DNA of 37,972 bases. Origin: a virus. Made by a program: the position numbers and the translations under genes. Positions 1-37,972 of this stretch are shown one piece after another. The DNA lies in IMG/VR virus record IMGVR_UViG_3300036978_000267, positions 1-37,972 of that record; one strand, 5' to 3'. Every line of letters starts with the position of its first letter. Position 1 is the stretch's first letter. The notes beneath the pieces are model-generated. The model made no database searches. It was not told where the DNA came from and saw nothing but the letters and a program-made list of their open reading frames with translations.

Positions 1-411
1 GCTCGCGGATAGCCACGCCTCAAAAGCCGCAATAGCGCCCTGCCATCCGAGCGCAACAGCCACAAAGCACCCAAGCGACTGAGCAGTTTCCAGATACTCA
101 ACCTGGCCATCCTGCCACTTGCTTTGGGTGTGATCCCTCCGCTTAATCTCGATCAGAAGCGTCGGCGCGCCAGGCAAAACAACGTCAGGCGCGCTTTTTG
201 CCATGCCTAATGCTTTGTCACGCGCAAGCTGCGCAAACTGCGCGCAACGGCGCTTTCCCTCGTTTTTAGGGTGCAGTGCAATCCGCCCGTATGTTTCAGG
301 GTGCAATTTGCGCAGCTGGCTAAAGAACGTGGCCTGCTCGGCTTCCTCTAGCGGGCATTCGCCCCTAAAATTTTGATCTCCAAACACTGGCAACGATTCG
401 GGAAACTTCAT
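1..411 (-). CDS. VRR-NUC domain nuclease (cut by the window edge)
   Basis: The visible 137 residues carry the VRR-NUC (PD-(D/E)XK superfamily) pattern: an early Glu (EEAEQATFF), HPKNEGKR, then SAPD and IEIKRRD with a following Gln (SKWQDGQ). Such phage nucleases are usually placed with replication and recombination genes and are thought to cut branched or flap DNA. The ATG at 411-409 overlaps the helicase stop as ATGA. The reading frame is still open at base 1. If the window is circular it continues at 37972 for seven codons (G S T K R N R) and stops at TAG 37951-37949, giving 144 residues, a normal length for a stand-alone VRR-NUC protein. It is the sixth gene of the leftward recombination operon. 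The family is clear; the exact substrate is not known. Confidence 0.88.
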   Translation of the reverse strand, partial: MKFPESLPVFGDQNFRGECPLEEAEQATFFSQLRKLHPETYGRIALHPKNEGKRRCAQFAQLARDKALGMAKSAPDVVLPGAPTLLIEIKRRDHTQSKWQDGQVEYLETAQSLGCFVAVALGWQGAIAAFEAWLSAS

Positions 412-2216
412 GCTATAAGCCTCTGTTGTAGTTGTTCGTCGTCAGTTGGCGCGCCAAACCCGGCAACCTCCCAGAAGTGGCCCTTCTTAACATAGGTAAT
501 CGTCCTGGGGATGACGGTGAACTCGTCGGTTGCAATGCTAAAAGCCATGCGCTTTTGTGCCGACCATGTGCTGTTTTCCAAAAGGTATACCGGGAACTTG
601 CGTCGCGGCGTCGTCACCTCTGCCGTAATCATGTCATTACCAGACCGGCTTACGCCTCGCGTGTAGGTGATCGTTATAACCTCCTCGGTCTGCGGCTTGG
701 TCGGGTCTTTCTTGTGCGCTTGGTGCATTTCGATGAGCTTGTCGTTGGGGTTGACCAGCTCAGACTTGCAGCCGCTACAGAAGCGCGCAGCAATGTCGTT
801 AGCATGGTCGCAAACCGGGCAAACCTTGCAGCTCCAGTAATAGTCGCAGCGCTCGCCTGTGCGCATATGCGAATGCTGGCAGCGGCGGCCAAAATGCGCA
901 GGCATTGGCACGTCTTCGCCTTTGTGGTTCTGCGTCAATATCCGCTCGCCGGTAAGGTCTGCAAAGTAGCCGTATGCGTCGATAAGAAAACCGGAGTCGT
1001 TAGGGCGCGCGCTGAACATGTTCACGCGGCTGCATGATTCGCACACCGCCTCTATAGGATCTCCGCCAGTCGATTGATACGCCGCTTTAACCTGTGGCGC
1101 GTAAAGATCGCCGTCCGGACAGTGCTTTTCAAAGTTGCCCGCGTAGTCGAAAACCACGCACTCGGTTTTGCCGTCGAAGAGGCGCATGCCACGGCCCATG
1201 ATCTGTTGCAATAGGCTCACTGACTCAGTGGCGCGCAGTATCGCAATATGGCTCACGTTGGGCGCGTCAAAGCCCGTAGTAAGCGTTCCTACCGAAACCA
1301 AATACAGAAACTTTCCTGCCTTGAAGTCTTTAACGATTTTTTCGCGCTCGGCCTTTGGCGTCTCGCCGTCGATAAGCGCGGAGTTGTCCGGGTGCAGGCT
1401 GGACATTATCTCGCGCGCATGCTGGCGCGTTGCAGCGAACAGCATAACGCCGGTCGCCTCTTGGGTTTGCGCCACTACATCGGCAACAATTGCAGCGGTA
1501 CGCCTGCCCCATCCCTCAAAAGCAGCTTTAACAGTGGCCGCGCTGAACTGCCCGTTGCTTTGAACCTTTAAGCCGTCCGTTTCGTATTTGCTGGCGTTTA
1601 TCTCGCCAGCGCGCAGCGGCGTAAGAAAGCCAAGCTCCAGCAGCATGCGAGCGCCGATGCTGTAAACACACTGATGAAAGTACGGATCGCGCGCAATGCT
1701 TTCTGGCAGCGCCTTTCCGTCTGGGTCTACGCCAAAGATAAACCCGGTTTGCAGGCGAAACGGCGTAGCAGACAATCCGCACACGCGCAGCGTTGGCGAG
1801 CTTTGGCGCATGTCGTCAATGATTTGCTTGATGCTGTCGGTGATGCCGTGGCATTCATCCACGATGACCCCGGCAAACTCGCCACCTAAGCGCCGCGCAA
1901 CTTTCTTGAATGTAAGTGGCGTGGCAAAAATAACCTGGTGCCGCAGGCTTTTGCTGATGCTGGCGCTGTAGATGCTAGCCTTTTCGCCTATCGCCAGATA
2001 CTTCTCGTGGTTCTGTTCGGTAAGGATCGCGGACGGCGCAAGGCATAGCACGCGCTTGCCGACTGACAGGTCGTGCAAGGTCTTTGCCAGCATGGCCACG
2101 ATAACGCTTTTACCTGCTCCAGTGGCTGCTTCCACAACTACGGGCAAGGTTGAGCCGCGCCAATGGTTTATCACTGCGTCGTGCGCTGATTCTTGATACC
2201 AACGGGGTTGTAGCAT
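408..2216 (-). CDS. SF2 DEAD/DEAH-type helicase with C-terminal zinc fingers
   Basis: This 602-residue protein has the superfamily 2 helicase motifs in order: Walker A ATGAGKS (residues 31-37), the DExH box DECH (120-123), motif III SAT (149-151), a motif V region TTGFDAPN (about 313-320) and motif VI QIMGRGMR (338-345). After residue 390 come several Cys pairs (CESC, then CKVCPVC and CSGC around 460-485) that probably bind zinc, so the protein likely unwinds DNA and grips it through a zinc-ribbon tail. The start ATG at 2216 has GAGGA seven bases upstream. It follows the YqaJ exonuclease after a 93-base gap and is coupled by ATGA to the VRR-NUC gene, so a role in replication or recombination restart is likely (inferred from context). 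Confidence 0.9.
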   Translation of the reverse strand: MLQPRWYQESAHDAVINHWRGSTLPVVVEAATGAGKSVIVAMLAKTLHDLSVGKRVLCLAPSAILTEQNHEKYLAIGEKASIYSASISKSLRHQVIFATPLTFKKVARRLGGEFAGVIVDECHGITDSIKQIIDDMRQSSPTLRVCGLSATPFRLQTGFIFGVDPDGKALPESIARDPYFHQCVYSIGARMLLELGFLTPLRAGEINASKYETDGLKVQSNGQFSAATVKAAFEGWGRRTAAIVADVVAQTQEATGVMLFAATRQHAREIMSSLHPDNSALIDGETPKAEREKIVKDFKAGKFLYLVSVGTLTTGFDAPNVSHIAILRATESVSLLQQIMGRGMRLFDGKTECVVFDYAGNFEKHCPDGDLYAPQVKAAYQSTGGDPIEAVCESCSRVNMFSARPNDSGFLIDAYGYFADLTGERILTQNHKGEDVPMPAHFGRRCQHSHMRTGERCDYYWSCKVCPVCDHANDIAARFCSGCKSELVNPNDKLIEMHQAHKKDPTKPQTEEVITITYTRGVSRSGNDMITAEVTTPRRKFPVYLLENSTWSAQKRMAFSIATDEFTVIPRTITYVKKGHFWEVAGFGAPTDDEQLQQRLIA

Positions 2217-2309
2217 GTTCTTTCCTCGGTCAAAAGGCGGTCAGAAGAGCGCGGAAGACATTGACTAGATGCCTTGTCGGGTGGCCACCCTATCCGCGCG
2301 GGTATTGTA

Positions 2310-3206
2310 TCAGGTAAAACGCCAGCTATCTTTGCTAGTGCTCGTCCACTTCGCAAGATCAGCGCCAGGCGCTAACGCTTCCAAAGCCTTGGCATAGGTA
2401 ACCGACTTTCTCCCGGCAACGTGCGTTAGCTTGCGGCCATGCACTAGCGCGTCTTTACCGTCCGCCAACTGGATAAGCGAGGCGAGCAATTCTTTCTCGC
2501 GCGCCGCGTCCGCCTTTTGCCGATGCCGTACCGCGTCAAGTTCCGTGATGATCCGCCCGCTTTCCGGCGTTTCGATGACTACGCGCAACGGTTCCAGATG
2601 ATCTGGGTTTGCCAGCTCTTCCAAGTAGAGCGCGTAAAAGGCACTAATTGTAGGCAAGTGCTTATCAAGCCAATTGGGATCTGCTTCGACTCGTTCAATG
2701 CTGATCTGCTCAGGCACATAGTCATGCGAGAACGGATCACCCTTTGGCGCGACGTACTGCGCAAAATAGGCGTGCTTTCGGCCAGCAGCCAGCATTTCCA
2801 TTTGAACTTGGCACGAATAATGCAACTGCTCGGATAGCGGCTTAAATTTTGCTTCCTGTTCGTTGCGCAAGCCGAACGGCACTTTAAGCTCTAGCACGCC
2901 GCCGTCATCGGTCAAGCCGTCCGGGCTTGCGCCCATTAGCTCACCATAAGCGAAGAAGCCGCACTGCTCTACCTCTAGGCCGCTCTCGCGCATGAATGCG
3001 AGCATGGCGCGCTGCTCGTTGTTGTTGCCGTGATCTGTTGCGACCGAGCCTAAAAATTCAGAAGGTGCGCCGCGATATTCACGAACCATTGCGCGCAGTA
3101 CATCGGCAGGCTTCTGCCAGGGCGACAGGCCCAAGATTGCGCCGACGCGCGAGCCGGTAATGCGGTTTTTGCGTTGCTCAAACCATTCTTGGCTACGTTG
3201 TTCCAT
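2310..3206 (-). CDS. YqaJ-type viral exonuclease (lambda exonuclease superfamily)
   Basis: The 298-residue product starts MEQRSQEWFEQRKNRITGSR, the usual beginning of YqaJ-domain viral recombinases. Catalytic elements are visible: the Glu of NNNEQRA, the Asp of GASPDGL and the E-x-K of VLELKVP. These form the metal site of a 5'-3' double-strand exonuclease that makes single-stranded tails for annealing. The ATG at 3206 was chosen because GGAGAG lies seven bases upstream; an in-frame start 36 bases earlier would overlap a strong hairpin. With the SSB and Sak4 protein just upstream in the operon it forms a complete single-strand annealing recombination set. Confidence 0.92.
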   Translation of the reverse strand: MEQRSQEWFEQRKNRITGSRVGAILGLSPWQKPADVLRAMVREYRGAPSEFLGSVATDHGNNNEQRAMLAFMRESGLEVEQCGFFAYGELMGASPDGLTDDGGVLELKVPFGLRNEQEAKFKPLSEQLHYSCQVQMEMLAAGRKHAYFAQYVAPKGDPFSHDYVPEQISIERVEADPNWLDKHLPTISAFYALYLEELANPDHLEPLRVVIETPESGRIITELDAVRHRQKADAAREKELLASLIQLADGKDALVHGRKLTHVAGRKSVTYAKALEALAPGADLAKWTSTSKDSWRFT

Positions 3207-3220
3207 GTGTCTCTCCAAAT

Positions 3221-3250
3221 GCCCGGCGCATGGCCGGCGCATGGCCGGGC
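3221..3250 (-). other. GC-rich hairpin between the SSB and exonuclease genes
   Basis: GCCCGG at 3221-3226 pairs perfectly with CCGGGC at 3245-3250, and the space between holds an 11-base unit (CCGGCCATGCG on the minus strand) repeated in tandem. It lies ten bases before the Shine-Dalgarno of the exonuclease gene and has no T-run, so it is not a classical terminator. It could act as an mRNA processing or stability element that sets the ratio of SSB to exonuclease; that role is inferred only. Confidence 0.5.
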
Positions 3251-3260
3251 TTGTTATTGG

Positions 3261-3788
3261 CTAAAACGGGATATCGTGGAAATTGGCAGCGGCAGGCGGC
3301 GCAACCTGTGCAGGTGCAGCAGCGCCAGCCTTTGCAGGCGACACCGCCTGCACCCAGTTGCCGCTCTTGCTTTTGTCGTCTAGCTCCCAAACGCCCATCT
3401 TCAAAACCATCGGGCGGTTGCAAAGCTGCGACAGGCTCATATCGCTAGGCATGGTTTCTTGCCGCTGCTCCATGCTGCTAAACAGCCCGCCGCCTGCGTT
3501 GCTGGCGATTGCAGCCAGCATGCGCTTAGCCTTATCAGCCGTGGCTGCGTCTTTTTCGTAGACCTGTACCTTCTGGAAAATAACCCGGTTGGCGTACTCG
3601 GCAGGCTTGCTCACACGCCACTTGACCTTGATGAACTTGGCGCCGTTGTGCTCGTCGTTCTTCGCCTCCTCGGCAATCGCTAGCACGCTTGTGCCATCTG
3701 GGATTGGCGAAAGGTTGCCGCCGCCTATCTCGAATTTACCGTCGGTCTTTTGTGCGCTGCTGCCATCGCTAGTTGCCCAGAAACTCAT
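3261..3788 (-). CDS. phage single-stranded DNA-binding protein
   Basis: The 175-residue protein ends in PPAAANFHDIPF: a flexible Ala/Pro linker and a DIPF tip, the tail by which SSB proteins recruit partners. The body (about residues 15-100) looks like an OB-fold DUF669-like phage protein, with strands around IPDGTSVLAIAEEAKND and FIKVKWRV and a helix AATADKAKRMLAAIASNAG. It overlaps the Sak4 gene as ATGA. Sak4-family annealing is known to be stimulated by a cognate SSB encoded next to it, and this gene order fits. The SSB call rests on the tip and context more than on a full fold match. Confidence 0.75.
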   Translation of the reverse strand: MSFWATSDGSSAQKTDGKFEIGGGNLSPIPDGTSVLAIAEEAKNDEHNGAKFIKVKWRVSKPAEYANRVIFQKVQVYEKDAATADKAKRMLAAIASNAGGGLFSSMEQRQETMPSDMSLSQLCNRPMVLKMGVWELDDKSKSGNWVQAVSPAKAGAAAPAQVAPPAAANFHDIPF

Positions 3789-4633
3789 GATGCCACCTCG
3801 CTGTTATAGAATTTGACGTATCTCAAAATAGGATTGCTGCCATGCTCTACCGGAATTTCGACGGGCATGTTGTAACGGTTTTTTGCGTTGATGTAGCCGA
3901 CCTGTCCGTCGCCAGTAGTAATCAGCTTGCGCTCGCCTGTCTGCACAAGCCTGCCAAGCTTTGTTGTCTGGCCTTTTCGGTTTGTCTCACTGCCCTGAAT
4001 AAATTCTTCTTTCACCAGATACAGCACCGCATCGCATTGGCTTGTGTAAATCGACAGTGCTTGGTTGTCCATGTCCATGCTGAACACGCTGTAATCGGCG
4101 GCGGCGTCCGGACGGTTGCGTATCTTCTTGATACCGGTGTGCGCCAGGAAGACGATGCCCATACGCTTGACCGCGCGCAGCTGCTCGCACTTGTAAACAA
4201 ACTCAGCATGCCAGCTTGCCACTTCGGCATAGCCCTTGTGGAAGCCGCCCGAGGCGTCTGCCACGGTGTTGACACCATCGCGGAGTGCGATTTCATGGCC
4301 AAACAGCATGTCGAGGCTGGTAATGCTGTCCACTACTAGCGACGTAAAACCATGTTCAGTGGCGATCAACTCATCCATGATAGAAAGCAGCGTTTCGCGT
4401 GTGCTTTTCAGGTTGCCCACTTCATCCTTTGACGCCTTCGGCAGTCGAGGTAGAACGTTAGGCTTTGCCTCTTCGTCCCAGCTATCGAAAACCGACGCGC
4501 CGTCTTCAGACATAACCATCAGCGCATTCGGGAACATCGCGCCAAGCGTTGTTTTTCCCGTGCCTGGTGTGCCGACGATGGTGATTATCGGCGGTTTGGT
4601 TTTAGGCTTTGCAGCACGTGCAAGATGGCTCAT
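3785..4633 (-). CDS. Sak4-type RecA-like recombinase / AAA ATPase
   Basis: The 282-residue protein has Walker A GTPGTGKTT at residues 21-29 and a Walker B-like strand SLVVDSITSL, in the single RecA-core layout of the phage AAA_24/Sak4 group. Sak4 proteins are remote RecA/Rad51 relatives that anneal single strands. The gene starts one base after the stop of a small HTH gene and overlaps the SSB gene by four bases, so all three are probably translated together. With the YqaJ exonuclease it would replace a lambda Exo/Beta pair. Other AAA_24 proteins have no known function, so the recombinase role leans on the SSB and exonuclease neighbours. Confidence 0.85.
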   Translation of the reverse strand: MSHLARAAKPKTKPPIITIVGTPGTGKTTLGAMFPNALMVMSEDGASVFDSWDEEAKPNVLPRLPKASKDEVGNLKSTRETLLSIMDELIATEHGFTSLVVDSITSLDMLFGHEIALRDGVNTVADASGGFHKGYAEVASWHAEFVYKCEQLRAVKRMGIVFLAHTGIKKIRNRPDAAADYSVFSMDMDNQALSIYTSQCDAVLYLVKEEFIQGSETNRKGQTTKLGRLVQTGERKLITTGDGQVGYINAKNRYNMPVEIPVEHGSNPILRYVKFYNSEVAS

Positions 4634-4634
4634 T

Positions 4635-4811
4635 TCAGGACTCCTGATTCTTGTCTTCTAGGAACTTTTGCAGCGCCTGCACTGTTGACAGCTTAGGGTC
4701 GCGCGCCGCGCCAGACAGCAGATAGTTGATTGTGCCGAGCGATACGCCCGACTTGTAAGCGATTTCCGCTCGGTCGTGCTTGCGGAGTTCGGCGATCAGT
4801 TCTTCTAGCAT
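4635..4811 (-). CDS. small Cro/C1-type HTH protein
   Basis: This 58-residue protein is almost only a helix-turn-helix: MLEELIAELRKHDRAEIAYK, then SGVSLGTINYLLSGAARDPK, the turn and recognition helix of the Cro/C1 (XRE) fold. It is the first gene after the primase and its stop is one base from the Sak4 start. Two palindromic elements, CTAATATTAG (4843-4852) and TTCGCT/AGCGAA (4856-4879), lie in the 55 bases upstream together with a sigma70-like promoter, so it may regulate its own operon. That target is inferred. Confidence 0.75.
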   Translation of the reverse strand: MLEELIAELRKHDRAEIAYKSGVSLGTINYLLSGAARDPKLSTVQALQKFLEDKNQES

Positions 4812-4842
4812 TTTGGACTCTTTGTTAGTTTTGGTTTACAGC

Positions 4843-4879
4843 CTAATATTAGCAGTTCGCTATAAACTATGCAAGCGAA
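4843..4879 (-). promoter_or_regulatory. predicted promoter with palindromic operator, recombination operon
   Basis: On the minus strand TTGCAT and TAATAT are separated by 17 bases, a fair sigma70 match, directly upstream of the HTH gene and overlapping the last codons of the primase gene. The -10 region sits in a perfect ten-base palindrome (CTAATATTAG, 4843-4852), and a second inverted repeat (TTCGCT 4856-4861, AGCGAA 4874-4879) covers the spacer and -35. Palindromes that cover a promoter are the usual design of a repressor site. The natural candidate ligand is the small HTH protein encoded just downstream. Confidence 0.5.
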
Positions 4880-7233
4880 TAATAAGAAAAAGTTCGCCCG
4901 TTCCCGCCTTTTCGACGGTCAACCTTGATACGGCCATGCTCAACCAGATAATCCAAGCCTGCCTGAATGCTGGCGTCGCCCATCTTCTTGCCGCCCGGCA
5001 CGCGATGCTTGATAACTCCGGTCGTCATCTCGCTGTCAGCGTTCTCTAGTGCTGTCATAATCGAAAGCAGCAAGCCGCTGCCTTTCTCTCCGGCATCGGT
5101 TGATTCGAGGCTGTCGCCAGCCTTGGCCTTATTGATCTTCATATGGGTTACGCGCTTCACCAGCTCATGCGCCCATCCCATATGCTCAAGCTGAATAACG
5201 CCTTCTGACGCACCAAGAATGCCTGCAACCTTGATTGCAAGCTCTGTAGCGCCTAGCGCCTGGCTTTCCAGCCCGGTGCCTGCGTCACGCTCGTGCAAGG
5301 CAATCTCGCGCCAGTATTGGCGAACGCTGCCTAGCATTCGCTCCGCCTCCGGCGACCATTCAATATGCCGCCACTCGCCTTGACGCTCGATACGCTTTCC
5401 CTTCCATGCGTCTGCACTTCCGGCGCCCGACAAGGCTAGCAACCGCAACAAAACATGCTCTGGCATGCCGCCGTGGTAAACGTCCGCTGCATCCTTTTCA
5501 GCGGGCACCGTTTCCAGCTCTTCGAATATCAGCGAACGGCCAAGAAACCCGCCTGTTAGCAATGACTTGTTGGCATTGATAGCCTCGTGGAATGAGTGTG
5601 GTTCTGACATGCCAAAAAACGTCAGGTAGGGTTCAGCCAGGCCATATTCAGCGCGGTCGCGGTTGGCCAGCGCCTTTGCCACGTCGCTATCAGGGTTGGC
5701 GCGCGCGTAGTCATAAGGCGATTCACTATCGTCAAGCTCAGCCTTCTTGATTGCCAAACCCAGTTGCTTGTCCATGCGCTCAACAATCTCGCGCTTCACG
5801 TCGCCAGACACGTTATGCACGCCGGTTGCGACCGAGTACATTGCGATCAATTCAGCGGTCAAGTCCTCAAGGTAGTGCGCGCCACTACGCGCTGCCCCGC
5901 TTACCTTCTTGAGCTGTTCGCCAAACTCGTCATAGGTGTAAATGATGATCTGGTGCTGAATAGCGTTTCGCACCAGCTCCTGACTTGACTTGAACTTGCC
6001 GTGTTCAGCGGGCGACAAACCCAGCGCCCGGTTGGCTTCGTTGATGCATGCCTTAATCGGCCCTTTACCAGAACGGCTACCCGCGATTGCGAAGGTCATT
6101 AGGTTAAGACTGGTGTTGCGCCCTGCTACCAAGTAATGCAACCCAGCGGCATTGCTGACGATCTGGATCGCAGCAGCAACCGCTAGCTGCTCGCGCGGCA
6201 TTGCACAGCGGCTGTTGATCCACCGGCAAATTTCACCGACCAGCCCCGGCGGGGTTAGCAGGTCGTATTTGCTGCTGGCCTTATTGCCGGCTGGCGCGGC
6301 CTCAATAACGCCCCAGTCCGTGTTGTCGGTGAACGTAACCGGCGCTGTCCATCCTGCCTCGCGCGCATATTCGATCAGCGTCCCAATGGTCGCGCGGGTC
6401 GCAGCCTTGCCAAAGCTGTGCCACTTCTTGTCCATATTGCGCTCGTCGTGCGCCTCGCATCGCTGCGACCACTCGCACCACATCGCATATCCTTCTTCGC
6501 TGCCCGCTGTAGCGTCATGCAGGCCCATGCCTACGCGGATCCACTTTTCATAGTCGCGCCCGCTGTTCGGGATAGCCGCAACAATGCCGCGCAGATCGTC
6601 GTTGCTGTAATCGGTCGTTGTTCCGTTATGCACAAACCTGGCACGTTCTGGACGGTTCAGCAGCTCCATTAGCGCAATAGGTGCCTCTGTTGTTTCATTT
6701 GGCTTGCCCAGCAAGGCCTCATAGCGATTCCCTGAGGCGTGTTCGCACCCAACCCCTACCACGTACCCTGTTGACTTGAAATCAATGCCTGGGAAGGCTC
6801 TTAGGGTGCTTGCAAGCGATTTGCCAAGCCAGTCTGCCGGAACAGTGAAGTACCAGTGCTCCCCATTGCCGCTACCAGTGCGCACGATATAGCGCGCTTT
6901 GTCTCGAATATGGTCAAGCGCCTCGGCTGACTCAAACCCGCCATTGCGCCCGTCCACATCCACGATGACCAGGCCGCTTGAGGCCACGACAACCCCATGG
7001 TTATCAATCAGCTGGTTTCCGAAGAAGTCCCCATCAAAGTCTTCAAGGTATGCCAGTTGATCGTCGTCATAGGGCTGGCTGTGCTGCCAGTTACTAGCGC
7101 GCGGGTGCTTGCCTATGGCTTCGCAGTCAGCGTCGCCACAACCGCAGCGTGTGCCTTTTGCGTCTCGGATGATTTGGTGAAGCGGGAAGATGATCCAGTC
7201 CGCTTGTAGTTCGTCGGTGTAGTCGATAACCAT
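4867..7233 (-). CDS. prim-pol type primase with PriCT-2 and DUF3987-like helicase region
   Basis: The 788-residue protein begins with a bifunctional primase-polymerase domain: the metal-binding DVD of LVIVDVDGRNG (about 92-94), SGNGEHWYF (about 121-129) and GIDFKSTGYVVG (about 149-160). A PriCT-2-like segment with the W/H pattern follows (about 215-275). The C-terminal half has a degenerate P-loop GSRSGKG (about 385-391), as in DUF3987 proteins that accompany phage primases. It should prime and help open the phage origin. ATG 7233 was chosen because GGAG lies nine bases upstream; a GTG five codons earlier is possible. It starts two bases after the stop of the zinc-repeat gene. Confidence 0.9.
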   Translation of the reverse strand: MVIDYTDELQADWIIFPLHQIIRDAKGTRCGCGDADCEAIGKHPRASNWQHSQPYDDDQLAYLEDFDGDFFGNQLIDNHGVVVASSGLVIVDVDGRNGGFESAEALDHIRDKARYIVRTGSGNGEHWYFTVPADWLGKSLASTLRAFPGIDFKSTGYVVGVGCEHASGNRYEALLGKPNETTEAPIALMELLNRPERARFVHNGTTTDYSNDDLRGIVAAIPNSGRDYEKWIRVGMGLHDATAGSEEGYAMWCEWSQRCEAHDERNMDKKWHSFGKAATRATIGTLIEYAREAGWTAPVTFTDNTDWGVIEAAPAGNKASSKYDLLTPPGLVGEICRWINSRCAMPREQLAVAAAIQIVSNAAGLHYLVAGRNTSLNLMTFAIAGSRSGKGPIKACINEANRALGLSPAEHGKFKSSQELVRNAIQHQIIIYTYDEFGEQLKKVSGAARSGAHYLEDLTAELIAMYSVATGVHNVSGDVKREIVERMDKQLGLAIKKAELDDSESPYDYARANPDSDVAKALANRDRAEYGLAEPYLTFFGMSEPHSFHEAINANKSLLTGGFLGRSLIFEELETVPAEKDAADVYHGGMPEHVLLRLLALSGAGSADAWKGKRIERQGEWRHIEWSPEAERMLGSVRQYWREIALHERDAGTGLESQALGATELAIKVAGILGASEGVIQLEHMGWAHELVKRVTHMKINKAKAGDSLESTDAGEKGSGLLLSIMTALENADSEMTTGVIKHRVPGGKKMGDASIQAGLDYLVEHGRIKVDRRKGGNGRTFSYYSLA

Positions 7234-7235
7234 TC

Positions 7236-7580
7236 TTAAAAACTCCACTTAACGCATTTTTGACAAGCAACCTTGCCCACCCGCACAGCGGTTGGCTTGT
7301 AGTCGCAGATATGCCTACATGAAACCCAGCGGTATTTTTTGTAGCCTTCTTTCGTGCTTTTACCCACCTGGCGCAGACCAATTCTCAAAGCTTGCTTTGC
7401 TTGCAGATCGCTTACGCACTCCTTGCATACGATGCTTTTTTTACGAACAGCGCTGGTGTGTCTTTCACCAACATGCCCGCACTCGATCCACTGGTAAATC
7501 TTGGTTCCAGGGGTATCCCCATCGCCCAACAGGATAAGGCCAGCTGCTAAAGCCTCTTGCCTATGCTTTTCAGTTTTCAT
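7236..7580 (-). CDS. small protein with two CxH...CxxC zinc-binding repeats
   Basis: From ATG 7580 the product is 114 residues and consists of two related units of about 50 residues, each ending in a zinc-type cluster: ECGH...AVRKKSIVCKEC and SCRH...AVRVGKVACQKC. Similar Cys/His modules occur in DNA-binding tails of phage and homing proteins, but I do not recognise a named family. It is the first gene of the replication operon and is directly followed by the primase. Its start codon is buried in a hairpin (7578-7606) and flanked by sequences complementary to loops of the leader RNA, so it is the probable target of that RNA. A TTG at 7613 is an alternative start. Confidence 0.7.
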   Translation of the reverse strand: MKTEKHRQEALAAGLILLGDGDTPGTKIYQWIECGHVGERHTSAVRKKSIVCKECVSDLQAKQALRIGLRQVGKSTKEGYKKYRWVSCRHICDYKPTAVRVGKVACQKCVKWSF

Positions 7581-7606
7581 GGATTCAATCCAAAAAAAAT
7601 CCCATG
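7578..7606 (-). promoter_or_regulatory. start-codon sequestering hairpin of the zinc-repeat gene
   Basis: On the minus strand CATGGGATT (7606-7598) pairs with AATCCATG (7585-7578) with one bulged base; the last three bases are the ATG of the zinc-repeat gene. The loop holds a run of eight T on the minus strand and a weak GGA ribosome site. The same CATGGGA is complementary to a loop of the upstream structured RNA (TCCCATG, 7692-7686), so the two pairings exclude each other. Confidence 0.5.
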
Positions 7607-7619
7607 TAGACAACGCACG

Positions 7620-7727
7620 GTGGAACTTCCTATTGGCCTACCGGTAGCCGGGAGGCTTAGACCAAAGGGAAACGTGCGCTGACTGCATGGGACTGACCCG
7701 GCTTCCGGTTTGTAAAAGGCGTTCCAC
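7620..7727 (-). ncRNA. structured leader RNA, candidate C4/CI-type antisense regulator
   Basis: A 108-base element folds by nested, collinear pairing: GTGGAAC 7620-7626 with GTTCCAC 7721-7727; GCCT 7636-7639 with AGGC 7717-7720; ACCGG 7640-7644 with CCGGT 7705-7709; and AGCCGGG 7646-7652 with CCCGGCT 7697-7703. The apical region (7653-7696) holds two segments complementary to the downstream mRNA on the minus strand: TCCCATGCAG against CTACATGGGA (7609-7600, nine of ten pairs) and CTAAGCCT against AGGCTTTAG (7555-7547, eight pairs with one bulge). These two targets flank the next start codon. That is the plan of the C4 antisense RNA of P1/P7 and the CI RNA of P4. The orientation is inferred from the targets; family membership is not proven. 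Confidence 0.5.
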
Positions 7728-7740
7728 GGCCTTGTCGAAA

Positions 7741-7769
7741 AGCTTAGCTGTGGCTGCTTCACGTGTCAA
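7741..7769 (-). promoter_or_regulatory. predicted promoter of the replication operon
   Basis: On the minus strand a perfect TTGACA (7769-7764) stands 17 bases before TAAGCT (7746-7741), which matches the -10 consensus only in part. It lies immediately upstream of the structured RNA, so transcription from here would give the leader RNA, the zinc-repeat gene and the primase. Confidence 0.4.
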
Positions 7770-8192
7770 CAGCCAGGATTTTCAGGATAAGCATGGATTT
7801 TATGTTCGAAAATCGTTCGTAAGCCCCGTCCTAGAGGGCTTCTACGAAGTAGAATTATAGAATTAGAATTATATAGATATTACTTACTACTTAGATGGGT
7901 GAAAAGTAGTATCTAAGTAAGTATGCCAATACTAATACTGGCTTTTTTATGTATAAGGGGGGGGTGAATGTGTTTTTGTTTATCTGTATCTAAGCATGCG
8001 AATCCTGTTTCCGAAATTCTACCCAACAAAAGGCTCTACGGCGCGGGTTTCAGACTTTAATGACGTGCAAATCGCAAATAATCCTGCTACAGGATTCGCA
8101 GGATTACAGCCTGGGATTGGCGGAAAATATTACTAGCTGGCTATACAAAACAAAGCTATACTCAAGCCACAAACAAACGACAGCCTCAGAAC
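7770..8192. other. non-coding divergent control region with CAGGATT motif cluster
   Basis: No convincing gene is present between the leader RNA and the first rightward gene. The heptamer CAGGATT or its complement AATCCTG appears at 7774-7780, 8001-8007, 8080-8086, 8090-8096 and 8099-8105, with a near copy (CAGGATA) at 7783-7789. The copies at 8080 and 8090 form a perfect hairpin with a three-base loop, and GCGAATCCTGT (7998-8008) is matched in reverse by ACAGGATTCGC (8089-8099). There is also an AT-rich stretch with repeated AGAATTA (about 7850-7890), a hairpin ACTTAGAT/ATCTAAGT near 7890-7920, and a run of eight G (7957-7964). The region could hold operators, the replication origin or both. 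Confidence 0.55.
7925..7948 (+). terminator. weak terminator-like hairpin in the control region
   Basis: The interrupted hairpin GCCAATACTAATACTGGC is followed directly by six T. The stem has only about six pairs with a mismatch, so termination would be weak. On the plus strand it stands before the late genes and may stop stray rightward transcripts. Confidence 0.3.
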
Positions 8193-8390
8193 ATGAATAC
8201 AACAAAGAAGCAACCCGTTAAGAGCTACTACGCGCTTGCAGCCGTCCTAATGGCTGTCGGGCTGTCCAAATTCCCATGGGGCCAAGGCGCAGCAGCAGAA
8301 CCTATGACTATGGCCCTATCCATTGCGATGATCGCCCTTGCAGTAGGGTGCGGTCTTCGTGGCCTGCGTAATGCGAAGGAAGCCCAGTGA
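8193..8390 (+). CDS. small two-segment membrane protein, function unknown
   Basis: The 65-residue product starts with a basic stretch (MNTTKKQPVKSYY) followed by a hydrophobic segment ALAAVLMAVGLSKFPWG and a second one MTMALSIAMIALAVGCGL, ending in charged residues (RGLRNAKEAQ). This suggests two membrane-spanning helices with both ends in the cytoplasm. It is the first gene of the rightward block and its TGA overlaps the next ATG. I recognise no family; genes at this place in other phages often have accessory roles. Confidence 0.65.
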   Translation: MNTTKKQPVKSYYALAAVLMAVGLSKFPWGQGAAAEPMTMALSIAMIALAVGCGLRGLRNAKEAQ

Positions 8391-8533
8391 TGGTCGGTAA
8401 CTGGAATGACTTCCCGCCTAGGCCCGGCAAGGTGCAGCCAACTCCCCATCTTGAGTGTTCCGATATTGGCAAGCCGACCATTCCACGCTTCAAGCGTGCG
8501 GTGATTACTGTTGAGCCGGATAAGTCGATATGA
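8390..8533 (+). CDS. short hypothetical protein upstream of terminase
   Basis: An open frame of 47 codons (MVGNWNDFPPRPGKVQPTPH at the start, ending VITVEPDKSI) fills the gap exactly: its ATG overlaps the stop of the membrane protein gene and its own TGA overlaps the ATG of the small terminase gene. The double overlap is the main evidence that it is translated. It is rich in proline and has no domain that I recognise. Confidence 0.6.
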   Translation: MVGNWNDFPPRPGKVQPTPHLECSDIGKPTIPRFKRAVITVEPDKSI

Positions 8534-8955
8534 CTGACAAGCAGTTAACCAAAGAGCAGCAGGCCCGAGCAGATGCTATCTGTGAGCAGGTGGCAGATGG
8601 TTTAACTCTGCGTCAAATTGCTCACGGTTTTGGGGTTAGCTCAAGTACGATCATTGCTTGGGTGACTTTGAACGAAGTGGTTTGCGAGCAGTACGCGCGC
8701 GCGCGCGAGATGGCGTCCGACCTTTTCGAAAACGATATCTACGATGCGGCCATGGCGGTGACGCCTGATACGGCAACTGCTGACCGGGTAAAGATTGATG
8801 CGCTTAAGTGGATTGCTGCGCGTCGCGCTCCGAAGCGTTATGGCGACCGAGTGACTAGCGAGCATGTAGGCGCTGGCGGCGGCCCGATCCTGACCAGGGA
8901 CGTTAGCGACTTATCCGACGAAGACTTGGCGGCATTCATCGCAAGTGATAAGTAA
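8530..8955 (+). CDS. terS: terminase small subunit
   Basis: The 141-residue protein has an N-terminal HTH (VADGLTLRQIAHGFGVSSSTIIAWV, about residues 22-46) for recognising the packaging site and the KWIAARRAPKRYGDR segment common in phage small terminases. The acidic C-terminal tail DLSDEDLAAFIASDK is the likely contact with the large subunit. It sits directly before the large terminase gene, which it overlaps by 11 bases. Confidence 0.9.
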   Translation: MTDKQLTKEQQARADAICEQVADGLTLRQIAHGFGVSSSTIIAWVTLNEVVCEQYARAREMASDLFENDIYDAAMAVTPDTATADRVKIDALKWIAARRAPKRYGDRVTSEHVGAGGGPILTRDVSDLSDEDLAAFIASDK

Positions 8956-11395
8956 AGCAGACGCCGCGCGCGAGCTGTTAGCCAGGCGCAATGCCAGGCG
9001 TAGCTTGCTTGACTTCATTCTGTACCTTGACCCTGAGTACGTTGTAAGCCGGTTTGCGCAAGAAGTGTGCCAAGCGCTTGAGCAGTTCCTTGCCGATCAG
9101 CGCGCGGGACTTCGCCCCATCCTGATCCTGCAAGCCCCGCCTCAGCATGGCAAGCTGCTTGCAGATTACGTTCCAGTATTTACTACGAGAGGATGGAAGA
9201 AACACGGCGACTTAATACCCGGCGACATGGTGTTTAGTCCCTCTGGAAAGCCAATCAAGGTCTTGGCTGTCACAGAAAAGCAACCGGCCAACGTCCGTGT
9301 TGAGCTGGGAAATGGCGAGGTTATTCATTGCCACGAGCGGCACGAATGGACGGTATTTAACCGCGACAAGAAGCGCCAGGAAACGCTAGAGACTATGGCC
9401 ATGCTCAAGACGGGCCGCAGATCATCCAGGCCAAATCCGCTTACCATTGGCATCGAAGCCAGGCGCGGATGTAATTACGTCTATAAGCTTCCAGCCGTTG
9501 CGCCGCTACGTGGTGAGCATATAGCGCTACCAGTTCACCCGTACGCGCTGGGCGTATGGCTTGGCGCTGGAAGCCAGACAAAACCATGCATAAACTATGA
9601 CGCCAAAGACTCAGCCGTCATCCGCGAGCTTGAAGCGCTTGGTTATCCTGTTCGCGCAACGTATACGCACAAGACAACAGGCGTACTCACGGCGACCATG
9701 GATAACCTAACCCCTGGTCTAATCGAATGCGGCGTGTTCGCAAAGTCTTACGGGGTGCGCAATAAGCACATCCCCGATAAATACCTGTGCGCGTCTATTG
9801 AGCAGCGTCTAGAGATGCTGGCTGGCCTTATTGATACGGGCGGCGACACCTATCAAAAGAACGGACGTTTTGTTTTTACTACCGCCGATATCCGTCTAGC
9901 AGATTCTTTATGTGAGCTTGTTTCAACCTTCGGATGGTCATTCTCCAAGGTAACTGAGCAGCCAAAGCTGAGCAGTTCTGGCATTCAGGGCATGTCGGAG
10001 TACTGCGTTGTCGGGTTTAATCCGACCCTGCGCATACCTTGCAGGCTCGCGCGCCAGATTAATACGCCGAGCACACTAAAGCGTCGAGTGGCAATCAAGG
10101 ATATTCGACTAGATGACGCAGGGCATGTAGGTCGCTGCATTCAAGTTGATTCGGATGATGGCCTGTACCTTGTCGGGCGCACCATGCAGCCAACGCACAA
10201 CAGCCAGATAGTTAGCCGTTACCTTCCCGCCTGGCTGTTCGGCCAAGAGCCTGACCTATCCATTGGTGGCCTGTCCTACTCCAAAGACCTGGCGTCCGAC
10301 ATGAACCGCGATGTTCAACGGATCATGCTTAGTCCTGAGTATCAGATGCTTTTCCCGGCTGCCTCGCTGAACGCCAAGCGCGTAGTAACAGTCGAGGTTG
10401 AAGCCAAGCGCAATAGTGACGTGTTCGAAATCGTTGGTCGTAAAGGGCGCTACGTGGGCGCGGGCGTGGGTGGGCCGCTGACTGGTAAGCGCTTAGACAT
10501 TGGCATCATTGATGACCCGATAAAAAACGCTCAGGAAGCGCTCAGCAAGATCGTCAAGGATGGCGTGTGGAACTGGTACATTACAACCTTTACCACTCGC
10601 CTGTCGAAGAACAGCGGTCAGATCATCATGGCAACCAGCTGGGCGACTGACGACCTGTCAGGCCGGGTAATTGAAAGCACAAGTCGTGCCAAGGTTCTAA
10701 AGTTCCCGGCAATCTCGCCTGACGGCCTCGCGCTGGTGCCTGAGCTTCACCCCATAGACAAGCTACTAGAGACAAAGGCGCTCATGTCTGACTACTTCTG
10801 GTCAGCCATGTACCAGCAAAGCCCTATCTCGCTGGGCGGGAACATGTTTAAGGTGGAATGGTGGAAGTTCTACACCATCATGCCTAACCTCAAGTGGCGC
10901 GGTATCTACGCCGACACCGCGCAGAAGACGAAAGAGCAAAACGACTACAGCGTTTTCCAGTGCTGGGGCGAATCATTTGACGGCCAAGCCGTTCTCCTCG
11001 ATCAGGTTCGCGGCAAATGGGAGGCTCCCGAGCTGCTTATCCAGGCGCGGGCATTCTGGAACAAGCACAAGGCGCAAGTCGCTGGCACGCTTCGATCATT
11101 CAACGTCGAAGACAAGTCCAGCGGCACCGGCCTGATTCAGACCCTTAAGCGAGAGGGCGTTCCTGTCATAGGCATACAGCGGTCAGTGGACAAGATCACT
11201 CGCGCCATGGATGCTTCGCCGCTAATGCAGTCGGGCAACGTCCTGCTGCCATCCGATGCACCGTGGATATCGGACTATCTGTCAGAGTTTGCGGCATTCC
11301 CCAGCGGTTCGAATGACGACCAAGTAGACCCCACAATGGACGCAATTAAGGATATCCTTAGCGTACGCAAGATTGACTATAGGGCACTTCTATGA
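8945..11395 (+). CDS. terL: terminase large subunit, interrupted by an in-frame intein
   Basis: The precursor has 816 residues; without the 349-residue intein it is 467, the usual size of a large terminase. The Walker A loop is split: QAPPQHGK (residues 63-70) is followed after the intein by SQIVSRYLP. Downstream are the Walker B-like IGIIDDP and an RNase H-type nuclease domain with IYADTAQ, NVEDKSSGTG and SNDDQVD acidic residues. It is the ATP-driven packaging motor and headful or cos nuclease. The start is GTG at 8945, with 11 bases of overlap with terS; no better start exists nearby. The protein cannot bind ATP properly until the intein leaves, so splicing should be essential for packaging. 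Confidence 0.94.
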   Translation: MISKADAARELLARRNARRSLLDFILYLDPEYVVSRFAQEVCQALEQFLADQRAGLRPILILQAPPQHGKLLADYVPVFTTRGWKKHGDLIPGDMVFSPSGKPIKVLAVTEKQPANVRVELGNGEVIHCHERHEWTVFNRDKKRQETLETMAMLKTGRRSSRPNPLTIGIEARRGCNYVYKLPAVAPLRGEHIALPVHPYALGVWLGAGSQTKPCINYDAKDSAVIRELEALGYPVRATYTHKTTGVLTATMDNLTPGLIECGVFAKSYGVRNKHIPDKYLCASIEQRLEMLAGLIDTGGDTYQKNGRFVFTTADIRLADSLCELVSTFGWSFSKVTEQPKLSSSGIQGMSEYCVVGFNPTLRIPCRLARQINTPSTLKRRVAIKDIRLDDAGHVGRCIQVDSDDGLYLVGRTMQPTHNSQIVSRYLPAWLFGQEPDLSIGGLSYSKDLASDMNRDVQRIMLSPEYQMLFPAASLNAKRVVTVEVEAKRNSDVFEIVGRKGRYVGAGVGGPLTGKRLDIGIIDDPIKNAQEALSKIVKDGVWNWYITTFTTRLSKNSGQIIMATSWATDDLSGRVIESTSRAKVLKFPAISPDGLALVPELHPIDKLLETKALMSDYFWSAMYQQSPISLGGNMFKVEWWKFYTIMPNLKWRGIYADTAQKTKEQNDYSVFQCWGESFDGQAVLLDQVRGKWEAPELLIQARAFWNKHKAQVAGTLRSFNVEDKSSGTGLIQTLKREGVPVIGIQRSVDKITRAMDASPLMQSGNVLLPSDAPWISDYLSEFAAFPSGSNDDQVDPTMDAIKDILSVRKIDYRALL
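9155..10201 (+). mobile_element. class 3 type intein in the TerL Walker A loop, endonuclease apparently dead
   Basis: The intein covers residues 71-419 of the precursor (349 residues). It begins LLADYVPVFTTRGWKKHGDL, so the first residue is Leu, not the Cys or Ser needed by ordinary inteins. It has the three marks of class 3 inteins: Trp in block B (RHEW, residue 135), Cys in block F (GRCIQVD, residue 398) and Thr before His-Asn at the end (PTHN, 417-419), followed by Ser420. A LAGLIDADG domain is present, but both active-site acids are replaced: block C reads LGVWLGAGS (Ala208, codon 9566-9568) and block E reads LAGLIDTGGD (Gly299, codon 9839-9841). Each change is one base from an Asp codon. 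Splicing should work while homing should not. Confidence 0.93.
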
Positions 11396-12834
11396 GCCGT
11401 TTCACCGATGGGCTTACCAACATAATCAACAAGCTGGCAAACCGCCGTAGCGCTGTGGCGTCCAACGTCATCACGGCGGACAAGCTGCAAGACCACCTGT
11501 TGCGCGAGATATACCGCACCGGGCTTGGGTCTAAGATCGTCCGCATTAAAACCGGTTACGCGCTCAATGACACGCTGCACTTTAAGAGCGACCAAGACCG
11601 GGCCGTCTACGAAGAAAGGTTAGAGCGATCCGTTAAGAAGGCAGCCAAGTTTATGCTGGGGTTTGGCCGCGGCATCATCCTGATTAACGAACGCGGCGCG
11701 GATCACTCTACGCTGGCAACCACGTTCAACATGGAGCTCGTCAAGCTGGACGTGTTCAGCGGTGACATGGTTTCCGTACAAGACGTATCGCGCGACCTTG
11801 ACGATTCGCGCTATCAAAAGCCGCGCCTGTACAGCGTCAACGGTAAGCTATTCCACTACACGCGCGTGGTTGACTTCACTTACTACATGCCAGTCGAGCA
11901 GGAGATGCCTAACTACCAGTTTGGCGGCGTGAGTGAGTTTGAGCTGATCCATGCCCAAATGGTAAATGACGGCATTGTCGAGCGCGCTAGCGGGACCATC
12001 GTGGAAAAGAACGCAACACTATTCCACAAGGTTAGGGGCTTTAAGGATGCCGTGCGTTGTGGCGATGATGACGCCCTAGTCCAGTATTACGCCAAGCTAG
12101 GCGACCTTCGCAGCATCTACGGTGACGGCCTGATTGATGCCGAGGACGACGTGATAAACGTTGCTCAGGCGCTAACCAACTTGGCAGACGTTGACCAGGT
12201 CACGCTACGCCGCCTGGCCTTGGTCACTTCGATCCCGCTACCTATCCTGATAGGCGAGAGCGTTAAGGGGCTTAACAGCACCGGCTCGCAGGAACGCCAG
12301 TCATTCCAAGACATGACGGAAAACCTGCAATTTGACTACCTGCAAGACCCTATACGCCAACTGTGCAGGGCGTTCGGAATTGAAGGCGTCAAGTTCAAAG
12401 AAAACCAGGGCGGCACCGCGCTTGAGCGACTGGACTTTGAGTCAAAGGCCATTGAGAACGCTATGAAGCTGGATGCGCTTGGCGAGGATTACCGGCCATA
12501 CCTGGAAGAGCTTGACATAATCAAAGCGGATCCATGGGCAGAGTCGTTCAAAGAAGTTGCAGATGACGACGTAGAAGGCGCAGCAGCCGAAACAGCGGCG
12601 GCAGGAGGCGAGCAGGCCAGCATTGCTCAAGTCAGTATGAATGGCGCTCAAGTGGCCTCGCTTGTCGAAGTTCTGGAAGCGGTCGCCGCTAAGACCATGC
12701 CGCCAGAGACTGCGAAAGAAGTGATCGCGTCCGCATTCCCGATTGATGCCGAAGTGATCGACCGCATGGTTGCACCTATGGTCGCCATTGAATTGCCAGA
12801 GCCAGAAGTTCCGGCCACGGGAGCCAAGCCATGA
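11392..12834 (+). CDS. portal protein (DUF1073 type)
   Basis: The 480-residue protein directly follows terL with a four-base ATGA overlap. It has portal features: an N-terminal segment through which membership in the DUF1073 portal group is seen (VRIKTGYALNDTLHFKS; FGRGIILINERGAD), an IPLPILIGESVKGLNSTGSQERQSFQDM segment like the portal clip/stem region, and a variable Ala/Glu-rich C-terminus. Twelve copies would form the DNA channel at one capsid vertex. Confidence 0.87.
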   Translation: MSRFTDGLTNIINKLANRRSAVASNVITADKLQDHLLREIYRTGLGSKIVRIKTGYALNDTLHFKSDQDRAVYEERLERSVKKAAKFMLGFGRGIILINERGADHSTLATTFNMELVKLDVFSGDMVSVQDVSRDLDDSRYQKPRLYSVNGKLFHYTRVVDFTYYMPVEQEMPNYQFGGVSEFELIHAQMVNDGIVERASGTIVEKNATLFHKVRGFKDAVRCGDDDALVQYYAKLGDLRSIYGDGLIDAEDDVINVAQALTNLADVDQVTLRRLALVTSIPLPILIGESVKGLNSTGSQERQSFQDMTENLQFDYLQDPIRQLCRAFGIEGVKFKENQGGTALERLDFESKAIENAMKLDALGEDYRPYLEELDIIKADPWAESFKEVADDDVEGAAAETAAAGGEQASIAQVSMNGAQVASLVEVLEAVAAKTMPPETAKEVIASAFPIDAEVIDRMVAPMVAIELPEPEVPATGAKP

Positions 12835-13877
12835 AGCGCGAAATCACGGCGGAAAAGCCAACTCTGATAAAAGCGCCCAAGTCGCCGCGCGCTATTGAAA
12901 ACGAAATGGGCGACTTCCTGTCATTCATGGTTGAGCAGATGGCGCAGCGGTTCCGCAACCAAGTGCTAGACAAGCTTAACGTCAGCACGGTGGAAAAGTT
13001 CGCGGACATAAAGATTGAGGTATCACGCGAGCGCCGCGTCGTTGACCGATACGAAGAGCGAACAATACGCGGCTATGAAGAGCGAGAATTTACCGATGCT
13101 GCCGGGGGTGCCTGGACTCGAGAAGAGCTGGTAGAGCGGAAAGAACAGCATCCAGTTTATCGGCATGAGCGGTTTACCACTGAGGCAATGGCTTCTGAGA
13201 TTCGTCAGTCTGATTACATCCTGAGCTTTGAGGACGCGCAGACCGGCAACTTCGCGGCCATCCTTCTGCGCCTAGCTAATAAGACTAAGCGCAAGCTGCT
13301 GAAACAGTTTGACGACACGCGAATCGAAGCCGAAATGCGCAAGCAGCTCGGCAAGCTTGACCGCAAGTCGCGCATGGAGTTTTACAACCGGATTGGGGCA
13401 AAGGTCGGCATTGACGTTAAAGACCTGATAGCGCGCGAAGGTCTGCAATCGACCACTAACGCGCTGGTGCTGGAAACGGCACAATGGGTTAAGACCCTGC
13501 GTGATGAGTCGCTGGAAAAGTTCACCAACAACACGCTGTTTGGCATGAGCCAAGGCGAGTCGATTGACACCATCGTCGGCCAGTTTGACGACGTTGTCAG
13601 TGAGCGCAAGAATCATGCCAGATTCCTTGCCCGCAATCAGGTGCAGAACTACAACTCAATTACCACCAAGATACGGGCGCAAAACCTTGGGATTACCAAG
13701 GCTATATGGCGCACAGCAGGTGATGAAAGGGTAAGGCCGTCGCACGAAGATAGGGACGGCAAAACTTTTGACATTGCAGAGGGTCTATATTCATCCATAG
13801 ACGGCAAGTATTTACTTACTGGCGTTGACTATGGGTGCCGCTGCGCAGCCGAGTATTTGATCCCCACCGAGGAATAA
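12831..13877 (+). CDS. MuF-like minor head protein
   Basis: The 348-residue protein ends with the MuF C-terminal signature: RTAGDERVRPSHEDRDGKTF, then GVDYGCRCAAEY, with the paired Cys residues typical of this domain. The N-terminal part is helical and charged. MuF proteins (SPP1 gp7 family) bind the portal and are packaged in small numbers in the head. The gene overlaps the portal gene by four bases, its standard position. Confidence 0.9.
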   Translation: MKREITAEKPTLIKAPKSPRAIENEMGDFLSFMVEQMAQRFRNQVLDKLNVSTVEKFADIKIEVSRERRVVDRYEERTIRGYEEREFTDAAGGAWTREELVERKEQHPVYRHERFTTEAMASEIRQSDYILSFEDAQTGNFAAILLRLANKTKRKLLKQFDDTRIEAEMRKQLGKLDRKSRMEFYNRIGAKVGIDVKDLIAREGLQSTTNALVLETAQWVKTLRDESLEKFTNNTLFGMSQGESIDTIVGQFDDVVSERKNHARFLARNQVQNYNSITTKIRAQNLGITKAIWRTAGDERVRPSHEDRDGKTFDIAEGLYSSIDGKYLLTGVDYGCRCAAEYLIPTEE

Positions 13878-13881
13878 ACCA

Positions 13882-14739
13882 ATGAGCGCCCGCTACTTCA
13901 TCGAGAACGGAGACACCATAAGCGAGCCAATGCCACTGGACTGGGACGGCGCTTTAGTCGCTTTCATGTTCTTCGATGGCGCGGGCCAACCTGTGGCCGT
14001 CACAGGAATGCCGATGGTGTGGCAAAGCCTGTACGACAGCGGCGACATTTGGAAGCCGGTTAGCCCGTTTGCAACCGGGGAATGGCGGTTTAATGGCCCG
14101 GCATCGCGCGTGCGTATTAGCCTCGCTGGGGTCACTGGCTACACGACATACCGCGCGCTTGTGTGGCGCACTGATGACCCTATGCCGCTGATTCCTGACG
14201 GTGCCTATGTCGGGCTAAGGGCTGCTGTAACTCAGTCATACGACGAAGCGAACAAGAAGGCCGGAGCGCAATGGGAATTGTCAAGCCGTGTCCAACTTGC
14301 CGCAAATACTGGCGTGAATTTTACAATTGCCCGCACAGGGTCAAAGATGGTTGACCTAAAACAGCGAGTCTTTGGGTTTGATGGTGTTGGAGTTGTTGGG
14401 CGTATATATCGCAACCCGACCTATACGGGCGGGACTCAGGTGGGATTTTGGAACATGCGGACAAGCAAGGCGCTAGTCCAGCCGGAGTGCAAGATATTTA
14501 CAGGGCCAACCGTAACAGCACGTGGCGTTGAAATAGCAGCGCCAATTTATGCCTTTGGCTCTACAAGCTCTCAGGGTAAAGGCTCCGTGGCAAGCGGCTA
14601 TGCTTCAAATCGTATTTTTGATGAGCCAAACACCACTTACCTGTTTGTTATTGAAACGCTAGACACTCAATCACAGTTTATTTCCGCAAGGCTTGAGCTG
14701 TATGAGGGTGGCTTAGACCTTCCAATTTTCCCGCAATGA
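13882..14739 (+). CDS. unknown structural protein of the head module
   Basis: I do not recognise the family. The 285-residue product has a GAGGAA ribosome site. It appears beta-rich and in two parts: residues 1-110 look like an Ig-like or carbohydrate-type sandwich (WDGALVAFMFFDGAG, WRTDDPMPLIPDGAYVGLRA), and residues 130-285 hold alternating strands with repeated Gly/Thr (GRIYRNPTYTGGTQVGFW, TVTARGVEIAAPIYAFG). Cysteine is nearly absent. Its place between the MuF and protease genes suggests a head decoration or minor head protein, but that is inference from position. Confidence 0.6.
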   Translation: MSARYFIENGDTISEPMPLDWDGALVAFMFFDGAGQPVAVTGMPMVWQSLYDSGDIWKPVSPFATGEWRFNGPASRVRISLAGVTGYTTYRALVWRTDDPMPLIPDGAYVGLRAAVTQSYDEANKKAGAQWELSSRVQLAANTGVNFTIARTGSKMVDLKQRVFGFDGVGVVGRIYRNPTYTGGTQVGFWNMRTSKALVQPECKIFTGPTVTARGVEIAAPIYAFGSTSSQGKGSVASGYASNRIFDEPNTTYLFVIETLDTQSQFISARLELYEGGLDLPIFPQ

Positions 14740-14803
14740 TGGAAGTTTGATTTTATTGATTAATCAGCTATCATTCCGGCAAGATTCATGCCAGAGCGCA
14801 AGT

Positions 14804-15901
14804 ATGCAAAAGCTGACATTCAGTGACGCAGTGACCTATGACGGGCAAATGAAGTCCGCTATAAGCGTACGTGACGGCGTTCTAGAGTACCTGGGCAGCG
14901 AGCTATGCATGGAGCCGCCTGACCGTATTTTCTACGTCTACCGCTCGCCTGCCACCATTGCCAGCGCGGCCAACCTAATGCCCGGTATCCCTTTGCTTGG
15001 CGACCATGTAGAGCCTGGCGCTGAGGGCGGCAACGCCTCAAGCCGTGTCGAATCGGCCTGTCTTGTGGATGCGTTCGACGAAGAAACAGCCTCTACCCTC
15101 GCAATTAAAAACACCGTGTCGGTAGATGGTCAGATTCAAAGCGAGCTGGAAAGCGGCAAGCGTGAACTGTCGTTAGGCTATACCGGCAACCTTGTCCCCC
15201 ATTCAAAGTACGACTTTGAACAACGCGACATTATCCCCACTCACTTAGCTGTAGTAGAAAGAGGGCGCTGCGGCTCTGGCTGCCGTTTCCTCGACCGTAA
15301 ACCAACCAAGGAGGCTACCATGCCCAAGATGCACAAGGCGTTCACCGACGCTGACGGGGCGGCCAGCCTCTCTCAGATCGTCGAGGTTGCTGCCGCTTTG
15401 CCGGAAGCAATCAAAAATGTTCCGGTCGATAAGCTCCAAGAGCTGATGCCCGCACTTCAAGAAATCATGGATATTGCTTCCGCTGTCGGCATTAAAGCAG
15501 AAGGCAATCCCGTTGTCGAAGTCGAGGAAGACATGATCGACGAAGACATGAAACCGGCAATGGATGAAAAATCCGAGCCTATGCCTATCACCGATTCTGC
15601 CGCGTTCAAAGACGCTATTAAAGGTGCCGTCGCCGCTGCCGTGAAAGAGCACGCCGTTGTTATTGATAAGGCGCGTGACTTCGTTGACGAAGGCTACTGC
15701 TTCACCGACAAGTCAACCGTTCAGATCATGCGTGACGCGCTGGCATCCGAACATGGCGCAACTCAGTTCACTGATGCTGAATTGCCGGTAGCCTTCAAGC
15801 TGCTGAAAAAGGCATCCAGCGACTACACAAACTTCGCTGACCATCAAGCCGAGGGCGGTCTCTCCGCTCGCGTAAAAGAATCCATGAAGGGAGACCAGTA
15901 A
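14804..15901 (+). CDS. DUF2213 prohead protease with scaffold-like C-terminal half
   Basis: The 365-residue protein begins MQKLTFSDAVTYDGQMKSA, as in DUF2213 phage proteins that sit where the prohead protease is expected. The N-terminal domain (about 1-165) contains the conserved GDHVEPG and RELSLGYTGNLVP segments and DIIPTHLAVVERGRCGSGC. The C-terminal half is acidic and helical like a scaffold (EVEEDMIDEDMKPAMDEKSEP). ATG 14804 was chosen over a poor upstream TTG although its ribosome site is weak. An internal, in-frame start with a strong Shine-Dalgarno (15320) would make the scaffold part alone, as lambda gpC/Nu3 do. Confidence 0.82.
   Translation: MQKLTFSDAVTYDGQMKSAISVRDGVLEYLGSELCMEPPDRIFYVYRSPATIASAANLMPGIPLLGDHVEPGAEGGNASSRVESACLVDAFDEETASTLAIKNTVSVDGQIQSELESGKRELSLGYTGNLVPHSKYDFEQRDIIPTHLAVVERGRCGSGCRFLDRKPTKEATMPKMHKAFTDADGAASLSQIVEVAAALPEAIKNVPVDKLQELMPALQEIMDIASAVGIKAEGNPVVEVEEDMIDEDMKPAMDEKSEPMPITDSAAFKDAIKGAVAAAVKEHAVVIDKARDFVDEGYCFTDKSTVQIMRDALASEHGATQFTDAELPVAFKLLKKASSDYTNFADHQAEGGLSARVKESMKGDQ
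15320..15901 (+). CDS. nested in-frame scaffold product
   Basis: Within the protease gene AAGGAGG (15308-15314) stands five bases before an in-frame ATG at 15320, a better ribosome site than that of the full gene. The product MPKMHKAFTDADGAA... would have 193 residues, rich in Glu, Asp, Ala and Lys and predicted helical, as expected of a scaffold. The boundary falls where the protease domain ends and the acidic region begins, which strengthens the case. Confidence 0.65.
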   Translation: MPKMHKAFTDADGAASLSQIVEVAAALPEAIKNVPVDKLQELMPALQEIMDIASAVGIKAEGNPVVEVEEDMIDEDMKPAMDEKSEPMPITDSAAFKDAIKGAVAAAVKEHAVVIDKARDFVDEGYCFTDKSTVQIMRDALASEHGATQFTDAELPVAFKLLKKASSDYTNFADHQAEGGLSARVKESMKGDQ

Positions 15902-15902
15902 C

Positions 15903-16394
15903 ATGTCCTTTAACGACACAGTACTTCAAGCTGTACCAGATCTGGTAGCCGGTGAGTTCATCGCAGCCAGCCCTTACAACTGCGCAGCGTTTGAAGTGTT
16001 TGAGGAAGGCTTGATTCCGGGCCGCTTCGTCAAGGTCGATGCTGGCAGCATCGACAATCTGGACGGCTCCGCAACTCCGGTTATTGCAGGTGTGGCTCGC
16101 CGCAAGATTGCTAGCTCGCTGGAAAACGATACCTATACCAAGCTGGGCATTGCCCCCGACCAAGTGGCAGAAGTCGTGAACTTTGGCCTTGTGACCGTAC
16201 AGGTTCCTACCGGCGTAACCCCGGCTAAGTTCGGTCAAGTCTACGCGGTCAACGCTGCTGGCTCTGGCGTGAACTTTGGCAAAGCAACTACCGTAGCGAC
16301 CAGCAACGTTGCCGTTCCGGGCTGCGTGTTCTGGGAAGCCAAGGCCGCAAACGTCTGGCTGGTACTCGTTCCAAAATATCTGACAGGAGTTTGA
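15903..16394 (+). CDS. capsid decoration / cement protein
   Basis: The 163-residue protein is Ala/Gly/Val-rich and predicted to be beta-structured (GRFVKVDAGSIDNLDGSATPVIAGVARRK; VVNFGLVTVQVPTGVTPAKFGQVYAVN). Proteins of this type, placed directly before the major capsid gene, are structural cement or decoration proteins (DUF2190-like). AGGGAGA gives a good ribosome site. I am confident of its head role and less so of the exact family. Confidence 0.75.
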   Translation: MSFNDTVLQAVPDLVAGEFIAASPYNCAAFEVFEEGLIPGRFVKVDAGSIDNLDGSATPVIAGVARRKIASSLENDTYTKLGIAPDQVAEVVNFGLVTVQVPTGVTPAKFGQVYAVNAAGSGVNFGKATTVATSNVAVPGCVFWEAKAANVWLVLVPKYLTGV

Positions 16395-16398
16395 CCTG

Positions 16399-17373
16399 AT
16401 GACCATTAAAAAAGACCCGTTCAAGCTCTACAACATCAAGAGCTTTGAGGACAAAGCCGCCTACGCGAAAAAGCGTTTCACTGACGCTGGCGGCATCATC
16501 CTTGCCCGCAACTTGGAACACCTAAGCGCGGAAATCTTCACTCAGGAATACCCTGAGATGACTTTCCTCATGCAGGGGATCACCGTCAACAACGAAGGCG
16601 GCTACGCTGACAGCATCAAGAAGCTCAAGCTGGCCATTGCTGGTGAGTTCCGCGAGTCCGGCACCAACACTAACACTACCGGCAAGATCACCCTGACTGG
16701 TGAAGATGACAGCATCCCGGTTTTTAGCCTGGAAGCTGAGTCCGATTGGTCGGAAATCGAGCTGAAAAAGGCTGAACTGCAAAACGTCAACCTGCCGGGC
16801 CGCTTCCTTGAAGCGCACGCCGAGGTTTACAACCGCAAGATTGATACCATCGGCTACCTTGGCCAAACCCGCACCAACGGCACTCAGAAGACTCGCGGTC
16901 TGCTGAACTACGCAGGCTGGGATACCGACACCTCGGCGGTAACCGCTCTGACTGCTACCGGCGTTGAGCTGTATCAGGAAATCGCTGACCTGATTAACCG
17001 TCAATGGTCGAACGTGTTTAACGTCGCTGCATACAAGGCCACTCACGTTGTCATGCCTACCAGCGTCTACAACATCGCTCAGAGCAAGTTCCTGAACTCG
17101 GCTGGTACTGATATGTCCGTCCTGCGCGCCCTGCAAATGAACTTCCCGACCATCACCTTTGGCGTGACTGACAAAGCCGAACAAGTCGGCGGCACTTCGG
17201 TTACTGTGGCACTGTCGCAGAACCGCCGTGGTATGCAGTTCCGTTTGCCGGTTCCGCTGAACGTGTCGAGCATTGACCAGCGCGGCTTCAAGTACTACGT
17301 TGAGTCGTACTTCGCCATTGCTGGCCTGGACGTGATCGAAGACGGCGCTGCCGCCATCCTGACCGGCCTGTAA
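16399..17373 (+). CDS. major capsid protein (DUF2184 type)
   Basis: The 324-residue protein has the features of the DUF2184 HK97-fold capsid group: an N-terminal arm with RFTDAGGIILARNLEHLSAEIFTQEYPEM, the central LEAESDWSEIELKKAELQNVNLPGRFLEAHAEVYNRKIDTIGYLG, and a C-terminal YYVESYFAIAGLDVIEDGAAAILTGL. AGGAG precedes the ATG. It forms the icosahedral shell. There is no long N-terminal delta domain, which agrees with a separate scaffold. Confidence 0.9.
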   Translation: MTIKKDPFKLYNIKSFEDKAAYAKKRFTDAGGIILARNLEHLSAEIFTQEYPEMTFLMQGITVNNEGGYADSIKKLKLAIAGEFRESGTNTNTTGKITLTGEDDSIPVFSLEAESDWSEIELKKAELQNVNLPGRFLEAHAEVYNRKIDTIGYLGQTRTNGTQKTRGLLNYAGWDTDTSAVTALTATGVELYQEIADLINRQWSNVFNVAAYKATHVVMPTSVYNIAQSKFLNSAGTDMSVLRALQMNFPTITFGVTDKAEQVGGTSVTVALSQNRRGMQFRLPVPLNVSSIDQRGFKYYVESYFAIAGLDVIEDGAAAILTGL

Positions 17374-17417
17374 TTCCCCTAGCGCAAGGATGCGCCCCTT
17401 ATTTTGAGGCTTTGATT

Positions 17418-17699
17418 GTGGAAGAACTGAAAGCGCAAGCCGAGGCCCTCGGCATCAAAGTTGACGGTCGTTGGAGCGAAGAACGCTTGCAGGACGAAAT
17501 CGACAAGGCATTAGCGGATCCGGCTCCGGCTCCAAAGGCCAACGGCAGCACACTTACCAACCTGCTCGCCAATCCAAGCAAGCGCTTGGGCCTGACTGGC
17601 TTTGGCTCTGTTGAGCTGACTGACGCGCAGTTGGCTGATGACAAGCTAATGGCCAAAATTGAACACGGCGTTGAAACTGGCGTGTTGAGCCTGTCCTGA
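17418..17699 (+). CDS. small head-completion protein with HeH/LEM-like N-terminus
   Basis: From GTG 17418 the product has 93 residues. Residues 1-31 (EELKAQAEALGIKVDGRWSE) resemble the helix-extended-helix (HeH/LEM or SAP-like) fold found in many small phage proteins next to the capsid gene. The GTG was chosen because GAGG (17406-17409) lies eight bases upstream; a TTG at 17412 would be only two bases away. The last base of the stop is the first of the next ATG. It may join head and neck; no direct evidence. Confidence 0.65.
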   Translation: MEELKAQAEALGIKVDGRWSEERLQDEIDKALADPAPAPKANGSTLTNLLANPSKRLGLTGFGSVELTDAQLADDKLMAKIEHGVETGVLSLS

Positions 17700-18037
17700 T
17701 GACCATTCAAGCCGACTTTGAAGCACGATTCGCCAACGCTAACCCGCCCATTGTTTGGGTGGAAGCTGTGGCAAATACTTGGCCGTCCTATACCTGCCTT
17801 GCATACGAAGGCCATGAAGAAGCAATCCTTAACCTGATCGCTCACTTGCTGGTAACGGATGCAATGCCAGGTACAGGCTCGGCGCGCACGGCTGAAAGTA
17901 AGTCGGTTGGTAGCGTTTCCGTGTCTTACGGCAGCGCGTCCAGTGGTAGCAACTTGGCGACCTTCTTCAACTCTACCCGCTACGGTCAGCGCTTTTGGAT
18001 GCTGACCGGGCGGCAAGTTGGGGCGCGGTTCGTATGA
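17699..18037 (+). CDS. head-tail connector (DUF4054 type)
   Basis: The 112-residue protein matches DUF4054 adaptor proteins in size and pattern: an N-terminal FEARFANANPPIVWVEAV, a helical middle, the VGSVSVSYGSASSGSNLATFFNSTRYGQRFW loop and a short GARFV end. In these phages it forms the ring beneath the portal. It overlaps the genes on both sides by one to four bases. Confidence 0.85.
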   Translation: MTIQADFEARFANANPPIVWVEAVANTWPSYTCLAYEGHEEAILNLIAHLLVTDAMPGTGSARTAESKSVGSVSVSYGSASSGSNLATFFNSTRYGQRFWMLTGRQVGARFV

Positions 18038-18513
18038 CTCCCGAGGAAACGTTGGCACTTGTCGAGCGCCAGGTTTCCAACATGGAGAAAGCAAAGTCAA
18101 TGGTGGTTAAGGTCGGGCTGCCTGCTGGTGAATCAGCAACAAGCGAGGCTTACACCAGCGATGGCGGAGGCCCAGGGCCGACCGTTTTAGAGGTCGGAAT
18201 CTGGCACGAATACGGCACACAGCGAGTTGTACAGCGCTCATTCCTGCGCGGCCCGCTTAATGCCAAATCGGGCGAGCTTGAAAAGGTGCTAGAGCAGCAA
18301 TTTAACCTAGTGCTAGAGAAAGGCATGGAAGTTGAGAAAGCTCTAGGCCGTGTCGGGCTTGCTGCAAGAAACATTAGCGTGGGCGCATTCCGCACTCGCG
18401 GTTACGGCGTCTGGAAGGACATTAGCCAGGCGACCAAGGAGGCTAAAGGTTCGTCCGGCGTTCTACTTGATAGCGGCCTTCTGCGAAGCTCTATAACTTG
18501 GGTGGTGGTCTAA
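18034..18513 (+). CDS. neck protein, HK97 gp10-like
   Basis: The 159-residue protein carries the gp10-type signature: KVGLPAGE early, then GIWHEYGTQRVVQRSFLRGPL, a long helix, and SGLLRSSITW at the end. ATG 18034 overlaps the DUF4054 stop as ATGA, so the longer frame that begins at 17995 was rejected. This family completes the neck and fixes the tail to the head. Confidence 0.82.
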   Translation: MTPEETLALVERQVSNMEKAKSMVVKVGLPAGESATSEAYTSDGGGPGPTVLEVGIWHEYGTQRVVQRSFLRGPLNAKSGELEKVLEQQFNLVLEKGMEVEKALGRVGLAARNISVGAFRTRGYGVWKDISQATKEAKGSSGVLLDSGLLRSSITWVVV

Positions 18514-18860
18514 TGCTTCCTGATATGTCCGAAGTACTGGCCGAATGGTCGCAGCCGGTAAAGCTGAAGACCGTCACAGAGACTACGGTTGACTTTGTGC
18601 CGACCCGCACAGTTGCGGTGGCAAACATTCTGGCAGTAGTTCAGCCAGCCGACCCGGAAAAGCTGCAAGTTGATCAGATCGACTTCAGCCTTGAGTACAT
18701 CCAAGTTCACAGCACGTCGCCAATGGCTATCGGCCAATACGTTGAATGGGATGGTCGGGACTTCAAGCTGGTGCCATTCCGTAAAGGTTACGGCCAGTAC
18801 GGATACGTTGAAGCTGTGGGCGAAGAAACGAAACTCCCGTTGCTGGTGGCCACGCCATGA
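18513..18860 (+). CDS. neck or tail-completion protein, family not recognised
   Basis: From ATG 18513 (overlapping the previous TAA by one base) the product has 115 residues. It is mostly beta: VKLKTVTETTVDFVPTRTVAVANILAVVQPADPEKL, then IGQYVEWDGRDFKLVP and GQYGYVEAVGEE. Proteins of this size between a gp10-like protein and the neck terminator are usually head-closure or tail-completion proteins. The call rests on position. Confidence 0.65.
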   Translation: MLPDMSEVLAEWSQPVKLKTVTETTVDFVPTRTVAVANILAVVQPADPEKLQVDQIDFSLEYIQVHSTSPMAIGQYVEWDGRDFKLVPFRKGYGQYGYVEAVGEETKLPLLVATP

Positions 18861-19363
18861 GTGATCCAGTATTGATACAGTTGGCACGCTTTGTGCGTGA
18901 CCTGCTGCCGCACCCTGAAAGCCAAGTAAAGATTGGCCGTCAGAACTTTGACCGCACAGCCTTTGAGACTGATTACATCATCATTGACTCGCTGGCTGCT
19001 GACATTCCATTGGCCAGCTCAGAAAAATACGACGGCCATGCAGAGTCTATGCAATACAGCGAACTTGTATCGCGGCCTGTTACGTTTGACTTCTACGGGT
19101 TCAATGCTCATGCCAACTGCCGCAAGTTTCGCTTACTGGCGCGCTCTCAGGCGGCGCTAGAGCTACAGGAAGCGCTAGGCGTCACTGTGTTTCACCCGCA
19201 AGGCGCAACCGACCTAAAATCGCTAACCGGCCAACAGTACGGCGAGCGAATGCAACTAGAATGCCAAGTCCACTGCAGCCCTGCTGTTGTTGTTGATATA
19301 CTCCGTATCGACACCGCACAACTTCGCATAATCAGCGAAAGAGGTTTGATCTATGAGCAATAA
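18857..19363 (+). CDS. phage neck terminator protein (LIC_12616/gp12-like)
   Basis: The 168-residue protein shows the pattern of the neck terminator family: an N-terminal helix LIQLARFVRDLLP, DYIIIDSLA, then SRPVTFDFYGFNAHANCRKFRLLARSQAALELQEALG and MQLECQVHCSP. Such proteins close the top of the contractile tail. It overlaps the previous gene by four bases. Its last codons overlap the end of the antisense homing endonuclease gene by 13 bases. Confidence 0.78.
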   Translation: MSDPVLIQLARFVRDLLPHPESQVKIGRQNFDRTAFETDYIIIDSLAADIPLASSEKYDGHAESMQYSELVSRPVTFDFYGFNAHANCRKFRLLARSQAALELQEALGVTVFHPQGATDLKSLTGQQYGERMQLECQVHCSPAVVVDILRIDTAQLRIISERGLIYEQ

Positions 19364-20154
19364 CGCCTCCAGCCGTGAACGCTTATAGACGGCGAATGGC
19401 CAAACAGCTTGTTTGGCCGCACGCCAGTTTCCTCAAAAAAACTTACGCGCGTAGACCTTATCCATCGACCATCGTCATGCACAAACAGATATTCGGCCTT
19501 GTCTGCGCGCGGGTTGCTAAGGCCTGAGTTGTCTACTTTTGGGCGATCCCCTGGCGCAATATCTGCCCACCTTGCAACAGCCTTGGCTCTTATTTTTTCT
19601 ATGCATTCTAAGCTTTTAGGCAGTCCGACTAGCTTTAGTCTCTGAGCCTCTGGCATGGGAATGCCCTTGTTAACTGGGGGCTTATTTTTTGGCCTGCCTT
19701 TTTGGGAGGCTGATATTCTGTCTCTGGTTTCCTGGCTACGCACCTTTCCAGTCCTGGCTTTAATTATTTTTGCTCTCGCCTCTTCGCTCCATTTTTTGCC
19801 AGTGTTTTTCCCGATGTTGTTTGCGGATATTTTGGCCTTAGTTTCCTGCCGATGCTTTAGCCCGTTCAGACCTTCGCCACCGTCTGTCATATTACACAGC
19901 CTTACTCCTTGCTCTCGCATAAGCTTGATGGTTTCTATCTCGAAAGCGCGAGACTCATCAAAGGATAAACATGGCTTTAAAATCTCTACATCCAGGCCGT
20001 GCTTTGCGACTGTTGCCAGCCAGAATTTGCTTCGACCGCACTTGGCTCTACACCGAGAGCCCTTCCCGGCTCCAACATAAAATATAGACCCGTCACTTTT
20101 TCGCTTATGCATGTAGACATAATGCTCAAGGTGTGGTCGGCTTGATTCGTGCAT
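19351..20154 (-). CDS. free-standing GIY-YIG homing endonuclease with NUMOD-type repeats
   Basis: This minus-strand gene stands inside the rightward tail operon. Residues 10-80 form a GIY-YIG variant nuclease: HYVYMHKRKSDGSIFYVGAGKGSRC gives the VYM and YVG strands and the catalytic Arg, and FEIETIKLM gives the catalytic Glu. Residues 100-155 contain NUMOD3-like DNA-binding repeats (KWSEEARAKI, SQETRDRISASQKGR). The C-terminal YLFVHDDG...SVHGWRRY is the domain seen at the end of many HNH and GIY-YIG homing enzymes. AGGAT eight bases before ATG 20154 is a good ribosome site. The sequence is AT-richer than its neighbours, which suggests later arrival. All key residues are present. Confidence 0.88.
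   Translation of the reverse strand: MHESSRPHLEHYVYMHKRKSDGSIFYVGAGKGSRCRAKCGRSKFWLATVAKHGLDVEILKPCLSFDESRAFEIETIKLMREQGVRLCNMTDGGEGLNGLKHRQETKAKISANNIGKNTGKKWSEEARAKIIKARTGKVRSQETRDRISASQKGRPKNKPPVNKGIPMPEAQRLKLVGLPKSLECIEKIRAKAVARWADIAPGDRPKVDNSGLSNPRADKAEYLFVHDDGRWIRSTRVSFFEETGVRPNKLFGHSPSISVHGWRRYCS
19391..19425. other. strong hairpin just after the neck terminator stop
   Basis: GGCCAAAC (19398-19405) and GTTTGGCC (19411-19418) form a perfect eight-pair stem with a five-base loop, extended by GGCG (19391-19394) with CGCC (19422-19425). There is no T-run. It lies inside the 3' coding part of the homing gene, 28 bases after the stop of the late gene, and may protect the upstream mRNA end or block reading into the element. 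Confidence 0.5.
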
Positions 20155-20202
20155 GTTATTATCCTGAAAATGTTTATGTCGCTAGATAAGAGGGCTTCAA
20201 TG

Positions 20203-21696
20203 ATGGCCGATATCAGCCAAGTTGTAAATGTAGCGTTAATACCAGAAGGGCAGTTGGCGGGCCGCAACAACATGAACCTTATCACCGTATTCACCAGCGA
20301 GCAGGGCGTCATTACCAGCGCTGAGCGTTTCCGAACTTACCGCGATGCCGCTGCCGTTGCTGCTGACTGGGGTAGCGCTTCTGCCGTGACCGAGTACGCA
20401 AATACTGTTTTCGGCACCAAGCCCAACGCTATCAACTTCGGCGGCTCGCTGATTGTTGCTCTGCACCGCGCGACTACTGAAAACGTGCCAGCAGCCGCAG
20501 CCACTCTGAAAAGCGCGCAGATGGTTGAATCGACCGTGCTTAACTCGCTGCAAACCATTACCGATGGCAGCTTCACTATCGACGTTGACGGAACCCCGGT
20601 AGTTGCTACGGCGTTGAACTTTACCAGCACCATCACCCTGGATGGCGTGGCAACCCTGCTGGATACCGCTATCACTGGCGCAACCGTTGCCCATGAAAAC
20701 GGCTACATCACTGTAACCAGCTCGACCACTGGCGCAACTAGCACGCTGACCGCGGTTGAAGCACACACCACTGGAACGTTTATCGGTGAGATTCTGGCGC
20801 TTTCTGCTGGCTCCGGCTCCGTGCTGACTCAGGGCGCAGCGTCCGGCACTCTGGCACCTGAAACTAAGGTAGAGTCGCTGACCGCAACCAAGGCGCTGAT
20901 TAACTTTAAAGGCTCATGCTTTATTGATTTAGTGCTGGACGCTGAGGTCGATGATATAGCCGCATGGGCGCAGGCTAACCAAAGCATCGTTTATAACGTG
21001 TTCAGCGGCTCAAGCTACCTTGCTATCGACCCGACCAACCCGGTGTGGGCGGTCAAGCTTGCCAGTCAAACCAGCTTGCGCAGCCTGTACAGCAAATCGG
21101 GCAACCGAAAGCTTGCTGCTTCGTACATGGCGCGCACGCACACGGTGAATTTCAACGCTGAAAACTCAGCCATCACCATGAATTTAAAGACGCTGAACGT
21201 TCCTGCTGAGTCGTACACGCAGACCGAGATTGACGCAGCCAAGCGCGTCGGCCTTGACCTGTACACGACCATTAAAGACGTGCCTGTCGTGCTGACCAGT
21301 CCGGCAAACGACTTTGTGGATAACGTCTACAACCTGATCGCGTACATTGACGCAATCCAGACTGACAACTTCAACCTGCTTAAAGCAACCGGCACCAAGA
21401 TTCCGCAGACCGCTCGCGGCGTCAATCAGCTTGTGGCGCAGAACGAAAAGACCACGCGCGGCTTTGTGCGCGCTGGTGTGTTCGCGCCAGGCACATGGTC
21501 AAGCCCTGACAGCTTCGGCAGCATCGACACATTCAACCGCAACATTGAACAGTTCGGCTTTTATGTTCTGGGCGGTCTGCTGAAAGATCAGCCGCAAGTT
21601 GATCGCCAACAGCGTAAATCTCCGGTCGTGCAGATCGCCGTGAAGAACGCCGGGGCTATTCACAGCGTCGACATAATTGTGAACTTCAATTTATGA
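20203..21696 (+). CDS. tail sheath protein (DUF3383 type)
   Basis: The 497-residue protein starts MADISQVVNVALIPEGQLAG and contains DUF3383 features: FGTKPNAINFGGSLIVALHR, a variable Thr-rich middle insertion (about 120-240) and a C-terminal core with DNFNLLKATGTKIPQTARGVNQL and GGLLKDQPQVDRQQRKSPVVQIAVKNAGAIHSVDIIVNFN. DUF3383 proteins are contractile sheaths. AAGAGGG (20188-20194) serves ATG 20203 or the ATG at 20200; I chose the former by similarity of the start. It is separated from the neck genes by the inserted homing endonuclease. Confidence 0.87.
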   Translation: MADISQVVNVALIPEGQLAGRNNMNLITVFTSEQGVITSAERFRTYRDAAAVAADWGSASAVTEYANTVFGTKPNAINFGGSLIVALHRATTENVPAAAATLKSAQMVESTVLNSLQTITDGSFTIDVDGTPVVATALNFTSTITLDGVATLLDTAITGATVAHENGYITVTSSTTGATSTLTAVEAHTTGTFIGEILALSAGSGSVLTQGAASGTLAPETKVESLTATKALINFKGSCFIDLVLDAEVDDIAAWAQANQSIVYNVFSGSSYLAIDPTNPVWAVKLASQTSLRSLYSKSGNRKLAASYMARTHTVNFNAENSAITMNLKTLNVPAESYTQTEIDAAKRVGLDLYTTIKDVPVVLTSPANDFVDNVYNLIAYIDAIQTDNFNLLKATGTKIPQTARGVNQLVAQNEKTTRGFVRAGVFAPGTWSSPDSFGSIDTFNRNIEQFGFYVLGGLLKDQPQVDRQQRKSPVVQIAVKNAGAIHSVDIIVNFNL

Positions 21697-21837
21697 TCCA
21701 AGCCGCCAGCCTTTGTAAGACCTGAGTCTTTTTTTGCAAAGGCTGGTTATGTTTGATGGGAATTGGAGGCTGTACTTAATGCAAAGATCATTTTTTGTGC
21801 AGCTCTCCCGTACTCCAGAGTCGTGCATAAATTCATA
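21691..21837 (-). pseudogene. decayed C-terminal end of a second homing endonuclease
   Basis: The 165 bases between sheath and tube genes have no good plus-strand gene, but on the minus strand they read YEFMHDSGVRESCTKNDL... CIKYSLQF...SYKGWRLGS, ending at TAA 21693-21691. This matches in layout the C-terminal domain of the intact homing enzyme in this window (YLFVHDDG...SVHGWRRY) and the F-x-H-x-x-G...KGWRL endings of HNH/GIY-YIG enzymes. The nuclease half is missing: the tube gene begins at 21862. Its stop overlaps the sheath stop region, exactly the placement of the intact homing gene behind the neck gene. Confidence 0.65.
21706..21746 (+). terminator. nested hairpin with T-run after the sheath gene
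   Basis: AAGAC (21717-21721) and GTCTT (21726-21730) form a short stem followed by T (21729-21735), a small intrinsic terminator. It sits in the loop of a larger perfect ten-pair stem, CCAGCCTTTG (21706-21715) with CAAAGGCTGG (21737-21746). The two folds compete. It could attenuate late transcription or shield the sheath mRNA end. Confidence 0.5.
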
Positions 21838-21861
21838 AATTACAATGTGTAGGTATCCAGA

Positions 21862-22293
21862 ATGAGCGTAATTACAATCAGCGCAGACAGCGCAACCCTG
21901 ATCCTTAACGACCGGGCAATGACTTCCTTTGCCGAAGGCGATTACGTCACCCTTACCCCGGCTAACGCGGCATCGGCTCACGTCAACTCGGCATCTGGCG
22001 GCGTATCAATTAGCGAGCGTTTAGACAAGGACGTTTACGACCTTGTGTTTCGCGTGCAGAAGTTCAGCACGGATGATGTGTTTATGCTGGGTTTGCTTAA
22101 CGCACAAGGCCCATCTGTGGTTGCAGGCTCGCTGAAAGAGTCCTATACCATTGATGGCAGCGCGGGCGTTGAAAGCTGGACGCTTGAGGCGGGTAGCATT
22201 ACCACTCAACCGACCAACACCAAAAACAACCAAGACGGCAACGCGCTGATGGAATACACGTTGCGCTTCCGCACCGCTAAACGGAGCCTGTAA
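21862..22293 (+). CDS. tail tube protein (DUF3277-like)
   Basis: The 143-residue protein lies immediately after the sheath gene, the standard place for the tube. It is beta-rich with alternating strands (MSVITISADSATLILNDRAM; YDLVFRVQKFSTDDVFMLG; ESWTLEAGSITTQPTNTK) and ends NALMEYTLRFRTAKRSL, typical of DUF3277-like tube subunits that form the inner channel. Confidence 0.82.
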   Translation: MSVITISADSATLILNDRAMTSFAEGDYVTLTPANAASAHVNSASGGVSISERLDKDVYDLVFRVQKFSTDDVFMLGLLNAQGPSVVAGSLKESYTIDGSAGVESWTLEAGSITTQPTNTKNNQDGNALMEYTLRFRTAKRSL

Positions 22294-22296
22294 CCG

Positions 22297-22713
22297 ATGA
22301 ATAACGACCAACAGCGCCAAGCGGCCTTGGCTCAGATCAAGGCCATTTACTTAGACGGTGTAGCCGAGGTAAACGGGCGCGCTTACAAGATTCACAAAAT
22401 GCAGCACATGGAGCGGCGCAAGGTGTTCGCCTTCTACAGCGGCGTGCAGCAAAAAATCAATAGCGGCGATTTTGGCTTCTTTGATAGCCCTGCATTTGCC
22501 GAAGTGGAAAAAGTCCTGTGGCCGGCTGTATCGCTTGATGGTGAGCTTATCAGCAAGCGGCGCGACCACTGGGAAGAATACCCAGAGGACTACATTAATT
22601 TGGTTATCGCCCTTATGGGGGTAATGTCGTACCCTTTTTTGCGCGCGTCCGGTATCGCCTTAGCATCCCAGGCCGAGAGGCCAGCGACGACTACATTGTC
22701 AAAACCAATGTAG
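22297..22713 (+). CDS. tail assembly chaperone, short form (G-like)
   Basis: The 138-residue protein, between tube and tape measure genes, is the analogue of lambda gpG: helical, with VNGRAYKIHKMQHMERRKVFAFYSG and WPAVSLDGELISKRRDHWEEYPEDYINLVIALM. It would coat the tape measure protein during tail assembly. A canonical slippery run (22632-22641) near its end allows a -1 shift into the frame that continues to 22865, so this is the normal termination product. Confidence 0.82.
   Translation: MNNDQQRQAALAQIKAIYLDGVAEVNGRAYKIHKMQHMERRKVFAFYSGVQQKINSGDFGFFDSPAFAEVEKVLWPAVSLDGELISKRRDHWEEYPEDYINLVIALMGVMSYPFLRASGIALASQAERPATTTLSKPM
22632..22641 (+). other. programmed -1 ribosomal frameshift site
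   Basis: In the chaperone frame the codons read C CCT TTT TTG C, which contains two overlapping slippery heptamers, CCCTTTT (22632-22638) and TTTTTTG (22635-22641). The -1 frame is open from 22599 to its TAA at 22863-22865, so slippage here joins the chaperone to the next frame. Frameshifting at this place is conserved in tailed phages. Confidence 0.82.
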
Positions 22714-22865
22714 ACCCTGAGCGAATGGCGATGTTTTCCTTAGTCAAGGCGGGGTATGGAAGCCTGGCCGAGATTGAAGCAATGGATACGACGGAGTTTC
22801 TGGACGCCATAGAGTTTGAGCAAATCACCGCCGACATTCAAACGTACAAGATGAGGCAGAAATAA
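22641..22865 (+). CDS. T-like extension made by -1 frameshift (GT fusion)
   Basis: After the shift 74 further codons are read (ARVRYRLSIPGREASDDYIV... to ...ITADIQTYKMRQK), giving a fusion of about 189 residues that ends one codon before the tape measure ATG (TAA-ATG). The extension has mixed charge and contains GYGSLAEIEAMDTTEFLDAIEFEQI, like T domains of GT chaperones. An internal ATG at 22725 exists, but it lacks a good ribosome site, so fusion is more likely than separate translation. Confidence 0.75.
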   Translation, partial: ARVRYRLSIPGREASDDYIVKTNVDPERMAMFSLVKAGYGSLAEIEAMDTTEFLDAIEFEQITADIQTYKMRQK

Positions 22866-24332
22866 ATGGCTGTCGTTTCGGAGCTGGTGAGCAAGTTCAG
22901 TTTTATCGGCTCGCTCTCGCCGCAAAAAGAGTTCAATGAAAACCTGAAATTGTCGGTCGGCCTGCTGGCTGGCGCTGCGTCTGGCTTGTCTATTGCAGCT
23001 GGTGGCTTCTTTGCATGGACTACTAGTGTACTGGATACCATCGACCCGCTGGCGCAGCTAAACCGCGAAACGGGCGTTGCAGTAGAGCAGATTCAAGCTC
23101 TTGGCTATGCCGCGTCCGTAAACGGCTCAAACGCTGAGGCGCTGTCTGGTTCTTTCCGCGAAATGAGTAAGCGCCTAGGCGAGTTCGTCCAAACAGGCGG
23201 CGGGCCAGCAAAGGAAATTATCGAGCAGCTAGGCATATCTGTGCTGGATGCTGAGGGCAAAGTCCGCAGCGCTGACGATGTGTTTCTAGGTCTGTCCGAC
23301 ACCCTGCAAGGCATGAGCCGCGCCGAACAAGCAAACGTTCTGGATAAGCTGGGGATTAATCAGTCATTGATTCAGCTTGTATCCCTATCGTCTGACGAAG
23401 TGGCAAAGCTCACTGATCGCGCTATGTCTTTGGGCGTAGTGACGAAACAGCAGGCCGACAATGCCGCAGCCTTCAATGACTCGCTGACCACTCTCAAGTT
23501 TGGCCTTTCCGCCGTTCAGAACGCTGTCGCGGTCGGCTTTGCGCCCGCATTAACCCAGCTGACTGAGCGCTTTATCGGCTTTCTTGAAGTCAACAAAGAC
23601 CTGATTCAGAACGGGTTAACGTGGCTCGGTGAAGCTCTAGAGTCCACAATGGGTTTTATTGAGCGCATGGCACCTATCGTGCTAATTGCCGCGGCTGCGT
23701 TTGGGGTGTGGCAACTGGCAACCGGTGGCCTTGTCGCCATTATGGGCGTACTGCTTTCGCCTGTGGTGCTGATTACCGCGGGTATCTTCGCGCTGCTGCT
23801 GATCGTTGACGACCTGATTGTCGCCTTTAATGGTGGCCAGTCGGTCATTCGTGACTTCTTTATGGAGTTCGTAGGCTTCGACATTGTGCCAATCATGCAG
23901 GGCATCGTTGACGCGTTCATGTGGATGATCGACACCGTATCGGGCTTACTTGCCCCTTGGTTTGCCGGCATTGGTGGGCTGTTCTCTGCGGTCATTAACG
24001 TGTTTAAGGGCAACTTTACCAGCGCGCTTGATGACCTGAAAATGGCTTTCCGGGCGTTCGGTGACTTTGTGCTGGGCATCGTATCGGGCATGCTGCCGGG
24101 TTGGGTGCTGCAATACCTTGGATCAGACGAAGGCCAGCCATCGGGCTTTACTCCAAACGACGCTATGGCTATCGGCGGAAACGTGACCAGCAGCACAAGC
24201 AGCAACATTGAACAGCAGGTGCAGATTAACGTCAGCAGCTCAGACCCTCGCCAAGCTGGGGCCGCTGTTAATGACGCGCTGCAAGAACAATTGCGCACCG
24301 CCAAGGCCCAGGTAAACCGAGGTGGCCGATGA
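22866..24332 (+). CDS. tail tape measure protein
   Basis: The 488-residue protein has a helical N-terminal part (LKLSVGLLAGAASGLSIAAGG), then a TP901-like tape measure region with QIQALGYAASVNGSNAEALSGSFREMSKRLGEF, hydrophobic segments (about 270-325: IVLIAAAAFGVWQLATGGLV, LSPVVLITAGIFALLLIVDD) and a polar C-terminus. Its length implies a short tail, of the order of 70 nm by the usual rule of about 1.5 angstrom per residue. It starts at the stop of the GT frame. Confidence 0.88.
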   Translation: MAVVSELVSKFSFIGSLSPQKEFNENLKLSVGLLAGAASGLSIAAGGFFAWTTSVLDTIDPLAQLNRETGVAVEQIQALGYAASVNGSNAEALSGSFREMSKRLGEFVQTGGGPAKEIIEQLGISVLDAEGKVRSADDVFLGLSDTLQGMSRAEQANVLDKLGINQSLIQLVSLSSDEVAKLTDRAMSLGVVTKQQADNAAAFNDSLTTLKFGLSAVQNAVAVGFAPALTQLTERFIGFLEVNKDLIQNGLTWLGEALESTMGFIERMAPIVLIAAAAFGVWQLATGGLVAIMGVLLSPVVLITAGIFALLLIVDDLIVAFNGGQSVIRDFFMEFVGFDIVPIMQGIVDAFMWMIDTVSGLLAPWFAGIGGLFSAVINVFKGNFTSALDDLKMAFRAFGDFVLGIVSGMLPGWVLQYLGSDEGQPSGFTPNDAMAIGGNVTSSTSSNIEQQVQINVSSSDPRQAGAAVNDALQEQLRTAKAQVNRGGR

Positions 24333-25111
24333 TTCGTGAATTTGTATCCGGCCAGAACGTCGCGCTTGATTCGCCAGAGGTTCAAGAGCTTGGCATAGGC
24401 GGCTTTTACCTGTTCGCGCGGGTAAGCGATTCGACCGCCTACGACACGCAAGCGCCAACGTCTACTGTTGAGGATGGCAGCTATATTGGGGATCACCTGG
24501 TTAACGAGCCTATTAAGCTGAAAATTTCTGGCGATGTGGCGGACGTGTTTCTAAATCCTCCGCCGCGCAGCCAGTCTGCATCCCGCCTGCCGACAGTTGG
24601 TGTGGTGAAAGCATTGGTGCCAGGCCGCACCGTTTCGCAGGCGCAGCGCGTTGCGCGGATCGTCAACACTGCGAGCGACCGTTACCGGCAGATTGACGAA
24701 AACATCAAGAATGGCGGCAACGCTTACGACTTCGCAGGCAATAAGACTGGCGCGAAGCCGTTACGCGAGCAGTTCATTGACTTCATCGAGTCTATCCACT
24801 ACAGCAAGCAGCTTGTTACTATTTCCATGCCGTTCCGCACACACGAAAGCATGGCGGTAACAAGCGTCACTATTACCCGCGACAACCAGCGAAAAGCGCT
24901 TAGCTTTACGCTGGCTGCGCAAAAGTTCCGCATTGCGAAAACAGTATTCACCAATTTATCGGGGTTCTATAAAAAGCCAGCCCCCGCCGTGGCCAGCCAA
25001 ACAGGCGGCGTATCTGATAAAGGCGTACAATCGCCAGAGTCGGGAACTGGTACGGGTGAAGCAGCGCCAGGCCGTAAAGAGAAATCCGTACTGTCTGCAA
25101 TCCTGGGGTAA
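24329..25111 (+). CDS. Dit-like baseplate protein
   Basis: The 260-residue protein has the Dit-like N-terminal pattern EDGSYIGDHLVNEPIKLKISGDVADVFLNP followed by a helical region and FIESIHYSKQLVTISMPFRTHESMAVTSVTITRDNQRKALSFTLAAQKF. The C-terminal 45 residues are Gly/Ser/Lys-rich and likely disordered. It overlaps the tape measure gene by four bases. Similar proteins link tube and baseplate hub. Confidence 0.78.
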   Translation: MIREFVSGQNVALDSPEVQELGIGGFYLFARVSDSTAYDTQAPTSTVEDGSYIGDHLVNEPIKLKISGDVADVFLNPPPRSQSASRLPTVGVVKALVPGRTVSQAQRVARIVNTASDRYRQIDENIKNGGNAYDFAGNKTGAKPLREQFIDFIESIHYSKQLVTISMPFRTHESMAVTSVTITRDNQRKALSFTLAAQKFRIAKTVFTNLSGFYKKPAPAVASQTGGVSDKGVQSPESGTGTGEAAPGRKEKSVLSAILG

Positions 25112-25113
25112 GC

Positions 25114-25455
25114 ATGGCCATTCAAATAACTGGGATCACCGACGAGTCATTCCAGCGCCACATCCTGCTGGTAAATGACGAAGAGATCACACTGACCCTT
25201 AACTTTTACCAGGTATCCGAGTTCTGGACGTTTGACATTAGCTGGCGCGGAAAGACTTACAACGGCTTTATGCTAAGTTTAGGTGTTCTGCACATACGCG
25301 CGCTTAGTTGGCCTTTTGACTTCTTCGTCAGCACTACCGACAAAAGCGGCATGGCTCCATTCCGTCAAGGAGACTTTGCCGAGGGCCGGTGTGAGCTTTA
25401 CTTCGTGACCGCTGGCGAAATGCAAGAGCTTCGCGGCCTTGAGGTTCCTGCATGA
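25114..25455 (+). CDS. baseplate plug protein (Pam3 gp18-like)
   Basis: The 113-residue beta-rich protein matches the small plug proteins of minimal contractile baseplates (cyanophage Pam3 gp18 type): LNFYQVSEFWTFDISWRGKTYNGFMLSLGVLHIRAL, then FDFFVSTTDKSGMAPFRQGDFAEGRCELYFV. It lies two bases after the Dit-like gene and overlaps the hub gene by four. It probably fills the baseplate centre before contraction. Confidence 0.78.
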   Translation: MAIQITGITDESFQRHILLVNDEEITLTLNFYQVSEFWTFDISWRGKTYNGFMLSLGVLHIRALSWPFDFFVSTTDKSGMAPFRQGDFAEGRCELYFVTAGEMQELRGLEVPA

Positions 25456-26282
25456 CTGATCGCTTTCTCCGCGAATATGAGCTGACTATAGGCATCGGCG
25501 CACAGGCTGTAATCATACGCCCGCCGTTCCGCATTGCGTTCAGTGCTGATAAGTCCGATGACGCGACCCTGAACAAGCTGACGCTCAAAATCTACAACCT
25601 GAGCGAAGCCAAGCGCGTCCGACTGGTGCGCGATGAGGATGGGGGCGACTATTTCCCGCTAGAGCTGAAAGTGGGCTACCAAGACAATCTTGAGACGATC
25701 TTTCGCGGATCAATAAACACGGCTGGCAGCACGCGGGAAGGCGCAGAGTTTATCACCGCCATTGAGTGCCTTGACGGCGGCAATGACTTCTTGCGCGCGT
25801 TTGTCAGCGCGGCAGTGACAACCAAGGCGGCGGTCTTTGATTCAATCCTAGCCAGTATGCCTAACACCGCGCGCGGCAAGATAGGCACGGCTACCGAGAT
25901 AATCCGGCCAAAGGTTCTAGTCGGTAACTCAATCGCGGTTACGCAGGAAATGCTAGACCCGGATCAGAAGTGGTTTATTGACGATGAGCGGCTGAACATC
26001 TTGCGCCCGGATGAAATCGTTTCCTCGTTTGCGTCGGTTATCAGTGCTGAAACTGGCCTGCTGAATACGCCGCAGGCTGACAAGACGGTATTAACCCTGA
26101 ACACCATGATGAATCCCGCCGTAAAGGTCGGCGGATTGTTCCGACTTATCAGTGTGACAGCGCCGCACCTGAACGGGATTTACAAGGTCAGCGCTATTAC
26201 TTACAGCGGCGACACTGACGGCAACGACTGGGCGCAGCAAGTAACCGGCACAATCGCGCAAAATTACAAGGTGCCGCAATGA
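25452..26282 (+). CDS. baseplate hub protein (gp27-like)
   Basis: The 276-residue protein has the hub barrel pattern: REYELTIGIG, FRIAFSADKSDDATLNKLTLKIYNLSEAKR, LELKVGYQDNLETIFRGSINTAGSTREGAEFITAIECLDGG, later KWFIDDERLNILRPDE and VKVGGLFRLISVTAPHLNGIYKVSAITYSGDTDGNDW. A trimer joins the tube to the spike encoded next to it. Confidence 0.82.
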   Translation: MTDRFLREYELTIGIGAQAVIIRPPFRIAFSADKSDDATLNKLTLKIYNLSEAKRVRLVRDEDGGDYFPLELKVGYQDNLETIFRGSINTAGSTREGAEFITAIECLDGGNDFLRAFVSAAVTTKAAVFDSILASMPNTARGKIGTATEIIRPKVLVGNSIAVTQEMLDPDQKWFIDDERLNILRPDEIVSSFASVISAETGLLNTPQADKTVLTLNTMMNPAVKVGGLFRLISVTAPHLNGIYKVSAITYSGDTDGNDWAQQVTGTIAQNYKVPQ

Positions 26283-26902
26283 GCCAAGCCAAAGAAGAAC
26301 TAAACACCGTGATGAATGACGCCATCCTTACGGCGTTGGCGAATACTCACACCATCCTTATTGCAAAAGTAGAGGCCGTGAAGGCTAATACCATTGACGT
26401 GCGGCCAGTGATTCAGCGGGTGGTTGACGGCCAGAATATCGACCTGCCGCTATTCCCTGACGTGCCTCCGGTCTTTATGCAGGGCGGTAGCAGTTACGAT
26501 GCACACCCAGTCTCAGTTGGCGACTATTGCTTGATCCTGATTAATGAGCGTTGCTTTGATCGCTGGTACGCGGGCGAAGACGGCAAGCCGCCGCTTGAGT
26601 TTAGAATGCACGACTATAGCGACGGGTTTGCATTAGTTGGCGTTAATCCTGCAAGCATGGCAAAAACCATACCAACTACGATTGAACGATTTGGAGATTC
26701 TACCGTAACCGGGGCGTGGGTACACACTGGAAGCTATAGCCTAACCGGCCCGCTTGTGGTTGTCGGTAGCGCAGAAGTTTCGGAGAATACAAACTCCTTG
26801 ACGTATTCCGTGGGCGGCGCGCCCGGCTGGTCTGGCACGTTTGCGACCGGCGACGCCCGCACGGTTACTGTCGTTTCCGGCCTCATCACAAACGTGGCAT
26901 AA
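26279..26902 (+). CDS. baseplate spike (Gp138 membrane-puncturing type)
   Basis: The 207-residue protein has an OB-fold region with VEAVKANTIDVRPVIQRVVDGQNIDLPLFPDVPPVFMQGG and VSVGDYCLILINERCFDRWYAG, the signature of the Gp138 spike group, and ends in a short beta-helix-like tail rich in Thr, Val and Gly (GSYSLTGPLVVVGSAEV). It pierces the outer membrane. It overlaps the hub gene by four bases. Confidence 0.85.
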   Translation: MSQAKEELNTVMNDAILTALANTHTILIAKVEAVKANTIDVRPVIQRVVDGQNIDLPLFPDVPPVFMQGGSSYDAHPVSVGDYCLILINERCFDRWYAGEDGKPPLEFRMHDYSDGFALVGVNPASMAKTIPTTIERFGDSTVTGAWVHTGSYSLTGPLVVVGSAEVSENTNSLTYSVGGAPGWSGTFATGDARTVTVVSGLITNVA

Positions 26903-26931
26903 TCATTGGCACAATTATTGCGGGTGGCGTT

Positions 26932-27288
26932 ATGCGGGTTTCTGGCCTAGACAAAGACAGCGATTGGCGATTCGGGCGCGGCCTGGCTGTGTACGTTTCA
27001 AGCGCTGACGCAGTGCGCCAGAACGTAGTCACGCGGCTTAAATCGTTTGCCTCAGACTGGTTTCTAGACACTGACTCCAACATTGATTGGATAGACCTTC
27101 TAGGCCGGCGTAACACTCAAGACGAAATACTCCGCGCAGTCGAGCGCGTAACCCTGGGGACAGAAGGCGTCACCACTATTAACCGACTTGAGATTGACGT
27201 GAAGACAACCGAGCGCACAGCAACTATACTGCTATCGTTTGGCACGATTTTTGACATTAATTTCGATGACTTAGAGATAGCCATTTAA
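26932..27288 (+). CDS. baseplate wedge protein (gp25/gpW-like)
   Basis: The 118-residue protein is of the T4 gp25 lysozyme-like wedge type in size and position: VYVSSADAVRQNVVTRLKSFASDWFLDTDSNIDWIDLLG followed by a helix and strands VTTINRLEIDVKTTERTATILLSFGTIFD. It links sheath to baseplate. A gap of 29 bases with GGGTGG separates it from the spike gene, and its last base is the first of the next ATG. Confidence 0.82.
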   Translation: MRVSGLDKDSDWRFGRGLAVYVSSADAVRQNVVTRLKSFASDWFLDTDSNIDWIDLLGRRNTQDEILRAVERVTLGTEGVTTINRLEIDVKTTERTATILLSFGTIFDINFDDLEIAI

Positions 27289-28469
27289 TGCCAGCCCCTA
27301 CGATTGACGCCAACGGCATCAAAATTCAGACCTTTGAAGGAATTTTTCAGGAGCTGGTAGATGGCTATAAGGGCATCTATGGGCCTGATATTAACCTGAG
27401 TCAGGAAAGCCCTGACGGCCAGCGTGTCGGTATTGAAGCGAAGGCACGGCACGACATGCAGGCTTTCGGCCTGTTGGTGGCGAACAACTTTGATCCTGAT
27501 TTTGCGCGCGGCTTGCCTCAAGCAAAAATAGCCAAGCTGTCCGGCATCTTCCCGCGCCCTGCTACGAGGTCAACGTGGGACTTGTCTATCGCTATGACCC
27601 GCGACTTGACTCTAGATACCGGCTATTCCATTGCGGACGATCTAGGCCAGGTGTGGGAGCTTCCCGCGCCGGTAGCGGTAACGGTTGGCGCAAACCCTAT
27701 CACCTTTACGGCTGCTGAGTTTGGCAGCGTGACCGGCCTTTCAGGTGCCACGTTCACGCAGGTTACAGTGGTTTTGGGTGTGTCCACTATCACGGCATTT
27801 GTCGATGCAGTTGTGGGCGTAGATGAAGAGACTGACGAAGAGTTTGCACAGCGCCGCAACCGCAGCCTTGAAAACCCGGCTTTCTCTACTACGGGTGCGC
27901 TGACAGCTCGCCTACTGAACACTGCTGGCGTTACTGATGCCATTGTGTACGACAACGACACAAACGTGAATAACCCGATGATCCCGCTTAATGCCAACAC
28001 CATTTGGCCGGTCGTTGAGGGCGGCACCATTGACGACATTATGCAGGTCTTACTTTTCCAGAAGACCGGGGGGACTGGCATAAAGGGGAGCATCGAGTCC
28101 GACATTCCCGAGACGCAAACGCGCCCGGATGGCTCCACGTTTGTCGTATCACAAAAGCGCCGCTTTGACCGCCCGGTATACGTTCCAGTCTACGTCAACG
28201 CGACCGCAACCCGAAAGAATCCGCTAGTGCCTATCGACCTTGAGCTAATTAAACAGCGCATGGCAGCCTTTACCTTCTACATAGGCACGCCGCTTCAAGC
28301 AGGCTTCCTGTACGCGCCAGGCTATACGGCGGGCGACAGCTTTATACTGTCAGGCATTGAAGTGAGCGACGATAACCTGACGTTTACGTCTGAGGCTATC
28401 ATCCCGGAAGCAGGGCAAAAGTTCACGCTTAGCGCGGCAAATATCAATATCGCTGAGTTTATCCTTTGA
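27288..28469 (+). CDS. baseplate J-like wedge protein
   Basis: The 393-residue protein has the baseplate J layout (gpJ of P2, Mu gp47): SPDGQRVGIEAKARHDMQAFGLLVANNFDPDFARG at the start, DAVVGVDEETDEEFAQRRNRSLENPAFSTTGALTARLLN in the middle, and a C-terminal NITFTSEAI...AANINIAEFIL region. With gp25-like and gpI-like proteins it makes the wedge that triggers sheath contraction. Confidence 0.92.
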   Translation: MPAPTIDANGIKIQTFEGIFQELVDGYKGIYGPDINLSQESPDGQRVGIEAKARHDMQAFGLLVANNFDPDFARGLPQAKIAKLSGIFPRPATRSTWDLSIAMTRDLTLDTGYSIADDLGQVWELPAPVAVTVGANPITFTAAEFGSVTGLSGATFTQVTVVLGVSTITAFVDAVVGVDEETDEEFAQRRNRSLENPAFSTTGALTARLLNTAGVTDAIVYDNDTNVNNPMIPLNANTIWPVVEGGTIDDIMQVLLFQKTGGTGIKGSIESDIPETQTRPDGSTFVVSQKRRFDRPVYVPVYVNATATRKNPLVPIDLELIKQRMAAFTFYIGTPLQAGFLYAPGYTAGDSFILSGIEVSDDNLTFTSEAIIPEAGQKFTLSAANINIAEFIL

Positions 28470-29182
28470 GCCTTGTCAGCGAATACACAAACCTGCTGAT
28501 TAAACAGTACTGGGAAAAACCCAAGGCCAAGGCTGAGATTCAGCTAAAGGCCGAGACTTGGGACAAAACCCGCGCCTTTCTGGCTTCGCTTGATGATGCG
28601 TTTGATTTAGATTTAGCGGTAGGCGCACAACTTGACGTACTGGGGCGGATCGTCGGCATACCGCGAGAAGTGCCTGAGGTTGTGGAGAAAACCTATTTCG
28701 GCTTTACCATAAACCCTGACAGTCTAGGATTTGCCGACCGTTTCAATGCTTTACGAATTGGCGGGCCGTTCTTTGATCGGTTTTCCAGTCAATTCACGGC
28801 ATTACAGCTAAACGATAACGACTACAGGTTTTTTATCCGGGTAAAGGTGGCGCTCAACTGGGCATCGGCATACGTCAGCAGTGATGAAAGGATTAGCATT
28901 CAAGATGTGATCCTGTCGGCCTTCAATGGTCGCGCATACGTTGTTGATAACCTTAACATGACGCTGACGCTTTATGTGTCGCCAGTAGTAAGCCTTGAGC
29001 GAATCAGGCTAATAAGACGGCTTAACCTGCTACCTAAGCCGCAAGGTGTTCGCTATCGCGTGATTACCCAGGCTGAGCCTGGCTTTACGTTTGGGTTTGC
29101 AGCCAATCCAAACAGCAAAGGCTTTGCAGATAAATTTGACCCAAGCCGCGAAGGCGGCTTTATGGCTAGGAAGGTAATTTAA
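28466..29182 (+). CDS. baseplate wedge protein, DUF2612/gpI-like
   Basis: The 238-residue protein is read from TTG 28466, overlapping the J stop; no ATG is near. It begins SLVSEYTNLLIKQYWEKPKAKAEI and contains DLDLAVGAQLDVLGRIVGIPRE, the DUF2612 hallmark. A motif of about 23 residues occurs twice: FGFTINPDSLGFADRFNALRIGG (about 81-103) and FGFAANPNSKGFADKFDPSREGG (about 210-232). The repeats may be two fibre-docking points. Confidence 0.8.
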   Translation: MSLVSEYTNLLIKQYWEKPKAKAEIQLKAETWDKTRAFLASLDDAFDLDLAVGAQLDVLGRIVGIPREVPEVVEKTYFGFTINPDSLGFADRFNALRIGGPFFDRFSSQFTALQLNDNDYRFFIRVKVALNWASAYVSSDERISIQDVILSAFNGRAYVVDNLNMTLTLYVSPVVSLERIRLIRRLNLLPKPQGVRYRVITQAEPGFTFGFAANPNSKGFADKFDPSREGGFMARKVI

Positions 29183-30202
29183 ATGGCAAAAATTAACCGG
29201 TTTAACGGCAACTTGCAGGCTCCCGCGTCTGCTGCTCTCGGCACAGAGCGCACCATTTTTGGTGCTGAAACCCAATCAAACGAATTGACCGACCAATTCA
29301 CCGCCGAACTTCTGCGCGGCTGGGGCATTATCGGACCATCCGATGAGCCTACGCTGCAAGACTTTAACGCCATGGGCTTCACCCTTGGCCAGCTTCACGC
29401 CTACCTTCACCAAGTGGGCGTTGCTGAGTACAATGCGTTGCAGGAGTACCACGTTGGATCGTTCACCAACCGCGGCGGCGTTTTGTATGTTTCGCTTGTA
29501 AACAACAACGTTGGCAATACGCCGGAATCCTCCCCGCTGAAATGGTTTAACCCCTCAAAGACGGGCATTGTTTTATTTGCAACGCCAGGCGTAACTAATT
29601 GGACTGTGCCAGACGAAATGAAATCGGGGGCCGTTAAACCGTTTGTTCAGGTGGTTGGCGGTGGCGGTGGCGGTGGCGGCGCTGCGGCAACTACTGCCGG
29701 GCAATTATCAGCTGCCGGTGGCGGCGCTGCTGGCGGGTATTCTCAAGAATATGTAGACCTTACCGGCGTGGATTTTGTGAATGTGACTGTCGGTACGGCT
29801 GGCGCTTCCGGCGTTGGTGGCGTGTCTAATGGGGGCCTAGGTGGAACGACTAGCTTTGGTCCCTACCTTTCCGCTACAGGCGGGAACGGCGGCTTCAATC
29901 TAGCACCTGGCACATCTGCGTCTTTTGGGATTGGCGGCACGCTTCCTGGTGTTGGGGCAAACGGAGATATCAATAGCCGTGGAGCCTCAGGCCTGCCAGG
30001 CCTTCGTTTAACGGGCAACGATGGGCATTCAGGGGCTGGCGGGGATTCATTCTTTAGCGGTGGCGGCTCGCCTGTGTACTCCCAGGCTGGCGGGAACGGC
30101 GGCGCTTTAGGTTCTGGCGGCAGCGGCGCGCTTTCTCTCAATGGTGGCGCAGCTGGTAACGGCGGTCTTGGTGGTTCGGGTCTTGTGGTAATCCAATGGT
30201 AA
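29183..30202 (+). CDS. tail fibre with glycine-rich C-terminal domain
   Basis: The 339-residue protein has an N-terminal attachment region (about 1-110) and a strongly glycine-rich C-terminal part from about residue 158 (GGGGGGGGA) with repeated G-G-A/S/N blocks, ending GGLGGSGLVVIQW. This ending resembles phage fibre and adhesin tips that bind host receptors, such as T4-type gp38 glycine-rich domains. The low-complexity DNA (GGC-rich) is a likely place for host-range variation. It starts one base after the wedge gene. Confidence 0.82.
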   Translation: MAKINRFNGNLQAPASAALGTERTIFGAETQSNELTDQFTAELLRGWGIIGPSDEPTLQDFNAMGFTLGQLHAYLHQVGVAEYNALQEYHVGSFTNRGGVLYVSLVNNNVGNTPESSPLKWFNPSKTGIVLFATPGVTNWTVPDEMKSGAVKPFVQVVGGGGGGGGAAATTAGQLSAAGGGAAGGYSQEYVDLTGVDFVNVTVGTAGASGVGGVSNGGLGGTTSFGPYLSATGGNGGFNLAPGTSASFGIGGTLPGVGANGDINSRGASGLPGLRLTGNDGHSGAGGDSFFSGGGSPVYSQAGGNGGALGSGGSGALSLNGGAAGNGGLGGSGLVVIQW

Positions 30203-30216
30203 TAGAGGAATTAAAT

Positions 30217-30567
30217 ATGTGGGCAAGAATTGATAGCGGCAAAGTTGCAGAGCTGACTGACATTGATCCAGATAACAGGTTTCATCCGTCGCTTATTTGG
30301 GTGGAATGCGCCGATAGCGTTACGGTTGGCATGCTTTACGTTGACGGCAAGTTCAAACCTGAGCCTGAGCCGGAACCGCCAACCCATTGGCTGATCAAGG
30401 CTTCACGCCTAATCGCTTTTGCTGACCCGCTAAACGGCAGTGACCGATATTTCTTAGATGCGATGCGTGAGCAGTCGAACGGCAACACTGAGGCGGCAGA
30501 GAAGTCAATCGCAGCGGGAAATGCTCGACATTCTGAAATTGAAGCCATGTATCCGTGGCCGGAGTAG
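30217..30567 (+). CDS. tail fibre assembly-type protein
   Basis: From ATG 30217, with AGAGGA seven bases upstream, the product has 116 residues: MWARIDSGKVAELTDIDPDNRFHPSLIWVECADSVTVGML, a PEPEPEPP linker, and a helical end (DRYFLDAMREQSNGNTEAAE). Proteins of this pattern follow fibre genes and act as fibre chaperones or small fibre parts. An upstream in-frame start at 30196 lacks a ribosome site. Confidence 0.65.
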   Translation: MWARIDSGKVAELTDIDPDNRFHPSLIWVECADSVTVGMLYVDGKFKPEPEPEPPTHWLIKASRLIAFADPLNGSDRYFLDAMREQSNGNTEAAEKSIAAGNARHSEIEAMYPWPE

Positions 30568-30575
30568 TTAGTTCC

Positions 30576-31415
30576 ATGTTCAAGAAGTTGATTATCAGCC
30601 AAGGCCAATATGGCCTGATGGCGCAACATTACGGATCGCTTGACGCAATGGCTGAGCGATTTGCCACGGCTGACGTACTGGCGCTGTCCCACAGCGCATG
30701 CATAAACAATGAAGTCAATGTGCCGCCTACGCCTTGCGGCTGCGTGGATCGTGGCGAACCTTTACTTCCTGAGTTGCTGGCAAAGGTTCGTGCGCTCAAT
30801 CCAGGCATTGAAGTTTTCGGCTATGTCAGCGCTACTGCTGATGCACCAAGCGGGTGTGGTTACGGCCCAGGTAATGAGTTTGCACAGAATGGATGGATGC
30901 CAGCTGGCGGGGTCTGCAACAACTTTATGTACTGGGGAAAGAAGTGGGACGACTTCGGCGTTACTGGATTAATCCTTGATCTAGTCGCTCCTCAATACTT
31001 GTCGCCAGCTGTGCGCAATAGCGTCTACAGCTGGTGCCGCCTAAAGGGTTACAAGATCATGGCGAACAGCACATACCCTGCGCGGGCAAACGTGGCCTTC
31101 GCGGCGGTCGGGCTTGGTGCTGGCGACTATCTGTTAGTCGAAGGCTTCTGCTATGGGCTTGGTGACAGCACGCTTGCAAGCACCAATGCGGCTTTAGCGC
31201 AAGTCAATTCCATGCGCGGCCAGGGCTTTTCAATGGCTGCCTTGTGTAGCGAGGGATGGTCTAGCGCTGTAGGTCAAACGGTAAACCCGGCAGGTTTCAA
31301 AAATGCTAATGCTGTCTCCCTGATGCAGAACTTTGGCCGGACAGGCGATGCTTACCAGTATGACCGCGCAGACCTTGGCATTGTTTGCCTAACAGTGCCA
31401 GCGCCCGCAATCTAG
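30576..31415 (+). CDS. spherulin-4/GH-like TIM-barrel protein, putative tail-associated glycosidase
   Basis: The 279-residue product resembles the spherulation-specific family 4 and related galactosaminidase barrels: LLPELLAKVRALNPGIEVFGYVSATADA, then WDDFGVTGLILDLVAPQYLSPAVRNSVYSWCRLKGYKIMANSTYPARA and AGDYLLVEGFCYG. The strand GLILD with the conserved Asp and the later VEGF Glu are possible catalytic acids. At least eight Cys are present, some perhaps disulfide-bonded. Its place behind the fibre genes suggests a depolymerase that cuts host surface polysaccharide. Family assignment is by pattern only. GGAG lies 11 bases before ATG 30576. Confidence 0.6.
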   Translation: MFKKLIISQGQYGLMAQHYGSLDAMAERFATADVLALSHSACINNEVNVPPTPCGCVDRGEPLLPELLAKVRALNPGIEVFGYVSATADAPSGCGYGPGNEFAQNGWMPAGGVCNNFMYWGKKWDDFGVTGLILDLVAPQYLSPAVRNSVYSWCRLKGYKIMANSTYPARANVAFAAVGLGAGDYLLVEGFCYGLGDSTLASTNAALAQVNSMRGQGFSMAALCSEGWSSAVGQTVNPAGFKNANAVSLMQNFGRTGDAYQYDRADLGIVCLTVPAPAI

Positions 31416-31485
31416 CGTGACAACCACATGCATAAATCGCTCCGTGCTACCATTTAGCCGCCAGATATCTTTTTGAGGGCGTAGA

Positions 31486-31881
31486 ATGAATCCTATGGAC
31501 GGTGCAACCCCATTAGGGGCCGTGCTACTTGGTGCGATTTATGCATTTTTTGCATCGGCTAACCCATGGGCGGCAACCGGAGCAGCTTTTGGTTGTTGCT
31601 TCTTTCTCGCCTATCCAGGGGCCACTACTGGTAAGCAGCGGTGGCTTCTGGGCTTCTTTAGCTTTGGCATAGGTTATGCTTGTGGCGTGTTCTATTACGG
31701 TGAAGGCCCGCCCTACAGCCAAAAAGCCATGCTTGTCTCTGCAAGCATTGCCGCTCTGGCTGCTGTCCTTTTCACGGCATGGGCTGCGGTTATTTCAACT
31801 AACGGGAACTTGCCGCCATGGATCGCGTCCCTTATTGAACTATGGCCGTTCAAGAAAGGTGCACCACGTGATGACACTTGA
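31486..31881 (+). CDS. small multi-span membrane protein, candidate holin or antiholin
   Basis: The 131-residue protein has about four hydrophobic stretches: PLGAVLLGAIYAFFASANPWAATGAAFGCCFFLAY (two), WLLGFFSFGIGYACGVFYYG, and AMLVSASIAALAAVLFTAWAAV. It is the first gene of the lysis cassette, with GAGGG six bases before ATG. A second hydrophobic protein follows, so the pair may be holin and antiholin. Which one makes the hole cannot be told from sequence. Confidence 0.7.
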   Translation: MNPMDGATPLGAVLLGAIYAFFASANPWAATGAAFGCCFFLAYPGATTGKQRWLLGFFSFGIGYACGVFYYGEGPPYSQKAMLVSASIAALAAVLFTAWAAVISTNGNLPPWIASLIELWPFKKGAPRDDT

Positions 31882-32176
31882 AAGCTTTATCAACTCTGCT
31901 CATTTGATTCTGCTTTTGGGTATATTCGGGATTATCGCGTCATATAAGCCCAGCGAGGGGACAAGATACCGCCCGGTTATTTCCCTATTAGCTGCGTCCC
32001 TAGCTGGCATGTCACTTGCCATGGCAACGCATATCGTCACCCGCTGGGATGAAGCCTGCCAGTCACCACAACCATTATGGGCTACCCTTTCAGCAGTTGC
32101 GTTTGTAGCCGTGGCATGCGTTCGCGGGAACGTGGCTAAGTTAATACCTAGGTTCAAACGGAGTCATAACAAATGA
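31871..32176 (+). CDS. 3-TM holin family protein
   Basis: From ATG 31871 the product has 101 residues with three predicted membrane segments: LILLLGIFGIIASY, PVISLLAASLAGMSLAMATHI and LWATLSAVAFVAVACV, and a basic C-terminus KLIPRFKRSHNK. This matches the small three-span phage holin group. It overlaps the first membrane protein gene by 11 bases and the endolysin gene by four. Confidence 0.75.
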   Translation: MTLESFINSAHLILLLGIFGIIASYKPSEGTRYRPVISLLAASLAGMSLAMATHIVTRWDEACQSPQPLWATLSAVAFVAVACVRGNVAKLIPRFKRSHNK

Positions 32177-32652
32177 CAGCACCATGGCTTGAAGAAGCAA
32201 AGAAACACATCGGCTTGCAAGAGATTAAGGGCGGCACGCACAACCCTGAAATCGTGCAATTCTGGAAAGACATTAAGCGCGGCGGCATCAAAGACGATGA
32301 AACGCCATGGTGTGCTGCTTTTGTTGGCGCAATGCTTGAGCGTGTCGGTATTCGTTCTACTCGCTTTGAGTCGGCCAAGTCTTACCTCGACTGGGGCCAA
32401 TTGATTGCCGTCCCGGTAGTTGGGTGTATAGTGGTTTTCACTCGCCAAGGTGGCGGTCATGTAGGTTTTGCAGTAGGCCGCGACAAAGCTGGCAATTTGC
32501 TTGTGTTGGGCGGGAACCAGGGTGACGCGGTAAACATCAAGGCTTTCCCTGTATCGCGCGTTAGCGGATATCGTTGGCCGTCTGGCGTTATGCTTTCAGT
32601 AGAAACGCTGCTGACAATGTCCGGAGTTGAAATATCGAAAGGTGAAGCGTGA
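32173..32652 (+). CDS. endolysin, NlpC/P60-type (TIGR02594)
   Basis: The 159-residue protein starts PWLEEAKKHIGLQEIKGGTHNPEIVQFW and has the catalytic Cys in DDETPWCAAFVGAML and the His in GGGHVGFAVGRD, the pattern of TIGR02594 phage cell-wall amidases or peptidases. There is no signal peptide, so release needs the holin. It overlaps the genes on both sides by four bases. Confidence 0.88.
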   Translation: MTAPWLEEAKKHIGLQEIKGGTHNPEIVQFWKDIKRGGIKDDETPWCAAFVGAMLERVGIRSTRFESAKSYLDWGQLIAVPVVGCIVVFTRQGGGHVGFAVGRDKAGNLLVLGGNQGDAVNIKAFPVSRVSGYRWPSGVMLSVETLLTMSGVEISKGEA

Positions 32653-33140
32653 TACCAGGACCGCTAATACGATACGGCTCAGCCTTTGCACTTGGCATGA
32701 TTATTGCGGCTACCGCCCAAAGCTGGCGATATGGCACGCAAATTGCCGAAATTGAGAAGGGTCACGCAGAGGCCACGGAAAAAGCTCAGAGACGCGCCCG
32801 CGAAGAAGAGCAACGCCGACAATCAGCAATTGAGGAAATCAGAGAAAATGCACAAGACCAAATCAATAAAGCTGCTGCTGATGCTGTTGCTGCTGATTCC
32901 GCTGCTGACGGCCTGCGCGCACAACTCGACAGGCTCAAGCGTAGAGCCGCCAATTGTGCCAGCTCTTCCACTGGAAGCCAGGCAAGCACCGATTCAACCG
33001 CAATGCTCGCCGACATGCTCACACAAGTGGAAAGCGCTGGCAGAGCAATGGCGGCTCAAGCTGACCGGCGTAGAGTAGCGGGACTGGCTTGTGAGGCTGC
33101 GTATAACGCCATAACGCCTAATTTGACACTCGGTCGATAA
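32649..33140 (+). CDS. inner-membrane spanin (Rz-like, DUF2514)
   Basis: From GTG 32649 the 163-residue product has one N-terminal membrane anchor (YGSAFALGMIIAATAQSW) and a long coiled coil (AEIEKGHAEATEKAQRRAREEEQRRQSAIEEIRENA onward). This is the i-spanin plan; it contacts the outer-membrane spanin encoded in another frame inside the same gene to fuse the two membranes in the last lysis step. Confidence 0.85.
   Translation: MIPGPLIRYGSAFALGMIIAATAQSWRYGTQIAEIEKGHAEATEKAQRRAREEEQRRQSAIEEIRENAQDQINKAAADAVAADSAADGLRAQLDRLKRRAANCASSSTGSQASTDSTAMLADMLTQVESAGRAMAAQADRRRVAGLACEAAYNAITPNLTLGR
32848..33078 (+). CDS. outer-membrane spanin lipoprotein (Rz1-like), nested in the Rz gene
   Basis: From ATG 32848 the 76-residue product has a lipoprotein signal: MHKTKSIKLLLMLLLLIPLL then TAC, so Cys22 would be lipidated after signal peptidase II cleavage. 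The mature part is Pro-rich (SSVEPPIVPALPLEARQAPI). It lies wholly inside the Rz-like gene in the +1 frame, as in lambda. A longer upstream frame is a translation shadow. Confidence 0.85.
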   Translation: MHKTKSIKLLLMLLLLIPLLTACAHNSTGSSVEPPIVPALPLEARQAPIQPQCSPTCSHKWKALAEQWRLKLTGVE

Positions 33141-33408
33141 CGTCAAGCAGAAGCTCCGGCTTTAGCATCATCACTTTATCATCCTTGCGCTTGCGTGGCA
33201 GGTAATCAGGCATGTCGGGGGCATTATTCTGTCTACACGAAAACGTCACAGAGGCGCTGCTAGATGCCTTTGACAGCACAAACGATTCAATGGCGGGCCG
33301 TGCGACATTGCACAGCGTTTCTGCCACGTCTTCCTGCTCAAATACTGCCAGCCTTTCGACTGCGCACGGTTTGCCCGACAAGCAGTAGACCATCATCAAG
33401 TCAAACAT
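33118..33408 (-). CDS. hypothetical protein, last gene of the leftward mini-gene cluster
   Basis: The 96-residue product has no family that I recognise. GAGGA eight bases before ATG 33408 supports translation. The middle is Ser/Ala-rich (SFVLSKASSSASVTFSC) and the C-terminus is basic then helical (LPRKRKDDKVMMLKPELLLDVIDRV). Its 3' end overlaps the end of the Rz-like gene by 23 bases in convergent orientation. Confidence 0.65.
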   Translation of the reverse strand: MFDLMMVYCLSGKPCAVERLAVFEQEDVAETLCNVARPAIESFVLSKASSSASVTFSCRQNNAPDMPDYLPRKRKDDKVMMLKPELLLDVIDRVSN

Positions 33409-33457
33409 TTATTGATTCCTCGCGCACAAGTCGCACGCTTCCGTGGTGGTTCGCAGA

Positions 33458-33571
33458 TCAGAGCTTACCCCATGCTTGATTTGAAGCATGGGGCAGAGGT
33501 GCTGCAAGCTCGCTGGCAATGCCCGCATATTTAGCCCCTTCGGGCGCTTTGCCCCAATCAATCCCGCTCAT
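33458..33571 (-). CDS. 37-residue hypothetical protein
   Basis: The frame reads MSGIDWGKAPEGAKYAGIAS... and ends QAWGKL. The IDW-x-K-APEGA start is common in small phage proteins. Its ATG overlaps the stop of the upstream zinc-ribbon gene as ATGA, which is the best evidence. The codons near the end form a perfect ten-pair hairpin. Confidence 0.6.
   Translation of the reverse strand: MSGIDWGKAPEGAKYAGIASELAAPLPHASNQAWGKL
33468..33493. other. perfect ten-pair hairpin
   Basis: CCCCATGCTT (33468-33477) and AAGCATGGGG (33484-33493) pair fully with a GATTTG loop. There is no T-run on either strand. It is placed between the convergent late and leftward units and inside a very small gene, so it may help end or protect one of the transcripts. 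Confidence 0.5.
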
Positions 33572-33726
33572 TTTCTGTGCGCTCGATTCGATCCCAGTAA
33601 AGGCCGATGACCATCATCGTGCCGCCATTCAAACTCAACCTTGCAACCGCTGCATATCCACTTTAACTGGCTAGGCAAGCTAACCAGTGGGGTGGCGCAG
33701 TGCGGGCATGGCTTAATCATCATCAT
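33568..33726 (-). CDS. small zinc-ribbon protein
   Basis: From ATG 33726 the product has 52 residues: MMMIKPCPHCATPLVSLPSQ, then WICSGCKVEFEWRHDD, giving two CxxC knuckles of a zinc ribbon. GGAG precedes the three tandem ATG codons, any of which could serve. The start overlaps the end of another zinc-binding mini-gene. A DNA- or RNA-binding role is possible. Confidence 0.65.
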   Translation of the reverse strand: MMMIKPCPHCATPLVSLPSQLKWICSGCKVEFEWRHDDGHRPLLGSNRAHRK

Positions 33727-33868
33727 TCGACTCCAATAAGTTGCAGCACTCAGGGCAGAAACCTTCAAGCTCTACCGCCGTCTTGTAATCGCACTGATAG
33801 CCGCAGTCAGCGCAGAACGCACTAGGCTGGCTAGGCGCGTCGATTGGGCCGGGGCGCTCACTTTGCAT
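33713..33868 (-). CDS. 51-residue Cys-rich zinc-ribbon-like protein
   Basis: The frame starts MQSERPGPIDAPSQPSAF and contains CADCGYQC and CPECC separated by 11 residues, a likely zinc-binding cluster, then an acidic end (LLESNDDD). It overlaps the genes on either side (11 and 14 bases), as is usual in this compact cluster. Confidence 0.6.
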   Translation of the reverse strand: MQSERPGPIDAPSQPSAFCADCGYQCDYKTAVELEGFCPECCNLLESNDDD

Positions 33869-34052
33869 ATCGCGCAGCCTCAACTATGGCATTCAGATTT
33901 ATGCGCTCAATATCGCTGATCCCGCGTGCGATCTGGGTAGCCATAAGCATGCCTGCAATGTAGTGCGAGCAAGGCGTGCCGCGCGTTGCGTAAACCGTTT
34001 GCAGGTCGTGGAATAGCATCTGATAGCGCGGCTGTTGGTTTATGTGCAGCAT
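33858..34052 (-). CDS. hypothetical 64-residue protein
   Basis: From ATG 34052, with GGAG eight bases upstream, the product reads MLHINQQPRYQMLFHDLQTV, then a helical region MLMATQIARGISDIERINLNAIVEAARYAK. A longer version from ATG 34112 or GTG 34124 (overlapping the previous stop) is also possible. I do not recognise it. Confidence 0.6.
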   Translation of the reverse strand: MLHINQQPRYQMLFHDLQTVYATRGTPCSHYIAGMLMATQIARGISDIERINLNAIVEAARYAK

Positions 34053-34120
34053 TCTGTTTACTCCGGTAATGTCGCAAAGGAATAGCGCAATTCTGCCTGA
34101 TAGCCTGAACATATCCACAC

Positions 34121-34261
34121 TCACGCCCTCGCCTTTTCCAGCCGGGCGCGGCGGATCAGCTGCATTTCGTCGTGCAGCGCCGAAGGGCTTAGGCTGTTTT
34201 GTTTGGCAATCGCGGCCTGCACCGCGTCGGCGGCCTCGCGCAGGTGGGGGCGGGGAATCAT
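34121..34261 (-). CDS. hypothetical 46-residue protein
   Basis: The frame reads MIPRPHLREAADAVQAAIAK and ends LHDEMQLIRRARLEKARA, a basic helical protein. Its ATG overlaps the upstream stop as ATGA. No family recognised. Confidence 0.55.
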   Translation of the reverse strand: MIPRPHLREAADAVQAAIAKQNSLSPSALHDEMQLIRRARLEKARA

Positions 34262-34509
34262 TTGGCACGTTCTGCTAGCATGGCGTCGGCGTGCATGTAG
34301 CGAGCCTTTTGCCGTGTTGGCCGCACATAAACCGGTCCTTGCCCATATTTCGCTATCCAAGCATCAGAATGACGTGCCATTGCGACAATCACGTCATGAT
34401 CGGATGCGTGTATTGCCATGTAATCGCGCAGGGTCATTCCGTTACCCTGATAACTGCTGCCTGTATTCAACGGAATCGGAAACGCCGGTCCACCATTATC
34501 TTTGCTCAT
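34258..34509 (-). CDS. MTLRDYF-type hypothetical phage protein
   Basis: From ATG 34509 the product has 83 residues: MSKDNGGPAFPIPLNTGSSY then NGMTLRDYMAIHASDHDVIV. The GGPAFP...GMTLRDY pattern is widespread in phages and prophages of Gram-negative bacteria; its function is unknown. It is the first gene of the leftward mini-gene cluster and is divergent from the tandem-HTH regulator. Upstream in-frame starts (34527, 34542) are possible. Confidence 0.72.
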   Translation of the reverse strand: MSKDNGGPAFPIPLNTGSSYQGNGMTLRDYMAIHASDHDVIVAMARHSDAWIAKYGQGPVYVRPTRQKARYMHADAMLAERAK

Positions 34510-34547
34510 ATTTCCCGCTCCAATCATTGATTTGTCACTCACAGGCG

Positions 34548-34587
34548 GATAGTATTATCGCAACCAATCCTGCCGTCAAGGTGATAT
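34548..34587. promoter_or_regulatory. divergent control region of the regulator and the mini-gene cluster
   Basis: Between the two divergent genes a minus-strand TTGACG (34579-34574) could be a -35 box for the leftward cluster, with a weak -10 near 34552-34557, and TATTAT (near 34549) could serve the regulator. One AATCCTG heptamer (34566-34572), the motif clustered at 7774-8105, lies directly before the regulator ribosome site. A single copy may be chance. Confidence 0.3.
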
Positions 34588-35094
34588 ATGAACGAATTAC
34601 GCGAAACACCAGGTGCGCAGCGGGCGCGACTGAGCAAGACGCCACAAGGCAAAGCGCTGCTAGAGCTGCTAGAAGCATTCCCGACCAAGCGCGCACTGGC
34701 TGCTGAGCTGGGGTCTAGCGCTGAATACATCTCGCGCTGTATTCGTGAGGGGGCGCTAAGCAAGTCCGGGGCAATCCTGGCCGATCAGCGCGGCCTGGCT
34801 ACCAAGGAATGGTTGCGCCCTGACGTTACCGACTGGTCATCAATACCGCCCGGCTTGCCGATAGGCGTTAAGCCCTCGCGTAATGGCGTAGCGCAGGTTT
34901 TATTGTGCGACCTTGCCAAGCACTTCGGTTCGGTTAAGGCGTTCTGCAAGGACGCTGGCGTGTCCGTGGCGACTTTCCACGACTGGAACACGAGAGGAAG
35001 AATTAGCGCGTCTGGAATGCTCAAGCTGTTAGCGCTAAAAGGCTTGAGCCGTGAACTTCGCGCGCGGATCAAGTCGGCGGTTCACGCCGCTTAA
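34588..35094 (+). CDS. DNA-binding regulator with two HTH modules
   Basis: The 168-residue protein has two helix-turn-helix segments of similar design: AFPTKRALAAELGSSAEYISRCIREG (about 31-56) and HFGSVKAFCKDAGVSVATFHDWNTRG (about 112-137), each followed by a SKSGAI/SASGML helix. This points to an internal duplication, perhaps a monomer that binds like a dimer. It stands alone on the plus strand, has AAGGTGA before the ATG and ends at a strong terminator. It is the best candidate for the main switch between early and late or lytic and dormant states; its targets are unknown. Confidence 0.72.
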   Translation: MNELRETPGAQRARLSKTPQGKALLELLEAFPTKRALAAELGSSAEYISRCIREGALSKSGAILADQRGLATKEWLRPDVTDWSSIPPGLPIGVKPSRNGVAQVLLCDLAKHFGSVKAFCKDAGVSVATFHDWNTRGRISASGMLKLLALKGLSRELRARIKSAVHAA

Positions 35095-35151
35095 GCGGGC
35101 AGTTAATCTGCGAGTACCGGAAAGCTCCTGTCAGCGCTTCCCCACCGTACT

Positions 35152-35174
35152 AGCCCGCCAAGTGCGGGCTTTTT
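35152..35174 (+). terminator. intrinsic terminator of the HTH regulator gene
   Basis: AGCCCGC (35152-35158) and GCGGGCT (35164-35170) form a perfect seven-pair stem with a five-base loop, followed by TTTTATT. It ends the rightward transcript 57 bases after the regulator stop. Confidence 0.88.
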
Positions 35175-35195
35175 ATTGGCTTCGATTTAACAGGC

Positions 35196-35221
35196 AAAAG
35201 AAAAACCCGCCGAAGCGGGTT
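35196..35221 (-). terminator. intrinsic terminator of the early leftward operon
   Basis: On the minus strand AACCCGC (35221-35215) pairs with GCGGGTT (35210-35204) around a TTCG-type tetraloop and runs into a T-rich tail. It lies 60 bases after the Ogr-like gene and back to back with the regulator terminator, so the two units are insulated. Confidence 0.85.
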
Positions 35222-35281
35222 AAAGATTGCAGCAGCACAGGTAGTAAATCAGGGAAGGGCTTGAAGGCAAGTGATTCTACT

Positions 35282-35590
35282 CTAGGACATGATTATCTGT
35301 TGTGCAGGCCTACTGTCCTGTCTGCGCTCTAGCCACTCATCAAATAGTCGTCGGTCTTCCTTATCTAATACAAGCTTTTCAAATATCTCCCGAGCAATGT
35401 TTATCAGGCTTGAATTGTCCGCATGCTCTCTCAGGTCAACAGCGCCTGATATAACCTCAACACTTGTGAACCTGTGTTTGCATTCTTCGTGCTGGCACTG
35501 GTGTCGTCGCCTTACGTGATTTGTGCGCGGGTTGCAGCGTGAGTCCAGGCACTTTGCTGAGGACCAGCATTTAGGGCAAAAGAGGCTCAT
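35282..35590 (-). CDS. Ogr/Delta-like zinc-finger transcription activator
   Basis: The 102-residue protein begins MSLFCPKCWSSAKCLDSR and continues NHVRRRHQCQHEECKHRFTSVEVI, the CPxC...C-x-x-x-x-C zinc finger of the P2 Ogr / P4 Delta family, which turns on late promoters by contacting host RNA polymerase. The C-terminal half is an extra charged helix absent from P2 Ogr (72 residues). It is the last gene of the early operon, well placed to switch on the late genes when early transcription is complete. Confidence 0.82.
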   Translation of the reverse strand: MSLFCPKCWSSAKCLDSRCNPRTNHVRRRHQCQHEECKHRFTSVEVISGAVDLREHADNSSLINIAREIFEKLVLDKEDRRLFDEWLERRQDSRPAQQIIMS

Positions 35591-36000
35591 GACTTGGCGC
35601 TCATGGTTTTCAGCCGCTGAATTTCCCGCGCCTGCGATTCCAGGGCGAGCGCAGCAGCGTGAATAAGCGGGCGAGCATGCTTGCCAGAGCGAAAAGCAAG
35701 GTAGCGTACTAGCCCTACAAGTTCAGCCAGTTCATGGCTCAAGCCAACAAGCCGCCCGTCAGCATCCTCATACTTGGCCAGGCGGGCGCGCAGATTTGCA
35801 TTATCAGATAGCAACTTTGCGCGCTCTTGCAGGTCGAATTTTCCGACTGCTTTTGGTACTTCGATGCTATTGCGCACAAGTTTCACGCCCACCTTTCCCA
35901 GCTCGCCAGCCTGGGATTCAATGCCTGGATAGTCGGCCAGTGACGGGCTAAGCTCCACAGTTTTAAACGGCTCAACGGTAAATTCTTTCTTGTCATCCAT
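35587..36000 (-). CDS. hypothetical coiled-coil protein
   Basis: From ATG 36000 the product has 137 residues. Residues 55-80 (KFDLQERAKLLSDNANLRARLAKYEDADG) are a short coiled coil, and the end ALESQAREIQRLKTMSAKS is again helical. The start overlaps the previous stop by one base and the end overlaps the Ogr-like gene as ATGA. No family recognised. Confidence 0.7.
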   Translation of the reverse strand: MDDKKEFTVEPFKTVELSPSLADYPGIESQAGELGKVGVKLVRNSIEVPKAVGKFDLQERAKLLSDNANLRARLAKYEDADGRLVGLSHELAELVGLVRYLAFRSGKHARPLIHAAALALESQAREIQRLKTMSAKS

Positions 36001-36116
36001 CACTTTGACTCATAACCGCAGTAGCGGCACCGGTAACATGGGCGGCCATCATCACGGCCTATAAAAATCCAGCTGTGGCCGTATTCGCGGCAGTCTCTGG
36101 GTTCGTGGTAGATCAC
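36000..36116 (-). CDS. 38-residue Cys-rich mini-protein
   Basis: From GTG 36116 (GAGGT five bases upstream) the frame reads MIYHEPRDCREYGHSWIFIG, then GRPCYRCRYCGYESK. The C...H and CxxCxxC pattern suggests a zinc ribbon of the kind common in small phage proteins. Overlaps on both sides support translation. Confidence 0.55.
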   Translation of the reverse strand: MIYHEPRDCREYGHSWIFIGRDDGRPCYRCRYCGYESK

Positions 36117-36117
36117 G

Positions 36118-36492
36118 TCACACCTCTTGTCCGTTAGCGATCTTTCGAATCAACCCGATTAAGGAGCTGGCCGTTGTTTCTGCTGTGCGCGGACTATTGA
36201 GAATCTTTGCAATGGCAGCCTCAATATGCGCAGGCGCTTTTTCTGTTTCGGCTTGCGGCTTGCATCCACCGCCACCACCAGGGATTGTCATTTTCAACTC
36301 CTTGCAAGGGCCAATCGTTATTGTTACAGGGCGCATTGATGCGGCTTGATCCGCGGCTGCGTAGCTTGAATAAAGCCGACCATCGCCGTTATCAAAGGGA
36401 TAGGTCATCCATAGAAATCCGTCCTGCCAGTACCACGACTTGTAGACTTTACTCGGGAGCCAGCGGAACACTTTTTTGATTGGGCTTTTCAT
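36118..36492 (-). CDS. hypothetical protein
   Basis: The 124-residue product starts with a basic, aromatic-rich region (MKSPIKKVFRWLPSKVYKSW; YWQDGFLWMTYPFDNGDG), has a central IPGGGGGC stretch and a helical end. I do not recognise a family. It overlaps the upstream gene as ATGA. Confidence 0.65.
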   Translation of the reverse strand: MKSPIKKVFRWLPSKVYKSWYWQDGFLWMTYPFDNGDGRLYSSYAAADQAASMRPVTITIGPCKELKMTIPGGGGGCKPQAETEKAPAHIEAAIAKILNSPRTAETTASSLIGLIRKIANGQEV

Positions 36493-36707
36493 GCGGCAAC
36501 CTTCAAAATCAGGAAGACGGCGGCCAGCATCACGGCGCTAACCAGCAGATCAACGCGGCGTGGAAGTCTCCAGCTATCAGGCTTGACCAGAGTGCTTTCT
36601 GGGATTACTGCGTCGCGCGGGAACGCATGCCCGCCGTAGTCTGGATTGCTCCAGTGTTTTACGTAGTTGAGTTGGCCTGGCGTTGCTTTGGTTGCTTGGG
36701 TGCGCAT
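36489..36707 (-). CDS. small protein with a C-terminal membrane segment
   Basis: The 72-residue product has a polar N-terminal part (GQLNYVKHWSNPDYGGHAFP) and ends with one hydrophobic segment (RVDLLVSAVMLAAVFLILKVAA), a tail-anchored plan. AGGAG six bases before ATG 36707 is a strong ribosome site. Function unknown. Confidence 0.68.
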   Translation of the reverse strand: MRTQATKATPGQLNYVKHWSNPDYGGHAFPRDAVIPESTLVKPDSWRLPRRVDLLVSAVMLAAVFLILKVAA

Positions 36708-36753
36708 GGTTGGCTCCTGCCGGGTAATGCCCCAGCGGACAGTGGTGGGGTTG

Positions 36754-37938
36754 TTAGGATTCTGCCCGCTCGCTACCTGCGTTTATTGCTGCGTCTGCTT
36801 GGCTGGTGGTAAGGCCGGTGTCATACCCAATGCTGCGTGCGCCATCGCCGCTTTTGTATTGGGCGAACGCCTCTTTGCATTTTTCAACGCCGTACTTAGC
36901 GCTGGTCAGGTTAGCGCCGGTCAGGGTAGCGCCGGTCAGGTTAGCGCCGGTCAGGGTAGCGTTGGTCAGGTTAGCGTTGGTCAGGTTAGCGCTGGTCAGG
37001 TCTGCTCGGGTCAGGTTAGCGCCGGTCAGGTCAGCGTTGGTCAGGTTAGCGTTGGTCAGGTCTGCTCGGGCCAGGGTAGCTCCGGTCAGGTCTGCTCGGG
37101 TCAGGTTAGCGCTGGTCAGGTTAGCGCCGACCAGGGTAGCGTAGGCCAGGTTAGCGCCGGTCAGGGTAGCGCGGGCCAGGTTAGCGCCGGTCAGGTTAGC
37201 GCCGGTCAGGTTAGCGCCGGTCAGGTTAGCGCCGGTCAGGGTAGCGCGGGCCAGGTTAGCGCCGGTCAGGGTAGCGCGGGCCAGGTTAGCGCCGGTCAGG
37301 TTAGCGCCGGTCAGGTTAGCGCCGGTCAGGTTAGCGCCGTACTTAGCGCCGGCCAGGTTAGCGCCGGCCAGGTTAGCGCCGGCCAGGTTAGCGCCGGTCA
37401 GGGTAGCGCCGGTCAGGTTAGCGCCGGTCAGGGTAGCGTTGGTCAGGTTAGCGTTGGCCAGGGTAGCTCCGGTCAGGTCTGCTCGGGTCAGGTTAGCGCT
37501 GGTCAGGTTAGCGCCGACCAGGGTAGCGTAGGCCAGGTTAGCGCCGGTCAGGGTAGCGCGGGCCAGGTTAGCGCCGGTCAGGTTAGCGCCGGTCAGGTTA
37601 GCGCCGGTCAGGTTAGCGCCGGTCAGGGTAGCGCGGGCCAGGTTAGCGCCGGTCAGGTTAGCGCCGGTCAGGTTAGCGCCGGTCAGGTTAGCGTAGGTCA
37701 GGTTAGCGTTGGTCAGGTTAGCGCCGGCCAGGTTAGCGCGGGCCAGGTTAGCGCCGGCCAGGTTAGCGCCGGTCAGGGTAGCTCCGGTCAGGGCAGCGCT
37801 GGTCAGGTCAGCGTAGGCCAGGGCTGCGTAGGCCAGGTCAGCGTAGGCCAGGGGAGCGGATACGCCGCCCTCATTACGCAACCATCTTGCATGCGATTCG
37901 ATTACTTCCGAAAGTTCTTCTTCTGTGTAGGTTTTCAA
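36754..37938 (-). CDS. long pentapeptide-repeat protein
   Basis: The 394-residue protein (TTG start 37938, AGGAG seven bases upstream) has a short helical head [20 protein letters not shown], then roughly 60 five-residue units of the A-[N/D/T]-L-x-x type (about residues 29-345), and a non-repeat end with [15 protein letters not shown]. Such repeats fold as a right-handed square beta-helix; some members (MfpA, Qnr) imitate DNA and bind gyrase. Thr and Asn prevail over Asp here, so DNA mimicry is uncertain. It is placed in the early operon directly after the VRR-NUC gene. One unit is only four residues long (YGAN, near the middle). Confidence 0.85.
36897..37850. repeat. 15-base tandem repeat array encoding the pentapeptides
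   Basis: The unit is close to GGTCAGGTTAGCGCC, repeated about 60 times with few variants. A block beginning CCAGGGTAGCTCCGG occurs at 37071 and again at 37458, 387 bases apart (25 units of 15 plus one of 12). The junction CGTACTTAGCGC at the array end (36891) recurs inside the array (37338). This shows an internal duplication that carried the array edge with it. Confidence 0.85.
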
Positions 37939-37972
37939 AATCTTTCTCCTATCTATTTCGTTTCGTTGAGCC

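Follow-up and report, generated by a model that had tools for sequence, protein, structure and literature searches.

The large terminase (TerL) gene of the virus record studied here (37,972 bases, analyzed in full and hereafter called the window) is interrupted by an intein with a complete endonuclease domain, in which both acids of the homing active site are missing. The locus raises the question of whether this intein has ceased to be mobile while it continues to splice, and of why the endonuclease domain has persisted.

A class 3 intein in the Walker A loop of TerL

The TerL gene is followed by portal and head genes, and consists of a single open reading frame (8945-11395, 816 aa) with no frameshift or stop. 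The intein occupies residues 71-419 of the precursor, with APPQHGK before it and SQIVSR after it. The features of the region are the following:

8530..8955, + strand: terminase small subunit (TerS) gene; Pfam Sf6_terminase, E 1.2e-25; PHROG terminase small subunit
8945..11395, + strand: TerL precursor with intein, GTG start; Pfam Terminase_6N and 6C, TIGR01630, PHROG terminase large subunit
8945..9154, + strand: N-extein, ending in Walker A (APPQHGK); gap 0 against intein-free relatives
9155..10201, + strand: class 3 intein, 349 aa, Leu1 to Asn349; from junctions, residue set and empty-site alignment
9155..9376, + strand: N-terminal part of the splicing (Hint) domain, blocks A and B; matches class 3 DnaB inteins 6rix and 6bs8
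9347..9349, + strand: Trp65, block B position 12, of the Trp-Cys-Thr set; invariant in the 86-sequence alignment
9518..10069, + strand: LAGLIDADG homing endonuclease domain, approximate limits; matches PI-SceI, I-Tsp061I and I-DmoI
9566..9568, + strand: Ala138 (GCT), in place of the catalytic Asp of block C (PI-SceI D218); profile alignment
9764..9766, + strand: Lys204, block D, retained; aligned with PI-SceI K301 in the profile alignment
9839..9841, + strand: Gly229 (GGC), in place of the catalytic Asp of block E (PI-SceI D326); profile alignment
10085..10201, + strand: C-terminal part of the splicing (Hint) domain, blocks F and G; sequence and fold matches
10136..10138, + strand: Cys328, block F position 4, predicted branch-point nucleophile; residue set and invariance
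10193..10201, + strand: Thr347-His348-Asn349, block G; residue set and invariance
10202..11395, + strand: C-extein, starting with Ser+1 of Walker A (GK/S); gap 0 against intein-free relatives

Elsewhere in the window, the - strand (7236-7613) encodes a small protein rich in Cys, in which CxxC-like motifs are paired; its coding region overlaps the beginning of the primase gene, and it had no PHROG match.

The initial annotation had placed the intein at 9155-10201, between the Lys and the Ser of Walker A, and comparison with intein-free TerLs bore out both coordinates and boundaries. Across IMG/VR and phage relatives, the uninterrupted sequence is APPQHGK-SDIVSR or APPQHGK-SQIVSR, the alignment gap at the junction being 0, so that the insertion is exact and falls within the Walker A loop. 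The site was empty in all of the closest TerLs found (L067-L079, 76-78% identical over the C-extein), as it was in the more distant TerLs of Vibrio phage XM1 (67%) and Proteus phage RS51pmB (54%). Vacant targets therefore exist in the wider clade, and the earlier suggestion that the intein had become fixed is not supported. The GC content at third codon positions is lower in the intein than in the exteins (0.56 vs 0.67), fitting a foreign origin.

Inteins in phage TerL proteins have been described before. In mycobacteriophages they occur at sites a to g; all five tested for splicing spliced, and both of those tested for cleavage cut an intein-free target (PMC5050341). The TerL1-a intein lies between the Walker A Lys and Thr, the same junction as in the window, and the inteins at sites c, d and e belong to class 3, again as in the window (PMC5050341). 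Unlike the mycobacteriophage cases, the TerL of the window matches Terminase_6 models and has Ser as its +1 residue; and whereas the two tested mycobacteriophage inteins cut DNA, the nuclease acids of the window's intein have been lost.

Splicing residues, active site and fold

Assignment to class 3 follows the marks defined in PMC3196547 and PMC4031507. Position 1 of the intein is Leu, not Cys, Ser or Thr (near relatives have Leu, Gln, Glu, Ala or Asn there), and the Trp B:12, Cys F:4 and Thr G:5 of class 3 inteins are found as W65, C328 and T347 (W135, C398 and T417 of the precursor). His348, Asn349 and Ser+1 are also present, and Trp65, Cys328, Thr347, His348 and Asn349 are invariant in our alignment of 86 sequences. 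The splicing half matches MchDnaB-1 (6rix) and Mycobacterium smegmatis DnaBi1 (6bs8) both by sequence and by fold (Z about 19), and has the Trp-Cys-Thr set in common with them; these two, however, are DnaB mini-inteins without an endonuclease, while the window's intein is full-length and resides in TerL. Every residue named in the initial annotation was recovered, and its prediction of splicing through the block F Cys is supported by alignment and structure: given class 3 membership, Cys328 is the predicted branch point, and the intein is expected to splice.

PI-SceI, the yeast VMA intein, has the same intein plus LAGLIDADG architecture (Z about 27, at about 17% identity), and its D218 and D326 are catalytic residues. 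The window's intein lacks this pair. In the profile alignment Ala138 and Gly229 fall on D218 and D326, respectively, confirming that the block C and block E positions pointed out earlier are indeed the catalytic ones. A single base separates each of the two codons from one for Asp. Among the 85 relatives in the alignment, column 229 is Asp in all, and column 138 holds Asp in 79 cases and Asn in the remaining 6; with such conservation, the changes in the window are not a matter of chance. An active LAGLIDADG homing endonuclease has an acid at both catalytic positions, and here neither has one. Alignment and structure thus agree with the proposed loss of the homing nuclease, and, judging from these residues, the inability of the intein to home is a well-supported prediction.

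A further conserved residue differs at intein position 301 (10055-10057), which is Gln in the window and Lys in 84 of the 85 relatives. We considered this as a third catalytic loss and rejected it: the PI-SceI alignment ends at residue 378, so its placement on K403 of PI-SceI is insecure, and we regard the difference only as a changed conserved site.

Apart from its active site, the endonuclease domain shows little sign of decay. The structure model has a mean pLDDT of 95.1, which remains high through most of this domain, and contains both LAGLIDADG helices (129-138 and 215-229) of the monomeric fold. It aligns with PI-SceI over 324 residues (Z 27.8, 3.3 Å), and also resembles I-Tsp061I (Z 15) and I-DmoI (Z 13). 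The intein is therefore no mini-intein, and its domain has the LAGLIDADG fold, activity aside. Neither profile scores nor branch lengths across the 86 sequences gave a clear sign of relaxed selection over the whole domain: in leave-one-out profiles the endonuclease score given the splicing score ranked 17th of 86 (z -0.9), and on a fixed tree the endonuclease to Hint branch-length ratio ranked 31st of 86 (z 0.36). These values argue against a long neutral decay. At columns conserved in at least 90% of sequences, the window differs at 4 of 35 endonuclease sites (D138A, L221M, D229G and K301Q) and at 0 of 27 splicing sites; three of the 85 relatives have as many endonuclease differences. That two of the four changes fall on the catalytic Asps is suggestive of a loss that began at the active site, the comparison being post hoc and the numbers small. 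An intact fold with no accelerated evolution implies either that the loss is recent or that the scaffold is still useful.

The intein family and the history of the window's copy

We compared 166 distinct inteins from IMG/VR, GTDB genomes and phage records that bear the Trp and Cys of class 3, a total in which the window's own is counted. Contig scanning with an alignment as query gave relatives, whereas a single protein as query gave no match. The acids at the two positions are Asp/Asp in 147 inteins, Asn/Asp in 8, Asp/Lys in one and Asp/Val in one; two have a partly deleted endonuclease, six have no endonuclease aligned at these positions, and the window's is Ala/Gly. These counts are not population frequencies, since near-duplicates are included, and they are biased to intact copies, since two of the scans partly required the block E Asp (two others used splicing motifs only). 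The window's is the only full-length copy that has lost both Asps, so this state is represented by one sequence. The family nevertheless forms a series of active-type inteins, changes of one Asp, partial deletions and mini-inteins. Three class 3 inteins without an endonuclease (L296, L298 and L322) occupy the same site; that of L296 is 147 residues long and splits GK/S as the window's does, its TerL being 42% identical to that of the window over the C-extein.

Copies with Asn at block C (GNG) and an intact block E were seen in L007, L156, L206, L210, L212 and L213, on several separate branches; these are perhaps nickases or half-dead nucleases.

The sister of the window's intein (support 0.88) is the Asp/Asp intein of L134, which is also its nearest full-length relative (51% identical). 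Synonymous sites are saturated at this distance. The C-extein of the L134 TerL is only 40% identical to the window's, and this pattern, together with the empty sites of the closest TerLs, points to horizontal arrival. It also points to a nuclease that was probably active at arrival, the Asps having been lost later. An exact-pattern scan found no sibling copy, and DNA searches found no near match among phages and one short match (71%) among plasmids.

The residues, the insertion junction, the vacant sites in relatives, a predicted fold that is conserved and the series within the family together lead us to infer, with considerable confidence, that a class 3 intein invaded terL by homing, that its nuclease was later lost through point changes, and that splicing was retained. 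The intein would have entered the Walker A codon of terL by LAGLIDADG homing, with both catalytic aspartates substituted afterwards. During splicing, Cys328 would attack the peptide bond before Leu1, the N-extein would be transferred to Ser+1, and cyclization of Asn349 would release an intact GKS P-loop. Unspliced TerL would presumably be unable to bind ATP normally, so that selection for packaging would maintain splicing but not the nuclease. The homing cycle includes a step in which the endonuclease degenerates (PMC8966425), and we therefore place the window's copy at an early point of that stage.

A close precedent is the Pyrococcus horikoshii VMA intein PhoVMA (PDB 7qst), in which the nuclease is inactive while the splicing domain works (PMC8966425). 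As in the window, both catalytic LAGLIDADG Asps are missing and the endonuclease fold is retained. PhoVMA, however, resides in a vacuolar-type ATPase and has a truncated block E, whereas the window's intein is of class 3, resides in a phage TerL, and has point substitutions in an intact helix. The locus is consequently less exceptional than the initial annotation implied: both Asps are indeed gone, as they are in PhoVMA (PMC8966425), and the intein's own family holds all later stages of loss.

Alternative explanations and significance

The main competing account concerns why the domain persists. Catalysis may have been lost while the scaffold is still selected, the splicing domain needing the endonuclease to fold or splice; TliVMA is a reported case of such mutualism, and MvuTFIIB a suggested one (PMC8966425). 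It is compatible with invasion followed by loss of the nuclease, from which it differs only in the reason for persistence, and we consider it possible although rather less than even. In its favor, only 4 of the 35 conserved endonuclease columns differ, two of them being the catalytic Asps, the domain is not accelerated, and the model is confident through most of it; but a recent loss would look identical, and the inteins without an endonuclease at the same site indicate that the scaffold is dispensable in this family. The more specific proposal that a domain dead at its active site is under selection because it contributes to the splicing apparatus of the packaging motor, or regulates that motor by binding DNA, seems to us unlikely; if true, the intein would be a resident, non-mobile component of TerL maturation.

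The other readings are far less probable. The initial annotation had suggested a conditional switch of packaging, with the intein staying unspliced until a signal arrives. The interruption of the P-loop and the retention of splicing residues after the loss of homing would suit a switch, and both oxidation and zinc inhibit a DnaB intein of class 3 (PMC6195587, PMC7360933). The only redox switch of a class 3 intein whose details are understood, that of DnaBi1, is a disulfide between Cys118 and Cys48 (PMC6195587); in our sequence alignment, however, the partner Cys of this toggle is replaced by Ala45. Moreover, an essential host protein needs the splicing residues anyway, and the TerL inteins tested so far spliced readily (PMC5050341). 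We found no positive evidence for a switch and give it very little credence. Equally improbable is an endonuclease still active through other acids, such as the Asp two residues after Gly229 (the motif reads LIDTGGD), or acting as a nickase. Lys204 is retained and the fold is predicted to be intact, but both metal-binding positions have changed, PhoVMA is reported inactive without the two Asps (PMC8966425), and relatives have their Asp exactly at 229. The slightest chance of all is given to assembly or consensus errors behind one or both changes in this metagenomic contig. The intein is known from a single record and a near-identical record was not found, yet an error would have to explain why two independent substitutions both hit the active site and kept the frame, in a gene that has neither a frameshift nor a stop.

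Favoring, as above, homing followed by point loss of the nuclease, we see in one phage gene the loss of mobility before visible decay of the endonuclease domain. Phage TerL proteins were already known to host class 3 inteins and to be interrupted at this Walker A junction, and the double Asp loss of PhoVMA was known as well; the window adds a further, clear-cut instance of an established stage in the intein life cycle and leaves the general picture of inteins unaltered. Its relatives provide empty sites, one-acid losses, partial deletions and copies without an endonuclease as comparison material, so that the family is well suited to the question of whether class 3 splicing benefits from endonuclease scaffolds.

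Some related TerL genes deserve separate mention. In L094 (1243-3652), whose TerL shares 62% identity with that of the window, the Walker A site is likewise occupied by a related intein; both Asp motifs are visible (WLGDG and LIDTDG) and the frame is broken in several places, through decay or sequencing error. The TerL of L099 (IMGVR_UViG_3300044475_000022, about 4001-4700; C-extein about 67% identical) has an empty Walker A site and a different mini-intein of about 110 residues near Walker B. This mini-intein begins with Cys-Phe-Val-Ala-Gly, ends with Val-His-Asn before a Cys, and looks like class 1. Finally, the +1 Ser of the window (10202-10204) is encoded by AGC. AGY codons were found at 55 of the 113 intein-bearing sites with Ser at +1, compared with 3 of 29 intein-free sites, an excess that might stem from co-conversion of donor flanks or from a protective effect against cutting.
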